DNA of 64,000 nucleotides, taken from Paracoccaceae bacterium. Lineage in GTDB: Bacteria > Pseudomonadota > Alphaproteobacteria > Rhodobacterales > Rhodobacteraceae. Positions 1 to 64,000 of this stretch are shown here, one piece after another. Position 1 is the stretch's first letter; every line of letters starts with the position of its first letter. Location: assembly GCA_014323795.1 (NCBI GenBank), contig JACONK010000001.1, forward strand, positions 65,138 to 129,137. Direction: 5' to 3'. The translations under genes were made by a program, and so were the position numbers. The notes under the pieces are model-generated. The model did not search any database, was not told the DNA's origin, and saw only the letters and a list, made by a program, of their open reading frames with translations.

Positions 1-2
1 TG

Positions 3-482
3 ATTGACCGGCTGGTCGTGCTGCACGGGCTGGAAACCTGTGAACGGCAGGGGGAGTTGCTCGATGAAATTTGGCGTGTGCTTGGCCCCGGTGGTCGCGC
101 AGTCTTTATCGTGCCGTCGCGCAGCGGGCTTTGGGCGCGCCGCGATGTGACACCTTTTGGTTTTGGCCGACCCTATTCCCTTGGTCAGCTGGAAAACCAG
201 TTGCGCAAACACGCCTTCTTGCCGGGCTACCAGATGGGTGCGCTTTTTTCACCGCCGTCCCACCGCGCAGGCATCATCCGGTCTGCCGGCTTCTTTGAAA
301 GATTCGGGGCGCGCCTGTCATGGATTCTGCCCGCAGGTGCGATCATGCTGGAGGTTACCAAACGTGTGCGTGCTCCGTCCCGTCCAGGATTGAAAGAGGC
401 GGTGCGCAAACCGCTTAAGGTCATCGAGGGAATCACAAAACCTGCCGGAAAACCGGTTCGCGGCCGTATCAGGGGTACGTGA
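3..482 (+). CDS. SAM-dependent methyltransferase, C-terminal part (5' end outside window)
   Basis: The reading frame is open from base 3 to the TGA at 480-482, so the start lies upstream of the window. The visible part runs through a helix followed by LGPGGRAVFIVPSR, which matches the strand after motif III of class I (UbiE/COQ5-like) SAM-dependent methyltransferases. The SAM-binding N-terminal motifs are missing because of the window edge, so the substrate cannot be inferred. The C-terminal 40 residues are basic (KRVRAPSRPGLKEAVRKPLK). A GTG at 18 could act as a start but leaves no SAM site, so it is unlikely to be real. It is followed by about 750 bp without a clear gene. Confidence 0.7.
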   Translation: MDRLVVLHGLETCERQGELLDEIWRVLGPGGRAVFIVPSRSGLWARRDVTPFGFGRPYSLGQLENQLRKHAFLPGYQMGALFSPPSHRAGIIRSAGFFERFGARLSWILPAGAIMLEVTKRVRAPSRPGLKEAVRKPLKVIEGITKPAGKPVRGRIRGT

Positions 483-1231
483 CCTGGAAAACAAATTGGT
501 GTGTGATTTCGAAATTGGGAGGTTCGGGCAGTCTTTCGTACCGGCACTGGTTTTTCTTTTCCTGGTAACCTCCGCTGCGGCATGTATTTAAAACGCAAGG
601 TTTCGCCGGGCGGACGTCCCCCGCCGGTCGCAATGTGGCGGGACGGCTGATCACCTTGAAGAACCCTGTGACCGGATCAGCCAACAGCCGAAACGGGTGT
701 GCTGCTTGCCTGTCTTGACAGAATGTTCCTGCGGGCCCGATGCCGAACCGCCGTTCCTGGAAAGCAGGCACTGTTGCAACGTTGCTGCCCACATTGGGGT
801 GGGCGATGCAGGCCATGTTGCATCTGTTATCAAAACCTGCATCCGGTGACCATCCGCGTGACGCTGGCGGGCCGTATATAAACGAACGATGGGTCGCAGA
901 TCCACACGTCCACGACGCCAGGGGTGCGGTATTATACCCTATAGCGGCTGAACCGGTCGCCTGGGCCGGGATAAGACCAATGACCCCCGCCAGGATTCCG
1001 CACACAGCGCAGGGTGGTCCGCGCCACAAAGTATCGATCTTGTATGCAAGCATTCGGAAGCCGACATAAAGCTATCGGCGAAGTTGTGAATTGTGCCATT
1101 GCGCCCCCGAAAACCCTTTGCTATCACCCCGCCAGATTTCGCGCCGGGCAGGCTTTGGGACAACCACTGAATTTGTGTAAATTCGCCGCCTCTGCGTACT
1201 GCTTCGGTGGCATGAAACCGGGAGGAAACCC
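483..1231. other. 749-bp gap upstream of atpH, no gene recognised
   Basis: Short open frames occur on both strands but none resembles a known protein, and none has a good ribosome site with gene-like composition. No tRNA or hairpin-plus-T-run was seen. The right end probably holds the atp promoter. The stretch may be decayed coding sequence, but no remnant could be identified. Confidence 0.5.
1155..1183 (+). promoter_or_regulatory. Possible sigma-70-like promoter for atpHAGDC
   Basis: TTGGGA at 1155-1160 is followed after exactly 17 bases by TAAATT at 1178-1183, about 48 bases before the atpH start. The spacing is ideal and both hexamers are close to consensus, but this is a pattern match only. 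Confidence 0.35.
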
Positions 1232-1792
1232 GTGCCTGATATAGGGTCTGTTATTTCAGGGATCGCCGTGCGCTACGCTACTGCGGTTTTTGAACTGGCG
1301 AAAGAGGCCAAGGAGTTGCCCGATGTTGAAGACGATATGGATGCATTGGCGGAGGCACTGGACGGCAGTTCAGATTTTGCTGACCTGATCGCCAACCCCG
1401 TCTACACCCGTGCTGAAACGGCTGCCGCAATCGGTGCAATCGCCAGCAAAATGGGCCTCAACGACATCACCGCAAATACGCTTGGCCTGATGGCCCGGAA
1501 ACGCCGTCTCTTGGTGCTGCCGCAACTGATCAATACGATAAAAGCGAGGATCGCCGAAGAGAAGGGTGAAGTAACCGCCGAGGTGACCGCAGCCAAAGTT
1601 CTGACGGAACCGCAACAAAAAGCACTGGCCAGGGCACTGCAGGACAGTGTCGGCAAAAATGTGAAAATCAATGTGGCCGTCGATGAAAGCCTGATCGGCG
1701 GTCTCGTTGTTAAATTGGGATCGAAGATGATTGACAGTTCGGTCCGTTCCAGGCTCTCCAGTCTGTCTAACGCAATGAAAGGGGTCGGATAA
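1232..1792 (+). CDS. atpH: F1Fo ATP synthase subunit delta
   Basis: Subunit delta joins the F1 head to the peripheral stalk of the ATP synthase. The 186-residue protein has the family's N-terminal helical domain with the signature [17 protein letters not shown] near residues 10-27, and the C-terminal motif [20 protein letters not shown] near residues 150-170. The GTG start is chosen because GGGAGGA lies just upstream and the N-terminus then matches alphaproteobacterial relatives. The stop codon overlaps the atpA start by one base (TAATG), which suggests translational coupling. It is the first gene of the five-gene F1 operon; the Fo genes are not in the window, as usual in Rhodobacterales. Confidence 0.97.
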
Positions 1793-3330
1793 TGGGCATC
1801 CAGGCAGCAGAAATCTCTGCGATCCTCAAGAATCAAATCAGGAACTTTGGCCAACAGGCCGAAGTGGCCGAAGTGGGCCGCGTATTGTCCGTCGGTGACG
1901 GTATCGCGCGTGTGCACGGGCTTGATAATATCCAGGCTGGTGAGATGGTGGAATTTCCCGGCGGTATCCGGGGCATGGCCCTGAACCTCGAAAGCGACAA
2001 CGTCGGTGTTGTGATCTTCGGTTCTGACCGTGACATTAAGGAAAGTGCCACGGTCAAGCGGACCAATGCCATCGTGGATGTGCCTGTGGGTCGTGCCCTG
2101 CTGGGCCGTGTGGTTGACGCTTTAGGCAATCCGCTGGACGGCAAGGGCCCGATTGAAACCGACACGCGCTCCGTCGCGGACGTTAAGGCACCGGGCATAA
2201 TGCCGCGAAAGTCCGTTCATGAGCCTATGGCAACCGGCCTGAAAGCCGTTGACGCGCTGATTCCCATCGGACGTGGCCAACGGGAGCTGATCATCGGTGA
2301 CCGCCAGACCGGTAAAACGGCTGTAGCACTCGACACTATCCTGAACCAGAAGTCCTACAACGATGCTGCCGGTGAAAATGAGAGCGGGAAACTCTACTGC
2401 ATCTACGTTGCCGTTGGCCAAAAGCGATCAACTGTTGCGCAGCTTGTGAAAAAGCTGGAGGAAACTGGTGCGATTGATTATTCGATTGTCGTTGCGGCTA
2501 CCGCATCGGACCCCGCGCCTATGCAATTCCTGGCCCCTTACGCCGCAACAGCGATGGGTGAATATTTTCGTGACAACGGTATGCACGGTCTGATGATCTA
2601 TGATGATCTTACCAAACAGGCCGTTGCGTATCGTCAGATGTCGCTCTTGCTGCGTCGTCCGCCCGGGCGTGAAGCTTACCCTGGCGACGTTTTCTATCTG
2701 CACTCCCGCCTGCTGGAGCGGTCGGCCAAGCTGAACGAAGATAACGGCTCTGGTTCTTTGACTGGTCTACCAGTGATTGAAACCCAGGGCGGTGATGTAT
2801 CTGCGTTTATTCCGACTAACGTGATTTCGATCACCGACGGTCAGATATTCCTCGAAACGGAACTGTTCTATCAAGGTATCCGTCCGGCCCTGAATACCGG
2901 TTTGTCGGTGTCACGCGTGGGTTCGTCGGCCCAAACTAACGCCATGAAATCGGTTGCTGGTTCCATCAAGCTGGAACTCGCTCAATACCGCGAAATGGCT
3001 GCGTTTGCGCAGTTCGGCTCAGACCTTGACGCTGCAACCCAGCAGCTGCTGGCCCGTGGTGCCCGTTTGACCGAGCTTCTGAAGCAGCCACAGTATTCGC
3101 CGCTGACTAATGCGGAAATCGTGTGTATTCTCTATGCGGGTACCAATGGTTACCTCGACGGCATCGATGTGGGTGAAGTTGGACGCTTTGAAAGCGGTCT
3201 TCTGAATCACCTGCGGACAAATGCGCAAGACGTGCTGGATTACATCACGAATGAAGATCCGAAGATCGAGGGGGAAGCCGAAGACAAGGTGAAAGCTGCC
3301 GTCGAAGGGTTCGCCAATGATTTTGCATAA
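1792..3330 (+). CDS. atpA: F1Fo ATP synthase subunit alpha
   Basis: This is the non-catalytic nucleotide-binding subunit of F1. The 512-residue length is standard. The P-loop GDRQTGKT is at residues 169-176, and the region containing [19 protein letters not shown], which carries the arginine finger in this family, is present near residue 370. No damage is visible. It overlaps atpH by one base and is followed after 29 bases by atpG with an AGGAG ribosome site, so it lies in the same transcript. Confidence 0.98.
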
Positions 3331-3359
3331 ATCGAACGTGAAAGAGGAGATTTGGTGAC

Positions 3360-4232
3360 ATGCCAAACCTCAAGGATCTGAAAATCCGGATCGACAGCGT
3401 GAAATCAACCCGAAAAATTACGCAGGCCATGCAGCTGGTTGCTGCGGCAAAGCTGCGCCGTGCACAGGGTGCCGCTGAAAACGCTCGCCCTTACGCGGAT
3501 CGGATGAATGCGATCATGGCTAACCTTGCCGTTGCATCGGTTGACGCCGGGGTTGGGCCGAATCTGCTGGCGGGTACGGGAAGCGACAAGGTGCATTTGC
3601 TTGTGGTGGCTACGGCGGAACGTGGCCTCTGCGGTGGTTTTAACTCGTCGATTGCAAAGCTTGCCCGTGCCCGTGCGGAAGGATTGCTGGCTGAGGGCAA
3701 AGCCGTGAAAATCCTCACGGTTGGCAAGAAGGGCCGCGAGCAGCTGAAGCGTGATATGGGCGACAGGATCGTCAACCACGTGGATCTGTCGGAGGTTAGG
3801 CGGATTAAATACGAGCATGCCCAAGGCATCGCCAACGATGTGCTGAACCGCTTTAGTATCGGCGAATTTGACGTCTGCACGATCTTCTACAACACCTTCA
3901 AATCGGTGATCAGTCAGGAGCCGACGGCCAGGCAGCTGATCCCCGCCGAATTTGAAGCAGGCGACGATGTACAGGTGCCGTTCTACGAATACGAACCAGG
4001 TGAAGATGAGATACTGGCCGATCTTCTGCCGCGTGCCGTGACCTCGCAAATCTTCACTGCCCTTCTGGAAAATGGTGCATCCGAACAGGGTGCGCGCATG
4101 TCTGCCATGGACAATGCGACCCGAAATGCTGGCGAAATGATCGACAAACTGACGATTGAGTTCAACCGGTCCCGTCAGGCCGCGATTACCAACGAACTTA
4201 TAGAGATCATCTCGGGCGCAGAGGCGTTGTGA
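3360..4232 (+). CDS. atpG: F1Fo ATP synthase subunit gamma
   Basis: Gamma is the central rotor shaft of F1. The 290-residue protein has the conserved N-terminal coiled-coil start [20 protein letters not shown], the internal [11 protein letters not shown] segment, and the C-terminal helix with [20 protein letters not shown] that contacts the alpha-beta ring. AGGAG lies about 10 bases before the ATG. An unusual gap of about 700 bp separates it from atpD; in relatives these genes are normally close together. Confidence 0.97.
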
Positions 4233-6378
<2,146 letters not shown>

Positions 6379-6428
6379 ATCGCGCCCCGGACGATATTCT
6401 GGGGACTCTTGCTGCTCGGGAGGCACAC

Positions 6429-6815
6429 ATGCAATTCGATCTGGTAAGTCCAGAAAACAAACTTGCATCCATGGACGTGACTGCGGTGGAACTGCCCGGC
6501 TCTGAAGGGGATTTTACGGCCATGCCTGAACACTCCCCGGTTCTTACGACGTTGCGCCCCGGCGTGGTAAGGGCCCGATGGTCCGGTGGGGAAGAATCCT
6601 ACGTGGTCTCCGGCGGATTTGTCGAAGTTAATGGCGAAAGCGTGTCGATCCTGGCCGAGTGGGCCGTGCCTTCCATAGATGCCAAAGCCGAAGACATCGA
6701 AAAACTGGTTGCCGAAGCTGAAGCTGCCACCCGGGGATCCGCAGGTGCGGCATTTGATGCTGCCGCGCTGCGCCTGCACCATATCAAGCATCTTCTGACA
6801 GTCATATCAGGCTAA
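6429..6815 (+). CDS. atpC: F1Fo ATP synthase subunit epsilon
   Basis: Epsilon belongs to the central stalk and inhibits ATP hydrolysis. The 128-residue protein starts with QFDLVSPENKLASMDVTAVE, the usual beta-sandwich opening, and contains the GDFTAMPEHSPVLTTLRPG segment near residues 30-48. A shortened helical C-terminal part follows, as in other alphaproteobacteria. GGGAGG lies 7 bases upstream of the ATG. It ends the atpHAGDC operon and converges on prs, 229 bp away. No clear terminator was seen between them. Confidence 0.96.
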   Translation: MQFDLVSPENKLASMDVTAVELPGSEGDFTAMPEHSPVLTTLRPGVVRARWSGGEESYVVSGGFVEVNGESVSILAEWAVPSIDAKAEDIEKLVAEAEAATRGSAGAAFDAAALRLHHIKHLLTVISG

Positions 6816-7044
6816 GACAATCGATCCGGCTGATCTCCTGAAGGTCCAGGATATGGGGCTTTGCGTTTTTAGCCCGCCTGCAGGTGCTGGTTTTACCGGT
6901 TCCGGTCCTTGAATCAGCTGCCGCGAACGGGCCATACCTGTTTGTTGTGCTGAAACGTTCAAATCCCCGCTTCTGTCCCTGTCGTAAGTGCCGGTTTCCA
7001 TCCGCCTTGTCTTCAATGTCAAGGCAAGGGTCGGCGGCAGTTCT

Positions 7045-8055
7045 TCAGCCAAAATATCCGGCGTAGATGGGGTTGATCGTTTCTTCTTCGAAAAGGCTGG
7101 AAACGCTGGTGCCATCTGCGATATTCAGAATCGCCTGAGCCAACACGGGTGCCAAGGGCACAATACGGATCCTGTCGCAGGCATTTACTCGGGGCGTGGC
7201 CTTGATGGAGTCGGTAATCGTCAGGTGCTTCATCACCGAGTTTGATATCCGCTCTACCGCCGGGCCGCTCAGAACACCGTGGGTGATATAGCCGTGCACT
7301 TCCCTGGCACCGCTTTTTATCAGTGTCTCCGCCGCTTTGCAAAGGGTGCCCGCCGTGTCGCAGATGTCATCGACGATGATACATCGGTGGCCCCTGACGT
7401 TGCCGATAACTGTCATCTCTGCCACTTCACCGGGCCGGTCGCGACGTTTGTCAACAATAGCGAGTTCTGCCCCGATGCGTTTGGCCAGTTCCCGCGCCCG
7501 GGCTACACCGCCCACATCCGGTGACACCACCATCACATCCGACAGGTCGCCGAAATGGTGTTTCACATCTATCGCAAAGACCGGCGCAGCATAGAGGTTA
7601 TCGACGGGGATATCGAAAAAACCCTGGATCTGGGTGGCGTGCAAATCTATCGTCAGAATCCGCTCCACCCCGGCCTGAACGATCATGTTCGATACCAGCT
7701 TGGCAGAGATCGGTGTGCGCGCCTTGCTGCGCCGGTCCTGGCGGGCATAGCCAAAGTAGGGGATGACCGCCGTGATCCGGCCGACGGATGATCGTTTCAG
7801 CGCGTCGGCCATGATCAGCAGTTCCATCAGGTTGTCGTTCGCCGGGTTCGAGGTCGACTGGATGATGAACATGTCCTTACCGCGGACGTTTTCGAACACC
7901 TCCACGAAAATCTCGGCATCATTGAAGCGCTCGATACGCGCATCGACCGGTTTCACTGTCTTGCCGCAGTACATCGATATGTGGTAGGAAATGGCGTCTG
8001 AGAGGATACGATTGGAATTCCCGGCAATGAGCCTGGGTTCGATCAAAGTTCCCAT
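7045..8055 (-). CDS. prs: Ribose-phosphate pyrophosphokinase
   Basis: This cytosolic enzyme makes PRPP from ribose 5-phosphate and ATP for nucleotide, histidine and tryptophan synthesis. The 336-residue protein has the N-terminal [14 protein letters not shown] segment, the ATP-contacting [14 protein letters not shown] loop, and the PRPP-binding loop [14 protein letters not shown]. The open frame extends 56 codons further upstream, but that extension is unlike the family; the ATG at 8055 gives the conserved start [13 protein letters not shown]. It is divergent from pheT. Confidence 0.95.
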
Positions 8056-8630
8056 TGAGCGATGATCCCCGGGTAAATTGTTCCGCTGTTTTCTTTTCAG
8101 CGGATTGTGATGCGCATAACAAAGGATAAGGGGATTGCATAGACCCGGCGAACACGTATCAGATGGCGTGACAAAATTGCCTGAATCGGGGGTAGGTACC
8201 TTGGCAAACTGGTGGCCCGTCACACCTCCACCTGCCGGGCCGGGGACCGGGACGGCAAAGCCGGACGTCGGTCGGCTTTAACCCGGCACTTGCCTACAGG
8301 GGTATGCTGACTTACCGGCGAATAACGTTTCCGGGGCCAGGAACACATCGGTGCGCATGATGTCTGTCTGGACGGGCCAAGATGACAGGGCCCCCCTGTG
8401 CGCAGCTTCGGCTCTGGTTTGCGGTCAGCATATTTCATGCCTGGCGACCTTGCGTCGGGCCGGGCGTGGGATCTGACCTCTGACCGGGCGCACAATTACC
8501 AGATACAGTGCGCCGCGGCTTCCATCATTTACCTGTTCCGATCAAGGCACCGCGGGTCATGGCACCCTTCAAATCTGCCAAACCCTGTGCTAACTGACGC
8601 GATAAGCAGACGACCGACGGACTGACCTCG
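8056..8630. other. 575-bp divergent region between prs and pheT
   Basis: No protein-like frame or RNA gene was recognised. pheS, which in many bacteria lies directly before pheT, is not here and not elsewhere in the window. Promoters for both flanking genes presumably lie in this stretch, but none stands out except the small prs-leader repeat. Confidence 0.5.
8083..8103 (-). promoter_or_regulatory. Small inverted repeat in the prs leader
   Basis: CCGCTG and CAGCGG are separated by 9 bases, 28 bases upstream of the prs start. It could be a small leader hairpin or operator. No family is recognised. Confidence 0.25.
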
Positions 8631-11042
8631 ATGAAATTTACCCTGTCCTGGCTGAAAAAGCACCTCGACACGCAAGCCTCGCTTGATGATATCCTCTATG
8701 CACTGACCGACCTCGGGCTTGAAGTGGAAGGCGTGGAAAACCCGCTCTCCGCGTTGAAGGAGTTTACGGTCGCTTACGTGCAGTCGACAGAACAGCATCC
8801 GAATGCGGACAGGTTGCGAGTGTGCCAGGTGGAAACCGATGAGGGTGTGAAGCAGATTATCTGCGGGGCACCCAATGCACGGGCAGGTATCCATGTGGTT
8901 CTGTGCAAGCCGGGGGTATATCTGCCAGGCACAGACACGACCATCGGTGTGGGTAATATCCGTGGTGTGGTAAGCCAAGGCATGATGGCCTCTGAACGGG
9001 AACTCCGGCTATCGGACGAACATGACGGGATCATTGAACTGTCCGGGGCACCGAAGGTCGGATCGTTCTTTATCGACTGGCTGAAAGAGAATAAGCCGGA
9101 AAAGGCAGATCCGGTGATTGAAATCGCAATCACGCCAAACCGGCCTGATGCGCTGGGTGTGCGCGGCATTGCGCGCGACCTTGCAGCGCGCGGCCTCGGA
9201 GTATTGAAGGATGTGGCTGTGGCGCGGATTGAGGCGGCTTTCACGGCGGACCTGAGCGTCAGCATCGACAAAGACACGTTGCAGGATTGCCCCCATTTCG
9301 CCGGGCGGCTGGTCCGGGGCGTGAAGAACGGCCCCTCCCCCGGGTGGATGCAGGACGCGTTAAAGGCGATTGGCTTGCGGCCGATTTCCACGCTCGTCGA
9401 TATCACCAATTACCTCACCTACGATCAGAACCGCCCGCTGCACGTCTTTGATGCCGACAAAGTGCAGGGCAACCTGCGGGTCTATCGTGCGACCGGCGGG
9501 GAGACGCTGACCGGACTCGACGACAAGGACTACACGTTCGGGCCCGGCATGCTGATCATCGGCGATGATCGTGGTGCCGAAAGCATCGCAGGTATCATGG
9601 GCGGGGCGGAGACCAGCTGCACGGAAGAGACGGTCAACGTCTTCATCGAAAGCGCGTATTGGGCACCGGCCCGCGTGGCGGAAACCGGGCGGAAGCTGAA
9701 GATCAACTCAGATGCTCTTTACCGTTTTGAACGTGGCGTGGACCCGGCGTTTACGGGTCCGGGTCTTGACCAGGCCGTGCGGATGATCCTCGACCTCTGC
9801 GGCGGCGAGGCATCTGAACTGATCGTGGCCGGGGCCGCACCTGATACGACGCGGAGCTACAGATTTGATACCGCACGGGTGTCCTCACTCCTGGGCATGG
9901 ATATCCCCGAGACAGAACAGTGCCAGGTGCTGTCAGCACTGGGTTTCTCACTAATTGGAAATGATGTGACCCCGCCGCCCTGGCGACCGGATGTTCAGGG
10001 CTCTGCCGATCTGGTGGAAGAGGTGGCGCGCATAGCCTCTCTCACCAGGCTCGAAAGCAAGCCTATGCCGCGGCACAAACCCGGCGTGGCAAAAGCCATA
10101 CTGACACCGATGCAAAAGCGGGAGGCCCGGGCCCGCCGCACGATTGCGGTGCTGGGTTATAATGAGTGTGTCACCTACAGTTTCATTGATGCGGCGGGTG
10201 CTGCGCTCTTCGGCGGGGGCGAAGATGCACTGGCTCTGGCAAACCCGATTTCGATAGATATGAGCCATATGCGCCCGTCCTTGCTGCCGGGATTGCTGGC
10301 GGCGGCGGTGCGTAATCAAGTGCGGGGCTATGCGGATCTTGCGCTGTTTGAGGTTGGCCCGGTTTTTCACGGACAGATGCCGGAAGATCAGGAACTGCTG
10401 GCAACCGGTTTGATGGTTGGCCACACTAGCCCGCGCAACCCTTACGGCACCCGGCGCGTGGTGGATGTGTTTGACGCGAAGGCAGATTGTGAGGCGGTGC
10501 TGGCTGCAATAGGTGCACCGCAGAAGCTGATGGTGCGGCGCGGTGCGCAGGCCTGGTGGCACCCGGGCCGGTCGGGTAAACTGTCGCTCGGCCCGAAGAA
10601 CGTGCTCGCCGGATTTGGCGAACTAAATCCCGTGGTTCTTAAACATTACGGCATCAAGGGCCCGGCTGTGGCCTTTTCGGTGCATGTGGCAAGGCCACCT
10701 GTGCCGCGCAGGTCAGGTGCCACGCGCGGTGCGTTGACCGTATCTGATGTGCAGGCGGTGGAGCGGGACTTTGCTTTTGTCGTGGATGCGGATGTGGCAG
10801 CACTTGACCTGATCACCGCCGCCAAAGGGGCTGATAAGGCACTGGTGGCGGAGGCTTATGTCTTTGACCAGTTTGCAGGTGATGCCGCCGAGGCACAGGT
10901 CGGCACGGGCAAGAAATCCATCGCTATCAGTGTGCGATTGCAACCGGCGCAGAAGACCCTGACAGATGCGGAGATTGAGGCCGTGGCGGCGAAAGTGATC
11001 AGGAATGTTGCCAAAGCCACTGGCGGAACCCTGCGCGACTGA
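8631..11042 (+). CDS. pheT: Phenylalanine-tRNA ligase beta subunit
   Basis: This is the beta subunit of the alpha2-beta2 synthetase that charges tRNA-Phe. The 803-residue protein starts with the typical MKFTLSWLKKHLDT. Domains in order: an EMAP-like tRNA-binding OB fold at about 40-150 (NADRLRVCQVETDEG, ICGAPNARAG), the B3/B4 editing domain at about 200-380, the B5 domain near 400-470, the catalytic-like core at about 480-680, and the C-terminal anticodon-binding FDX-ACB domain at about 700-803. Length is normal. The ribosome site is weak. pheS is absent from the window. The 3' end abuts decayed IS sequence. Confidence 0.95.
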   Translation: MKFTLSWLKKHLDTQASLDDILYALTDLGLEVEGVENPLSALKEFTVAYVQSTEQHPNADRLRVCQVETDEGVKQIICGAPNARAGIHVVLCKPGVYLPGTDTTIGVGNIRGVVSQGMMASERELRLSDEHDGIIELSGAPKVGSFFIDWLKENKPEKADPVIEIAITPNRPDALGVRGIARDLAARGLGVLKDVAVARIEAAFTADLSVSIDKDTLQDCPHFAGRLVRGVKNGPSPGWMQDALKAIGLRPISTLVDITNYLTYDQNRPLHVFDADKVQGNLRVYRATGGETLTGLDDKDYTFGPGMLIIGDDRGAESIAGIMGGAETSCTEETVNVFIESAYWAPARVAETGRKLKINSDALYRFERGVDPAFTGPGLDQAVRMILDLCGGEASELIVAGAAPDTTRSYRFDTARVSSLLGMDIPETEQCQVLSALGFSLIGNDVTPPPWRPDVQGSADLVEEVARIASLTRLESKPMPRHKPGVAKAILTPMQKREARARRTIAVLGYNECVTYSFIDAAGAALFGGGEDALALANPISIDMSHMRPSLLPGLLAAAVRNQVRGYADLALFEVGPVFHGQMPEDQELLATGLMVGHTSPRNPYGTRRVVDVFDAKADCEAVLAAIGAPQKLMVRRGAQAWWHPGRSGKLSLGPKNVLAGFGELNPVVLKHYGIKGPAVAFSVHVARPPVPRRSGATRGALTVSDVQAVERDFAFVVDADVAALDLITAAKGADKALVAEAYVFDQFAGDAAEAQVGTGKKSIAISVRLQPAQKTLTDAEIEAVAAKVIRNVAKATGGTLRD

Positions 11043-11668
11043 TGCCCGGTGGTGAATCGCACGGGATCGAACAGACAACCTGCCGTGCAACCATTTTCAT
11101 CTCCGATGCATTCCCGCAACTTCTGTCAGATGGGCTGAAGTGCATCGAAACGGGTGCCACGTATGGCCGCACGGATGCAAACACGACTGACCCGGCAATG
11201 AACGACAGCGGTCGCCACCTGCTGACCCGTGCTCAAAAGAGTGGCTTTCATATCTGTCTCCCACATTTCGTCAAGGCTGTCCGGGATGATCGCCCTATCA
11301 TGTGCACGAGGGCCATGATCTGCCCCGTGGCAAGGCTTGGCGCACAGGCCATTCCCGCGCATCAGCCGCAGAACCCGCGTCTTTGATCTCCGAGTGCCCT
11401 TGTAACGCAGGTACGTCCAGATTTTGCGATGGCTTTCACCGTAGAACGGACTGTCGGTTGTCACTTATTTGATCTCCTCGACAAGCTCAGTGTCACACAT
11501 TGGCCCTTGTGGTCCGGGGCAACGGTGGACCGGAGGCGCGGGTGTGGCGGCGCTTCGAACCACTGGCACACCCGCGCCCCGAAAAGCATCCTGCCAGCCG
11601 CGCACATCCGCCGCCGTCGCCGTGCCGGTTCGATAACCGGCACGTTCAATCTTCTTCTGCTCCGTCAT
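11040..11668 (-). pseudogene. IS3-family transposase OrfB remnant with two in-frame stops
   Basis: Three segments lie in one frame. Residues encoded by 11668-11468 include KIERAGYRTGTATAADVRGW and RCPGPQGPMCDTELVEEIK. A TAA at 11467-11465 follows, then 11464-11129 encodes DSPFYGESHRKIWTYLRYKG and RVLRLMRGNGLCAK, then DEMWETDMKATLL of the integrase core and RFDALQPI. A TGA at 11128-11126 is followed by a degenerate continuation. These match the N-terminal half of IS3-family OrfB proteins of the type that begins MTxQxxIxKAGYRTGT. The rest of the core and OrfA are lost, so it cannot make transposase. The first stop is explained by one CAA to TAA change. Confidence 0.85.
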
Positions 11669-11734
11669 GGAACACTTCAGTCATCCCCTCAGAGCATCTC
11701 TTAATCAGTATTTCAAAATATCCGGGTTCATGAT

Positions 11735-12460
11735 CCGTATCCAACAGATGACGAGTGCTGCGCGAGTGCCCGCCGGCAGGAAGCCCTTGGGGCAGCTGTC
11801 GTATCCGGCGGCACTGCACCGCCAATCCCCGGCGCGTGCCGAACATGATCCCGCCCCGGTTGCGTTGTTTGTATCTGTGCCTGTTGTATCTGATGGTTTT
11901 CTTGTGCTTGTTTCGGCCAGGGAGGCAGGCGCGTATCCCTTTGTCCGGTCTGCGTCGTATCCGCGGCCCCCGCGCAGCTGGTCCCGGCATCCGGCAGGCA
12001 GCCCGGCAATGCCCGTGCACTGATGTAAGCACTGACCTGGCCTGCCGCAACAACACAACAGGCTGAGTCGCCCCTGTGTGGCCGTGTGCCTGCAACCTGG
12101 TGTTCAGGCCACCTTTGTGGCGGCCAATCAGGTGGCCCGCCCCCCTTTTCATGCCACAGCCGGGTGCTGTCCGGTGAGATTTGAGGCAGGGCGATCGATC
12201 ATCACGGTCTCGTTCCCGCCACACGCAGCGGCGAGAGCGGCCATCATCCGTGCGAAGATGCCCTTCCACCGTTTCCAACGATTGTATGGCATCTTGTGAG
12301 GGCCACAGGCAGCCGGGGTAAGCCATTGCGATTGATGAAGATTATGCCGCCCGGACCGCGTCGGTCACCAACACGTGGCTGCCATGGAACCTGGGGAAAA
12401 GGATGCAAGACGCGCCATCGGCACATCTGTCAGCCGGAACAGATCAGACCTGGTTCCCCG
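11735..12460 (-). pseudogene. IS5-family transposase remnant, frameshifted
   Basis: Fragments of an IS5-family transposase appear in several minus-strand frames. RLTDVPMARLASFSPGS and QPRVGDRRGPGGIIFINRNG are the N-terminal part. YNRWKRWKGIFARMMAAL and NETVMIDR follow in another frame. Then come LKSHRTAPGCGMKRGAGHLI, GRHKGGLNTRLQAHG and KGIRACLPGRNKHKKTIRYN, then RHRYKQRNRGGIMFGTRR and an AAGYDSCPKGFLPA segment near the end. The order is collinear with an intact transposase of about 250 residues, so this is one copy broken by several frameshifts. It sits between two IS3-type remnants. Confidence 0.85.
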
Positions 12461-12501
12461 TATTTTCCCCAACCATGAATCATGCCGGAAAATAAAAAAC
12501 A

Positions 12502-13020
12502 ATGGAGCCTGACCCCAGGCAGATGATATGGCACCTGCGCAACGATGGCCATCTGATCAATAAAAAGCGGATCAAGCGTTTGATGCGGCTCATGGGATTG
12601 ATGCTGATTTACCGGGATATCAATACCGCAAAGTCCGCGAAAGGTCACAGAACCTATACGTATGATTGGGCCGTGCGCAACACGGCCCAATCAGGTTTGG
12701 GCGGCGCATATCACACCTGCATTCTGACGCGACGGGGCTTTCTGTATCCGGTTGCGATCATCGACTGGTCCACGCGCAAAGTGCCGGCATGGCGCATCTC
12801 AAACACATTGGAATCTGATTTCTGCGTCGAATTTTTGGATGAGGACACGAACACATACGGCATGCCCGAGATCATGAACACCGATCAAGGATCGCAGTTC
12901 ACAACCTGCGCCCAGGATAGACCGGCCACATCGATCAAGCGTAGACATCCCGATGGACGACAAGGGCTGGTTCCTGGACAACATATTCGTGGAACGGCAC
13001 CGGCGATCTTTAAAAAAGGC
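12502..13020 (+). pseudogene. Second IS3-family transposase OrfB remnant, truncated and frameshifted
   Basis: The frame from 12502 gives RKRIKRLMRLMGLM-like sequence (KKRIKRLMRLMGLMLIYRD), RRGFLYPVAIIDWSTRKVPA, WRISNTLESDFCVEFLDE and PEIMNTDQGSQFTT. These are the DDE integrase core of IS3-group OrfB; the two aspartates at IIDWSTRK-type and NTDQGSQF positions are visible. A frameshift near 12910-12950 moves the match to another frame (MDDKGWFLDNIFVERHRRSL). The element stops abruptly near 13020, 4 bp from the end of the antiporter gene on the other strand. OrfA, the N-terminus of OrfB and the 3' end are missing. The open frame runs on to 13749 only because it is antisense to the antiporter gene. 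Confidence 0.88.
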
Positions 13021-13023
13021 ACG

Positions 13024-14718
13024 TCACATAAAGCTTACCAGCATCACGGCCAGCAACAGAATCGCAATCCATATCACCATCGCTCCCGTGGGCCGGACAC
13101 GGGCGATGCGGCCATCCGGCCCGTGTGCCCGGTAAAGTATCGCTACCATGACGTCACAGCATCGCCGGACAAAATCCGTTGTGCCTCCCCAACCCCCGGA
13201 AACCGCCTGCGCCACCCGGGCGAACACGGCAGGCCCGGCCCTGCGATAGAGCCAATCTGTATCCAGGTTTACCGACTTCAGTTCCGGCGGGTAGAGGCCC
13301 GCACGCATCAGCACGGTAAAAGCGAGTGCAGAGAACATCAACAACTGCAACTGGTTTATCACATGCGTCGCCGTGTAGGGATCGTATTTTACCTCGTAGG
13401 GCAGAAGGGCATAGAGAGGGTGCGGATAGCAGCCTATGGCGATACAGACAAACGCGGTGAGGCCCATGGCCAGCAGCATGTTCCACGGCGCCTCTTTTGG
13501 GCGCAGGCCGCTGTCGTGGGCGAAGAACGCAAAATAGGGGATCTTGATGCCGGAGTGATGAAATACGCCTGCGCTCGCAAACAAAAGGATCGCCCAGACG
13601 ATATGATATTCCGCTTTGCCCGCCGCGCTCAGAATCAGGGCCTTCGATACAAAACCCGAAAAAAGCGGAAAGGCGGAAATCGAGGCGGCACCGACCAGGC
13701 AAAAGATCATCGTAAGCGGCATGGTCTTGTAAAGCCCGCCGAGCTCTGACCCTTTCGCCGTGCCGGTGCGGAAAAGCACGGCACCTACCGACATGAAAAG
13801 GAGTGCCTTGTAGAGGATATGCGCAAACGCGTGCGCTGCCGTGCCGTTGAGTGCAAGCTCCGTGCCGATACCCACGCCCACAACCATGAAACCCAACTGA
13901 TTGTTGAGCGAATAGGCCAGCACCCGGCGCAGGTCGTTTTCAATAACTGCATAGAAGATCGGGAAAAGCGTCATGATCGCGCCAATGTAGATCAGTAATT
14001 CCGTGCCCGGAAAGGATCGCGCCAGCGCGTAAACCGCGAGTTTCGTTGTAAAAGCGGACAGAACCACGGTGCCCGTAACGGTAGCTGCCGGGTAGGCATC
14101 CTGCAGCCAATTGTGCAAGAGCGGGAAGGCGCATTTGATACCGAAGGCAAGGAAGATCAGCCATGTGGCCAAACTGCCAAGCTGCATCCGGTCAAAGGTG
14201 ATGGATCCGGTTTCCGTGTAGAAGAGACCCGCACCAGCGATCAGGATCACACCGCTTGCCACTTGCACCACCAGGTAGCGCATACCGGTGAAGTAGGCCC
14301 CGGTTGTGCCGCGTGCCCAGATTAGGAAGACGCTGGCAATCGCCGTACCTTCCCAGAAGAAGAAAAGCGAAATCAGGTCGCCGCAGAACACCGCCCCGAT
14401 GGCGGAACCGGAATAGAGCAGGGCTGCCGACTGTTGTATCGTGTCCCTGATATGCCAAGCGTAGAGCATGGCCAAAAATGCGGCGAGCGAGAAGATCACG
14501 CCAAAGATTATAGACAGTTTGTCAATACGCAGGAGCGTGAGCTCGAGCCCCATCACCCCGATTTGCCCGTAGCTGCCCATTGGCAGCGGCCACATCAGTG
14601 CGGCACCCACGACGGGCACGATGCAAAGTGCAGCGGATCGGCCGTGGCCCTTTGGCAGAAAGGGAATCAGAAGCGCACCCGCGATATAGGCGAGAAAGGG
14701 AGGGATGAAATCAATCAT
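13024..14718 (-). CDS. Mrp/Mnh-type antiporter subunit D paralogue 3
   Basis: This 564-residue integral membrane protein belongs to the proton-conducting family shared by Mrp D subunits and NuoL/M/N. About 14 hydrophobic segments can be seen. Diagnostic pieces are FFFWEGTAIASVFLIW (the conserved Glu in TM5), GIKCAFPLLHNWLQDAYPA (the Lys-containing TM7 region), and NDLRRVLAYSLNNQLGFMVV. It should conduct protons or Na+ across the inner membrane within a multi-subunit complex. Its start overlaps the upstream small gene by 8 bases. It is the last gene of the operon, and IS remnants begin 4 bp beyond its stop without damaging it. Confidence 0.85.
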   Translation of the reverse strand: MIDFIPPFLAYIAGALLIPFLPKGHGRSAALCIVPVVGAALMWPLPMGSYGQIGVMGLELTLLRIDKLSIIFGVIFSLAAFLAMLYAWHIRDTIQQSAALLYSGSAIGAVFCGDLISLFFFWEGTAIASVFLIWARGTTGAYFTGMRYLVVQVASGVILIAGAGLFYTETGSITFDRMQLGSLATWLIFLAFGIKCAFPLLHNWLQDAYPAATVTGTVVLSAFTTKLAVYALARSFPGTELLIYIGAIMTLFPIFYAVIENDLRRVLAYSLNNQLGFMVVGVGIGTELALNGTAAHAFAHILYKALLFMSVGAVLFRTGTAKGSELGGLYKTMPLTMIFCLVGAASISAFPLFSGFVSKALILSAAGKAEYHIVWAILLFASAGVFHHSGIKIPYFAFFAHDSGLRPKEAPWNMLLAMGLTAFVCIAIGCYPHPLYALLPYEVKYDPYTATHVINQLQLLMFSALAFTVLMRAGLYPPELKSVNLDTDWLYRRAGPAVFARVAQAVSGGWGGTTDFVRRCCDVMVAILYRAHGPDGRIARVRPTGAMVIWIAILLLAVMLVSFM

Positions 14719-15055
14719 CTATCGTGCTCCGATCCAGGCCATCTTCGGGGTAGGGCTCCGATTCCACGTCCCCGGGCGCGTAGTAACTTTCGCTCCGAAT
14801 CAGTACTACCCGCATGGCCCTGGCGCAGATCACCAGCAGCGCACACATGACGAACCCATACCAGCCGTAGAAGCCGAAGATTTTCTCTAACCCGAAATAG
14901 GGGTGTTTGGTGTAGACAAACTCCATCAGGAGCAGGAGCGCACAGAGCGCATAGATGGCGTAAACCACAAGCGTGATGTTCTTTGGCCTGTCGAGGAACA
15001 AGAGTTTGCGCCCCAGCCATGGCAGTTTCGCGGGGTCAGTTTTGTGGTCAGCCAT
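14711..15055 (-). CDS. Small two-helix membrane protein of the Mrp-like operon
   Basis: The 114-residue protein has two clear hydrophobic helices (NITLVVYAIYALCALLLLME and GWYGFVMCALLVICARAMRV) and a charged C-terminus. I do not recognise a named family; similar small proteins sit between D-type subunits in related clusters, as far as I recall. The ATG at 15055 is chosen because it gives the MADHKTDPAKLPWLGRK start and overlaps the upstream stop by 8 bases; the longer frame is antisense to the upstream gene. It is likely an accessory subunit of the antiporter complex. Confidence 0.75.
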   Translation of the reverse strand: MADHKTDPAKLPWLGRKLLFLDRPKNITLVVYAIYALCALLLLMEFVYTKHPYFGLEKIFGFYGWYGFVMCALLVICARAMRVVLIRSESYYAPGDVESEPYPEDGLDRSTIDD

Positions 15056-16517
15056 GTCCGTCCCCCACGACGGGCTGCAGGAAATCCAGCAGCATCCCAC
15101 CCCAGAAGAAGAGTGCGAGGCAGCCAACCGCGGTAATCGCGGGGGGGAGGCAGCAGAAAAGCGGTGCTTCCCTAACGCCCTTGCACGGGTTATCATCGGA
15201 TTTCAGGAACGCACCTTTGGCCACGACTGGCAGCAGGTAGGCCACGTTCAGGATGCTTGAGAGCATCAGGGCAAATATGGCGATCAGCTGGCCCGCATCA
15301 GCTGCCCCGACGATGAGGGCCCATTTGCTCCACGACCCGCCGAGCGGCGGGAGCCCGATGATACTTAGCGCACCGATGCCGAATGCGGCGAAGGTGACGG
15401 GCATCGTCTGGCCAAGCCCGGTCATCTGGCTGATTTCTGTTTTGCGCGTCGCCACGTAGATGGCACCTGCACACATGAAGAGGGTGATTTTCCCCAGCGC
15501 GTGCATGGCAATATGCAGCCCGCCGCCGAGAATCCCCATTTTCGTAGCCAGTGCCATGCCAAGCGTGATATAGCCGAGCTGCGAAACAGTTGAGTAAGCC
15601 AGCCGACGTTTCAGGTTGTCATGCATAATTGCGACGATGGAGGCCGTGATGATAGAGTATGCGGCGACCCACATCAGCCACTCGCTGGCACCGGTATCCG
15701 CCAGTAACTCTATACCGAAAATGTAGACGCCGACTTTCAGCATGGTGAAGACGCCGGCTTTCACAACGGCAACCGCATGGAGGAGCGCAGAGACCGGTGT
15801 GGGCGCGACCATGGCGGAGGGTAGCCATTTGTGGAATGGCATGAGTGCCGCCTTGCCGATGCCGAAGGCGTAGAGTCCGAGGAGGATCGGGACGATCCGG
15901 CCTTCAACCTTGCCTGCAAGGATACCGCCTTGTACAAAATCGAGCGTACCGGTCAGCGTGTAGGTCCAGATCACTGCCGTCAGCAACAGTGCAACAGACG
16001 TCCCGATCAGCACCGCCAGGTAAACCCTTGCGCCGTACACGGCTTTCGCATTCCCTTTGTGGGCCACGAGCGGATAGGTGGAGACGGTCAGCAGCTCATA
16101 AAACAGAAACAGCGTCAGCATGTTGGCGGAAAACGCGATGCCGACGGCGGCGGCAATGGCGATGGAAAAGCAGGCGAAAAAGCGCGGATGGTTCTTCTCG
16201 TTATTCCCGCGCATATAGCCGATGGCGTAGACGTGCGTGATACCCCATAACCCGCTTGCCACCATGGCAAAAAGCAAGCCAAGCGGCTCCACCCGGAAGG
16301 CGATGTCGAGGCCTTCGAAGACCTCAGTCAGCACGATTTCCTCGCTGATGCCACTGCCAACGATGTTCAGTATGCCGAGTATGCAGGCAAATGCCAGAAT
16401 TGCGCAAACAAAGGTGACGCTGTCGCGCAGGTTCGGGTTGTTCCTGTACGCCATGTTGGTGACGCTCGCCAGCGTCGGGAACAGAATAGCGAGGAAGACC
16501 AGAACTGCCACATCCAT
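15048..16517 (-). CDS. Mrp/Mnh-type antiporter subunit D paralogue 2
   Basis: This 489-residue member of the MrpD/NuoN-type proton-conducting family has about 14 hydrophobic helices. It shows FLFYELLTVSTYPLVAHKGN (TM5 Glu), GIGKAALMPFHKWLPSAMVA (TM7 Lys with the HKWLP motif) and HDNLKRRLAYSTVSQLGYI. It is the middle one of three D-like subunits in the operon. Start and stop overlap the neighbours, which indicates translational coupling. It probably forms one ion path of the membrane complex. Which ion it moves cannot be told from sequence. Confidence 0.88.
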   Translation of the reverse strand: MDVAVLVFLAILFPTLASVTNMAYRNNPNLRDSVTFVCAILAFACILGILNIVGSGISEEIVLTEVFEGLDIAFRVEPLGLLFAMVASGLWGITHVYAIGYMRGNNEKNHPRFFACFSIAIAAAVGIAFSANMLTLFLFYELLTVSTYPLVAHKGNAKAVYGARVYLAVLIGTSVALLLTAVIWTYTLTGTLDFVQGGILAGKVEGRIVPILLGLYAFGIGKAALMPFHKWLPSAMVAPTPVSALLHAVAVVKAGVFTMLKVGVYIFGIELLADTGASEWLMWVAAYSIITASIVAIMHDNLKRRLAYSTVSQLGYITLGMALATKMGILGGGLHIAMHALGKITLFMCAGAIYVATRKTEISQMTGLGQTMPVTFAAFGIGALSIIGLPPLGGSWSKWALIVGAADAGQLIAIFALMLSSILNVAYLLPVVAKGAFLKSDDNPCKGVREAPLFCCLPPAITAVGCLALFFWGGMLLDFLQPVVGDGHG

Positions 16518-18082
16518 CAGTGACCTCCCCCCGCAGCGGTCGTCGGCACCGGTGCCATGCCTGCATTGCCGCTGAGCAAGCCGTTCGCAGCCACGCGGCT
16601 CGCCTCCAGCGTCAGCGAGGTGTCAAAGCCGAACCAGATGCAGGCGAGCGCGGCAACCCACATGGGCCCCGCCATCATCATCGGTGCCTCTTTATGCTGC
16701 GCCCCCTCTGCAGTGTCGCCAAGATAAAGCACCTCCAGCACACGCCAGACATAGATGACGGCAAGCAGTGAGGACGCCACAATCAAAAGTGCCATCCACC
16801 ACCAGCCGAGTTCAAACGCCGCCTGCACCAGCATCCACTTGGACACGAAGCCCGCGGTTCCGGGTATACCGATCAGGCTAAGCCCCCCGATCACCACAAC
16901 AGCAGAGGTCAGCGGCATGGATTTGCCCATGCCGCGGATGCGGTCATAGAAGGTTGAGCCACTGCGCAAGACCAGTGCGCCAACAGCCATGAACAGCGCA
17001 GCCTTGGTTATACTGTGATTGAAGAGGTGAACCATGGTCGCGGTCAGGCCGGACAGGTTGAAAAACCCGATGCCCAGCAGCATGTAGCCGATCTGCGCAA
17101 TGGAGCTATAGGCGAGCATCCGTTTGAAATTAGTCTGGAAGACGGCGATCAGGCTGGCGGCGAACATCGCCAGAAGCGCGAAGGGAATTATGATCCAGTA
17201 AAGCACGTTTGTGTCAAACGTGAACTCTGGTTGGAAAACTGAAAAGGTGAAGCGCAGCACGACATAGATTGCCGCTTTGGTTGCGGTCGCGGCAAGCAGC
17301 ACGGTCACAGCCGACGGGGCGTAGTTGTAGGCACCGGGCAGCCACAAGTGGAGCGGATAGATCGCCACCTTCAGACCCATGCCGACGAGAATGAATGCAA
17401 ACGCCGCCTGAATCGTGCGGTTGTCCCCCTGCCCCGCGATGCGGTCAGCAATGTCGGCCATATTGAGAGTACCGGTCGCCATATAAAGGAAACCGATGCC
17501 TATCACGAAGAACGTGGCCCCTATCGTGCCCATAAGCAGGTAGTCATAGGCCACCGTCAGTGCGCGCCGGTCACGGTGGGATCCTTGGGAAACGAGCACG
17601 TAGGCACTAAGAGAACTGATCTCCAGAAACACGAACACGTTGAACGCATCGCCCGTGACCACCACACCCAGAAGGCCGGTGATGCACAGCATGAAACAGG
17701 CGTAGAACAGGGTATGGTCTTTCTTCGGGATCTCTGCATCGACGCTCGCTTTGGTAAACGGCATCACCACGACGGCCGTAGCGGAAATAAGCAGGAGGAC
17801 AAACGCGTTCGCGGCATCCACACGGTATTCGATCCCGTAAGGCGGTGCCCAGCCGCCCAGGTGGTAGCTGATAAAACTGCCGTCGAGCGTGGCCAGCATC
17901 AGGACAACGGAACACACAAGCGACGCGATGGCACCGGCGCAGGCTATCGGCCAAGCCAGGCTGCGTACTCCCAGGAACACCGCCAAAGGGGCGGCTATGA
18001 ACGGGATCAGCACCTGCAGGACCGGCAGGTGGTCTGTCATTTCAAGGGCCTGATGGGCAACCGCTTCCGTGCCGCCGGCCAC
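16517..18082 (-). CDS. mnhD: Mrp/Mnh antiporter subunit D
   Basis: This 521-residue protein is the best match to a standard MrpD. It has the TM5 region FNVFVFLEISSLSAYVL, the TM7 region GLKVAIYPLHLWLPGAYNYA with the PLHLWLP motif, and TNFKRMLAYSSIAQIGYM. The GTG start at 18082 overlaps the end of mnhC; an ATG at 18040 (MTDHLPVLQVLIPF) is an alternative without the 14-residue polar leader. It lies in the same coupled operon as subunits B, C, E, F and G and should form part of the Na+(K+)/H+ antiporter in the inner membrane. Confidence 0.9.
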   Translation of the reverse strand: MAGGTEAVAHQALEMTDHLPVLQVLIPFIAAPLAVFLGVRSLAWPIACAGAIASLVCSVVLMLATLDGSFISYHLGGWAPPYGIEYRVDAANAFVLLLISATAVVVMPFTKASVDAEIPKKDHTLFYACFMLCITGLLGVVVTGDAFNVFVFLEISSLSAYVLVSQGSHRDRRALTVAYDYLLMGTIGATFFVIGIGFLYMATGTLNMADIADRIAGQGDNRTIQAAFAFILVGMGLKVAIYPLHLWLPGAYNYAPSAVTVLLAATATKAAIYVVLRFTFSVFQPEFTFDTNVLYWIIIPFALLAMFAASLIAVFQTNFKRMLAYSSIAQIGYMLLGIGFFNLSGLTATMVHLFNHSITKAALFMAVGALVLRSGSTFYDRIRGMGKSMPLTSAVVVIGGLSLIGIPGTAGFVSKWMLVQAAFELGWWWMALLIVASSLLAVIYVWRVLEVLYLGDTAEGAQHKEAPMMMAGPMWVAALACIWFGFDTSLTLEASRVAANGLLSGNAGMAPVPTTAAGGGH

Positions 18083-18516
18083 TAGGCTCCCCCCCCCGGG
18101 CCGAACCCGTGGATGCGATTCTCCTGTTCGGCGAGTTTTGTCTCGATCTCCAGCACGTCATCTTCCTCGATGGTGTTATATTCCTCGCGGATGCGTACAA
18201 TCAGGGCGAGCCCCAGTGCGGTGGTGGCAATGCCTACTACAATCGCAGTCAGGATCAGCACGTGCGGCAGCGGGTTCGAATAGACGATGTCAGGATCAGG
18301 TCTGATTCTGCCCTGGCTGTCCGTCGGGAAGATCGGCGCGGTGCCCCCGGTGATCTTCCCGATGGAGATGTAGAACATGAAAACCGCCGTCTGAAAGATG
18401 TTCAGGCCGACGATTTTCTTCACGTAATTGCCCCGGACGATCACTATATAAAGACCGGTCATCATCAATACGACAAAGAGCCAGTAGTTGATATGGCCGA
18501 GAAGGAATTCGATCAT
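18082..18516 (-). CDS. mnhC: Mrp/Mnh antiporter subunit C (NuoK-like)
   Basis: This small membrane protein has three hydrophobic helices, as in MrpC/NuoK (HINYWLFVVLMMTGLYIVI, VGLNIFQTAVFMFYISIGKI, PLPHVLILTAIVVGIATTAL), including the conserved NP(LPH)xLxLTAIVVG signature. The ATG at 18516 (MIEFLLGHINYW) gives 144 residues and fits the first helix; starts at 18540 or 18573 would add a polar leader overlapping mnhB. The C-terminal tail is long and acidic (EEDDVLEIETKLAEQENR). Confidence 0.88.
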   Translation of the reverse strand: MIEFLLGHINYWLFVVLMMTGLYIVIVRGNYVKKIVGLNIFQTAVFMFYISIGKITGGTAPIFPTDSQGRIRPDPDIVYSNPLPHVLILTAIVVGIATTALGLALIVRIREEYNTIEEDDVLEIETKLAEQENRIHGFGPGGGA

Positions 18517-18526
18517 CAATTCGTTG

Positions 18527-18967
18527 TCACCAGTCGTCATCGCCCATCCGCGGGGGCCGCCCCGCGAAGGCATAGAAGACGGCGATCATAACGCCGGTCA
18601 CGGTGATACCCACCCCCGTCTCGACCCAGAGGATGCCGAGGTGCTGCCCATGGCTCGGATGGTTCGGGGCAAAAGCCCCGTAGTTCAGGAACTCGTAGCC
18701 GGAGAGCATATTCAGGATGCCCACGCCGGCGTAGATGAGCAGACCCAGTGCCATCAGGCGATGCACGACCCAAGGCGGCAGAACTGCGTATACAGCACGC
18801 AAGCCAAAGACGATGCCGTAAAGGGTGAAAGCCACGGCGATGATCACGCCGGCCTGGAACCCGCCGCCGGGCGAGAAATCCCCGTGGAACTGGACGTAAA
18901 GCCCATACAGGATGATCGGCCCGACAAGGATCTTCGTGATCACGCGCAGAATCAGGTGATGGCGCAT
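18527..18967 (-). CDS. mnhB: Mrp/Mnh antiporter subunit B
   Basis: The 146-residue protein with four hydrophobic helices matches the MnhB domain (HHLILRVITKILVGPIILYG, the FHGDFSPGGGFQAGVI signature at residues 28-43, and a final WVETGVGITVTGVMIAVFYA helix). The PGGGFQAG motif is diagnostic of this subunit. It is coupled to the preceding DUF4040 gene (one-base overlap) and to mnhC. It should be a membrane subunit of the antiporter complex. Confidence 0.92.
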   Translation of the reverse strand: MRHHLILRVITKILVGPIILYGLYVQFHGDFSPGGGFQAGVIIAVAFTLYGIVFGLRAVYAVLPPWVVHRLMALGLLIYAGVGILNMLSGYEFLNYGAFAPNHPSHGQHLGILWVETGVGITVTGVMIAVFYAFAGRPPRMGDDDW

Positions 18968-19524
18968 CAGCTGTCCTCCTTATCCTTGCGGCGGCCTTGG
19001 CCAGGCATCCGCGATATGATAAGCAGAACCCCGACCCCGGCGGCAAAGATCACGGCGACTTCACCCAGGGTGTCGAATCCCCGGTAACTCGCGAGGATGG
19101 AGGTGACCACGTTCGGCACGTCGATTTCCTTAACCGATTCGGTCAGATAGTACTGCGCAACGTGTACCTCTGCCGGGGCTTCCGCATCGCCAAAATTCGG
19201 CATGTCAAGCGTACCCCAGATCAGTACAGCACCAGTTATGATGCAGACCAGCAGCGGCACTGTGCTGGGCCGCACCGACGGCTTGCATCCCCGTGCGGTC
19301 AGTGCAATGGTGCCGAGGTAGAGCACGGTTGAAACCCCGGCACCTACCGCGGCCTCTGTAAAGGCCACGTCCACCGCGTCAAGGGTCACGAACAGCATCG
19401 CGGCCAGCAGCGAAAAGACACCAGCCAGCATGACGATGGTGAAAAGCCGTTCCATCCGCACAAGTGCCAGTGCCGTCAGCACCAGCATCGAAAACAGCAC
19501 AACGTTGATAATCGTTTCTGCCAT
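18967..19524 (-). CDS. DUF4040 / MbhE-like subunit of the antiporter cluster
   Basis: The 185-residue membrane protein contains a DUF4040-type segment at about residues 10-80 (the FTEAAVGAGVSTVLYLGTIA motif) and a C-terminal part resembling the MbhE/MrpA-tail region (VVTSILASYRGFDTLGEVAV). In classical Mrp systems these parts form the C-terminal end of the large MrpA protein; here they are a separate small gene. It overlaps its neighbours by one base at each end, so it belongs to the complex. Confidence 0.85.
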   Translation of the reverse strand: MAETIINVVLFSMLVLTALALVRMERLFTIVMLAGVFSLLAAMLFVTLDAVDVAFTEAAVGAGVSTVLYLGTIALTARGCKPSVRPSTVPLLVCIITGAVLIWGTLDMPNFGDAEAPAEVHVAQYYLTESVKEIDVPNVVTSILASYRGFDTLGEVAVIFAAGVGVLLIISRMPGQGRRKDKEDS

Positions 19525-19892
19525 CAGTTGCGCACCGTCGGCTCTTTAACGTCATAAAACGGTGGGGTGTCTTTCTGTTCAATCCCCGTGCCGGGCTTCG
19601 GTCGCCAGCCGGTCACCAGGGCTGCGTTGGCAATCGCGTGGGTTGAGGTCGGGCCGGTAATGAACAGGAAAATGCCTATGATGATCAGTTTGACGGTGAC
19701 CAGGCCCCAGCCCGCCTGCAGGCAAAGACCAAGTATGATCAGGATCATGCCACCTGATTCTGCGACGCCGGAGGCATGCAGCCGCGCCCAGAAATCCGGC
19801 AGGCGTACAATGCCCAAGGCACCCGTGATGGTGAAGAACGATCCGCCGATCAGGCAGGCCCAGCTCAGGATATCGGCAACCAGCCCCATCAA
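19524..19892 (-). CDS. mnhG: Mrp/Mnh antiporter subunit G
   Basis: The 122-residue protein has three hydrophobic helices and the MnhG/PhaG signature GALGIVRLPDFWARLHASG at about residues 24-42, followed by LIIIGIFLFITGPTSTHAIA. Its start overlaps mnhF by four bases. It is a membrane subunit of the antiporter. Confidence 0.92.
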   Translation of the reverse strand: MMGLVADILSWACLIGGSFFTITGALGIVRLPDFWARLHASGVAESGGMILIILGLCLQAGWGLVTVKLIIIGIFLFITGPTSTHAIANAALVTGWRPKPGTGIEQKDTPPFYDVKEPTVRN

Positions 19893-20167
19893 TCCATCCC
19901 GGGTCGGGCATCGCCGAGCGAGCGGTAGCGGAAGAACTTCAGGGTCGCGACGGTACCCACGAAATTGATCAGCGCGTAGAGAAGCGCGATATCGAGGAAA
20001 TCAGGTCGCCCGTTGAAAAAGCCCAGAACCGCAATGAAAAGCACGGCTGCGGTGCCAAAAAAGTTTGCGGCCAGAATCCGGTCATAGACCATTGGCCCGG
20101 TGTAAAGACGGCACAGCACCAGGGCCATGGCAACAAAAAGCGCAATCAGCGTGACGAGGAACATCAC
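19889..20167 (-). CDS. mnhF: Mrp/Mnh antiporter subunit F
   Basis: The 92-residue protein has three hydrophobic helices with the MnhF pattern: LCRLYTGPMVYDRILAANF at about 19-37 and DIALLYALINFVGTVATLKF at about 59-78. It overlaps mnhE and mnhG by four bases each, which points to coupled translation. Confidence 0.92.
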   Translation of the reverse strand: MMFLVTLIALFVAMALVLCRLYTGPMVYDRILAANFFGTAAVLFIAVLGFFNGRPDFLDIALLYALINFVGTVATLKFFRYRSLGDARPGMD

Positions 20168-20643
20168 GTGCGCGGCTCCAATGCCGTGATGTGTGCGTCC
20201 ATGTCGGCAAGCGCATAAATATCGCTGTCATCGTAGGCCAGCGCGTGGATCCAGAAGTGGTCCGGGCCGATTTCCACCGTCAGGGTGCCGGGGGTCAGCG
20301 TGATTGAATTCGCATAGACCACGGCACCGAGGTCGGTTTTCTGCGTGTTGTTCACGCGAAAGAGGTTTTGGCGCATCGTGGCACCGCCAGACAGGATGAC
20401 TTTCGTCACCGCGATGTTCGATAGCGCAATCTCTTTCAACAGCCACAGGAAATACGTAAAGGCCCGGAGCGGGTTGAAAATCTCCATCGCACGGTAGCCG
20501 TCAAGTCTTGCCATCCGCCTGACAATACAGGCTGCCGCCAAAGCACTGCCTGCACCCAGGCCGATGACCAAGGGCTTGTAGACCCCGGACATCAGAAGCC
20601 ACAGGCCAAACAGCACCAGTGCCAACAAAACGGTCCGCACCAT
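20164..20643 (-). CDS. mnhE: Mrp/Mnh antiporter subunit E
   Basis: The 159-residue protein has two or three N-terminal hydrophobic helices and the conserved MnhE segment YANSITLTPGTLTVEIGPDH at about 108-127. It is the first gene of the operon. A strong ribosome site (GGGGGAT, six bases before the ATG) supports the start at 20643. The gap of about 410 bp to the divergent kdsA presumably holds the operon promoter. Confidence 0.93.
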   Translation of the reverse strand: MVRTVLLALVLFGLWLLMSGVYKPLVIGLGAGSALAAACIVRRMARLDGYRAMEIFNPLRAFTYFLWLLKEIALSNIAVTKVILSGGATMRQNLFRVNNTQKTDLGAVVYANSITLTPGTLTVEIGPDHFWIHALAYDDSDIYALADMDAHITALEPRT

Positions 20644-21053
20644 TAATCCCCCTGCGTAGAAATTTACTACCCGTCGGGTTGTAGTGCCGGAACCAGGCGT
20701 GGTAAAGGTCTAATCAAGTGATCTTTCGTCCCTTTCCATACCGAATAGTGTGTACATGGACAAGATTGTCGACAGTCGCGAACACAAGGTGCGCAGAATT
20801 CGCCACGATCCGGTGAAACGCCGCCGCAAAAGGTACGCCTGCCTGATAATGAATATGGCCGCACCCGCAGATTGCGGAGTATTGATTGTATCCGCTGCCT
20901 TTTCATCCGGGGGCGATCCGTTGGCCTGCGCTCGGGGTGCCCCCCGCATGCGTTTGAAAACATGTTCGTGCCGATTGTGATATTTGCGGGCATCTGCCTG
21001 ATAACCGTGCTGATTCTGCGCGAACAAGCCGGGTTCCGGATTCTGGAGGTGCC
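20644..21053. other. 410-bp divergent region between mnhE and kdsA
   Basis: No gene-like frame was recognised. The 8-bp palindrome TGTCGACA at 20767-20774 could be an operator, but it is too short to be convincing. Confidence 0.4.
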
Positions 21054-21884
21054 ATGCAAAGCTTTGAGATCGGGCCGGTCACCGTCGGCAACCGCCGACC
21101 GTTGACTATAATCGCGGGCCCCTGCCAGTTGGAAGGCACGAACCATGCTGTCATGATCGCCTCTGAACTGGCGCGGATCTGCGCCGGGTCAGGGGCCGGA
21201 TTTATCTTCAAGGGCAGTTTTGACAAGGCTAACCGTACATCCCTGACTGGCACGCGCGGTCCCGGGCTGGAAGCGGGTCTTGATATCATGGCCGCAGTCA
21301 AAGATGCCATCGGCTGTCCGGTGCTGACTGACGTACACTTGCCTGACCAATGCGCCCGGGTGGCACATGTTTGCGATATCCTGCAGATTCCCGCTTTTCT
21401 CTGCCGTCAGACGGACCTTCTGATCGCCGCCGGCGAAACCGGGGCTGCGATTAACGCGAAAAAAGGCCAGTTCCTGAGCCCCTGGGAAATGCCCAACGTA
21501 CTCGAAAAGCTCCGCTCCACCGGGAACAGGCGCATCATGGCATGCGAGCGCGGCACCTTCTTCGGCTATAATACGCTTGTCGGTGATATGCGCTCCCTGC
21601 CCCGGATGGCCGCTGACGGCACACCGGTGATCATGGACGCCACGCATTCGATCCAGCAGCCGGGTGGCCGGGGCGGTGCCTCCGGCGGGCAGCGACAATT
21701 CGCTCCTGTCATGGCCCGTGCGGCAGTCAGCCTCGGCATCGCGGGCGTCTTTATTGAAACCCATGAGGATCCGGACAATGCGCCATCGGACGGGCCGAAC
21801 ATGATCCCGCTCACAGATATGCCCGCGTTGATCAATTCTTTAATGAATTTTGACAGGCTGGCGAAAAGTGATCCCCTGACATAA
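21054..21884 (+). CDS. kdsA: 3-deoxy-8-phosphooctulonate synthase (KDO-8-phosphate synthase)
   Basis: This cytosolic enzyme condenses phosphoenolpyruvate with arabinose 5-phosphate to make KDO-8-phosphate for the lipopolysaccharide core. The 276-residue protein has the family blocks IIAGPCQLEG, FKGSFDKANRTS, GCPVLTDVHLP, IPAFLCRQTDLL and ATHSIQQPGG. The Cys in AGPCQLEG and the downstream Glu-His residues (ETHEDPDNAPSDGPN) match the metal-using class. GGAGG precedes the ATG. It is 17 bp upstream of a phosphohexomutase gene, so the two probably form a sugar-nucleotide operon. Confidence 0.95.
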   Translation: MQSFEIGPVTVGNRRPLTIIAGPCQLEGTNHAVMIASELARICAGSGAGFIFKGSFDKANRTSLTGTRGPGLEAGLDIMAAVKDAIGCPVLTDVHLPDQCARVAHVCDILQIPAFLCRQTDLLIAAGETGAAINAKKGQFLSPWEMPNVLEKLRSTGNRRIMACERGTFFGYNTLVGDMRSLPRMAADGTPVIMDATHSIQQPGGRGGASGGQRQFAPVMARAAVSLGIAGVFIETHEDPDNAPSDGPNMIPLTDMPALINSLMNFDRLAKSDPLT

Positions 21885-21901
21885 CGAAGGACCAGCCGAT
21901 T

Positions 21902-23398
21902 TTGTCTTCCCCCCGGCCCGATTGCAAACCGAACACCTGGGAATTCCTGCGCGACGCGATGATCGCGCCCACCGGATTCCGCGAATACGATGCGCGCTGG
22001 AAGTATCCGGACGATATCAACCTTCCGGGAATAACCGCACTGGGCCTGGGGCTCGGCACCCAGATACATGAGGCGGGGATTGAACCGGTCATCGCCGTCG
22101 GTAATGATTACCGCGATTACTCTCTTGCCATCAAAAACGCGCTGACGCTCGGCCTGATGCGCGCCGGTGTGAAGGTACGCGACATCGGCCCGGCACTCAG
22201 CCCCATGGCCTATTTCAGCCAGTTCCACCTTGATGCCCCTGCCGTGGCGATGGTCACCGCAAGCCACAATCCCAACGGCTGGACCGGCGTGAAAATGGGA
22301 TTCCAGCGCCCCCTGACCCACGGCCCGGACGAGATGTCGCGCCTGCGTGATATCGTGCTTGGCGGGGAACAGGTGGAACGCTCCGGCGGTGCCTATGAGT
22401 TTATTGATGGGGTGCGGGAGGCCTATATTCAGGATATTGTGGGTGACTTCAAAATGACCCGCAAACTGCGCGTCGTCTGTGCCACGGGCAACGGAACCGC
22501 TGCCGCCTTCGCCCCGGAGATCCTGAAACGGATCGGGGTGGACTTGATTGCGCGCCACAATACGCTCGACTACACTTTTCCCAACTACAATCCGAACCCC
22601 GAAGCGATGGAGATGCTCCATGACTTGGCAGTAACCGTGAAAGAAAGCGGTGCTGACCTCGCGCTCGGTTTTGACGGCGACGGTGATCGCTGCGGGGTCG
22701 TGGATAACGAGGGGACGGAGATCTTCGCCGACAAGGTCGGCGTAATCCTGGCCCGCGACCTGTCGGGGATTTACCCGAACGCGATTTTCGTGGCAGATGT
22801 GAAATCCACCGGGCTTTTCGCCGGAGATCCGGTTCTGAAAGCCAATGGTGCCAGGGCGGACTATTGGAAAACCGGCCATTCCCACATGAAACGCCGGGTG
22901 CACGAGCTCGGGGCCCTGGCCGGATTTGAGAAATCAGGCCATTACATCATGTCAGGGGCACTCGGGCGCGGTTACGATTGCGGGATGCGCGTGGCGGTTG
23001 AACTCTGCAAACTGATGAACCGCAACCCGGACAAATCCATGGCGGACCTGCGCCGCGCCCTGCCGACAACCTATTCCACGCCCACCATGTCGCCCTACTG
23101 CCGCGATACAGAGAAATACGGTGTGCTCAAACGGCTCGTCGCCAGGCTCGTGGATATGGGTACCTCCGGCGGTACTCTCGGCGGCCAGCCGATTTCCGAT
23201 GTGGTCACCGTGAATGGAGCCCGGGTGATGCTGGAAAACGGCGGCTGGGGCCTGGTGCGGGCATCATCGAACACGCCGAACCTGGTGGTCGTTTGCGAAA
23301 GCCCGGAAAGCGAGGCAGAGATGTGTGCGATCTTCAGAGATCTTGACAGCATCATTCGCACGGAATCTGCCGTTGGCAACTACGACCAGACAATTTAG
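21902..23398 (+). CDS. Phosphomannomutase/phosphoglucomutase
   Basis: This alpha-D-phosphohexomutase interconverts hexose 6- and 1-phosphates for surface polysaccharide synthesis. The 498-residue protein has the phosphoserine motif TASHN at 119-123 (Ser121), the metal-binding loop DGDGDR at 258-263, and a C-terminal phosphate-contacting region (RASSNTPNLVV). The start is a TTG at 21902 preceded by GAAGGA; no better in-frame ATG precedes the conserved N-terminus. It follows kdsA by 17 bp. The substrate (mannose or glucose) cannot be fixed from the sequence. Confidence 0.9.
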   Translation: MSSPRPDCKPNTWEFLRDAMIAPTGFREYDARWKYPDDINLPGITALGLGLGTQIHEAGIEPVIAVGNDYRDYSLAIKNALTLGLMRAGVKVRDIGPALSPMAYFSQFHLDAPAVAMVTASHNPNGWTGVKMGFQRPLTHGPDEMSRLRDIVLGGEQVERSGGAYEFIDGVREAYIQDIVGDFKMTRKLRVVCATGNGTAAAFAPEILKRIGVDLIARHNTLDYTFPNYNPNPEAMEMLHDLAVTVKESGADLALGFDGDGDRCGVVDNEGTEIFADKVGVILARDLSGIYPNAIFVADVKSTGLFAGDPVLKANGARADYWKTGHSHMKRRVHELGALAGFEKSGHYIMSGALGRGYDCGMRVAVELCKLMNRNPDKSMADLRRALPTTYSTPTMSPYCRDTEKYGVLKRLVARLVDMGTSGGTLGGQPISDVVTVNGARVMLENGGWGLVRASSNTPNLVVVCESPESEAEMCAIFRDLDSIIRTESAVGNYDQTI

Positions 23399-23836
23399 GC
23401 GCACCCCCGCCGCCCTGTGACCGCAGGTTGTTGTCAAACCGATGTTTTGCACACCCCGGGCGCAATCCCGTATACCAGGGTATTGCCGAAAGCCGTTTGT
23501 GGATTTTGGCGCGTTTTTGGTGCCATGTTCTGCGCCTGCCCGGGCAACCGGGAACAGTGTTTTCCGGTGTATTGCGTGTGGCGGGGCCGTGGACGCCGAC
23601 CTTACCCTGGTACATGGCGACCGAAGGGGGTGCCCCTGCCTTTTGTCAGCCCACACCCGCACAGCACACCGCTGTACCGAATGTGGCCAAGGGCAGCTCG
23701 TCATCCCCTGGCAGCGCACCCGGGAAGAACGGGGTATGCCATCAAAGGCCCGTGACCGAAAAATCTCCCAAGGACAGGCTTCGGGCCGCATTGCGTGACA
23801 GGCATCCCGAACCTGAACCGGAATTTTGCGCGGATC
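23399..23836. other. 438-bp gap, nothing recognised
   Basis: The gap lies between the convergent phosphohexomutase and monooxygenase genes. Overlapping frames occur on both strands but none resembles a protein, and no terminator hairpin with a T-run was seen. Confidence 0.4.
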
Positions 23837-24940
23837 CTACGGAAAATCCATGACCACGTCATAGTCGTATATCCAGCGCAGACGCGCCGCACCAAAGCCG
23901 GGCCAAAGCTTGTCCAGGCCGCACATCCCCAGTCGGTGGAACGGCAAGAACCATGGCCGTGCCTCATGTAATACGTGCCCGTTGGCAAGGGCTGTGCGCA
24001 TGACAGCCGCCCGCCGCCCGGCGCGGCGGTTTGCCCAGTCCGGTTCCGAACACGTCCCATCCAGGGCTGCGGCCAGCGACCATGCGTCTTCCAGGGCCAT
24101 GACCGCCCCCTGGGCGACAAAGGGCAACATCGCCTGTGCCGCGTCACCGACCGATGGCACACCATCCGGCCCAATCATTGACACATCCGTATGGGCACAA
24201 AGTGCCCGGCACCGGACATTTTCAACCCGGTCCAGCAGCCCCTGCAAATCCGCACAGGTTTGCGAAAACGCCGCCCGGAAGGCGTCGGGGTCACCGACAT
24301 GATCCCGGACTTCGGCGTCCCAGGTTTGACCATTTTGAACGCCCACGAGGTTGATAACCTGCCCCCCGCGCAGGGGGTAGACCACCAGGTGGCACCCTGG
24401 CGCGATAAAAATGCGGGTATCAGTTGTCTCTCCCTGCCCAGGCACCAGGGCCCGCCATGCAACCTGGCCCGTGAAGTGCGCCGCCCGCCCCCGAATACCG
24501 CTGGCCCGCACAACCCGGTCAAAGGATTGCCCGGCAATTTTCAGGCCGTTGATCGCCGCCGGAGTACTTGGGCGGAACGTTATGTCCCGCATTTGCGCAG
24601 CGGTAACAAGAGTTGCAATCAAATCAGCGCGATGGGCCTGCAGATAACCCGCATGCCCCGGCCTGTTCTGCACCTGACGCATCAGCTGTCGGCCGGTCGA
24701 CATATCGTGGATGCGTACCTTGCCGGGCACATTGGGGTGCAGGGCCTGCCGGGCGTCGATCCCCATGGCATCCAGCACACGCGTCCCGTTCCGTGACAGT
24801 TGCAGGCCCGCCCCCGCTTCGCCCGGGTGTTGCGCCTGTTCGAAAACCGTGACCCTGGCACCGCGATCTGCGGCGCAAATGGCAAAGGACAGCCCCGCAA
24901 CGCCGCCGCCGAGAACGCCGATGGACTGCCCTTTCAACAT
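23837..24940 (-). CDS. FAD-dependent aromatic monooxygenase-like protein, damaged DG motif
   Basis: The 367-residue protein belongs to the salicylate hydroxylase-like class A flavin monooxygenases. It has the N-terminal dinucleotide-binding GVLGGGVAGLSFAI at about 7-20, the arginine region LQAHRADLIATL, and the GD motif region SVGDAAQAMLPFVAQGAVMA near residue 265-285. The family's middle DG motif (GADG) reads RASG, and about ten residues expected between it and FTGQVAWRALV seem to be missing, so a small in-frame deletion is likely. The enzyme may be inactive. The ATG at 24940 is chosen because the longer frame adds a non-family leader. It lies downstream of dksA on the same strand. Confidence 0.8.
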   Translation of the reverse strand: MLKGQSIGVLGGGVAGLSFAICAADRGARVTVFEQAQHPGEAGAGLQLSRNGTRVLDAMGIDARQALHPNVPGKVRIHDMSTGRQLMRQVQNRPGHAGYLQAHRADLIATLVTAAQMRDITFRPSTPAAINGLKIAGQSFDRVVRASGIRGRAAHFTGQVAWRALVPGQGETTDTRIFIAPGCHLVVYPLRGGQVINLVGVQNGQTWDAEVRDHVGDPDAFRAAFSQTCADLQGLLDRVENVRCRALCAHTDVSMIGPDGVPSVGDAAQAMLPFVAQGAVMALEDAWSLAAALDGTCSEPDWANRRAGRRAAVMRTALANGHVLHEARPWFLPFHRLGMCGLDKLWPGFGAARLRWIYDYDVVMDFP

Positions 24941-25005
24941 GTTTGGAAAACATCCTGGTCGCACATCGGTCCCGGTTTTGCAAAATACTTTCAGACCGCG
25001 CAAAA

Positions 25006-25428
25006 TCAGTTGTCGCGGTGGACGCGTTCCTTGCGTTCGTGACGTTCCTGTGCCTCCAGGCTGAGCGTGGCGATGGGACGCGCGTCGAGCCGTTTCAGCG
25101 AAATCGGCTCCCCCGTCGCGTCGCAGTAGCCGTAGGATCCGTCATCAATCCGGCGCAATGCGCTGTCAATTTTGGCCACCAGCTTGCGCTGCCGGTCCCG
25201 TGTGCGCAGTTCCAGCGCACGATCAGTTTCCTCTGACGCACGATCAGCGGCGTCGGGGATATTGCGTGCGCCCTCCTGCATGTCCTCGATAGTTTCCCTG
25301 CTTTCAGCCAGCAGCGCGGCCTTCCAGTCCTGTAGCTTGCGGCGAAAATACGCCAGCTGGCGTTCATTCATGAATGGTTCGTCTTCGGCTGGTCGATAAT
25401 CGGCATCCGGAATGTCTTCTGCCTGCAT
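25006..25428 (-). CDS. dksA: DksA/TraR-type RNA polymerase-binding transcription factor, single-cysteine type
   Basis: DksA binds the secondary channel of RNA polymerase and, with ppGpp, adjusts rRNA and amino-acid promoters. The 140-residue protein has the coiled-coil arms (RQLAYFRRKLQDWKAALLAE and the DRALELRTRDRQRKLVAKID arm) around the acidic tip DAADRASEETD. The globular domain reads GYCDATGEPISLKRLDARPI, so only the first of the four zinc-finger cysteines is kept. A single-cysteine DksA is known from Rhodobacter sphaeroides. The ATG at 25428 has AGGGAGA upstream; an earlier ATG at 25458 does not. Confidence 0.9.
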   Translation of the reverse strand: MQAEDIPDADYRPAEDEPFMNERQLAYFRRKLQDWKAALLAESRETIEDMQEGARNIPDAADRASEETDRALELRTRDRQRKLVAKIDSALRRIDDGSYGYCDATGEPISLKRLDARPIATLSLEAQERHERKERVHRDN

Positions 25429-25589
25429 CCTTGTCTCCCTAAGGTCTGGTTCCGGCACGATAGCCTTTTCTTCATCTTTACCCGATTATTCGGTCCGGGA
25501 AGTATTGTCACAGGGAATTCATCATGTATTGCGGGTTTGTGAACGCCCCCCTAAATTGCCGCCAAAGTTTTAAGGAGTGATCGCCCCCC

Positions 25590-26429
25590 ATGAAATTCGA
25601 AGGCAGCAAGGAATATGTTTTGACCGACGATCTGGCCGTTGCAGTGAACGCCGCCATCACGCTGGAACGCCCGCTGCTTGTGAAGGGGGAACCGGGCACC
25701 GGGAAAACCGAACTCGCCCGCCAGGTCGCCGCGGCCCTGGGTTTGGATATGCTGGAATGGAATATCAAATCCACCACCAGGGCACAGCAGGGACTTTATG
25801 AATATGACGCAGTCAGCCGCCTGCGGGACAGCCAACTGGGCGAAAAGCGTGTGCATGATGTCAGGAACTACATCAGGAAGGGCAGGCTCTGGCAAGCGTT
25901 TGATGCGGACAAGAAGCATGTCCTGCTGATCGATGAGATTGACAAGGCGGATATCGAGTTTCCGAATGACCTGTTGCAGGAGCTTGATCGGATGGAATTC
26001 CACGTATACGAAACCGGAGAGACGATTAAGGCCCGGCAGCGCCCGATTGTGATAATCACATCAAACAACGAAAAAGAGCTGCCGGATGCGTTTCTGCGTC
26101 GCTGCTTTTTCCACTACATCCGTTTCCCCGACGGCGACACGATGAAGGCCATCGTGGATGTGCATTTCCCCGGTATCAAACCGGCACTGGTCAGCGCGGC
26201 CCTGACCCAATTCTACAATATCCGCGAAACCCCGGGTCTGAAGAAGAAACCGTCGACGTCGGAAGTGCTCGACTGGCTGAAACTTCTGCTGGTTGAGGAT
26301 ATGGACCCCGCCGATATGAAGCGTGACGGCAGGGATTCGCTGCCAAAGATGTACGGGGCACTTTTGAAGAATGAACAGGATGTGCATCTGTTTGAACGGC
26401 TGGCCTTTATGGCCCGGGGGCACCGGTGA
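25590..26429 (+). CDS. MoxR-family AAA+ ATPase (CoxD-like)
   Basis: MoxR ATPases act as chaperones, usually with a von Willebrand factor A partner, to mature metal-enzyme or membrane complexes. The 279-residue protein has Walker A GEPGTGKT at 33-40, Walker B LLIDEID at 112-118, sensor 1 near IIITSNNEKELPDAFLRRC with the arginine finger, and a helical lid. The usual partner (coxE-type gene) lies 2.3 kb downstream, separated by an inserted gene. The last four bases overlap the GTG start of that insert. AAGGAG lies upstream of the ATG. Confidence 0.92.
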   Translation: MKFEGSKEYVLTDDLAVAVNAAITLERPLLVKGEPGTGKTELARQVAAALGLDMLEWNIKSTTRAQQGLYEYDAVSRLRDSQLGEKRVHDVRNYIRKGRLWQAFDADKKHVLLIDEIDKADIEFPNDLLQELDRMEFHVYETGETIKARQRPIVIITSNNEKELPDAFLRRCFFHYIRFPDGDTMKAIVDVHFPGIKPALVSAALTQFYNIRETPGLKKKPSTSEVLDWLKLLLVEDMDPADMKRDGRDSLPKMYGALLKNEQDVHLFERLAFMARGHR

Positions 26430-28195
26430 ACGTACCCGCCCGCCAGGCGGCGGAAACGGATCAACTCCTTCTGCTGCCCATACCGCCCCAAAACACAAAA
26501 ACCGCCTTCCTTAAAGGGCTGCGATCCAGGGGGCAGGCAAAATACAGCAGATACAGCGGGCTGCCTTTACGCTATGCAGGTGGCAAAAGCCTTGCTGTCG
26601 GCCATATTATAGAGGGTATACCGGGCCATATCAGTCACCTGGTATCACCGTTTTTTGGCGGCGGATCGGTGGAGATTGCCTGTGCCCGGGAGCTCGGTAT
26701 CAAAGTGCAGGGGTATGACCTGTTCGACATTCTGGCGACCTATTGGCAGGTGCAGCTGAAATCACCGAAGCGGCTGGCAGACATTCTGTCCGCATGGCCC
26801 CCTGACAGCCCGACCTACAACGCCGTCAAGGAACGCCTGAAAGCGCACTGGCGTGGAGAGGCGATGATAACGGATAAAACGGAACTGGCGGCGCACTACT
26901 GGTTTAATCACAACCTGTCCTATGGTCCGGGGTTTCTGGGGTGGATGTCAAGGATTTATCAGCAGCCGGACCGGGCGGCCCGTCTGATTGACAAGGTGCG
27001 CACCTTCCGCTGCCCCGGTCTGTCCGTTAGCCAGGGCAGCTTTGAACGGGTTATTCCGCGTCATAACGAGACATTCATGTATTGTGATCCGCCCTACTAT
27101 CTTGGCGGTGATTCAAAGATGTTCCGGGGTATTTACCCGCAACGCAACTTTCCCGTGCATCACAACGGATTTCCGCATGAGCTGCTGCGTGACCTGCTGG
27201 CCAAACACAAGGGCGGCTTTGTTATGACCTATAATGATTGCAGCACGATTCGTGAATGGTATACCGCCATGGGCTGCACTATCAGGGAGGTGCGGTGGCA
27301 ATACACCATGGGGCAGGGCGAAACCCGGATCGGGGCCAACCGCATTGAAAACGGAACCCGCAGCCATGTGAAAGAATCGCATGAATTGCTGATCGTCAGA
27401 CACGGGGAGGGACAGATGGCAAAACGGGCCATGACATCGGACCATGCCAGCAGGGTAAAAACCGGTGGCCACAAAAATGAGCAACATTTTGCCGATGTCA
27501 TCGGCGGGCGGGTTCAGCGCGGAACGCACACCGACAAGAAGGATGTGATTGACGGGCAGGACAGGGCGCATTCGGTCAAAGCCGGCAAATGGTGGCAGAT
27601 CTTCCTGTACGGGAAAACCCGCCTGGAAACCAACACCATTTTTCAGGGGATCGGGGAGGTGGCCAATATCATGCTGGATTGCCTTGACGCCTATCCGTCA
27701 ACCTTTGATGAGTACAAGGCAGACAAGCATGCCGCGAAAGAGGCTTTGCGCCCGCACATGCGGCGGCTGAAAGAGGCGTTGGATAAGGACAATATCTTCA
27801 GGGCCATGCTGGATAAGGCCATGTTCGACGGCGGCAACGCAGATTACCTGTCAATCTATGACGGGAAGAGCACGGATCCGCCCTGTAAAAAAGTTTTCCA
27901 CATCTTCCGCAAGGATGATGTTGTGGATGCCCTGCACCAAGACCTGGATGTGCGCAACTCCAGGGCAATCGGGCGCGGCACCACGGCGGAACAGAAGGTC
28001 GTGTTTTGGTCGCGTATGCACGGAAAGCAGGTGGGCGAAATCGAGGACCGGCACGACAGCCCGCAACATTATCGGGAAATGAAAATGCGCCTGAACGGCC
28101 CTTTGATCCTGAAAATACTGCGCCATGATCAGGTGCCGAAGGATGTGCGGCCCCAGGCGGCGGCATACGGAAAGGCGGCGCGGCTTTTTAATTAA
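26426..28195 (+). CDS. DNA adenine methyltransferase fused to a probable restriction-nuclease domain
   Basis: The N-terminal part, about residues 41-325, is a D12-class (Dam/DpnII-like) N6-adenine methyltransferase: PLRYAGGKS around 47-55 (motif X), PFFGGGSVEIA at 75-85 (motif I, SAM binding) and YCDPPYYLGG at 219-228 (motif IV, catalytic DPPY at 221-224). The C-terminal 260 residues are not part of that family. They read GGHKNEQHFADVIGG at 347-361, DKKDVID at 370-376 and HSVKAGKWWQIFLYG at 382-396, an E...D...SxK pattern compatible with a PD-(D/E)xK-type endonuclease; GEIEDRHDSPQHYREMKMR near the end recalls type II enzymes. This is inferred from motifs only. The GTG start overlaps moxR's stop and has GGGGGC upstream. 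It sits between moxR and its usual partner, so it was probably gained by transfer. Confidence 0.75.
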   Translation: MNVPARQAAETDQLLLLPIPPQNTKTAFLKGLRSRGQAKYSRYSGLPLRYAGGKSLAVGHIIEGIPGHISHLVSPFFGGGSVEIACARELGIKVQGYDLFDILATYWQVQLKSPKRLADILSAWPPDSPTYNAVKERLKAHWRGEAMITDKTELAAHYWFNHNLSYGPGFLGWMSRIYQQPDRAARLIDKVRTFRCPGLSVSQGSFERVIPRHNETFMYCDPPYYLGGDSKMFRGIYPQRNFPVHHNGFPHELLRDLLAKHKGGFVMTYNDCSTIREWYTAMGCTIREVRWQYTMGQGETRIGANRIENGTRSHVKESHELLIVRHGEGQMAKRAMTSDHASRVKTGGHKNEQHFADVIGGRVQRGTHTDKKDVIDGQDRAHSVKAGKWWQIFLYGKTRLETNTIFQGIGEVANIMLDCLDAYPSTFDEYKADKHAAKEALRPHMRRLKEALDKDNIFRAMLDKAMFDGGNADYLSIYDGKSTDPPCKKVFHIFRKDDVVDALHQDLDVRNSRAIGRGTTAEQKVVFWSRMHGKQVGEIEDRHDSPQHYREMKMRLNGPLILKILRHDQVPKDVRPQAAAYGKAARLFN

Positions 28196-28519
28196 GGGTT
28201 CGCGCAACAGGGTATATAATTCCTCTGACAAATGGCGTAATCTGTTCACTTGGCCTGACCGTGTGCCCCGCGGATCTGGCCCGATGCGCCATCAGCCGCA
28301 CTGGTTCGGTGCCGCTGGCACACAGCAATATTTTGGCAGGAAACCTTTGGCTGCAAGGTTGCGACGCCGACGCTGGTACGGCAGTACACGTGCTGAAATG
28401 ATACGACCGCTTCTGCTATCTTTCCGCCCCGGGCGACATGTACGCCCAGGGATCAGGTGTTTAGCCGCGCCGACGGCAGAAAAAGGGCGGACGTTTCCGC
28501 GTTTGCCGGGAACCGGTGC
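28196..28519. other. 324-bp gap after the methyltransferase-nuclease gene
   Basis: No gene or terminator was recognised. It may carry the right junction of the inserted gene, but no direct or inverted repeats matching the left junction were noticed. Confidence 0.4.
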
Positions 28520-28690
28520 ATGATCGGCGTGGTAACGGCCGTGCTTGGTGCGATGCTCGGCTGGATGCGGGCGCGCAAGCTCGGCGGCAACCGCCTGGAT
28601 TGTTTGCAATATGCCAGTGTCTTTGCCATCATCGGCTTCGTTCTGGGCCTTGGGGTGACCATCGCGCTTGACCATCAGGGCGTGTTCTGA
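28520..28690 (+). CDS. Small two-helix membrane protein
   Basis: The 56-residue protein has two hydrophobic helices separated by a basic loop (RARKLGGNRLDCLQY). The loop and the second helix ASVFAIIGFVLGLGVTIAL resemble small Rhodobacteraceae membrane proteins annotated loosely as hypothetical; the function is unknown. The ATG at 28520 is chosen because the longer frame from 28457 adds an unrelated polar leader. It lies 31 bp upstream of the coxE-type gene. Confidence 0.65.
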   Translation: MIGVVTAVLGAMLGWMRARKLGGNRLDCLQYASVFAIIGFVLGLGVTIALDHQGVF

Positions 28691-28721
28691 CCTTTCCGCC
28701 CGCCTGAGGGCAGGAGCAGCC

Positions 28722-29906
28722 ATGTTTTTGGTTTTTTTTGAAGCATTGCGCACCGCGAAAGTGCCGGTATCCCTGCGGGAATACCTGTCTTTTCTGGAAG
28801 CGGTAAAAACCGGCCTGGTGACCTACAATGTGGAGGGGTTTTATTACCTTGCCCGGACGACCATGGTAAAGGACGAACGCAACCTGGACAGGTTTGATCA
28901 GGTTTTTGCGCATGTTTTTAAAGGTATGGAAGACATCAGCACAGATGCCATCCTTGAGGCCGCAAATGTGCCGCACGATTGGCTGGAAAAGCATGCCGAA
29001 AAGCACCTGAGCGCACAGGAAAAAGCCGAAATCGAGGCCCTTGGCGGCTTTGACAGGCTGATGGAAACACTAAAGAAGCGGCTGGAAGAACAAAGGAAGC
29101 GCCACCAGGGCGGAAACAAGTGGATCGGGACCGCAGGCACATCTCCCTTCGGGGCTTATGGCTTCAACCCGGAAGGTGTGCGCATCGGGTAATCCGAAAG
29201 CCGGCACCGGATGGCGGTCAAAGTCTGGGATAAGCGGGCGTTTCGCAATTTCGACGATTCGGTGGAATTGGGGACGCGCAACATCAAGGTTGCGCTCAAA
29301 CGTCTGCGCCGCTGGGTGCGGGACGGTGCGGAAGAAGAGTTTGATCTGTCACACACTATCCGGTCAACCGCGAAAAACGGATACCTGGACATCAAGACCC
29401 GGCGGGGGCGACGCAATGCGGTGAAGGTGCTGATCTTCCTTGACGTGGGCGGGTCAATGGATGCCCATGTGCAGCTGGTAGAAGAGCTGTTTTCTGCTGC
29501 ACGGGCCGAATTCAGAAATCTGGAATACTACTACTTCCACAACTGCCTTTATGAATGTGTCTGGCGCGATAACCGGCGCCGGTGGTCCGAACAGACACCG
29601 ACCCGGGATGTGCTGTGCACCTATGGTTCTGATTACAAATGTATATTTGTGGGCGATGCGGCGATGAGCCCTTACGAAATCGACTACAAGGGCGGCGCAA
29701 ACGAGCATTGGAACGACGAACCCGGCAGGGTGTGGCTGTCCCGTGCGATCAGCCGATGGCCCGACACTATCTGGATCAACCCGGTGCAGGAACAGTATTG
29801 GCAGTACAGCCAATCCACACGGATGATCCGGGGGATTTTTGCTGATCACATGTATCCCATGACGCTGAAAGGCATTGAGGCAGGCATGAAAGCACTGGGG
29901 CGTTAA
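28722..29906 (+). pseudogene. CoxE-type von Willebrand factor A protein, split by one in-frame TAA
   Basis: The family protein is about 395 residues and works with a MoxR ATPase. Here 28722-29189 encodes the N-terminal helical part (MFLVFFEALRTAKVPVSLRE through FGAYGFNPEGVRIG). It is followed by TAA at 29190-29192. The same frame continues SESRHRMAVKVWDKR and then the VWA-type domain with FLDVGGSMDAH (metal-site DxGxS), YYYFHNCLYE, and FVGDAAMSPYEIDYKGG to 29906. Total length with the stop is 395 codons, exactly as expected, so a single C to T change (CAA to TAA) is the simplest reason. Restart at ATG 29211 could still make the C-terminal half. Confidence 0.85.
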
Positions 29907-30154
29907 GCGGGATTATTCGGGACGGGGCTGTGGCGGAAGGTTGTGGCCCGGATTTTCGGGCCGTGCCGATGCCCCGGTGCGTGAAAGGCCGGCCCGCATC
30001 CCGCGCCACATTCGGCCCGTTGGCCCTGTGCCGCGGGGTGACCCTGCCTGCCACACCCTGCGCCCCCGGGCAAACCGGGCGTCGGCGCAGGGCCATCCCC
30101 TGTTCAAACTTCGGCACGGCGATTGCCGGCCGGGGCGCGCTGTCGCGCAACCCA

Positions 30155-31447
30155 TCAAGCCGTTATGAAATTCTGCAGGCCACCAAGAACATTTGTGAAG
30201 TCGTCGCGACTCACGTCCCACAGGGTCAGGACGTTGCTGTTCAGGGTGAGCGTGGTGCTTTCATTCGTGCCATCCCCGTCCCTGTCGTGGGCGGCCATGG
30301 TTACATCACTAACATCCAGACCCTTGTATACGATGGAATCATTGCCCAAGTCAAAATCGGTGATAACCGTGCCATCGGCCCAGTCCTCTCTGAAGACGAA
30401 GAAGTCGAGATCAAAGCCATCTTCCTTGGCACCGCCAGTCAGCGTGTCCGCCCCGCCTTCGCTGACGAGCCGGTTGTTCTGGCCATCGCCGGTCAGGGTA
30501 TCGGCAAAGCGGGAACCGCGCACATTTTCGATGCTGTAGAGCCGGTCACCTTCGGCGGTGCCGCCGGAGTTCACCGTGCCATCAACCAGGCTGACGGTCA
30601 CGCCTTCACCGGAATCGCGGTAATCCGCCGTGTCCCGGCCGCCACGGCCACGGATCTCATCGGCCCCACCCCCGCCGCGAAAGAAGTTCTTGTTGTTTGC
30701 ACCAAAGCCACCGATACCCTTGAGCACATCGTCATGGGCGGTGCCGATGATGCCCTCTATACTCTTCAGTTTGTCGCCCTGGGCATGGCCGCCCCTGGCG
30801 GTGACAAATCCCAGGTCATCCTGTTCGCCTGCAAGGTTCACCCGCACACCGGCGTTCGAGGCGCTGTAACTGATCACATCGCGGCCATTGCCGCCATCGA
30901 TGGTATCGGCCCCGCGCCCGCCCGAAAAGACGTTCCTGCCACTGTTGCCAGTGAGGATATCAGAGAAGCGGGAGCCGGAGATGTTCTCAAAATTGCTGAT
31001 CACATCGCCCTGGGCGTGGCCGCCGCTGGCGGTGTTGTTACCCAAGTCTACGGTGACCGCGGCGTCGGAGGTGCTGTAATCCAGCCGGTCGTTACCCCCG
31101 CCGCCATCCATCGTGTCGCCACCGGCACCGCCCCTTAACAGGTTGTTGACGTCATTCCCGGTCAGGGAATCGCCGAAGGCAGAACCAAGAATGTGCTCAA
31201 TACCCTGCAGAATATCGCCCTGGGCATGGCCACCGACGCCGGTGCCATTCCCCGCGTTGGCCAGGGTCACGGTAACACCGACGTCAGAGGCCGTGTAATC
31301 CGCCCGGTCGCGGCCGGCACCGCCGTTCAGCGTATCGGCACCGGCACCGCCAGCCAAAATGTCCCTGCCGGCACCGCCGTTCAACGTGTCGTCCGCATTT
31401 GTGCCGTTCAGCGTATCGTTCCCGTCAGTTCCCGTAAAAAGTGGCAT
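30155..31447 (-). CDS. RTX-type calcium-binding repeat protein, probably secreted
   Basis: The 430-residue acidic, glycine-rich protein begins directly with hemolysin-type nonapeptides (GTDGNDTLNG, GGAGADTLNGGAGRD). Four longer units follow, each with a DY(S/T)xS(D/N)xGVxVxL strand, a GGHAQGD or related turn, an IE(N/H)IxGSxFxDxLTG strand and a GGxGxD turn. The C-terminus (FVFREDWADGTVITDFDLGN) is like that of type I-secreted proteins. No signal peptide or catalytic domain is visible, so it is probably a surface, adhesion or matrix protein exported by a type I system located elsewhere. It is downstream of purC on the same strand. Confidence 0.85.
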   Translation of the reverse strand: MPLFTGTDGNDTLNGTNADDTLNGGAGRDILAGGAGADTLNGGAGRDRADYTASDVGVTVTLANAGNGTGVGGHAQGDILQGIEHILGSAFGDSLTGNDVNNLLRGGAGGDTMDGGGGNDRLDYSTSDAAVTVDLGNNTASGGHAQGDVISNFENISGSRFSDILTGNSGRNVFSGGRGADTIDGGNGRDVISYSASNAGVRVNLAGEQDDLGFVTARGGHAQGDKLKSIEGIIGTAHDDVLKGIGGFGANNKNFFRGGGGADEIRGRGGRDTADYRDSGEGVTVSLVDGTVNSGGTAEGDRLYSIENVRGSRFADTLTGDGQNNRLVSEGGADTLTGGAKEDGFDLDFFVFREDWADGTVITDFDLGNDSIVYKGLDVSDVTMAAHDRDGDGTNESTTLTLNSNVLTLWDVSRDDFTNVLGGLQNFITA

Positions 31448-31549
31448 CTCATTCTCCTTTGATGAGGCGGTTTACAAAAAGCCGCCCAGCCTGCCACCTG
31501 TACCACAGACCCAAACAACCCCGTCAAGCATTAAAAACCCATAAAAATC

Positions 31550-31583
31550 AAAAACCGGTGCAGTGATTCTAATTCACCAGTTT
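31550..31583 (-). terminator. Possible rho-independent terminator at the end of purC
   Basis: On the minus strand the last purC codons (AACTGGTG) can pair with CACCGGTT downstream, with one G-U pair, a 14-base loop, and a run of T just after. Moderate evidence. Confidence 0.4.
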
Positions 31584-32327
31584 CGGCCCTTCAGCCACGT
31601 TGTTGGCGGGTATCAGGCCGAATCTTCGGGCGACCTCCGTATAGGCGTCTGCCAGGTTGCCCAGGTCGCGGCGGAAGACGTCTTTATCGAGCTTCCGGCC
31701 CGTCCTGATGTCCCACAACCGGCAGCTGTCGGGGCTTATTTCGTCGGCCACGACAAGGCGTTGAAAATCGCCGTCAAACTGGCGCCCGATCTCAATCTTG
31801 AAGTCCACCAGTTTGATACCGACGCCAAACATCAGGCCGCTTAGGCAATCGTTTGTTCTTAGGGCGATAGCGACCATATCGTCGATATCCTGCTGGCTCG
31901 CCCATTGAAACGCCAGGATGTGTTCCTCGGCTACCAGCGGGTCGCCGAGGTTATCATCCTTGTAGCGGAATTCCACGATGGGCCGGGGCAGGGGCGTACC
32001 TTCCTCCAGGTCCAGCATCCCGGAAATGGATCCGGCGGCAAGATTGCGCACGATAACCTCCAGCGGGATGATTTCCACCCGGTGGACCAGCTGCTCCCGC
32101 ATATTGAGGCGCCTGATGAAGTGGTTCGGGATGCCCGCCGCCGTCAGCCCGTTCATGAAATGCTCTGACAGGCGGTTGTTCAGCACACCCTTGCCTTCGA
32201 TCATATCCCGCTTTTGCGCATTATGCGCGGTCGCATCGTCCTTGAAATACTGGACCAGAGTGCCGGGTTCCGGCCCTTCGTAGAGGATCTTGGCCTTGCC
32301 TTCGTAAATCCTGGTGCGTCGTGCCAT
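31569..32327 (-). CDS. purC: Phosphoribosylaminoimidazole-succinocarboxamide synthase
   Basis: SAICAR synthase joins aspartate to CAIR in purine synthesis. The 252-residue protein starts [19 protein letters not shown] with the family's YEGKAK loop, and has [14 protein letters not shown] near residue 95 and [16 protein letters not shown] near 175. The frame extends 32 codons upstream, but the ATG at 32327 gives the family start. It is divergent from the DUF1476 gene by 137 bp and near purB. Confidence 0.95.
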
Positions 32328-32464
32328 CCGGGCCTCCGGGGATGCGGGAATGGCGCATATGTATCCGGTTGCCCCGTCTGCGGCAAGCGGAACCATCTTG
32401 CAGCCGATGGTACTGCAATGCATATACGACCTGAGTATTCACAAATCCACAGGAGTGACCCGGA

Positions 32465-32782
32465 ATGTCTGTTTTTGATGATCGCCAGGATGCGTTTGAA
32501 AAGAAATTTGCCCATGACGCGGAACTGCAGTTCAAAGTCCAGGCGCGGCGCAACAAACTGCTGGGGCTGTGGGCGGCGGGGCTGCTTGGCAAATCCGGTG
32601 CCGAGGCGGACAAATACGCCGCAGACGTGGTGAAATCCGATTTCGAGGAAGCCGGTGACGAAGATGTCTTCCGCAAGGTTTTCGGCGACCTCGGTCCGGT
32701 GGCCGATGAACCCACAATCCGCGGCAAGATGGATACCCTGATGGCGGAAGCCAGGGCGCAAGTCATGTCGGAACCCGACTGA
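32465..32782 (+). CDS. DUF1476 protein, zeta-type inhibitor of F1 ATPase
   Basis: The 105-residue protein matches the alphaproteobacterial DUF1476 family, shown in Paracoccus to be the zeta subunit that blocks ATP hydrolysis by F1. The family start MSVFDDRQDAFEKKFAHDAE, the RRNKLLGLWAAGLLG helix and the SDFEEAGDEDVFRKVFGDL segment are all visible. AGGAG precedes the ATG. The gene lies between purC and purB rather than in the atp operon, as is common in this group. Confidence 0.93.
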   Translation: MSVFDDRQDAFEKKFAHDAELQFKVQARRNKLLGLWAAGLLGKSGAEADKYAADVVKSDFEEAGDEDVFRKVFGDLGPVADEPTIRGKMDTLMAEARAQVMSEPD

Positions 32783-32901
32783 AGCGTTTTCCCGGCACAG
32801 GCATCCGGTCTGCCGTGTGCAAACCCTTGCGGATGAACCCTGGCAGGAATGCGGCACCGGAACCGGTGAACCTTTCGGAACCGGCGAAATACCGCAGGGA
32901 A

Positions 32902-34215
32902 TCAGCGGGCAGTGACCCCAAAGACCCGGGCAAAAATCGTATCGACATGTCTGGTGTGATAGCCGGGGTCAAATGTTTCGTTGATCTTCTCGGGGCCAAG
33001 CGCGGCACACACCGCTGCGTCGCCAAGAAGTTCCTCACGGAAGTCCTTGCCCTCTTCCCACACTTTCATCGCGTTGCGCTGAACGAGTTCGTAGGCGTGT
33101 TCCCGGCTGATACCGGCCCGGATCAGGGCGAGCAGGACGCGCTGGCTCATCACTAGGCCGCGGAACCTGTTCATGTTGGTGGCCATGTTGTCGGGGTAGA
33201 GCACAAGCTTATCGATCACATCGGTCAGGCGGGCAAGCGCGAAGTCAAGCGTGACTGTAGCGTCGGGGCCGATAGCGCGTTCCACCGAACTGTGCGCGAT
33301 GTCCCGCTCATGCCAGAGCGTGACGTTTTCCATCGCGGGGATGACCGCCATGCGAACAAGGCGGGCAAGGCCGCAGAGGTTTTCGGTCAGCACCGGGTTA
33401 CGCTTGTGCGGCATGGCGGACGAGCCCTTTTGACCCTTTGAGAAGAACTCTTCGGCCTCCAGCACCTCGGTGCGCTGCATGTGGCGGATTTCGGTCGCGA
33501 TGTTTTCGACCGAGCTGGCCACCACACCGAGCGTTGCAAAAAATGCCGCGTGGCGGTCGCGGGGGATAACCTGGGTGGAAATCGGCTCCGGCATCAGGCC
33601 GAGTTTCGCGCAAACGTGGTCTTCCACCTGCGGGTCGATGTGGGCGAACGTGCCGACCGCACCGGATATTGCACCAGTGGCGATTTCTGTCCGGGCAGTG
33701 CGCAGGCGGGCCAGGTTGCGGGTCATCTCTGCATAGAAGCGGGCGAAGGTAAGCCCCATGGTCGTGGGTTCTGCATGAATGCCGTGGGACCGGCCAATGC
33801 GCAGGGTATCCTTGTATTCATATGCGCGGCGCCTGAGCACGGCCAGCAGACCCTCAATATCCGCGTACAACAGGTCAGCGGCGCGGGTCAGCTGAATGTT
33901 GAAACAGGTATCGAGTACATCCGACGATGTCATGCCCTGGTGTACGAACCGCGCCTCCGGGCTGCCGACAAGCTCCGCCAGATGGGTGAGGAAGGCGATG
34001 ACGTCGTGCCTGGTGACGGCCTCAATCTCGGCAATGCGGGCGATATCAAAGGTCATATCCCCGGCTTTCCACACCGCTTCCGCGTTTTCCCGCGGGATCA
34101 CGCCAAGGTCAGCCATGGCGTCGCAGGCATGGGCCTCAATCTCATACCAAATGCGGAACCTTGTTTCAGGGCTCCAGACGGCAGCCATATCGGGGCGGGA
34201 GTAGCGGGGGATCAT
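32902..34215 (-). CDS. purB: Adenylosuccinate lyase
   Basis: This enzyme removes fumarate from SAICAR and adenylosuccinate in purine synthesis. The 437-residue protein has the N-terminal MIPRYSRPDMAAVWSPE, the HQGMTSSDVLDTCFN block, and the superfamily signature GSSAMPHKRNP near residue 270. The ATG at 34215 with GAAGG upstream is chosen over a frame 74 codons longer that lacks family sequence. It converges with the DUF1476 gene. Confidence 0.95.
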   Translation of the reverse strand: MIPRYSRPDMAAVWSPETRFRIWYEIEAHACDAMADLGVIPRENAEAVWKAGDMTFDIARIAEIEAVTRHDVIAFLTHLAELVGSPEARFVHQGMTSSDVLDTCFNIQLTRAADLLYADIEGLLAVLRRRAYEYKDTLRIGRSHGIHAEPTTMGLTFARFYAEMTRNLARLRTARTEIATGAISGAVGTFAHIDPQVEDHVCAKLGLMPEPISTQVIPRDRHAAFFATLGVVASSVENIATEIRHMQRTEVLEAEEFFSKGQKGSSAMPHKRNPVLTENLCGLARLVRMAVIPAMENVTLWHERDIAHSSVERAIGPDATVTLDFALARLTDVIDKLVLYPDNMATNMNRFRGLVMSQRVLLALIRAGISREHAYELVQRNAMKVWEEGKDFREELLGDAAVCAALGPEKINETFDPGYHTRHVDTIFARVFGVTAR

Positions 34216-34479
34216 GCGTACGCCTTCGTTATGTGCAGGTGTGGCGCACGGTCTAGAGCAGCTGCGGTTCAAGGGCAAGGGAAGAACCCCATGACGGGGA
34301 TGCTGCCCACACCACACCTGAACCCTGATCCGGCCGGTAAGGGTTTGCTGAATCCGGCAGGACACCTTAAAATACGGGCCATGGCAACCGGGGCGGCCAG
34401 CACCCGCAGGGATACGCCTGTTGCGCCGACTGCACAATCACGATCATGCGCGGCCCGTTCAGACAGATGAAACCGAAGG

Positions 34480-34788
34480 TCATCCGCAATACGCCCGCTG
34501 CACAAGGCCTGCAGCACTGGTGCGCAGGTTCAGGCGGCTGATGTCGTAATCCTGGGCAACCACGGTCCCCGGCGGGATGATGCGGACAGGGCCCTGGTGG
34601 CCGAATGCCGCCTGGCTGGCCGTCAGGCCGAGCAGCGGTGCCGGGTCACCGCCGGCGATGCAGTCAAAGTATTGCTGGTCAGCGGGTGCAGGGGGCAGTG
34701 TGTCGGGTGGCGGCGGAACTTCGGACCCGTTGCAGGCTGACAGAATCAGGGCCGGGATGATCAGGGCGGGAAGCATTTTTTTAACCAT
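34480..34788 (-). CDS. Small lipoprotein with an I78-type inhibitor-like domain
   Basis: The 102-residue protein has a lipoprotein signal (MVKKMLPALIIPALILSAC) with the lipobox LSAC placing the modified Cys at about residue 19, then a Pro-rich linker. The mature part has a Cys pair and the pattern GPVRIIPPGTVVAQDY...RLNLRTSAAGLVQRAYCG, typical of the peptidase inhibitor I78 family. It is probably periplasmic and lipid-anchored. It lies downstream of ABC permease genes where ATPase genes would be expected, but its start is 245 bp away, so it is probably a separate gene. Confidence 0.8.
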   Translation of the reverse strand: MVKKMLPALIIPALILSACNGSEVPPPPDTLPPAPADQQYFDCIAGGDPAPLLGLTASQAAFGHQGPVRIIPPGTVVAQDYDISRLNLRTSAAGLVQRAYCG

Positions 34789-35033
34789 AACAGATTTTCC
34801 TTGTGCGCCGCGGCCACACTGTGGTGCAGGTGAATGACGCAGCACTGCCCCTTGTGATGACGCGCAAGGGCAAGCGGCCAAGGCACACACCTTTCGCGTA
34901 GGCCGTATCTGCCGTATAAATCAACGGGGTCAGGGACGACAAGGATATCGCCCCTGTCTGCCGGGAGCCCTGTTGTGCATCCTGCCAGAATTGGCACCGC
35001 TTGCCACAGGCACATCCGTATCTGGCGGTTCGT

Positions 35034-36635
35034 CTATTCGCGTAGCGACTGTTCCCGCAGGCCGTCTGCTGTCAGATTCAGGCCAAGCACGAGGCTCAGG
35101 AGGCTCAGCGCGGGCGGCAGCACCGGATGCAGGTAAACCGACAGAAGCTTGCGCCCTTCGTTAATAGTTGATCCCCAGTCCGGGCTTTCGGGCGGCAGGC
35201 CCAGCCCGAAGAACCCCAGGGTTCCCAGAAGGATCGTGGCGTAGCCGATGCGCAGACAGAAATCGACAATCAGCGGGCCACGCACGTTGGGAAGAATTTC
35301 CCAAAGCATGATATACCATGGCGTTTCACCACGGGTGCGCGCCGCCGCCACATAGTCGCGTGATTTTACATCAAGAGTCAGGCCGCGCATGATCCGGAAG
35401 ATGGTGGGGGAGTTCACAAATACAACCGAGATGAACACCACCAGTACACCGGCAGGGATGTCAAAAAGATCGAGCACCGCCGGCCAGAAATCCACCAGCG
35501 TGCCACGGCCGGATTCGGAAACAGTCGAGAAATAGACCCAAAAGCCCCCTGCCAGGATGAGCCCCAGAAGCGTGTAATTTACCGCCGGCCGGATATGAAA
35601 CCTTGAGTTGATCAGCACCGTCATAAAGATGATCGGGAACAGAAAGAACACCGCCGCCAGGTAGTTGGGCAGGCCCGTCTGAATGATTTCCGGCGTCACC
35701 AGCAGGTAGAACAGCAATATGACCGGAAAAGCCAGGATCAGGTTCGCCACAAAGGATAAAAGCGTATCAAGCGTGGTGCGCAGCATGATGCCGAAAATCA
35801 CGATGCAGACAGCACCGAGCACGAGCCCGTTTAGAACCCCCGAAGACAGGATCACCGCAATGGTTGCGCCCGCCAGGACCGCCGCCACGACGCGGGAACC
35901 GGCGGTGCCCCAACGCATGGCGTTGCCGGTATAATAGCCGGCTGGCAAACCCAGGGTGATGCCGACAATGTAACCGAAGAACGTCGCCAGCGGCGCGATC
36001 TGCAGCACAACGGAGGAGCCGTGCACCACGCGGCTGAAAACATCGCGGGCAAGCGTGTCGCCGCCCAGAAGGTAATACTGGAACGCGCCCTCTTCCGCGG
36101 TGCGCACGGGGGTGCCGGGAGGCTTGTTTTTCATGCCGGACAGCTGGCTTAACGGATCGTGGGTGGCGATCCAGCCAAAGACACCGGAATAGAACGCGGT
36201 GAAAACCCAGAACATGACGATGGCAAAGCCGATCATACCCACCGGGCTGTCAAACAATTTGCCGTAAAGCCCAAGCCGCGCTTTCAGCCTGATTGATACG
36301 CCGAACAGCACAATAAGGCTGATCCACACCGGCAGAAGCCGGGTGGAGATAGCCCCGATGATGCCCTTCGCCCCGGTCCCTGAAACGAGAAGCCCGCCAA
36401 CGATATAGGCGAGTATTACCAGCACCACGGCACCCAGGCAGATCAGGCTTGCCTGCCGGGAATAGTCGATGGCGGCCTTTTTGCGATCCCCCAGCACACC
36501 CGAGGCCGGTTGCGCGGCAGGCACGAAGGAAAGAATAATCTGTGTCAGCGCGGCCAGCACAAGCGCGGCGGCGACCAGCATCAGAAGCGGATTCAGGACG
36601 GGACCAAGTATGCCGGTCCAGGTAAGCGGTTCCAT
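35034..36635 (-). CDS. Peptide/nickel-type ABC transporter permease (DppC-like), long form
   Basis: The 533-residue inner-membrane permease ends with the DppC-type core: the LGGDTLARDVFSRVVHGSSV segment near 190-210, the EAA loop YVAAARTRGETPWYIMLWEI near 430-450, and the C-terminal GLNLTADGLREQSLRE. It is about 200 residues longer than usual DppC because of extra hydrophobic helices at the N-terminus and in the middle. It follows the DppB-like gene by 12 bp. The stop is followed by no ATP-binding protein gene. Confidence 0.88.
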   Translation of the reverse strand: MEPLTWTGILGPVLNPLLMLVAAALVLAALTQIILSFVPAAQPASGVLGDRKKAAIDYSRQASLICLGAVVLVILAYIVGGLLVSGTGAKGIIGAISTRLLPVWISLIVLFGVSIRLKARLGLYGKLFDSPVGMIGFAIVMFWVFTAFYSGVFGWIATHDPLSQLSGMKNKPPGTPVRTAEEGAFQYYLLGGDTLARDVFSRVVHGSSVVLQIAPLATFFGYIVGITLGLPAGYYTGNAMRWGTAGSRVVAAVLAGATIAVILSSGVLNGLVLGAVCIVIFGIMLRTTLDTLLSFVANLILAFPVILLFYLLVTPEIIQTGLPNYLAAVFFLFPIIFMTVLINSRFHIRPAVNYTLLGLILAGGFWVYFSTVSESGRGTLVDFWPAVLDLFDIPAGVLVVFISVVFVNSPTIFRIMRGLTLDVKSRDYVAAARTRGETPWYIMLWEILPNVRGPLIVDFCLRIGYATILLGTLGFFGLGLPPESPDWGSTINEGRKLLSVYLHPVLPPALSLLSLVLGLNLTADGLREQSLRE

Positions 36636-36647
36636 AACTCCGATCCC

Positions 36648-37694
36648 TTATGAGATGCGAATGCGCGGGTTCAGGTAAAGATAGCCGATGTCAGAGATCA
36701 GTTGCGTCAGCAGCACGATCACCACGGATACGACAGATACCGCCAGCAGCATGTCAATGTCGTTATTGCCTGCGGCCTGCACCAGAAGCCACCCGAAGCC
36801 TTTGTAGTTGAACAGCGTCTCAGTAATGACGACACCGGTCAGCAGGTAGGGGATCTGCAGCACGATCACCGTAAAAGGGGCGATAAGCGCATTGCGCAGG
36901 GCGTGTTTCAGAACCTGATCGCGGAAGCGTACCCCCTTCAGCCGTGCGGTGCGGATGTAGTGGGCGGTCATAACCTCGGCCATACTCGCCCGTGTCATAC
37001 GGGCGATGTAGCCGATATTATAGAGTGCGATGGTCAGCACCGGCAGCAGGAAATTCTCGATATTCGGATTTTCCATGGCTTCCGTGGCGGATCCTTTGAA
37101 CCATTTCAGCCCCACGGCAGAACTGGTGAAAACGGCGATCAGAACAACGCCCGAAACGTATTCCGGCGTGGCCGATGTAACGATGGAAAAGGTGGATAGC
37201 GTCCGGTCTCCCTTGGAACCTTCACGCATGCCTGCCAGCACCCCGATGGCCAGCGCAATCGGCACCGTCAGGAGCAGTGCCCAGAACATAAGGTAGCCAG
37301 TCAGGCCCAGACGTTTCCAGACCACGTCGTTTACGGGTTCCTTGAATTGCGTGGACCAGCCCCAGCTGCCCTGCAGAATACCGCAGAAATTCGGGGCCGC
37401 CTCCACGGTGGCACCGGAATAGGCGCAGCGGGAGCGGATCTCGCCATCCGTGCCCTCAATCTTGCCGTAGGGCAGGACGCCGAGCCAGCGCCCGTATTTC
37501 ACAAATGTGTTGTCCGTGTAGCCCCGATTGTCGAGCCAGGAAAACACCTCTTGATCCGACATGCGGAAGTTGCCCTGCGTTTTGGCAAGCTTTTCAAGGT
37601 TTGGATAAAGGTTTGTCATGAAAAAAACGACCAGCGTCAGGCAGATGGCTGTCACAGCCATGATACCAGAACGCCTAAGAATGAACGATCCCAT
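36648..37694 (-). CDS. Peptide/nickel-type ABC transporter permease (DppB-like)
   Basis: The 348-residue permease starts with a signal-anchor helix (RSGIMAVTAICLTLVVFFMT) and has about six helices. The EAA loop is seen as YIRTARLKGVRFRDQVLKHA near 245-265. The periplasmic loop after TM1 is longer than usual and contains two cysteines. Together with the DppC-like gene it forms the membrane channel of an oligopeptide or related importer. It lies 131 bp downstream of the binding-protein gene, with a hairpin in between. Confidence 0.9.
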   Translation of the reverse strand: MGSFILRRSGIMAVTAICLTLVVFFMTNLYPNLEKLAKTQGNFRMSDQEVFSWLDNRGYTDNTFVKYGRWLGVLPYGKIEGTDGEIRSRCAYSGATVEAAPNFCGILQGSWGWSTQFKEPVNDVVWKRLGLTGYLMFWALLLTVPIALAIGVLAGMREGSKGDRTLSTFSIVTSATPEYVSGVVLIAVFTSSAVGLKWFKGSATEAMENPNIENFLLPVLTIALYNIGYIARMTRASMAEVMTAHYIRTARLKGVRFRDQVLKHALRNALIAPFTVIVLQIPYLLTGVVITETLFNYKGFGWLLVQAAGNNDIDMLLAVSVVSVVIVLLTQLISDIGYLYLNPRIRIS

Positions 37695-37782
37695 GTCGCA
37701 CCCTGCTTTCCCTGTTGGTCTCGGCTGGTTCCGGGTTCAGGTCAGGCGTTTATTCCGGCACTTGTGCGTACGCCCTGGTCTG

Positions 37783-37814
37783 AAAAGGCCGCCCCCGGGA
37801 TATCCCGTGCGGCC
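37783..37814 (-). terminator. Intercistronic hairpin after the ABC binding-protein gene
   Basis: On the minus strand GGCCGC and GCGGCC (37787-37814) flank an inner CGGGATATCCCG palindrome, followed by TTTT. It lies 12 bp after the binding-protein stop. Such hairpins often limit read-through so that the binding protein is made in excess of the permeases. Confidence 0.6.
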
Positions 37815-37825
37815 TCTGGTCATGA

Positions 37826-39466
37826 TCAGGCCCTGAAGCCCCACTTGTAAACCTGCGGCAGGTAGGCAATGTGCATGTCTACCCCCACCATGTTTTCCTT
37901 GTGGTGGCGCGTCAGAGTACGCCAATAGGGCTGACAGATCACGCCTTCCTCGATCAGGATTGCCTGGAGCCTGCCCATCACCCTGCGGCGCTTTTCAGCG
38001 TCGGCGATGGCGTTGGCTTCCGTCAGCAGGCTGTCGAATTCCGCGTTGCTGAACGCGGTTTCGTTCCATGCCTCGCCGGACCTGTAGGCCAGGCCCAGTA
38101 TCTGTGTGCCCAGCGGGCGGTGGTTCCAGTTCGTTGAGGAATAGGGATATTTCGCCCAGTCATTCCAGAACGAGGAGCCCGGCAGGATGGTGCGCTTTAC
38201 CCTGATGCCGGCTTTGCGCAGCTGGTCTGCAACGGCATCGGTGGTATTTTTGCGCCAATTGTCGTCGAGCGAGATCAGCTCGTGTTCAAAGTCGGGCGCG
38301 GCTGCATCCATCATCTCTTTTGCTTTGGCCGGATCATACGGGGCACGGGTCACGGCCGGGTCGAATTCCGGATGGATCGGGCCGACATGGCAGTTGTCCG
38401 CCACAATACCCTGGCCGTTCACGCCAAGCTCGAGGCAGACCGCGTTGTCCACAGCCATGGTCAGGGCCTGACGCACCTCTTTCTTGTCGTAAGGGGGGTT
38501 GTCCTGGTTCGGGCGGATGACAATGGTCGCGGCGGAAACCACGTCCGACCGGGTCAGGCCCAGGCCGGTCATGATGTCGATGAATTCACCGCGGGATTCA
38601 TAGTTCATGTCGATCTCGCCGGCTTCAAATGCGGCGATGAAAGCGGAATCGTCGGTGCCATAGTCGATGAACTCGATCCGGTCGATGTAACCGCCCTTGC
38701 CGGCGGCGTAGCCCCACCAGTCGTGGTCTTCGTTGCGCACGACGACAGCTTTCACACCGACTTCCAGCGATTCCGGCTTCATGAAGCCTGTACCAACAGC
38801 GGTGCCCAGCATGTCTTCCGGGTTGTGTGAGGCATGCACGATAGCAGCCGGATATTCGGTCATGCCCGGGATGATGGTGATGTCGGACGAAGAGGTCTTC
38901 AGCCTCACGGTGTGGCTGTCGACGACGGTGATCGCGCCTTCGGCGGCCCTTTTTGTCTCCGGATCGATCAGCGATGCCATGCGGCTTGCCATGGAATTGC
39001 CCTCAACCTCTTTCTCACACCAGCCGGTGATGTTGCGGGCCACATCTTCCGCGGTGAAGTCGTCACCGTTGTTCCACTTTACGCCTTTGCGGACGTTCAG
39101 CGTGTATTCGGTTGCGTCCTCGTTTACCTCCCAGCTTTCCAGCAGCAGGCCCTCGAAGGTTCCGTCGGAGTTGTATTCGACCAGGTATTCCAGCCAGCCG
39201 GCGGTAAAGTGGGCGATCTGGGGCCAGTCGTAGGTGCGCGGGTCTTTCAGCGCACGGACTTCCAGCTGCATACGAATCGTACCGCCTTTCATGGCAGGGG
39301 CCGCCGCTTTCGCAGGGGTCGCCCCAATGGCCGCATAGGCCGCAGCGGACGTCACGCCCAGGGCCGTAGTGCGGGCCAGGAACTCACGACGCGACAGGCA
39401 CCCCGTCCTGTGCTCTTCGGCATACATCGCCAGTGCCGGATGCGGGTTTTTATCAGACGTGGTCAT
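37826..39466 (-). CDS. ABC transporter substrate-binding protein, family 5 (peptide/nickel type), Tat signal
   Basis: The 546-residue protein has an N-terminal twin-arginine signal ([14 protein letters not shown], Ala-rich h-region, ending near TPAKAA) and then the SBP_bac_5 fold. It shows [20 protein letters not shown] and [15 protein letters not shown], then [12 protein letters not shown], and a C-terminal [18 protein letters not shown] helix. GGGAG precedes the ATG. It captures peptides or another small solute in the periplasm for the two downstream permeases. Confidence 0.92.
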
Positions 39467-39797
39467 ATTTTGCTCCCTGATTGACCAAAGTTATTGCATC
39501 AAGGCAAACACATATCCGCATGGATTGCAAGCGGCTATCCGGTACGAATCAATTTTGGTGTCGCTACTGCGGCGTCGTGCCTTGGATAATGCGCTGTCCG
39601 TTGTGCTCTTTGACACCCGGATGTAACCTGTTCGGGCCATCACGAACCTTAAATCCGCGGTTCCGGCTGTGCGGACCAAAGGCTGCCTATCGGTGAACCC
39701 GCCGGGCCGCGTCCTTCAACTTCCGGTCCGCCGGTGTCCGGTTTCCCTCTTGCCGGGGGTGACGGACCGCTGACAGAAGGCGCATAACCTGCACACA
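39467..39797. other. 331-bp gap upstream of the binding-protein gene
   Basis: No gene was recognised. It presumably holds the promoter of the ABC transporter operon and the 3' end of the miaA transcript. Confidence 0.4.
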
Positions 39798-40694
39798 TCA
39801 GCCGTGGGATTTCAGGATTCGTTCTGTTGCACGGTCTGTGTCCGCGGCGTTAACCCTTGTCCACAGACACATTCTTTTGCGAAACCAGGTACGTTGCCGT
39901 TTAGCGTATTTTTGGGTCTGGATTTTCGCGCAATGCACGGCTGTGGATAAATCGAGTGCGCCATGCAGGTGGCGGGCGAGCTCTTTCGCACCGATGGCCC
40001 GGGCAGAGGCGGCGGACGGGTTCCAGCCGCCCCTGACATAAGCACCGACTTCCGCCAGGGCACCCGTAGCCATCATCATATCAAGGCGCAGATTGATGCG
40101 GTGATTCAGCCAGTCCCGATCCGTGCCCAGGACAGCGCGGACAGCAGCACCGGGCGGCACCAGCGGTGGTGGCGTCTGGTCATGCCAGGCGGCCAGGCCC
40201 TGGCCGGTGGTGTGCAGCACCTCCCAGGCACGGCGGACGCGGACCGGATTGGCCATATCAATCCTGGCGGCTGTTGCCGGGTCAGTGCGGGCAAGCTCTG
40301 CCCGCAGGCTGTCTGCCGTTGCCTCTGTCGCACGCTTGCGGATGCCTGCGGGTGTGGCGGGAATGTCGGCAAGGCCTTCCGTCAACGCAAAAAAGTAAAG
40401 CCCGCTGCCGCCGATAATGATCGGAGGACCGTCAACAGCCGCCAGCACGGCCTTAACATCCCGCAGCCAATGACCCACCGAATAGGCCGCATCACGACCC
40501 ACGTGACCATAAAGATGGTGCGGGGCTTGCGATTCCTCCTCCGCAGACGGTCGTGCGGTCAGCACCTGCCAGCAATCATAAACCTGCAATGCATCCGCGT
40601 TTATCACATGGCCGCCAAGCACCCGTGCCAGCCGCAGCGCAAGCGCGGATTTGCCCGAGGCGGTGGGACCGGCGATCAGGATTGGGCGAAACAT
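39798..40694 (-). CDS. miaA: tRNA dimethylallyltransferase
   Basis: MiaA adds a dimethylallyl group to A37 of tRNAs that read UNN codons. The 298-residue protein has the P-loop GPTASGKSA at 9-17, the VINADALQVYDCWQVLTARP region (Asp and Gln contacts), GGSGLYFFALTEGLADIP and the C-terminal QKYAKRQRTWFRKRM tRNA-binding motif. The ATG at 40694 is chosen because the longer frame adds unrelated residues. It is divergent from pyrH. Confidence 0.93.
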   Translation of the reverse strand: MFRPILIAGPTASGKSALALRLARVLGGHVINADALQVYDCWQVLTARPSAEEESQAPHHLYGHVGRDAAYSVGHWLRDVKAVLAAVDGPPIIIGGSGLYFFALTEGLADIPATPAGIRKRATEATADSLRAELARTDPATAARIDMANPVRVRRAWEVLHTTGQGLAAWHDQTPPPLVPPGAAVRAVLGTDRDWLNHRINLRLDMMMATGALAEVGAYVRGGWNPSAASARAIGAKELARHLHGALDLSTAVHCAKIQTQKYAKRQRTWFRKRMCLWTRVNAADTDRATERILKSHG

Positions 40695-40803
40695 TGCCCC
40701 GGTGTAGCGGGCCGGGCATTTGCCGCCAAGGTACCGGTTTGCTATTGAAATCCGGCCACATTTCAGCAACCCTGCCTGGCATGAACAGAAAAGGGAAATT
40801 GTT

Positions 40804-41562
40804 ATGGCTGACGGGACAGTGCAACCGGCCTGCAGGCAACCGGTCTACAAAAGGGTTCTTCTGAAAATCTCCGGCGAGGCACTGATGGGGGACCAGGGCT
40901 TCGGCCTGCACCCAACCACCGTCAACCGCATCGCGGAAGAAATCAAATCCGTTTACGACCTTGGCGTACAGGTCTGCCTGGTTATCGGCGGTGGCAACAT
41001 CTTTCGCGGGCTGCAAGGTGCCGCCCGGGGGATGGAACGGACAACGGCGGACTATATGGGTATGCTCGCGACTGTCATGAATGCGCTGGCCATGCAGTCC
41101 GCCCTGGAAGCACGGGGTGTATTCACCAGGGTGATTTCTGCCATTCCGATGGATCAGGTGTGTGAACCCTACATCCGTCGTCGTGCCGTGCGGCATCTGG
41201 AAAAGGGGCGGATATGCATCTTTGCCGCCGGGACCGGTAACCCCTATTTCACCACTGACACCGCCGCAACGCTGCGGGCAAACGAGATGTCCTGCGAAGC
41301 TGTCTTCAAAGGTACGCAGGTCGCCGGGGTCTATGACAAGGATCCCGAAAAATACGGCGACGCCACCCGTTATGACGACATTACCTACGATGAAGTCCTG
41401 CGGAGAAATCTGAAGGTCATGGATGCCTCCGCCGTCGCGCTGGCGCGCGATAATAACAAGCCGATTTTTGTTTTTTCGCTTGAGGAACCGGGTGGTTTCG
41501 CCGGCATTCTGCGGGGTAAGGGCATCTGCACCAAAGTGCACGGCGGAATGCCGCGCCCCTGA
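40804..41562 (+). CDS. pyrH: UMP kinase
   Basis: This hexameric amino-acid-kinase-fold enzyme phosphorylates UMP to UDP. The 252-residue protein has [20 protein letters not shown] near the N-terminus, [11 protein letters not shown], the [17 protein letters not shown] nucleotide loop, and [13 protein letters not shown]. The ATG at 40804 with AAGGGAA upstream is preferred over an ATG-like start at 40720. It heads a long gene string with frr and uppS. Confidence 0.95.
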
Positions 41563-41637
41563 TTCATGCCCTTGGCGACAAGACATATTCCGTGTAAGCG
41601 GCCCGAAAACCAATAAAAGCAGCGGAGGGTCGGGCCC

Positions 41638-42204
41638 GTGCCAGACGATGATCCGGATATCGATATCGGCGATCTTCAACGCCGCATGGAGGGTGCGCTG
41701 GCCGCGCTCAAAACAGATTTTTCCAGCCTGCGGACCGGGCGAGCGTCCGGTTCTGTGCTTGATACAGTCACGGTGGACGCCTATGGTAGCCGGATGCCGC
41801 TGAACCAGGTCAGCACCATCAACGTGCCGGAGCCGCGGATGATCACGGTCAATGTCTGGGACAGGGATCTCGTTAATGCCGTGGACAGGGCGATTCGCAA
41901 CTCCGGCCTCGGCATCAATCCGGTTATGGACGATACTACCCTGCGCCTGCCGATTCCGGAACTGAACGAAGAACGCCGGCGCAAGCTTGCCAGGCTCGCC
42001 GGGCAATACGCGGAAAGTGCCCGCGTGGCCGTGCGTAATGTGCGCAAAGACGGCATGGATCAGGTTAAAAAAGCCGGGCGTACGGGCCTGGGCGCAGACG
42101 ACCAGAAGATGTGGTCGGACGAAATCCAAGATATGACAGATGCCTCAATCGCCAGAATCGATGAGGTGCTGGAGGCCAAGCAAGTAGAAATCATGCAGGT
42201 CTGA
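41638..42204 (+). CDS. frr: Ribosome recycling factor
   Basis: RRF splits terminated ribosomes together with EF-G. The 188-residue protein has the start of the long helical domain [20 protein letters not shown] with RTGRAS, the hinge LPLNQV-like segment [16 protein letters not shown], and the C-terminal helices with [18 protein letters not shown]. The start is GTG with GGAGGG upstream. It lies 75 bp after pyrH. Confidence 0.96.
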
Positions 42205-42234
42205 GATGTCCCGGCGGGGTTCGGTGAAGGGCAG

Positions 42235-42957
42235 ATGAGCATCAACACAGCACCATCGGCAGACCACGTTGCCATCATCATGGATGGCAACGGCAGATGG
42301 GCCCGGCACCGCGGGCTGGATCGCCTCGAGGGTCACATCAAAGGTGTTGACCGGGTGCGGGAGATTGTGCGTGCCGCCCCGGGTTATGGCATCGGGCACC
42401 TGACTGTCTTTGCGTTTTCCACCGAAAACTGGAAGCGGTCCGAACACGAGGTGACAGGTCTTATGAGCCTTTTCCGCCGCTACATCCGGGGGGAGGCGAT
42501 GACCCTGCACGAAGACAACGTGCGCGTCCGCTTTATCGGAAGGCGCGACCAGCTTGACAACCGGCTTGATACCCTGATGAAATGGCTGGAGCGGTTGACA
42601 TCAAAAAATAACGGCCTGCAGCTGACCGTGGCACTGAATTATGGTGGCCGGGACGAGATCTCCCGTGCGGTGCAGCGCATTGCCAGGGCGGTGCAGCAGG
42701 GGATGCTGCAACCCGATGACCTGTCCGAGGGCACGATTTCCAATTTCCTCGATACCGCGGAACTGCCTGACCCGGACCTGATCGTCCGCACCAGCGGCGA
42801 GCACCGCACGTCAAACTTTCTGCCCTGGCAATCCTGCTATGCCGAATACGTCTTTATTGATACAGCATGGCCCGACTTCAATGTGTCAGAATTTGTCAGG
42901 GTACTGAATATCTTTCGTAACCGGGACCGCCGATTCGGCGATGTTATCTCTTTATGA
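42235..42957 (+). CDS. uppS: Undecaprenyl diphosphate synthase
   Basis: This cis-prenyltransferase builds the C55 lipid carrier for peptidoglycan and O-antigen synthesis. The 240-residue protein has the diphosphate loop VAIIMDGNGRWARHRG, FAFSTENWKRS, and DLIVRTSGEHRTSNFLPWQS with the C-terminal WPDF. Its stop overlaps the cdsA start (ATGA). It needs IPP and FPP made elsewhere. Confidence 0.95.
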   Translation: MSINTAPSADHVAIIMDGNGRWARHRGLDRLEGHIKGVDRVREIVRAAPGYGIGHLTVFAFSTENWKRSEHEVTGLMSLFRRYIRGEAMTLHEDNVRVRFIGRRDQLDNRLDTLMKWLERLTSKNNGLQLTVALNYGGRDEISRAVQRIARAVQQGMLQPDDLSEGTISNFLDTAELPDPDLIVRTSGEHRTSNFLPWQSCYAEYVFIDTAWPDFNVSEFVRVLNIFRNRDRRFGDVISL

Positions 42958-43775
42958 GCCCCTGCCCGGATTTTTCCGACCTGCTGCAGCGCGTTTTGTC
43001 AGCGATTGTCATGCTCGTGGTCTTTGCCTTGGCGGATTGGGCGGGAGGCGATATCTGGGCAGGACTTTTGATCGTCATCGCAGGCATGATGGGCTGGGAA
43101 GTCAGCCGTCTGCATTCAGACAACGGCCAGGTGCAGGTGGCTTTCGGCATGCTGATCGCCAGCGTCGTTTTGTGCTGGCTTTTCGTGTCATCTTTCTGGG
43201 CGGGGGTTGTTACAGCCCTTGCTGTCGCCACCGCGCTTGCAGCCCACAATACACCCGTTACCGTGGCAGGCTGGGCGGCGGCTATTGCCGTATGCTGCGT
43301 GGTTCTGCACATATTGCGCGAAAATACCGGGTCACTGGGCATCCTGTGGTTCGTAGGTATCGTTGTAGCAACGGATGTCGGCGGCTACTTTACGGGCAGA
43401 CTGATTGGCGGACCCAGAATTCTGCCGCGAGTCAGCCCGAAAAAGACCTGGTCAGGGACTGTCGGCGGATGGGTTCTGGCCGCTGTTGCGGGGGTCGGCG
43501 GGCCGTTTCTGATCGCGGGTCAGGAACGGTTGTGGCTGTTGTTTCTGACTGGTGCGATTGCCCTGTCGATTGCCGCTCAACTGGGGGATTTGATGGAATC
43601 CTCCATGAAGCGGCGGGCGGGTGTGAAAGACAGTTCATCCCTGATACCGGGGCATGGGGGCCTGCTTGACCGGTTCGATGGCCTTGTCGGCGCGGGCGTT
43701 GCCCTGGGGGTTGCCTGGGGGTGTTGTCGCTGTGAGGAATTTCTGGACGCAGGCCTCAATCTTGCCCATGTCTGA
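42954..43775 (+). CDS. cdsA: Phosphatidate cytidylyltransferase
   Basis: CdsA makes CDP-diacylglycerol for phospholipid synthesis in the inner membrane. The 273-residue protein has about seven hydrophobic helices and the full family signature in the C-terminal part: SSMKRRAGVKDSSSLIPGHG followed by GLLDRFDGL. The ATG overlaps uppS by four bases. In relatives dxr usually follows; here rseP starts 80 bp downstream. Confidence 0.94.
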   Translation: MSPCPDFSDLLQRVLSAIVMLVVFALADWAGGDIWAGLLIVIAGMMGWEVSRLHSDNGQVQVAFGMLIASVVLCWLFVSSFWAGVVTALAVATALAAHNTPVTVAGWAAAIAVCCVVLHILRENTGSLGILWFVGIVVATDVGGYFTGRLIGGPRILPRVSPKKTWSGTVGGWVLAAVAGVGGPFLIAGQERLWLLFLTGAIALSIAAQLGDLMESSMKRRAGVKDSSSLIPGHGGLLDRFDGLVGAGVALGVAWGCCRCEEFLDAGLNLAHV

Positions 43776-43855
43776 TGGCAAAGGGACCGGAATGTTTGCC
43801 GCTGCGCCGACAAGGCACCCAATAATACGCCCGCGATTGCGGTGATGGAGTGCAG

Positions 43856-45196
43856 ATGTTTGATTTTATGACCGTTATCCCGATTCTGGGGCCAGTGCTT
43901 GCCGTGATCGTGCCGTTTCTGATCGTGATCAGCGTTGTGATATTCATTCACGAATACGGTCACTATATCGTGGGCCGCTGGTGCGGCATCCATGCGGAGA
44001 CGTTTTCGCTGGGCTTTGGCCCGGTCGTCAAATCCTGGGTTGATAAGCGCGGAACCCGCTGGCAGATCTCCGTGCTGCCCTTGGGCGGGTTTGTTAAATT
44101 TCTGGGCGACGCCAATTCTGCCGGCACAGGCGCGAACCGTGATCACATAGCGAGGATACCAGGACATCTGCGCGGCAAATCGCTTTATGAGGCGACATTG
44201 TGGAAGCGTGCGGCCACCGTCGCTGCCGGGCCGCTTGCCAACATGGTTTTGTCGGTGGTGATCTTTGCCGGGCTGGCCATGGCCACCGGCATCCCCACCG
44301 ACCGGCCCATCGTGGGTGATGTGCAGACGATTCCCGGTGTGGTGAACAGGCTGAAGCCAGGCGACCGCATTCTGGAAGTCAACGGCATCAGGATTGACAC
44401 ACGCGAGGATTTTGATGCGTTTCTGACCCGGGAGGCACCGGAGAAGACGCTTTATCTTATCGAAAGGGATGGTCAGACAACAACCGTGGAAGGGCCGTTT
44501 CCCTGGCTGCCAATTGTGGCAGGGGTGAACCCCGTAACCCCGGCGGCGAATGCCGGCTTGCGTACCGGCGATCTGATTCTGTCAGTGAACGGGGTCAGTG
44601 TGCGGTCGTTCCCGCATCTGCAAACCCTGATTCAGGATGCGGATTTCGCTGAGGTGCCTATTGTGGTGCAGCGCGGGGAAGAGGCACTGAATCTTAAAAT
44701 CACGCCCCGTGAAATGCCCTATGAAAAGGAGGACGGCACCTTCGCGACACGCACCATGATCGGCATCGGCGGATCGGTTGCCATCGCGCCACAGATTGAA
44801 TCCGTAGACCCGGCGCGGGCGACCTACTATGGCGCGATGTCTGTCGTGTCAATTATCGATGGCTGGCGGCGCACACTTCGAGATCTGGTAACCGGGGATC
44901 TTGCGCTAGAAAATCTGCAGGGGCCAGTGGGTATTGCCAGGGCAAGCGGGGATACAGCCAGCCAGGGTCTGACCGATTTTATCTTTCTGATTGGCTTCAT
45001 CTCAACCGCCATCGGGCTGATGAACCTGTTGCCGATACCGATTCTTGACGGGGGGCATCTGGTGATTTATGCCTATCAGGCAGTCTTCCGGCGGGAACCG
45101 CCGGAAAAGGCGTTGCAAGTGGCCATGGGCATTGGGCTTTGCCTGCTGCTTTTCCTGATGGTCTTTGCGACATTTAATGATATAAACCGGCTTTGA
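43856..45196 (+). CDS. rseP: Site-2 zinc metalloprotease RseP
   Basis: RseP cleaves membrane-bound anti-sigma factors and signal-peptide remnants. The 446-residue protein has HEYGH at 32-36 in the first helix, the FGPVVKSWVDKRGTRWQISV segment, two PDZ-like parts (RLKPGDRILEVNGIRIDTRE and NAGLRTGDLILSVNGVSVRS), and the LLPIPILDGGH motif near 392 in a late helix. The ATG at 43856 has GGAG five bases upstream; a GTG at 43850 would add two residues. No dxr gene precedes it. Confidence 0.95.
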   Translation: MFDFMTVIPILGPVLAVIVPFLIVISVVIFIHEYGHYIVGRWCGIHAETFSLGFGPVVKSWVDKRGTRWQISVLPLGGFVKFLGDANSAGTGANRDHIARIPGHLRGKSLYEATLWKRAATVAAGPLANMVLSVVIFAGLAMATGIPTDRPIVGDVQTIPGVVNRLKPGDRILEVNGIRIDTREDFDAFLTREAPEKTLYLIERDGQTTTVEGPFPWLPIVAGVNPVTPAANAGLRTGDLILSVNGVSVRSFPHLQTLIQDADFAEVPIVVQRGEEALNLKITPREMPYEKEDGTFATRTMIGIGGSVAIAPQIESVDPARATYYGAMSVVSIIDGWRRTLRDLVTGDLALENLQGPVGIARASGDTASQGLTDFIFLIGFISTAIGLMNLLPIPILDGGHLVIYAYQAVFRREPPEKALQVAMGIGLCLLLFLMVFATFNDINRL

Positions 45197-45270
45197 CTCT
45201 GCTATGGCTTCGTCTAAAAGAGGCGGAGGATATCCATACGCTGCTGTTTTAGCTTTAGGGACTTGGGACT

Positions 45271-47610
45271 ATGGTTGCTAAGACGCTTGGTGTGCACATG
45301 ATGCGCGGCGTTTATCAGGGTTGCAGGCTGGGTGCTGTGGTACTGGTCGTGTCGGCGGGCTCGGCCCTGATTGCACCTCGAATGGATTGGGCAGAGGCCC
45401 AGTCGGTTCCGCCGATCATTGTAGAAGGCAACCAGCGCATCGGATCGGAAACCATCGCCTCCATCGCAGCCCTGCCTGTGGGCGAGCAGGCCACCCCGGG
45501 GCAGATCAACCGTGCGGTGCAGAACCTTTACGAATCCGGTCTGTTCGAAAACGTGGAGGCGCGGATCCGGGGCGGACAAATTCTCTTTGTGGTGGAAGAA
45601 TGGCCTACGATCAACCGCATTGCGGTGGAGGGCAACCGCCGGATCAAGGATGAAGATCTGCTGCCGCTCCTGGGGTCGGTACCGCGCCGGGCCTATTCGC
45701 CGAATCAGGCAGAGGCAGACGCCGCCGTGATTTCCGGGGCCTATGCCGCCGCAGGTCGTCTGGCCGCAGATGTAACCCCCAGGATCATCCGCCGCTCCGA
45801 CAACCGTGTCGATCTGGTGTTCGAGGTTCGGGAAGGCCGCGTGGTGGAGGTCAATCGGCTGAATTTCACCGGCAATCGGGTTTATTCTGACTGGCGTCTG
45901 CGCCGGGTCATTGACACGAAACAGGCGGGTATCTTCCGCATACTTGTCCGCCGCGACACCTTTATCCCGGAACGGGTAGAGTTTGATCGGCAAAAGCTGC
46001 GCGAATTCTACCTTAACCGTGGTTTCGTTGACGCCGACGTGATTTCGACCTCTGCCGATTTGCAGCGGGAACGGGGCGGCTTTGCCCTGAACTTCCATAT
46101 CCGTGAAGGGCAGCGCTATCGCTTCGGCGATCTGACAATCACCAGCCCGGAACCGGAAATTGATCCGGAGGCGTTCCATCGTGAGCTGCGCATCCGTGCG
46201 AACAGCTACTATGACCCGCGCAAGGTGAATGTGACGTTGGAACGGCTTGATAACCTGGCGGCTGATCTGGGCTACAATTTCATCCAGGCACGGCCTCGGG
46301 TGACGCGCAACGACGATGATCTGACGATCAACATCGAATTCGAATTGGTGCGCGGGCCCAGGCTGTTTATTGAGCGGATCAATATCGAGGGCAACAGCCA
46401 TACGCTGGACCGGGTGATTCGGCGCGAGTTTGATATCGTTGAAGGAGACCCTTTCAATGCACGCAAGATGCAGCAGGCGGCAGACCGCATCCGTGCGCTG
46501 GGCTACTTTAGCCGGGTGGATGTTGAAAGCCGTGAGGGCAGCAGGCCCGGCTCTGTCATCATCGATGTGAACGTCGAGGAGATCACGACCGGTACACTTG
46601 GCTTTGGCGTAAGCTTTGGCACAGACGAAGGTTTGAGCGGTAATATCACGCTCAGTGAGCAGAACTTCCTCGGCCGCGGCCAGCAACTGGCCTTTGCCCT
46701 GTCCACCGCGTCAGAAAATCGGAGATTCAGCTTCTCATTTACGGAACCAAAGCTTTTTGACCGCGATCTTCTTGGCGGCTTTGACATTTATTATCGCGAA
46801 TCGGATTTCGACGATACCCGCTACAAACTGACCCAAATCGGCCTGACCCCGCGGGTTGGTTTCCCAATCGGTGAATACTCCAGCCTGGAAGTCCGCTATT
46901 TCCTGGAACACTCGGACATTGAACTGGACGAGGCCCCTTCGCCGTTCTTTAGAGACGATGCGGGGGCACGGATGGCCAGCGGAATCGGTTTTATCTATAC
47001 CTATGATCGCCGGAACTCCCCAATTGAACCGACAGCAGGATTTATTCTGTCGGCTGACCAGCTCGTCACAGGTCTTGGCGGCGATTCGAAATACTTCCGC
47101 ACTCTGGCGAACGCAAAGGGCTACACAAGTTTCTTCAACGAAGAACTGATCCTGTCCGCAGAACTTGAAGGCGGTTTAATCAAATCCTTCGGCAGCGGGG
47201 TGACTCGCGTATCGGATCGTTTCCTGATCGGCGGCAACTCTTTCCGCGGGTTTGAGTTTGCAGGCATTGGTCCTCGAGATCCCAATCTGGACACACCCCT
47301 GGGCGGGAACATCTATGCCATCGGGCGATTTGAAGCGAGCTTCCCCATCGGCCTGCCGGAGGAATACGGCATCTTTGGCGGTGTTTTTATGGATGTTGGC
47401 AGTGCCTGGGATATGGACATGCGTGTCGCCCCTGATGGCACCCGGGTCGCCGCGTCCGAAAACTTTGCACTGAGGTCATCCATCGGTGTATCAATCTTCT
47501 GGGACACGGTGATTGGCCCCTTGCGATTCAACTTTGCCAAGCCAATCAGATACCTCGAAGGCATCGATAAGACAGAAAACTTCAATTTTACCGTCAGTGC
47601 CCGTTTCTAG
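45271..47610 (+). CDS. bamA: Outer membrane protein assembly factor BamA
   Basis: BamA inserts beta-barrel proteins into the outer membrane. The 779-residue protein has a signal sequence ending near WAEAQS, five POTRA-type domains to about residue 420 (PPIIVEGNQRIGSETIASIA, IAVEGNRRIKDEDLLPLLGS and so on), and a 16-strand barrel with the VSDRFLIGGNSFRGFEFAG loop (the VRGF/Y-like insert) and a C-terminal Phe (FNFTVSARF). The ribosome site is weak, and ATGs ten codons further on are possible starts. Confidence 0.95.
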   Translation: MVAKTLGVHMMRGVYQGCRLGAVVLVVSAGSALIAPRMDWAEAQSVPPIIVEGNQRIGSETIASIAALPVGEQATPGQINRAVQNLYESGLFENVEARIRGGQILFVVEEWPTINRIAVEGNRRIKDEDLLPLLGSVPRRAYSPNQAEADAAVISGAYAAAGRLAADVTPRIIRRSDNRVDLVFEVREGRVVEVNRLNFTGNRVYSDWRLRRVIDTKQAGIFRILVRRDTFIPERVEFDRQKLREFYLNRGFVDADVISTSADLQRERGGFALNFHIREGQRYRFGDLTITSPEPEIDPEAFHRELRIRANSYYDPRKVNVTLERLDNLAADLGYNFIQARPRVTRNDDDLTINIEFELVRGPRLFIERINIEGNSHTLDRVIRREFDIVEGDPFNARKMQQAADRIRALGYFSRVDVESREGSRPGSVIIDVNVEEITTGTLGFGVSFGTDEGLSGNITLSEQNFLGRGQQLAFALSTASENRRFSFSFTEPKLFDRDLLGGFDIYYRESDFDDTRYKLTQIGLTPRVGFPIGEYSSLEVRYFLEHSDIELDEAPSPFFRDDAGARMASGIGFIYTYDRRNSPIEPTAGFILSADQLVTGLGGDSKYFRTLANAKGYTSFFNEELILSAELEGGLIKSFGSGVTRVSDRFLIGGNSFRGFEFAGIGPRDPNLDTPLGGNIYAIGRFEASFPIGLPEEYGIFGGVFMDVGSAWDMDMRVAPDGTRVAASENFALRSSIGVSIFWDTVIGPLRFNFAKPIRYLEGIDKTENFNFTVSARF

Positions 47611-48154
47611 GCTGATTCTGGTCTTTTTGCTGTGGCTGCCGGCCCAGGGCACCCCGGCGCAGAGCCCGCAATTCCCGCTCTACGACGACAGTGCCGTCGC
47701 GCTGCTGAACCGCGACGTGGTGCTGAACGAAAGTGCCTATGGCAAGGCTGTCAGTGCCCGACTGGCCGAACAGCAGGCCACGCTTCAGGAAGAAAATGAC
47801 AGGCTTCTCGAGATCTTGGAAGAAGAAGAACGCGCACTGACCGAAACCCGCAAAACTGTGGAGCCGGAGGCCTTTGCACCACTGGCGGAAGCCTTTGATG
47901 CCAAAACCAACAGCATCCGTGCCCGGCAGGAGGCCAAGGCATTTGCCCTTGCCAAGGCACTGGAACAGGCGCGGCTGACGTTTTTCCGCGACATTGAGCC
48001 TGTTATTCTGGAAGTCATGCATGAACGCGGTGTATCCATCCTTTTGAACGAACAGGCAGTGATGGCCAGCCTCGCGGGCGCGGACATCACAAATGACGTG
48101 ATGGCCCGGCTGGATCAATTGTTTGCGCATGGTCAGATCGGTGTCCGTCCGTGA
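47597..48154 (+). CDS. Periplasmic chaperone, OmpH/Skp family
   Basis: Skp-type chaperones escort unfolded outer membrane proteins to BamA. The 185-residue protein starts at a GTG inside the end of bamA (14-bp overlap) with a signal peptide ([20 protein letters not shown]), then the [20 protein letters not shown] strand and a long charged coiled coil ([20 protein letters not shown] to [11 protein letters not shown]) with a small C-terminal body. Upstream in-frame starts would place the signal peptide internally, so the GTG is preferred. Confidence 0.88.
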
Positions 48155-48212
48155 TGCCTTTACGCGCCCTGCGGACATGTTAGGAAACCGGACTTTAAAC
48201 AGGGGTGAGCGC

Positions 48213-48686
48213 ATGGCCGACAGTAGCGATCAGATACTGGAACCCGTAGATATCAACGAAATCAAGCGGATGATCCCGCACAGGTATCCGTTCCTGTTCA
48301 TCGACAGGGTGCGCGATATCATCCCGCACAAGTCGGCGACCGGCATCAAGAATGTCACTTACAACGAGCCGCACTTTCAGGGCCATTTCCCGGTGCGCCC
48401 GATCATGCCCGGTGTAGCAATAGTTGAGGCCATGGCGCAGACTTCCGCCGTTCTCGTGGGGAAGACGCTGAACCTGATTGACAAAGACGTCCTTGTCTAC
48501 TTTCTGTCCATCGATAAATGCAAATTCCGCCACCCCGTAAATCCCGGCGATGTGCTGGAATTATATATCAGGGTAATCCGGGGGCGTGGCAAGCGCTGGA
48601 AATTCTGGGGGGAAGGCAGGGTGGACGGCCAGGTTATGGCGGAGGCGGAATTCACTGCCATGATGGTGCCGCCAGGGGAAGAGTAG
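48213..48686 (+). CDS. fabZ: 3-hydroxyacyl-ACP dehydratase FabZ
   Basis: FabZ dehydrates hydroxyacyl-ACPs in fatty acid synthesis. The 157-residue hot-dog-fold protein has [12 protein letters not shown] near the N-terminus, the catalytic His in [15 protein letters not shown] (His58), and Glu72 in VEAMAQ. The ATG at 48213 is chosen because the upstream frame overlaps ompH and has no family sequence. It is in series with lpxA. Confidence 0.95.
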
Positions 48687-48691
48687 TTCCC

Positions 48692-49498
48692 ATGGCGATT
48701 GATCCGAGCGCAGATATCCACCGCTTGGCCTGTATCGAAGAGGGCGCGACTGTCGCGGCGGGCTGCAAGATCGGCCCTTTCGCGGTTGTCGGGCCGGAGG
48801 TCACGCTCGGCCCCGGGGTGGAGCTGAAGTCCCACGCTGTTGTGGAAGGCTGGACAGAAGTCGGCTGTGGCACTGTTATCTTCCCTTTCGCGTCTATTGG
48901 GCATACACCTCAAGATCTGAAGTTTGCGGGTGAACGCACGAAGCTGGAAATCGGCGCAAGAAACTGCATTCGCGAATATGTTACCATGAGCCCCGGCACC
49001 GAAGGGGGGGGCGGGCTGACACGTGTGGGTAGCGGCGGGCTTTATATGATAGGCGTCCATGTGGGCCACGATTGCCATGTGCGTGACAACGTGGTGCTGG
49101 CCAACAATGCATCGCTCGGCGGGCACTGCCTGGTGGAGGACGACGTGGTGATCGGCGCGTTTGCCGGGGTGCACCAGTTTTGCCGCATCGGTCAGGGTGC
49201 GATGATCGGTGGCCTGGCCGCGGTTGTGGCGGATGTGATCCCTTATGGCACCGTCATGGGGGAACGTGCATCTTTGCAAGGGCTGAACCTTCTGGGTTTG
49301 CGGCGGCGCGGGTTTGACAAGAAGCAGATCAGCGGGTTACGCACCGCGTTCCAGCGGCTTTTCACCGGCAGCGAATGCTTGCGGGATCGTGCGGCGGGGG
49401 TGCGGGTGGACTATGCCTCCAACGCGCTTGTGCAGGACGTGTGCGACTTCATCCTTGCCGACACAGTCCGGAACCTGACGCTGCCGAAAGTGCCGTGA
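48692..49498 (+). CDS. lpxA: UDP-N-acetylglucosamine acyltransferase
   Basis: LpxA does the first acylation of lipid A synthesis. The 268-residue left-handed beta-helix protein has hexapeptide repeats from residue 8 to about 190, including the active-site region GVHVGHDCHVRDNVVLANNA (His) and GGHCLVEDDVVIGAFAGVHQ, and a C-terminal helical domain (LNLLGLRRRGFDKKQI). GGGGAAGAG precedes the ATG, five bases after the fabZ stop. Confidence 0.95.
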   Translation: MAIDPSADIHRLACIEEGATVAAGCKIGPFAVVGPEVTLGPGVELKSHAVVEGWTEVGCGTVIFPFASIGHTPQDLKFAGERTKLEIGARNCIREYVTMSPGTEGGGGLTRVGSGGLYMIGVHVGHDCHVRDNVVLANNASLGGHCLVEDDVVIGAFAGVHQFCRIGQGAMIGGLAAVVADVIPYGTVMGERASLQGLNLLGLRRRGFDKKQISGLRTAFQRLFTGSECLRDRAAGVRVDYASNALVQDVCDFILADTVRNLTLPKVP

Positions 49499-49501
49499 GC
49501 C

Positions 49502-50362
49502 TTGGGCTGTCTGCCGGTCGATGAACCCCTTGCGATTGTTGCCGGTGACGGTGCGTTACCCAGGCTTTTGGCCCGGGACTGTGCCCGGCGGCAACGGCGG
49601 TTTGCCGTGGTGCTCTTCGGCAGGTTCCGGCCGGATTGGGTGGCACCGTATCCGGTCATCGAGGCGGAGTTTGAAAAACCCGGACGGCTGTTTAAGGCCT
49701 TGGGGCATGGTGGCTTTCGCCATGTGACTTTTGCGGGCTCGATGCAGCGGCCCCGGTTGCGTTTGTTGCGATCAGATATGAAGTTCCTGCGGCTTGCGCC
49801 CGGGATTCTGAACGCGATGAAGGCTGGCGATGATACGACCCTGCGTACGGTTATATCGATCTTCGAAGCAGAAGGGCTGACAGTGGTGGGTGGTCAGGAT
49901 GTGCTCGAAAACCTGCTGGTACCTGCGGGGGTGCAGACGGTTGCGAAGGTCTCCGGGGACGATTGGGCCGATATAAGGCGTGCGTGTGCCATCGCCAGGG
50001 CGTTGGGAAAGATGGATGTGGGTCAGGGTGCCGTGGTTGCCCAGGGCGTGTGCCTGGGCGTGGAAAGCATCCAAGGTACGGATGCCATGCTTGATTGGGC
50101 GGCACACACTGGCGGGCCGTTTCGGGTAAACCCGAAGGGGGCGAAAGGTGTGCTCGTCAAGGTGCCGAAACCGGATCAGGATCGGCGGGTGGATATGCCC
50201 GCCGTAGGGCCGGAAACAATGGCTGGTGCCCATACGGCGGGTCTTGCGGGCGTGGCCGTGCAGGCTGGGGGTGTCTTGGTGCTTGGGCTGCAAGAAACGA
50301 TCAGTAAAGCCAATGAACTGGGGCTGTTCTTTTTGGGCTTCACGCCGGATGAGGCGGAATGA
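49502..50362 (+). CDS. lpxI: UDP-2,3-diacylglucosamine pyrophosphatase, LpxI type
   Basis: LpxI hydrolyses UDP-2,3-diacylglucosamine to lipid X; it replaces LpxH in alphaproteobacteria. The 286-residue protein shows LAIVAGDGALPRLLARDC at the N-terminus and KMDVGQGAVVAQGVCLGVES, then GTDAMLDWA and LVKVPKPDQDRRVDMPAVGP, the signature of the former DUF1009 family. The start is TTG at 49502, just after lpxA. Its stop overlaps the lpxB start. Confidence 0.92.
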   Translation: MGCLPVDEPLAIVAGDGALPRLLARDCARRQRRFAVVLFGRFRPDWVAPYPVIEAEFEKPGRLFKALGHGGFRHVTFAGSMQRPRLRLLRSDMKFLRLAPGILNAMKAGDDTTLRTVISIFEAEGLTVVGGQDVLENLLVPAGVQTVAKVSGDDWADIRRACAIARALGKMDVGQGAVVAQGVCLGVESIQGTDAMLDWAAHTGGPFRVNPKGAKGVLVKVPKPDQDRRVDMPAVGPETMAGAHTAGLAGVAVQAGGVLVLGLQETISKANELGLFFLGFTPDEAE

Positions 50363-51533
50363 GCCGTGCCCTTGACGTGTTTCTGGTCGCAGGCGAGCCA
50401 TCGGGCGACAGGCTCGGCGGGGCCCTTATGGCTGGGCTGAAATCACAGACGGACGTGTCTTTCCGGGGGGTTGGCGGGCCGAACATGGCGGCACAGGGGC
50501 TTAACAGCCTGTTTGCCATGGCGGACCTGTCGGTTATGGGCCTGCTGGAGGTTCTGCCCCGCGTACCTCGGCTTTTGCGCCGAATCCGCGAAACTGTGAC
50601 TGCCGCCGTGGCGGCAAGACCCGACGTTCTGATCACCATCGATAGCCCGGATTTCTGCCTGCGCGTGGCCTCCGGGCTGCGCCGCGTCATGCCCGACCTG
50701 AAGGTCGTGCATTACGTCGCGCCCAGCGTCTGGGCCTGGCGCCCGGAACGGGCAGAAAAGATGGCACGCTATGTCGATCATGTGCTGGCATTGCTGCCGT
50801 TTGAACCGCCCTACATGGAAGCCGCGGGCATGAGCTGCGATTTCGTCGGCCACCCGCTGGTTGCAGAGCCGGTACCGACTGCGGCGGATGTGGCCGCCCT
50901 GCGCAAGGATCTGCGCATCGGCGCGGCCCCTGTTGTGCTGTTGCTGCCCGGGTCGCGTGTGGGGGAAATCAGGCGGCTTCTGCCAATCTATGAGGAGGTC
51001 ACCAAACGGGTCGCTGCGGTGCATCGGGATCTGCGGTTCTGCGTTCCCCTGGCCGATGGTGTGGCGGATGACCTGTCCGGGCGGCTGTCGATGTGGGCGG
51101 TGCCGGTGGTGGTGCTGAACCCGCAGGGGAGGCCGCTGGAAGAGGCGGCGCACCGCAAGCGCACCGTCTTTCGCATGGCGGCAGCCGCACTGGCCACAAG
51201 CGGCACCGTGGTGCTGGAACTGGCGGCGGCGGACTGTCCGCAGGTGACAGCCTACAGGGCCAATTGGGCGACGACGCGCCTGGTCAGGAAGATGGCGCGG
51301 ATCGATACGGCAAACCTGTTGAACATTGTGACGGATACCCGCGTGATTCCGGAATTCCTGTTTGGGAAATGTACGGCAGAGACAATCACGCCTGCACTGC
51401 TGGGCGTACTTTCAGACCCTGGTGCACAGAAAGCGGCAGCGGCGGGGACGATGAAGGCTTTGGGGCTCGGCGGAGAGGATCCGGGCGTAAGAGCGGCGAA
51501 GTCGGTCCTGGGTTTTTTGGGCCGGGGCGGGGC

Positions 51534-53693
<2,160 letters not shown>

Positions 53694-53967
53694 ACCGCTG
53701 CCCCCGCGGTGGATTTGGGTTTCCTTACGCCCGCATGTCCGCCCCGGCAACCCCGCCCCGGGGTTTCCGGAAGAGTTTAAAAATGCGGGGATGTCGATAT
53801 GATTACCCTTAATCCGTCCCCGGGTCACCGGAAGAAAATAATCTGAGGACAAGGTGACCCTGCCCATCCCATCGCTTTATGCTGATGCGCAGGCCGTTAT
53901 TGTCATCATTTCACAAAGGGCAGGCCATCTGCACCGGGTGTCTCAAAAGTATTTTTAAATTCCGCTG

Positions 53968-53995
53968 AAAAAAAGAGGCCGAGCAATGCTCGGCC
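53968..53995 (-). terminator. Strong rho-independent terminator downstream of the LysR gene
   Basis: The perfect stem GGCCGAGC/GCTCGGCC (53977-53984 with 53988-53995) has a 3-base loop and, on the minus strand, is followed by TCTTTTTTT. It lies about 165 bp beyond the LysR stop, so it ends either a long LysR 3' leader or a separate small RNA. Confidence 0.88.
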
Positions 53996-54090
53996 CTAGT
54001 CCAACAGGGAGATGAAGATCTGTGGGAGCAGGGCTCACCACCCGATCTCGCTTTCCGCATATAAATCCGAACCCTTAACGATCAAGTGCA
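53968..54090 (-). ncRNA. Candidate small RNA (or LysR 3' UTR)
   Basis: Read on the minus strand, this stretch has a compact hairpin (54041-54022), a linker with CATCTCCCTGTTGG, and a rho-independent terminator, the layout of many trans-acting sRNAs. TTGACT at 54098-54093 on the minus strand could be a -35 element, but no good -10 was found. The 5' end is a guess. It is equally possible that this is only the tail of the LysR transcript. Confidence 0.3.
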
Positions 54091-54158
54091 AAAGTCAACG
54101 TTATGTGCATACCAGCCATGCATTCCATGCATTTTCTACATCCTTGGCCACCCAAGAG

Positions 54159-55079
54159 TTACTCAATTGCCTTTTTAAAAATAGTGTTAAAATTGCGGCA
54201 GCTTTTGTCAGCCTTGATTTCTGACAAAACGAAATCCCGGAATATCTGCACCCTTTTTGAATGCCTAAGTTCTCCCGGATAGGCCAGATAAACCGGTACG
54301 GTCGGTGATTCTTCGTTCGGCAGCACCCTTACAAGCTGGGGAAAAGTGACTGTTACGTAGTTCGGCAGAAAACCGATACCGACGCCGAAAAGCACCGCCT
54401 GCAATACGCCGAAGTAGTTGTTGACAGTCAGATGGGATACGTGGTCGCCGCTCAGAAGCGGTGTCAGCCAGTTGCCGGATACGCTGGCCTGGGGCGTTGA
54501 CAGTTTTTGGCTGATGATGCGGTGGTTGCGCAATTCCTCGAATGTTTGAGGTGTTCCTTTTTGTTCCAGATAAGTTCTTGAGGCATAGAATCGCATCCTC
54601 ACCTCCATCAGACGGCGACGCACGAGGTCGGCCTGGGACGGTTCTTTCATGCGGATGGCTACATCCGCCTCCCGCATCGGCAGGTCCAGCACACGTTCCT
54701 CAAGCAGGAGGTCGATTTTCAGATCCGTATAACGCTCAAACAAACGGCCCATGCGCGGTGCCAGCCAAAGTGTGCCGAAGCCCACGGTGGTGGTGACCTT
54801 CAGCTCCCCAAAGATCTCATTTTTGCTGTCGCGAATCCGCGCCCCGGTCGAATCGAGGGTCTTTGAGATAGCATTCGTTGCATCAAAAAGCATCTCGCCC
54901 TGTTCTGTCAGAATCAACCCGCGTGCGTGGCGATGAAAGAGCGTTACCCCCAGGGATTCTTCCAGTGCGCGGATTTGTCGGCTGACAGACGATTGGCTCA
55001 GGTGCAGCGTGTCACCCGCATGGGTCAGGCTACCCGCGTCAGCAACCGCGTGAAAAATGCGCAGCTTGTCCCAATCCAT
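54159..55079 (-). CDS. LysR-family transcriptional regulator
   Basis: The 306-residue protein has the N-terminal winged helix-turn-helix of LysR regulators (LRIFHAVADAGSLTHAGDTL, LSQSSVSRQIRALEESLGV, LFHRHARGLILTEQGEML) and a C-terminal effector-binding domain (about 90-290). The ATG at 55079 gives the family start MDWDKLRIFH. It is transcribed divergently from the indolepyruvate oxidoreductase gene 154 bp away, the usual arrangement for a LysR protein and its target, but the effector is unknown. Confidence 0.92.
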   Translation of the reverse strand: MDWDKLRIFHAVADAGSLTHAGDTLHLSQSSVSRQIRALEESLGVTLFHRHARGLILTEQGEMLFDATNAISKTLDSTGARIRDSKNEIFGELKVTTTVGFGTLWLAPRMGRLFERYTDLKIDLLLEERVLDLPMREADVAIRMKEPSQADLVRRRLMEVRMRFYASRTYLEQKGTPQTFEELRNHRIISQKLSTPQASVSGNWLTPLLSGDHVSHLTVNNYFGVLQAVLFGVGIGFLPNYVTVTFPQLVRVLPNEESPTVPVYLAYPGELRHSKRVQIFRDFVLSEIKADKSCRNFNTIFKKAIE

Positions 55080-55156
55080 GGCGGGATCCTTCAAATTTAT
55101 GCCGAAGATGCAAGGATTTGATGCTGACAAAAGAAATCTTTCCTGGGTCACATATA

Positions 55157-55170
55157 TTGACTAATGTTAA
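55157..55170. promoter_or_regulatory. Possible LysR-type operator in the divergent region
   Basis: TTGACTAATGTTAA lies midway between the LysR gene and the oxidoreductase start. It is an AT-rich imperfect dyad with the T-N11-A shape expected for LysR sites. TTGACT might also serve as a -35 element. Weak evidence. Confidence 0.25.
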
Positions 55171-55233
55171 CTGCAAAAGCGCACCTGAAAAACCAGTCAT
55201 TTGGTGCAGGTTAAGCTATCGGGAGAAGGTTTG

Positions 55234-58200
55234 ATGTCAACCCCGAAGGTTTCGCTAAATGATCGCTATGATCTTTCGAAAAAATATGTACTCCTGAACG
55301 GGACGCAGGCCCTGGTGCGCGTCATGCTGGCCCAGAAGGTGCGTGACACGGTCGCCGGGCTGAATACCGCAGGCTATGTGACCGGCTATCGCGGCTCCCC
55401 GCTCGGTGCGGTGGATATGCAGATGGGCCAGGCAAAGACCGAACTTGATGCGGCAGATATTATCTTCCAATCCGGTTTGAACGAAGACCTTGCTGCCACC
55501 GCACTGTGGGGGGCCCAACAAGCGGAACTGCGGGGCGAGGGGAAATACGACGGGGTTTTCGGGCTTTGGTACGGCAAAGGCCCTGGCGTTGATCGGTCCG
55601 GTGATGTCTTTCGGCATGCCAATATGGCCGGAACCAGCACCCACGGAGGTGTGATCGCCTGTATGGGTGATGATCACACCGGCGAAAGCTCCACTGTGCT
55701 GCACCAGTCCGAATTCGCATTTGTGGACGCCATGATACCGATTCTGTCGCCTGCGGGTGTGCAGGAAATTCTTGATTTCGGTGCCTATGGCTACGCACTT
55801 AGCCGGTATTCCGGCTGCTGGGTGGGGTTGAAATGCGTCAAAGACACGACGGAAGCCACGGCGGTCGTTGATGCGGATCCGCATCGGATACAGATCAGGA
55901 TACCAACCGATTTCGCCATGCCGCCCGACGGGCTGAACATTCGCATCGCAGACCAACCCCCCGCACAGGAGGCGCGGCTCCACGACTATAAGCGTTTCGC
56001 AGCAGAGGCGTTTGCGCGGGCTAATGGGCTCGACAAGCGCATGTACGGCAAACCGGGCGCGAGGATAGGCATTGTGAGCGCGGGAAAGAATTGGCTCGAT
56101 ACGCGACACGCGCTTGATCTTCTGGGGATAGATGCGGCGGCGGCGGAACGGCTTGGCATCACCACGTATAAGATCGCGATGACCTGGCCACTCGACATGA
56201 AGAGTTTTCATGAATGGGCAGAGGGACTGGGGCTGATAATCTGCGTGGAAGAGAAGCGCAAGCTTCTGGAAGTGCAGATCAAGGAGGCGATTTTTGATGA
56301 TCGCCTCGGGTGCCGAGTGGTCGGCTGGAAACATGACCGCCGCAAGGACGAAACAGTTTTCAGCGTAAAAGCTGCGCTGGAACCGGTTCAGATCGCAATA
56401 AAAATTGCGATGCTTCTGGGTGAAGAGGGTATTACCACAGATGTGATCACTGACCGCGTGGCCGGGTTGAATGCCGCCGTTGCGGGTGACAACGCCGAAG
56501 ACATCGCTATACGTACGCCGTGGTTTTGTTCCGGCTGCCCGCATAACTCCTCGACCAGGGTGCCGGAAGGATCCCGTGCCTATGCGGGTATCGGCTGTCA
56601 CTACATGGCCCAGTGGATGGACCGGGATACGCTCGGCTTCACCCACATGGGGGCGGAAGGTGCGAACTGGATCGGGGAGAGCCTTTTTTCCAGGCGCGAT
56701 CATATGTTCCAGAACCTCGGCGACGGAACCTACAACCACTCCGGTGTACAGGCGATCCGCGCGGCCATTGCGGCGGGAACAAATATCACCTACAAGATAC
56801 TCTTCAACGACGCGGTTGCAATGACCGGCGGTCAGCAGAACGACGGAAACCTGACGGCCCAGAAGATCGCCCGCGAAGTGCAGGCCATGGGCGTGAAAAC
56901 CATCGCTTTTGTCTATGATGAAAAAGAAGCTGTCAACCTGGATGATGTGCCCGCAGGCGTGACCATGCACGAACGGGCGGAACTGATGGCGGTACAGGAA
57001 TGTCTGGCAAAGACGCCGGGCGTGTCGGTGCTGATATACGTCCAGACCTGCGCATCGGAAAAGCGGCGGCGGCGCAAGCGTGGGCTTTTCCCGGACCCGG
57101 ACACGCACATGATGATTAACCCGGAGATCTGCGAAGGCTGCGGCGACTGCGGGGTGCAGTCAAACTGTGTGTCGATTTTGCCGCTGGAAACTGAACTGGG
57201 GCGTAAACGAACCATTGATCAGTCTACCTGCAACCAGGACTACAGTTGCGCCAACGGCTTTTGTCCGTCCTTTGTCAGCATATATGGTGGCAAGCCGAGG
57301 CAACGCGCCGCCAGCGGCATTGAACTGCCGAACCTGCCGGATCCGGCGTTGCCGGTGATTGACGGCACCCATAACCTGGTCATTACCGGGGTCGGCGGTA
57401 CTGGCGTTGTGACCGTCGGTGCCGTGCTGGCACAGGCCGCCCATATTGATGGCAAAGGCGTTGGCGTGATGGAGATGGCAGGCCTCGCCCAAAAGGGGGG
57501 TGCGGTGCATATCCACTGTCGCTTGGCGGAAAAACCGCAGGATATTAGCGCGGTACGCGTGGCTGTTGGAGAGGCGCATGGTGTCATCGGCTGTGACCTT
57601 GTGGTCACAGCGGGGGCCAAAACGCTGGGCCTTATGGCCCGCAGGCGCACGAGGGTCGTGTGCAACAGTCACCAAATCGTAACCGGCGACTTTACCCGAG
57701 ACGGCAGCTTCACCCTGCCGGCGGGTCGGCTGCAGGTGGCTGTGGAAGGCCGCGTCGGGTCTGAGGATACGGTGTTTCTGGATGCGACCGGGCTGGCGTG
57801 CTTCCACCTCGGCGATTCGATCTACACCAACATGCTGATGGTAGGCGCGGCTTGGCAGAACGGGTTGATCCCATTGACCCGAGCAGCCATCCTGCAAGCG
57901 GTGGCGATGAACGGCACCGCTGTAGCAGGCAACCGGTGCGCTTTTGAGCTGGGCCGCTGGGCCGCTGCTTTTCCGGAAGACGCGGCAGATATCCTGCGGC
58001 CCAGGGTTTTTGCGTTGCCGACCTCGCAGGAAGAAAAAATCCGCAACCGGGCGGCGCGGTTGGAGGCCTATCAGAACAAGGCCTACGCGCAGCGGTACCT
58101 TGATTTTCTTGATAGGATAGACGATGCGCAGATAAAGGATGCTGCGCTCGGCAGCTACCACAAACTGTTGGCCTATAAGGATGAATATGAGGTCGCCCGA

Positions 58201-58650
58201 CTGCATGTGGAATACACTGAACGTTTGGCGGCGGCGCAGTTTGACGGGGATTTGCGGTTTGAGTTCCACCTTGCTCCGCCGATTCTGGGCAGCGTGGATG
58301 AAAACGGGCGACCCGGGAAGCGCAGGTTTGGCCAGTGGGTGCTGACGCTCTTCCGGATGCTTGCGAAGATGAAATCCCTGCGCGGCACACCCTTTGACGT
58401 CTTTGGCCACACGGCGGAGCGTCGCATGGAGCGCGCATTGATTGCCGAGTTCGAGCGGGATATGGAAGAGATACTGGGTGGTCTGAACGCAGCCACGCAC
58501 GGAATCGCGGTTGAACTGGCACGGTTGCCGCAAGACATCAAAGGCTATGGCCCGGTCAAGCAACAGAATGCCCTGGCGGTGGCCAAACGGCGGGAGGAAT
58601 TGTTGGCGGCATTCCGTGCGGGCGGTGTCAATGCGACGGCGGCGGAATGA
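55234..58650 (+). CDS. Indolepyruvate:ferredoxin oxidoreductase, fused alpha-beta type
   Basis: This thiamine-diphosphate enzyme oxidatively decarboxylates aryl- or branched 2-oxoacids to acyl-CoA and reduces ferredoxin, in amino-acid breakdown. The 1138-residue protein has the pyrimidine domain at the N-terminus (YVTGYRGSPLGAVDMQMG), the thiamine-binding half with GIGCHYMAQWMDRDT and FNDAVAMTGGQQNDGNLTAQ, a cysteine cluster ICEGCGDCGVQSNC near residue 630, and a gamma domain (ITGVGGTGVVTVGAVLAQAA, LAQKGGAVHIHCRL). GGGAGAAGG precedes the ATG at 55234; an earlier TTG at 55201 is less likely. Large minus-strand frames inside it are shadows. Confidence 0.93.
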   Translation: MSTPKVSLNDRYDLSKKYVLLNGTQALVRVMLAQKVRDTVAGLNTAGYVTGYRGSPLGAVDMQMGQAKTELDAADIIFQSGLNEDLAATALWGAQQAELRGEGKYDGVFGLWYGKGPGVDRSGDVFRHANMAGTSTHGGVIACMGDDHTGESSTVLHQSEFAFVDAMIPILSPAGVQEILDFGAYGYALSRYSGCWVGLKCVKDTTEATAVVDADPHRIQIRIPTDFAMPPDGLNIRIADQPPAQEARLHDYKRFAAEAFARANGLDKRMYGKPGARIGIVSAGKNWLDTRHALDLLGIDAAAAERLGITTYKIAMTWPLDMKSFHEWAEGLGLIICVEEKRKLLEVQIKEAIFDDRLGCRVVGWKHDRRKDETVFSVKAALEPVQIAIKIAMLLGEEGITTDVITDRVAGLNAAVAGDNAEDIAIRTPWFCSGCPHNSSTRVPEGSRAYAGIGCHYMAQWMDRDTLGFTHMGAEGANWIGESLFSRRDHMFQNLGDGTYNHSGVQAIRAAIAAGTNITYKILFNDAVAMTGGQQNDGNLTAQKIAREVQAMGVKTIAFVYDEKEAVNLDDVPAGVTMHERAELMAVQECLAKTPGVSVLIYVQTCASEKRRRRKRGLFPDPDTHMMINPEICEGCGDCGVQSNCVSILPLETELGRKRTIDQSTCNQDYSCANGFCPSFVSIYGGKPRQRAASGIELPNLPDPALPVIDGTHNLVITGVGGTGVVTVGAVLAQAAHIDGKGVGVMEMAGLAQKGGAVHIHCRLAEKPQDISAVRVAVGEAHGVIGCDLVVTAGAKTLGLMARRRTRVVCNSHQIVTGDFTRDGSFTLPAGRLQVAVEGRVGSEDTVFLDATGLACFHLGDSIYTNMLMVGAAWQNGLIPLTRAAILQAVAMNGTAVAGNRCAFELGRWAAAFPEDAADILRPRVFALPTSQEEKIRNRAARLEAYQNKAYAQRYLDFLDRIDDAQIKDAALGSYHKLLAYKDEYEVARLHVEYTERLAAAQFDGDLRFEFHLAPPILGSVDENGRPGKRRFGQWVLTLFRMLAKMKSLRGTPFDVFGHTAERRMERALIAEFERDMEEILGGLNAATHGIAVELARLPQDIKGYGPVKQQNALAVAKRREELLAAFRAGGVNATAAE

Positions 58651-58911
58651 CCCCCGGCGAGCGGTGGCGGAGGTCGCTGCCCAGGTGCCGTGGAACAGTT
58701 CTGCCTGACTGGTGTTTTTCTGACAAATCCACAATGGTGTCGCACCGGAATACCCCGATATTACGACTGGTTATGCCCAGGTGCTGACCTTGATCCGGGT
58801 GCCCTGGAGCCATGGCGTGATGGTCATGGAAAACAGGTTCGGCGACATCATGCTGAACCCCGTTGCCGGACCCGCGCACAAACCTGTGTGTCGGGTGTGG
58901 CGCAAAAATCT

Positions 58912-59644
58912 TTAGACTGTGTAGTTCAACCCCAAGCGTCCGCCGTCGATACAGATCGTTTCGCCGGTTATGTAAGATGCCTTGTCAGAGGCCAGGAAAG
59001 TCACAACATCGCCGACTTCCCGCGCCGTGCCCATACGTTGCAGGGGTGTGCGGGACATGGCGGTTTTCAGGGCTTCCGGGTTGGTGTTCACGCTTGCCAT
59101 CATTTCTGTATCTATGGAACCGGGGCCCACGGCGTTCACGCGGATGCCGTGCGGGGCAAGGGCCAGCGGTGCCGCCCTTGTCAGCTGCATGACGCCCGCC
59201 CTGGATGCGCAACAGGCCGGCACAGACGGGATCGCCACCAGCGCGTTTGTGGAAGACATGTTCACGATCGCCCTGCCTTTGCCCGCCACGATTATGGATT
59301 TTGCAGCCCGTTGCGTGGCCGGAAAGACACCGATCAGATTGATAGTGATCACCCGTTGGAAATCTGCAGGCCCGTAGTCGAGAAAATCCCCCTGCATTGT
59401 TCACCAGCACGTTGATCGGGCCGGATTCCTGCTCAATCCGATCAAAGGGCGCACCAACGTCCGCGGCATTGCCCATGTCGCAGGCATAGGCCCTGGCGGT
59501 AAGCCGGTCGGCAGTTTTGACCAGTTTTTCACCATTGGTATCCACTAGGACAAGCTGTTTGCCATCTTCGGCAATGGCCCGGGCGCAGGCCTCCCCGATG
59601 CCCTGTGCGCCGCCTGCGATAACTGAAACGGGTGCGTCTGCCAT
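58912..59644 (-). pseudogene. Short-chain dehydrogenase/reductase, frameshifted and catalytically dead
   Basis: From the ATG at 59644 one frame encodes the Rossmann start VSVIAGGAQGIGEACARAIA and PINVLVNNAGG. Near 59390 the match jumps to another frame that continues GDFLDYGPADFQRVITINL to the end (ETICIDGGRLGLNYTV). The total length, 733 bases, is not a multiple of three. The catalytic YxxxK reads CCASR, so Tyr and Lys are both changed, each by one A to G transition. It lies downstream of mtkB on the same strand. Confidence 0.85.
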
Positions 59645-60027
59645 AATGAAACCCCCGAATATCTGTGGCCGCCGGCCAGTTGGCTGCAGCAATGCATCCT
59701 GGCACAACAGCGGTCAACACGGCCTGTCCCGGGGGTGTGCGCACCCGTGCACTGCGGAGCTGATGGTGTGGCCGCAGTCATTCCGGGGGCGGGCAGTGCG
59801 CCAGTGGCCGGGATGATTCGGTTCTCGCCCGGCCCTTGTATATGGCGCGGGGGTGTGGTTCGCGTACCTGCGCACGACCTTTGGCCCTGCGCCTTCGGGC
59901 GATACTGCGGCCCAGGTCGCCGCTTGTGGTCGGTGCGGTTGAGTGTGATGCCCCAGGGTTCGGCCAGGCGGACCCCCGGAGGCTTCCGGTCATTTGCGGG
60001 TGGTAAAAACAGAGGATTTATCAGCTA
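59645..60027. other. 383-bp gap, nothing recognised
   Basis: It lies between the dead SDR gene and mtkB. No gene-like frame or terminator was found. Confidence 0.4.
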
Positions 60028-60918
60028 TCACGCGGCCTGCTGCATGACTCTGGCAATAGTTTCGCCGATTTGGGACGGGTGTTCGGAAACTGTGACGCCG
60101 GCGGCGGAGAGTATCTCCACCTTCTCTGCCGCACTTTCGCCGAAGGCCGAGATGATGGCACCCGCGTGGCCCATGGTGCGGCCCTTGGGTGCCGTCAGAC
60201 CGGCGACATAGGCCACCACGGGTTTTGTCACATGGTTGCGGATGTATTCTGCGGCCTCTGCCTCCTGCGGGCCACCGATTTCGCCGATCATGCAGATGAC
60301 CCTGGTTTCATCATCAGCCTGGAATTGCTCCAGGATGTCCCTGAAGGATGATCCGTTGATCGGATCGCCGCCGATGCCGACGGATGTGGAAACGCCGATT
60401 CCGCGTTCTTTTAATTGGCTCGCTGCCTCGTATCCGAGCGTCCCTGACCGGCTAACGATGCCCACCGGGCCCTGCTGATAGATATGGCCCGGCATGATGC
60501 CCAGCAGCGCTTTGCCCGGGGATATCGTGCCCGCGCAGTTTGGTCCGGTCAGCACCATGCGACGCCCTTTGGGGTAGCGGTACATGTAACGCTTCACACT
60601 GATCATATCCTGGGCCGGTATGCCGTCGGTAATGCAAACGCAGTAGCGAATGCCCCCGTCGGCGGCTTCCATGATGCTGTCAGCCGCGAAAGGGGGCGGG
60701 ACAAAGATAAGAGAAGCTTCGGCACCTGTGGCTTCCACTGCTTCTTTTGCCGTGTTGAATACCGGCACACCTTCAACTGTCTCTCCGCCCTTGCCGGGAA
60801 CCACGCCGCCAACGACTTTTGTACCGTATTCAAGCATGTCCCTGGTGTGGAAACGTGCCATTTTGCCGGTGATGCCCTGCACGATGACCCTGGTATCGTG
60901 ATCGAGAAAGATGCTCAT
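60028..60918 (-). CDS. mtkB: Malate-CoA ligase subunit, SucD-like (phospho-His subunit)
   Basis: Malate thiokinase makes malyl-CoA from malate, CoA and ATP in the serine cycle. The 296-residue protein has the Rossmann-like start [48 protein letters not shown] and the phosphohistidine loop [14 protein letters not shown] (His251). The sequence follows methylotroph MtkB more closely than SucD, as far as recalled. The start at 60918 overlaps mtkA by four bases. Succinyl-CoA synthetase alpha is the main alternative reading. Confidence 0.85.
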
Positions 60919-62114
60919 GAGACAGACCTCTTTGTATCCCTTTGAGATATATCGTTTTTCCATGCGCCCACGGCGCGTTCGGCGGCTTCCGTCAGGGTAT
61001 TGGCCCGGATGATGGGCAGCCCGGACCCGGCGAGGATATTTTGACCTTCATCCACGTTGTTTCCGGCGAGCCGTACGATCACAGGTACGTTCAGCTGAAC
61101 CTCTTGCAAAGCCTGTACGACACCCTTTGCGACCCAGTCACAGCGATTGATGCCCGCGAAGATATTCACCAGCACCGCACCCACGTTCCTGTCGGACATG
61201 ACAAGGCGAAAGGCCTTTGCTACCCTTTCAGGGGTTGCGCCGCCACCGATGTCGAGGAAGTTCGCAGGCTCGCCGCCCGCCAGTTTGATCGTGTCCATCG
61301 TCGCCATGGCGAGCCCTGCACCGTTCACGATGCAGCCGATATCGCCTTCCAGTCCGACGTAGTTTAGCCCCCGGTCCGCCGCCCGCGCCTCCCGCGGGTC
61401 TTCCTGCGATTTGTCACGCAGCTCTGCCACCTGCGGATGGCGGAAAAGGGCATTGCTGTCAAAAGTCATCTTCGCGTCGAGCGCGAGCACGTGGTCATCG
61501 CCGGTTACGACAAGCGGATTAATTTCCACCATCGTGGCGTCGAGTTCTGTAAACGCACGGTAGCAGCCCTGCATGGTGCGGACCATCTGCTGGATCAGCT
61601 TCGGCTCAACACCCAGCCGGAACGCGATTTCACGACACTGGAATTCCTGCAGGCCGACAGCTGGCTCAACAATGGAGCGTACGATGCTGTCGGGTTTTTC
61701 GGCAGATATATCCTCGATCTCCACCCCGCCCTCGGCACTTGCGACGATCATTACGCGCTGGCTGGAACGGTCGAGAACAAAACCGAGGTAGAACTCGCGT
61801 TCAATCGGTACGGCACCCTCGACATAGATCCGATAGATGCCTTTGCCTTCCGGCCCGGTCTGGTGTGTGACGAGCTTGCGGCCAAACATTTTCTCGCAGG
61901 CCCGCTCAATCTCCCGATCACTTTTACAGAAGCTGACACCGCCCGCCTTGCCCCGGCCCCCGGTGTGAACCTGGGCCTTCACAACCCATCTTTCGCCGCC
62001 GATTTCGCGTGCACGGTATGCGGCTTGTTCGGGGGAATAGGCGAGCGCACCCGGAGGCACGGCCACACCGAAGCCCGACAGAATTTCTTTGGCCTGATAT
62101 TCGTGGATATCCAT
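60915..62114 (-). CDS. mtkA: Malate-CoA ligase subunit, SucC-like (ATP-grasp subunit)
   Basis: This is the ATP-grasp partner of mtkB. The 399-residue protein starts [20 protein letters not shown] and has [26 protein letters not shown] with the metal-binding Glu-Asn, [36 protein letters not shown], and [18 protein letters not shown]. The INRCDWVA and [12 protein letters not shown] pieces agree with Methylobacterium MtkA as remembered. It lies 26 bp downstream of the aminotransferase gene, consistent with a serine-cycle operon. Confidence 0.87.
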
Positions 62115-62140
62115 GGTTTGGGAACCTCTTGCCCCGGGAT

Positions 62141-63385
62141 TTATTCCGCTGCGACAGATTGGCCGTAGCGGCGATTCAGAATGGAGTCGATCACGTCCTG
62201 GTCGGCCTGCCCGCCGAGGTCGCGGATAGCCTGGGCAAAACGGTTGACGATGTTGGTGACCGCATCGCGGTTTAGCTGGTTGAGTATGCCGATACGCACC
62301 TGCACAGGCTCGCCAAGTGTCGGCCAGATGCCGAAGTTCCGGGCGCGGCAGTGCTGCACAAGCTCCATTTCGCGGCCACGCAGGTTACCCGGCAGGTCAA
62401 GGACGACCAGAGACGTCATGTTGGATGTCACTTTGCAGCCGATCGCCTCCACCGCTTCGCGAAGGACGCTTTCGTGTGTTTCGTATGATTGGGCGCGGTC
62501 GGCGATACCTTGTTCCAGCGTCAGGCGCAGGGATTCATGGAAGGCGGCAACAGCATAGGCGGAATGGGTGCGGTGATAAGTGCCTTTTTCGACGTCTTTT
62601 CCTTCGACGATACCCCAGTGGCGGGCCTCAAAGATCGGGTGGTTGGCGTAGGCATAAGCCCCGTGCGCCTTAAGTTCGTCAATGTAAGCGTCAGTGAAAC
62701 TGACCGGCGCGTAGGTAAGGGGCAGGCAGCAGATGCCTTTTTGCGGGCAGGAGGCCCAACCGGCCACACCCGGATAGTCGTCGATGCGGAAATCGGCCAC
62801 GCCGAGGGAGGATACCGCATCTACCAGGCCCAGAACGCCGTGGCGCTCACAGGCGTCGGAGAAACCCCGGATGTCGTTAATCCGGCCAGAACCCGTTTCC
62901 CAGTGGGCCATCAGGGCCCATTTCGGTTTGTGCTCAGCCAGCGCATCTTCTACAGCCTGCGCGTCAACGGAAGATCCGTGGGGTATTTCCACCACGATGA
63001 CAGAGGCGGTTTGCGGGTTTATCGGGTTGGCGGCCATCTCTTCTTTCGTGGCTGCGCGGATGCGCAGGGACAGGGCATCGATGCCTGAAAATGTGCCGTT
63101 GGCGAAGGCCACAACCTTATCGCCGGGCATAACCGCGGACACCATGGCGTCAAGCCCGGACCAGCCAGTGCCTGCCACGCCAAAGGTGTGGATGTTATCG
63201 GTGCCCCAGATATGACGCAGCATGTGTTTGCATTCTACCATACCGCGGAGCACGTCCGGCTGCATGTGGTCCGCCACGCCTGCTGCGGCGAAGCGGGCGA
63301 GCACACGGGCATCAGTATTACCCGGACCTGGGCCTGCTGCCAGTGTTTCGGGGATTTCGAGTTGTGGGAAAATTGCTGCGGTCAT
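62141..63385 (-). CDS. Serine-glyoxylate aminotransferase-like PLP enzyme
   Basis: This class V aminotransferase probably moves the amino group of serine to glyoxylate, giving hydroxypyruvate and glycine in the serine cycle. The 414-residue protein has [15 protein letters not shown] at 18-32, [18 protein letters not shown] around 72-89, the Asp of [12 protein letters not shown], and PLP lysine Lys216 in CPQKGICC. The ATG at 63385 is chosen because the frame upstream lacks family sequence. Together with mtkA and mtkB downstream it marks a serine-cycle operon. Alanine- or aspartate-glyoxylate activity is an alternative. Confidence 0.85.
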
Positions 63386-64000
63386 GGTGTAGCTCTCCGA
63401 TGATGCAATTCTGGTTTGTGTCGGTATTGCCGGGGCTGTACGCCCTGACAACCTCCCTTGCTTTTGGGTATCCAAATTGGGTGGTAAAAAACTACCCGCT
63501 ATGGCATGTATCCTGTTGTATGCCGAATTATACTGCTCCAAACAGGCATGTTTTACGGTTTTCAACCGGAAATTGTTTTTTTGGAAAAACGAATCGACTG
63601 ATCAAATCATGCTCACGGACAGCAATCCGCTGGTGCTGAGTGCCATGTACGAGAATTTTTGAGCGTGATTCGCGGTTTTCGGTCGTGGCGACAACAGCCG
63701 CGGCGGAGGATTTTTTTTGAGCACGGTGATGCGTGTACCGGTGGATATCGGCGTGATCGACTGGAACCTGCGGGTCATCGGCGGTGCCGGGCTGCTCGGG
63801 GTGCTGCGCGAACAATCCGGTCTGCTACGGCTGGTGATTTATGGGGATGCCACCGGCGATGTGCCGCGTCAGGCCCCGGGCGCGGGCAATTGCGTTTTAC
63901 TATGCCTCTCGCTTTTCGGATGGTGGTTAAATTGCGCGGTGTACATTGGTGAGCATAAAATTTCTTGACTTTCCGCCGTCTCACCCCTCTTTTCGGGCAC
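63386..64000. other. 615-bp region upstream of the aminotransferase gene, no gene recognised
   Basis: Apart from the promoter-like site, no gene-like frame was recognised to the window edge. Short frames to 63968 do not resemble proteins. Other serine-cycle genes may lie beyond the window. Confidence 0.4.
63503..63532 (-). promoter_or_regulatory. Possible promoter and operator of the aminotransferase-mtkAB operon
   Basis: On the minus strand TATAAT lies at 63532-63527, about 142 bp upstream of the start codon, with a weak -35 region. An inverted repeat GGCAT-N12-ATGCC at 63503-63524 lies just downstream, a shape used by LysR-type regulators. Weak to moderate evidence. Confidence 0.35.

Follow-up and report, generated by a model that had tools for sequence, protein, structure and literature searches.

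A single gene joining an adenine methyltransferase to a predicted HinP1I-like nuclease, most likely a stop-loss fusion of a bipartite type II restriction-modification system

Background

How does an adenine methyltransferase (MTase) come to share one open reading frame with a probable nuclease, directly behind the moxR gene of a moxR-coxE operon? The question is raised by a gene in a 64,000-nucleotide stretch of a Paracoccaceae genome, hereafter the window. The host is a sponge-associated bacterium whose genome appears to be a metagenome-assembled genome (MAG), and sponge metagenomes have been reported to be enriched in defence features (PMC5099237, in part). A reading of the window from its sequence only had suggested a compact restriction-modification (R-M) gene that landed in a housekeeping operon. 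We compared the two halves of the gene, the junction between them and the surrounding operon with homologous loci. The features discussed are collected in Table 1.

Table 1. Features of the fused gene and its surroundings (positions in the window)
Feature	Position	Strand	Basis
moxR (AAA ATPase), upstream neighbour	25590..26429	+	genus homologues
Fused MTase-REase gene	26426..28195	+	589 codons, GTG start, open-frame reading
Possible GNAT-start remnant, ~15 codons, now fused-gene start	26426..26473	+	similarity to L048
D12/alpha-class N6-adenine MTase domain, residues 24-326	26495..27403	+	PF02086, PDLC03281, homologues
AGGK, residues 51-54	26576..26587	+	translation
FFGGGS, residues 76-81	26651..26668	+	translation
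DPPY, residues 221-224	27086..27097	+	translation
Fusion junction without MTase stop codon	27404..27418	+	comparison with split pairs
Shine-Dalgarno-like GGAGG	27406-27410	+	5-nt spacer to ATG
Internal ATG matching start of separate nuclease genes	27416-27418	+	comparison with relatives
REase domain, HinP1I-like PD-(D/E)xK fold, residues 331-589	27416..28192	+	predicted structure
E352	27479..27481	+	conserved in 9/10 full-length nuclease sequences
D373	27542..27544	+	invariant, 10/10 full-length nuclease sequences
S383-V384-K385	27572..27580	+	invariant, 10/10 full-length nuclease sequences
Spacer without recognised gene, where DUF2927 is expected to end	28196..28519	+	
Small membrane-like gene, 56 aa	28520..28690	+	homologues upstream of coxE in 15/15 fetched relatives' stretches
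coxE-like VWA gene	28722..29906	+	interrupted by in-frame TAA at 29190-29192

Results and Discussion

Two halves in one open reading frame

The 589-codon frame with its GTG start is present on the plus strand as the sequence-only reading had it, the four-base overlap GTGA is found at the moxR stop, and the three MTase motifs stand in the translation exactly where that reading had placed them. FFGGGS is the AdoMet-binding motif and DPPY the catalytic one; the FGGG-type motif (76-81) precedes DPPY (221-224), which is the order of the alpha class. The proposed assignment to the D12-class N6-adenine MTases agrees with two profiles, PF02086 over residues 50-295 (E = 2.3e-24; 87 bits against a gathering cut-off of 22) and the PADLOC profile MTase_II PDLC03281 over residues 24-325 (E = 3.5e-104). 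The best-scoring solved MTase for the fused protein is 7m6b (E = 1.6e-10), and separate MTases of other bacteria reach up to 73% identity to this domain. The genome also holds three more distant D12-type MTase matches (L043, L044 and L045; 25-27% identity), one of them with an internal TGA.

For the last 260 residues, searches of the whole protein against Pfam, NCBIfam, PHROGs and PADLOC gave nothing convincing, the best C-terminal profile match being a PHROGs 'acetyltransferase' (residues 443-496, E = 0.007) that we judged unconvincing; Pfam and PADLOC run on ten nuclease rows gave nothing convincing either. A sequence-profile search of the PDB with the nuclease returned chance-level matches only, with no restriction enzyme at E values up to 10, and similarity to HinP1I went undetected in it. 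The nuclease is a member of a sequence family without a Pfam or PADLOC match. Of the two checks that had been proposed for this region, the profile search thus produced no restriction family, whereas structure prediction gave a PD-(D/E)xK restriction-endonuclease fold, rather than another fold, with HinP1I as the best match among the structural families listed by VIA-align. This prediction supports the nuclease that had been suspected there. In the nuclease model D373 falls on predicted strand 43-45 and S383-V384-K385 on 51-56; an alignment of the whole fused protein with separate M and R proteins, in which the nuclease rows seemed to fall on the MTase, was left out of the structure work. The pattern of E352, D373 and S383-V-K385 to which the earlier reading had pointed recurs in our set of ten full-length nuclease sequences (that of the window and nine others), with E352 as its one variable position, and the window nuclease keeps 52 of the 52 residues that are invariant among the nine other sequences, D373 and S383-V-K385 included.

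The nuclease profile, run against 398 genomes of the phylum, matched none but the window's own genome. Of two scans of viral_contigs, the one with the MTase gave three MTases at 34% identity and the one with the nuclease gave no match. The nuclease model is similar to some uncharacterised cyanophage proteins in BFVD, A0A1D8KQX4 and others (E = 1.6e-7; TM of 0.52 by query length).

Separate genes at homologous loci

A scan of genome_contigs with six peptide patterns, non-exhaustive because it is pattern-based, yielded 39 MTase loci, all titled MAG and spread over Poribacteria, Chloroflexota, Pseudomonadota, Actinomycetota, Bacteroidota and Myxococcota. By six-frame analysis the MTase is an ORF of its own at every one of them (broken over two frames in L038), and a fused M-R gene occurs at none of the 39. 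A separate nuclease ORF of about 260 codons lies directly 3' of the MTase in seven loci (L001, L006, L009, L013, L014, L017 and L019), and three have a truncated or split nuclease gene (L021, L030 and L035). No adjacent nuclease was seen in the other 29, which means little for L012 and L015, because their contigs end within 130 bases of the MTase. We then searched 29 host genomes with the nuclease profile, those of 28 of the 29 nuclease-less loci (without L016) and that of L001 as a positive control. Three matched: that of L001, that of L025, where the nuclease copy is truncated and contains a stop, and that of L008, which holds a further complete M+R pair (L125), its genes again separate. The complete pairs outside the window therefore number eight, all with separate genes, and MTase and nuclease stand side by side in these relatives as in a type II R-M system. 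The single-gene kind of R-M system that had been suggested does not survive this comparison, as the complete relatives have separate M and R genes and the rest are MTases with no nuclease or a truncated one; the separation in the complete relatives points to the window gene as an ordinary type II pair that became fused locally.

In L001 the pair is set between a zinc alcohol dehydrogenase gene on one side and an esterase gene on the other, with two more genes, one of them DndB-like, before the esterase gene; this DndB-family gene (8402-9652; PF14072, E = 1.2e-10) lies near the R-M pair. In L009 (6963-8549) a tandem of two diverged nuclease copies stands behind a single MTase gene.

On the full MTase tree the window is nearest to L002 (100/98) and L003 (98/92), in whose genomes the nuclease-profile search found no nuclease; the data suggest that the hosts of both come from the same sponge sample as the window genome. 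When only the R-carrying loci are considered, the M tree and the R tree both pair the window with L001. Nuclease presence requires 8 changes for 8 rows on the MTase tree, no fewer than with shuffled labels (L038 left out), and this scatter is consistent with repeated loss or transfer. Such a record could also be that of a decaying remnant, in which the MTase may act as an orphan beside a dead nuclease half, much as many relatives lack the nuclease or have it truncated. The 29 loci without a visible neighbour (two of them the contig ends L012 and L015), the three with a truncated or split one, the scattered labels and the decay of the surrounding operon described below would all fit; the window's nuclease half is, however, full length and has lost none of its invariant residues, the D373 and S383-V-K385 positions among them, and we regard decay of this half as unlikely.

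MTase homologues of up to 46% identity occur in cyanophages. In one of these, the Synechococcus phage Sf-CH11 (L126; source sponge Petrosia ficiformis), a 45% identical MTase comes directly after a GIY-YIG nuclease gene; a 226-residue neighbour there looks unrelated by eye. Motif counts over 464 kb of the window's own genome show CTAG, TGCA, CGATCG and others to be depleted, with several of the low motifs low in relatives too, and the counts point to no single target site.

The fusion junction

The window reads through the junction as HGEGQ followed by MAKR. The end of the MTase can be read by motif in 37 of the 39 loci (L022 and L028 fall outside the search pattern), and at none of the 37 does it continue into a nuclease. 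In L001, the closest full pair, M and R lie in the same frame with one TAA between them; being one in-frame stop away from such a pair, the window gene has most likely arisen by stop loss from an R-M system of the ordinary bipartite type II kind. Since the relatives keep M and R as neighbours, what we see in the window looks like an R-M system soon after fusion.

The computed anti-Shine-Dalgarno duplex at the ATG at 27416 has an energy of -11.3 kcal/mol, second among 36 in-frame start codons and 14th among 580 codon positions, and this score alone proves nothing, because the best value, -15.3, precedes an ATG at 27671 inside the nuclease. Comparison with the split genes nevertheless leaves the nuclease's own ribosome-binding site apparently intact inside the fused gene, and free nuclease could be produced because its Shine-Dalgarno sequence and ATG survive there. 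The same intact start is what one would expect if the fusion were an artefact of MAG assembly or sequencing, the real genome having separate M and R genes with this ATG as the true nuclease start; all eight other complete pairs are separate, the window genome appears to be a MAG and coxE nearby is also frame-anomalous. Yet the frame is open across the junction, and M and R of L001 already share one frame a single stop apart, so that a small natural change suffices for fusion. We consider an artefact distinctly improbable.

The moxR-coxE operon in relatives

To place the gene in its genomic context, we compared the locus within the genus, as had been proposed. A moxR match at E <= 1e-60 exists in 18 of 33 genus genomes, the own genome included, and the protein is 80-88% identical in the 17 others; 16 of these were compared, G001 being cut by a contig end. 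In all 16 a DUF2927 gene follows moxR, and the L069 query detects a GNAT gene in 15, in one as a 36-residue fragment (both names are the Pfam names from L069). None of the 16 carries the R-M gene at this place. In the window neither DUF2927 nor GNAT gave significant similarity (E limit 10); elsewhere in the own genome one weak GNAT match was seen (E = 0.003), and DUF2927 was not found in a search run without a positive control.

The R-M gene was sought in 101 genomes including the own one. Matches were confined to the own genome and, both weakly, to G047 and G075 of other genera; the 32 other genomes of the genus (G001-G032) gave none, and 21 of these reach a completeness of 90% or more with contamination of 5% or less. 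The gene thus looks acquired. That it should be an ancient housekeeping part of the moxR-coxE operon, as its position within the operon and its translational overlap with moxR might lead one to think, is next to impossible given the lack of a match in these 32 genomes and the presence of other genes at its place in all 16 relatives compared. The neighbours named by the sequence-only reading are real, but the usual adjacency of moxR and the small gene that it assumed is absent in the genus relatives compared, where a DUF2927 gene, mostly together with a GNAT gene, separates the two; similarly, its landing in the operon is supported as an acquisition and fails as a neat slipping in, with two genes gone and coxE broken. 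Judged by the gene content of relatives, the R-M gene is a replacement of the GNAT and DUF2927 genes, not a simple insertion between moxR and coxE. At the place of the coxE TAA, Gln is found in 14 of 15 fetched stretches, the remaining one being cut off by a contig end, and CoxE open frames run to 394-405 codons in 17 of the 18 other genomes matched. The premature stop in coxE and the missing GNAT and DUF2927 genes indicate that the operon is decaying rather than a neat insertion site.

The start of the fused gene may retain a trace of what was replaced. Among 14 relatives whose junction was compared, 8 have a GNAT gene that begins with ATGA and there overlaps the moxR stop, at the same place as the fused-gene start. 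Of the 44 nt after the moxR stop, 25 (57%) agree with the GNAT start of L048, which scored highest of the 14. When 220,116 phase-matched positions were taken from the loci's long open frames, 21 scored as high (three self-matches left out). The fused gene may thus begin on a GNAT remnant, a match that is suggestive only.

As possible flanking traces of a mobile element, three direct repeats of 15-17 nt occur in two copies each (81-87% alike), and the copies of one of them, at 26436 and 28696, are close to the two ends; there is also one imperfect inverted pair. Such pairs often arise by chance. There was no Rfam match in 25000-30500 and no tRNA in the window, and promoter and terminator matches were no more numerous than in shuffles. 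Farther away, the N-terminal part of an ORF at 12502-13749 is by eye IS3-type transposase-like and probably a fragment, and a GGxGxDx-rich protein on the minus strand (30155-31447) is by eye like RTX/hemolysin-type calcium-binding proteins.

Proposed origin and its significance

Building on the observed homologies, conserved residues, split state elsewhere and operon content of relatives, and on the predicted fold, we propose with a probability of about 0.8 that a type II R-M pair, a D12/alpha-class N6-adenine MTase with a downstream nuclease, became a single frame when the MTase stop was lost, and that the gene was acquired horizontally. From this basis we infer activity, target, expression, order of events and transfer route as follows. 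Loss of the stop codon would have created one M-R polypeptide of type IIC-like form, whose N-terminal half would protect the chromosome by methylating an adenine within a short target site, and whose C-terminal HinP1I-like PD-(D/E)xK nuclease would cut the same site in unmethylated incoming DNA, with free nuclease probably translated beside the fusion from the surviving internal Shine-Dalgarno sequence and ATG. Horizontal transfer, probably between members of the sponge microbiota, would have brought in the R-M gene, which would have taken the place of GNAT and DUF2927 in a moxR-GNAT-DUF2927-small-coxE operon that is itself decaying, and reuse of the GNAT start position would couple translation of the fused gene to moxR.

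We raise more tentatively, as a conjecture with somewhat poorer than even chances, that the gene is a natural transitional form between bipartite type II and single-chain type IIC systems with the rare order of alpha-MTase then nuclease, its retained internal ribosome-binding site making free nuclease. Stop loss with a kept internal ribosome-binding site would lead to two products, M-R and R, and to no free MTase, and the usual protection-first balance would then be inverted. The monomeric HinP1I fold may be the reason why fusion is tolerated.

Single-chain R-M enzymes have been proposed to originate by gene fusion, and an engineered enzyme has demonstrated such an origin (PMC3039593, in part). 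A natural fusion with bipartite relatives one stop codon away makes this step testable. Because a nuclease family without Pfam or PADLOC match here combines an adenine MTase partner with a HinP1I-type fold, the site that it targets is probably one not yet seen with that fold. The loci also suggest that an R-M cassette moves among sponge-associated bacteria of different phyla, some of them apparently from one sponge sample.

Comparison with known systems

The closest known systems are the bipartite pairs of Poribacteria, Chloroflexota, Acidimicrobiales and Alphaproteobacteria MAGs (the seven loci and L125). They share with the window gene 52-70% identity in the MTase and 38-63% in the nuclease, the M-then-R order and adjacent or overlapping pair genes; they differ in having two separate ORFs where the window has one. 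Among solved nucleases HinP1I (PDB 2FKC, 1YNM) is structurally nearest to the predicted model, at 12-15% structure-aligned identity, and MspI and HhaI resemble it more weakly. HinP1I has a QxK motif, in place of which the window nuclease has D-x9-SVK, and its target site, G^CGC, contains no adenine; the partner here being an adenine MTase, the target of the window enzyme should differ.

With two predicted domains in one ORF, known from a single MAG, the window gene may be a candidate for type IIC/IIG; its layout, alpha-class MTase first and nuclease second, is not the usual one of these enzymes. As described in 2014, the nuclease of type IIC enzymes is mostly N-terminal and the MTase mostly of the gamma class, and BtgZI (GCGATG 10/14) is the named exception with the alpha-class MTase first and the nuclease last, which cuts outside its site and has a Q in its nuclease motif (PMC4081073, in part). 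The domain order of the window gene is BtgZI-like, a likeness of layout, and the bipartite relatives of the window gene are still in view. On sequence grounds we file the gene as a type II R-M system whose fused layout is type IIC-like, and stop short of calling it a proven type IIC enzyme. Its proposed mode of origin has a parallel in an engineered enzyme made by fusing the R and M genes of Eco29kI, which keeps both activities, the nuclease at one third. RM.Eco29kI likewise joins type II R and M genes by removal of a stop; unlike the window gene, it is engineered, has the R-then-M order and carries a GIY-YIG nuclease (PMC3039593, in part).
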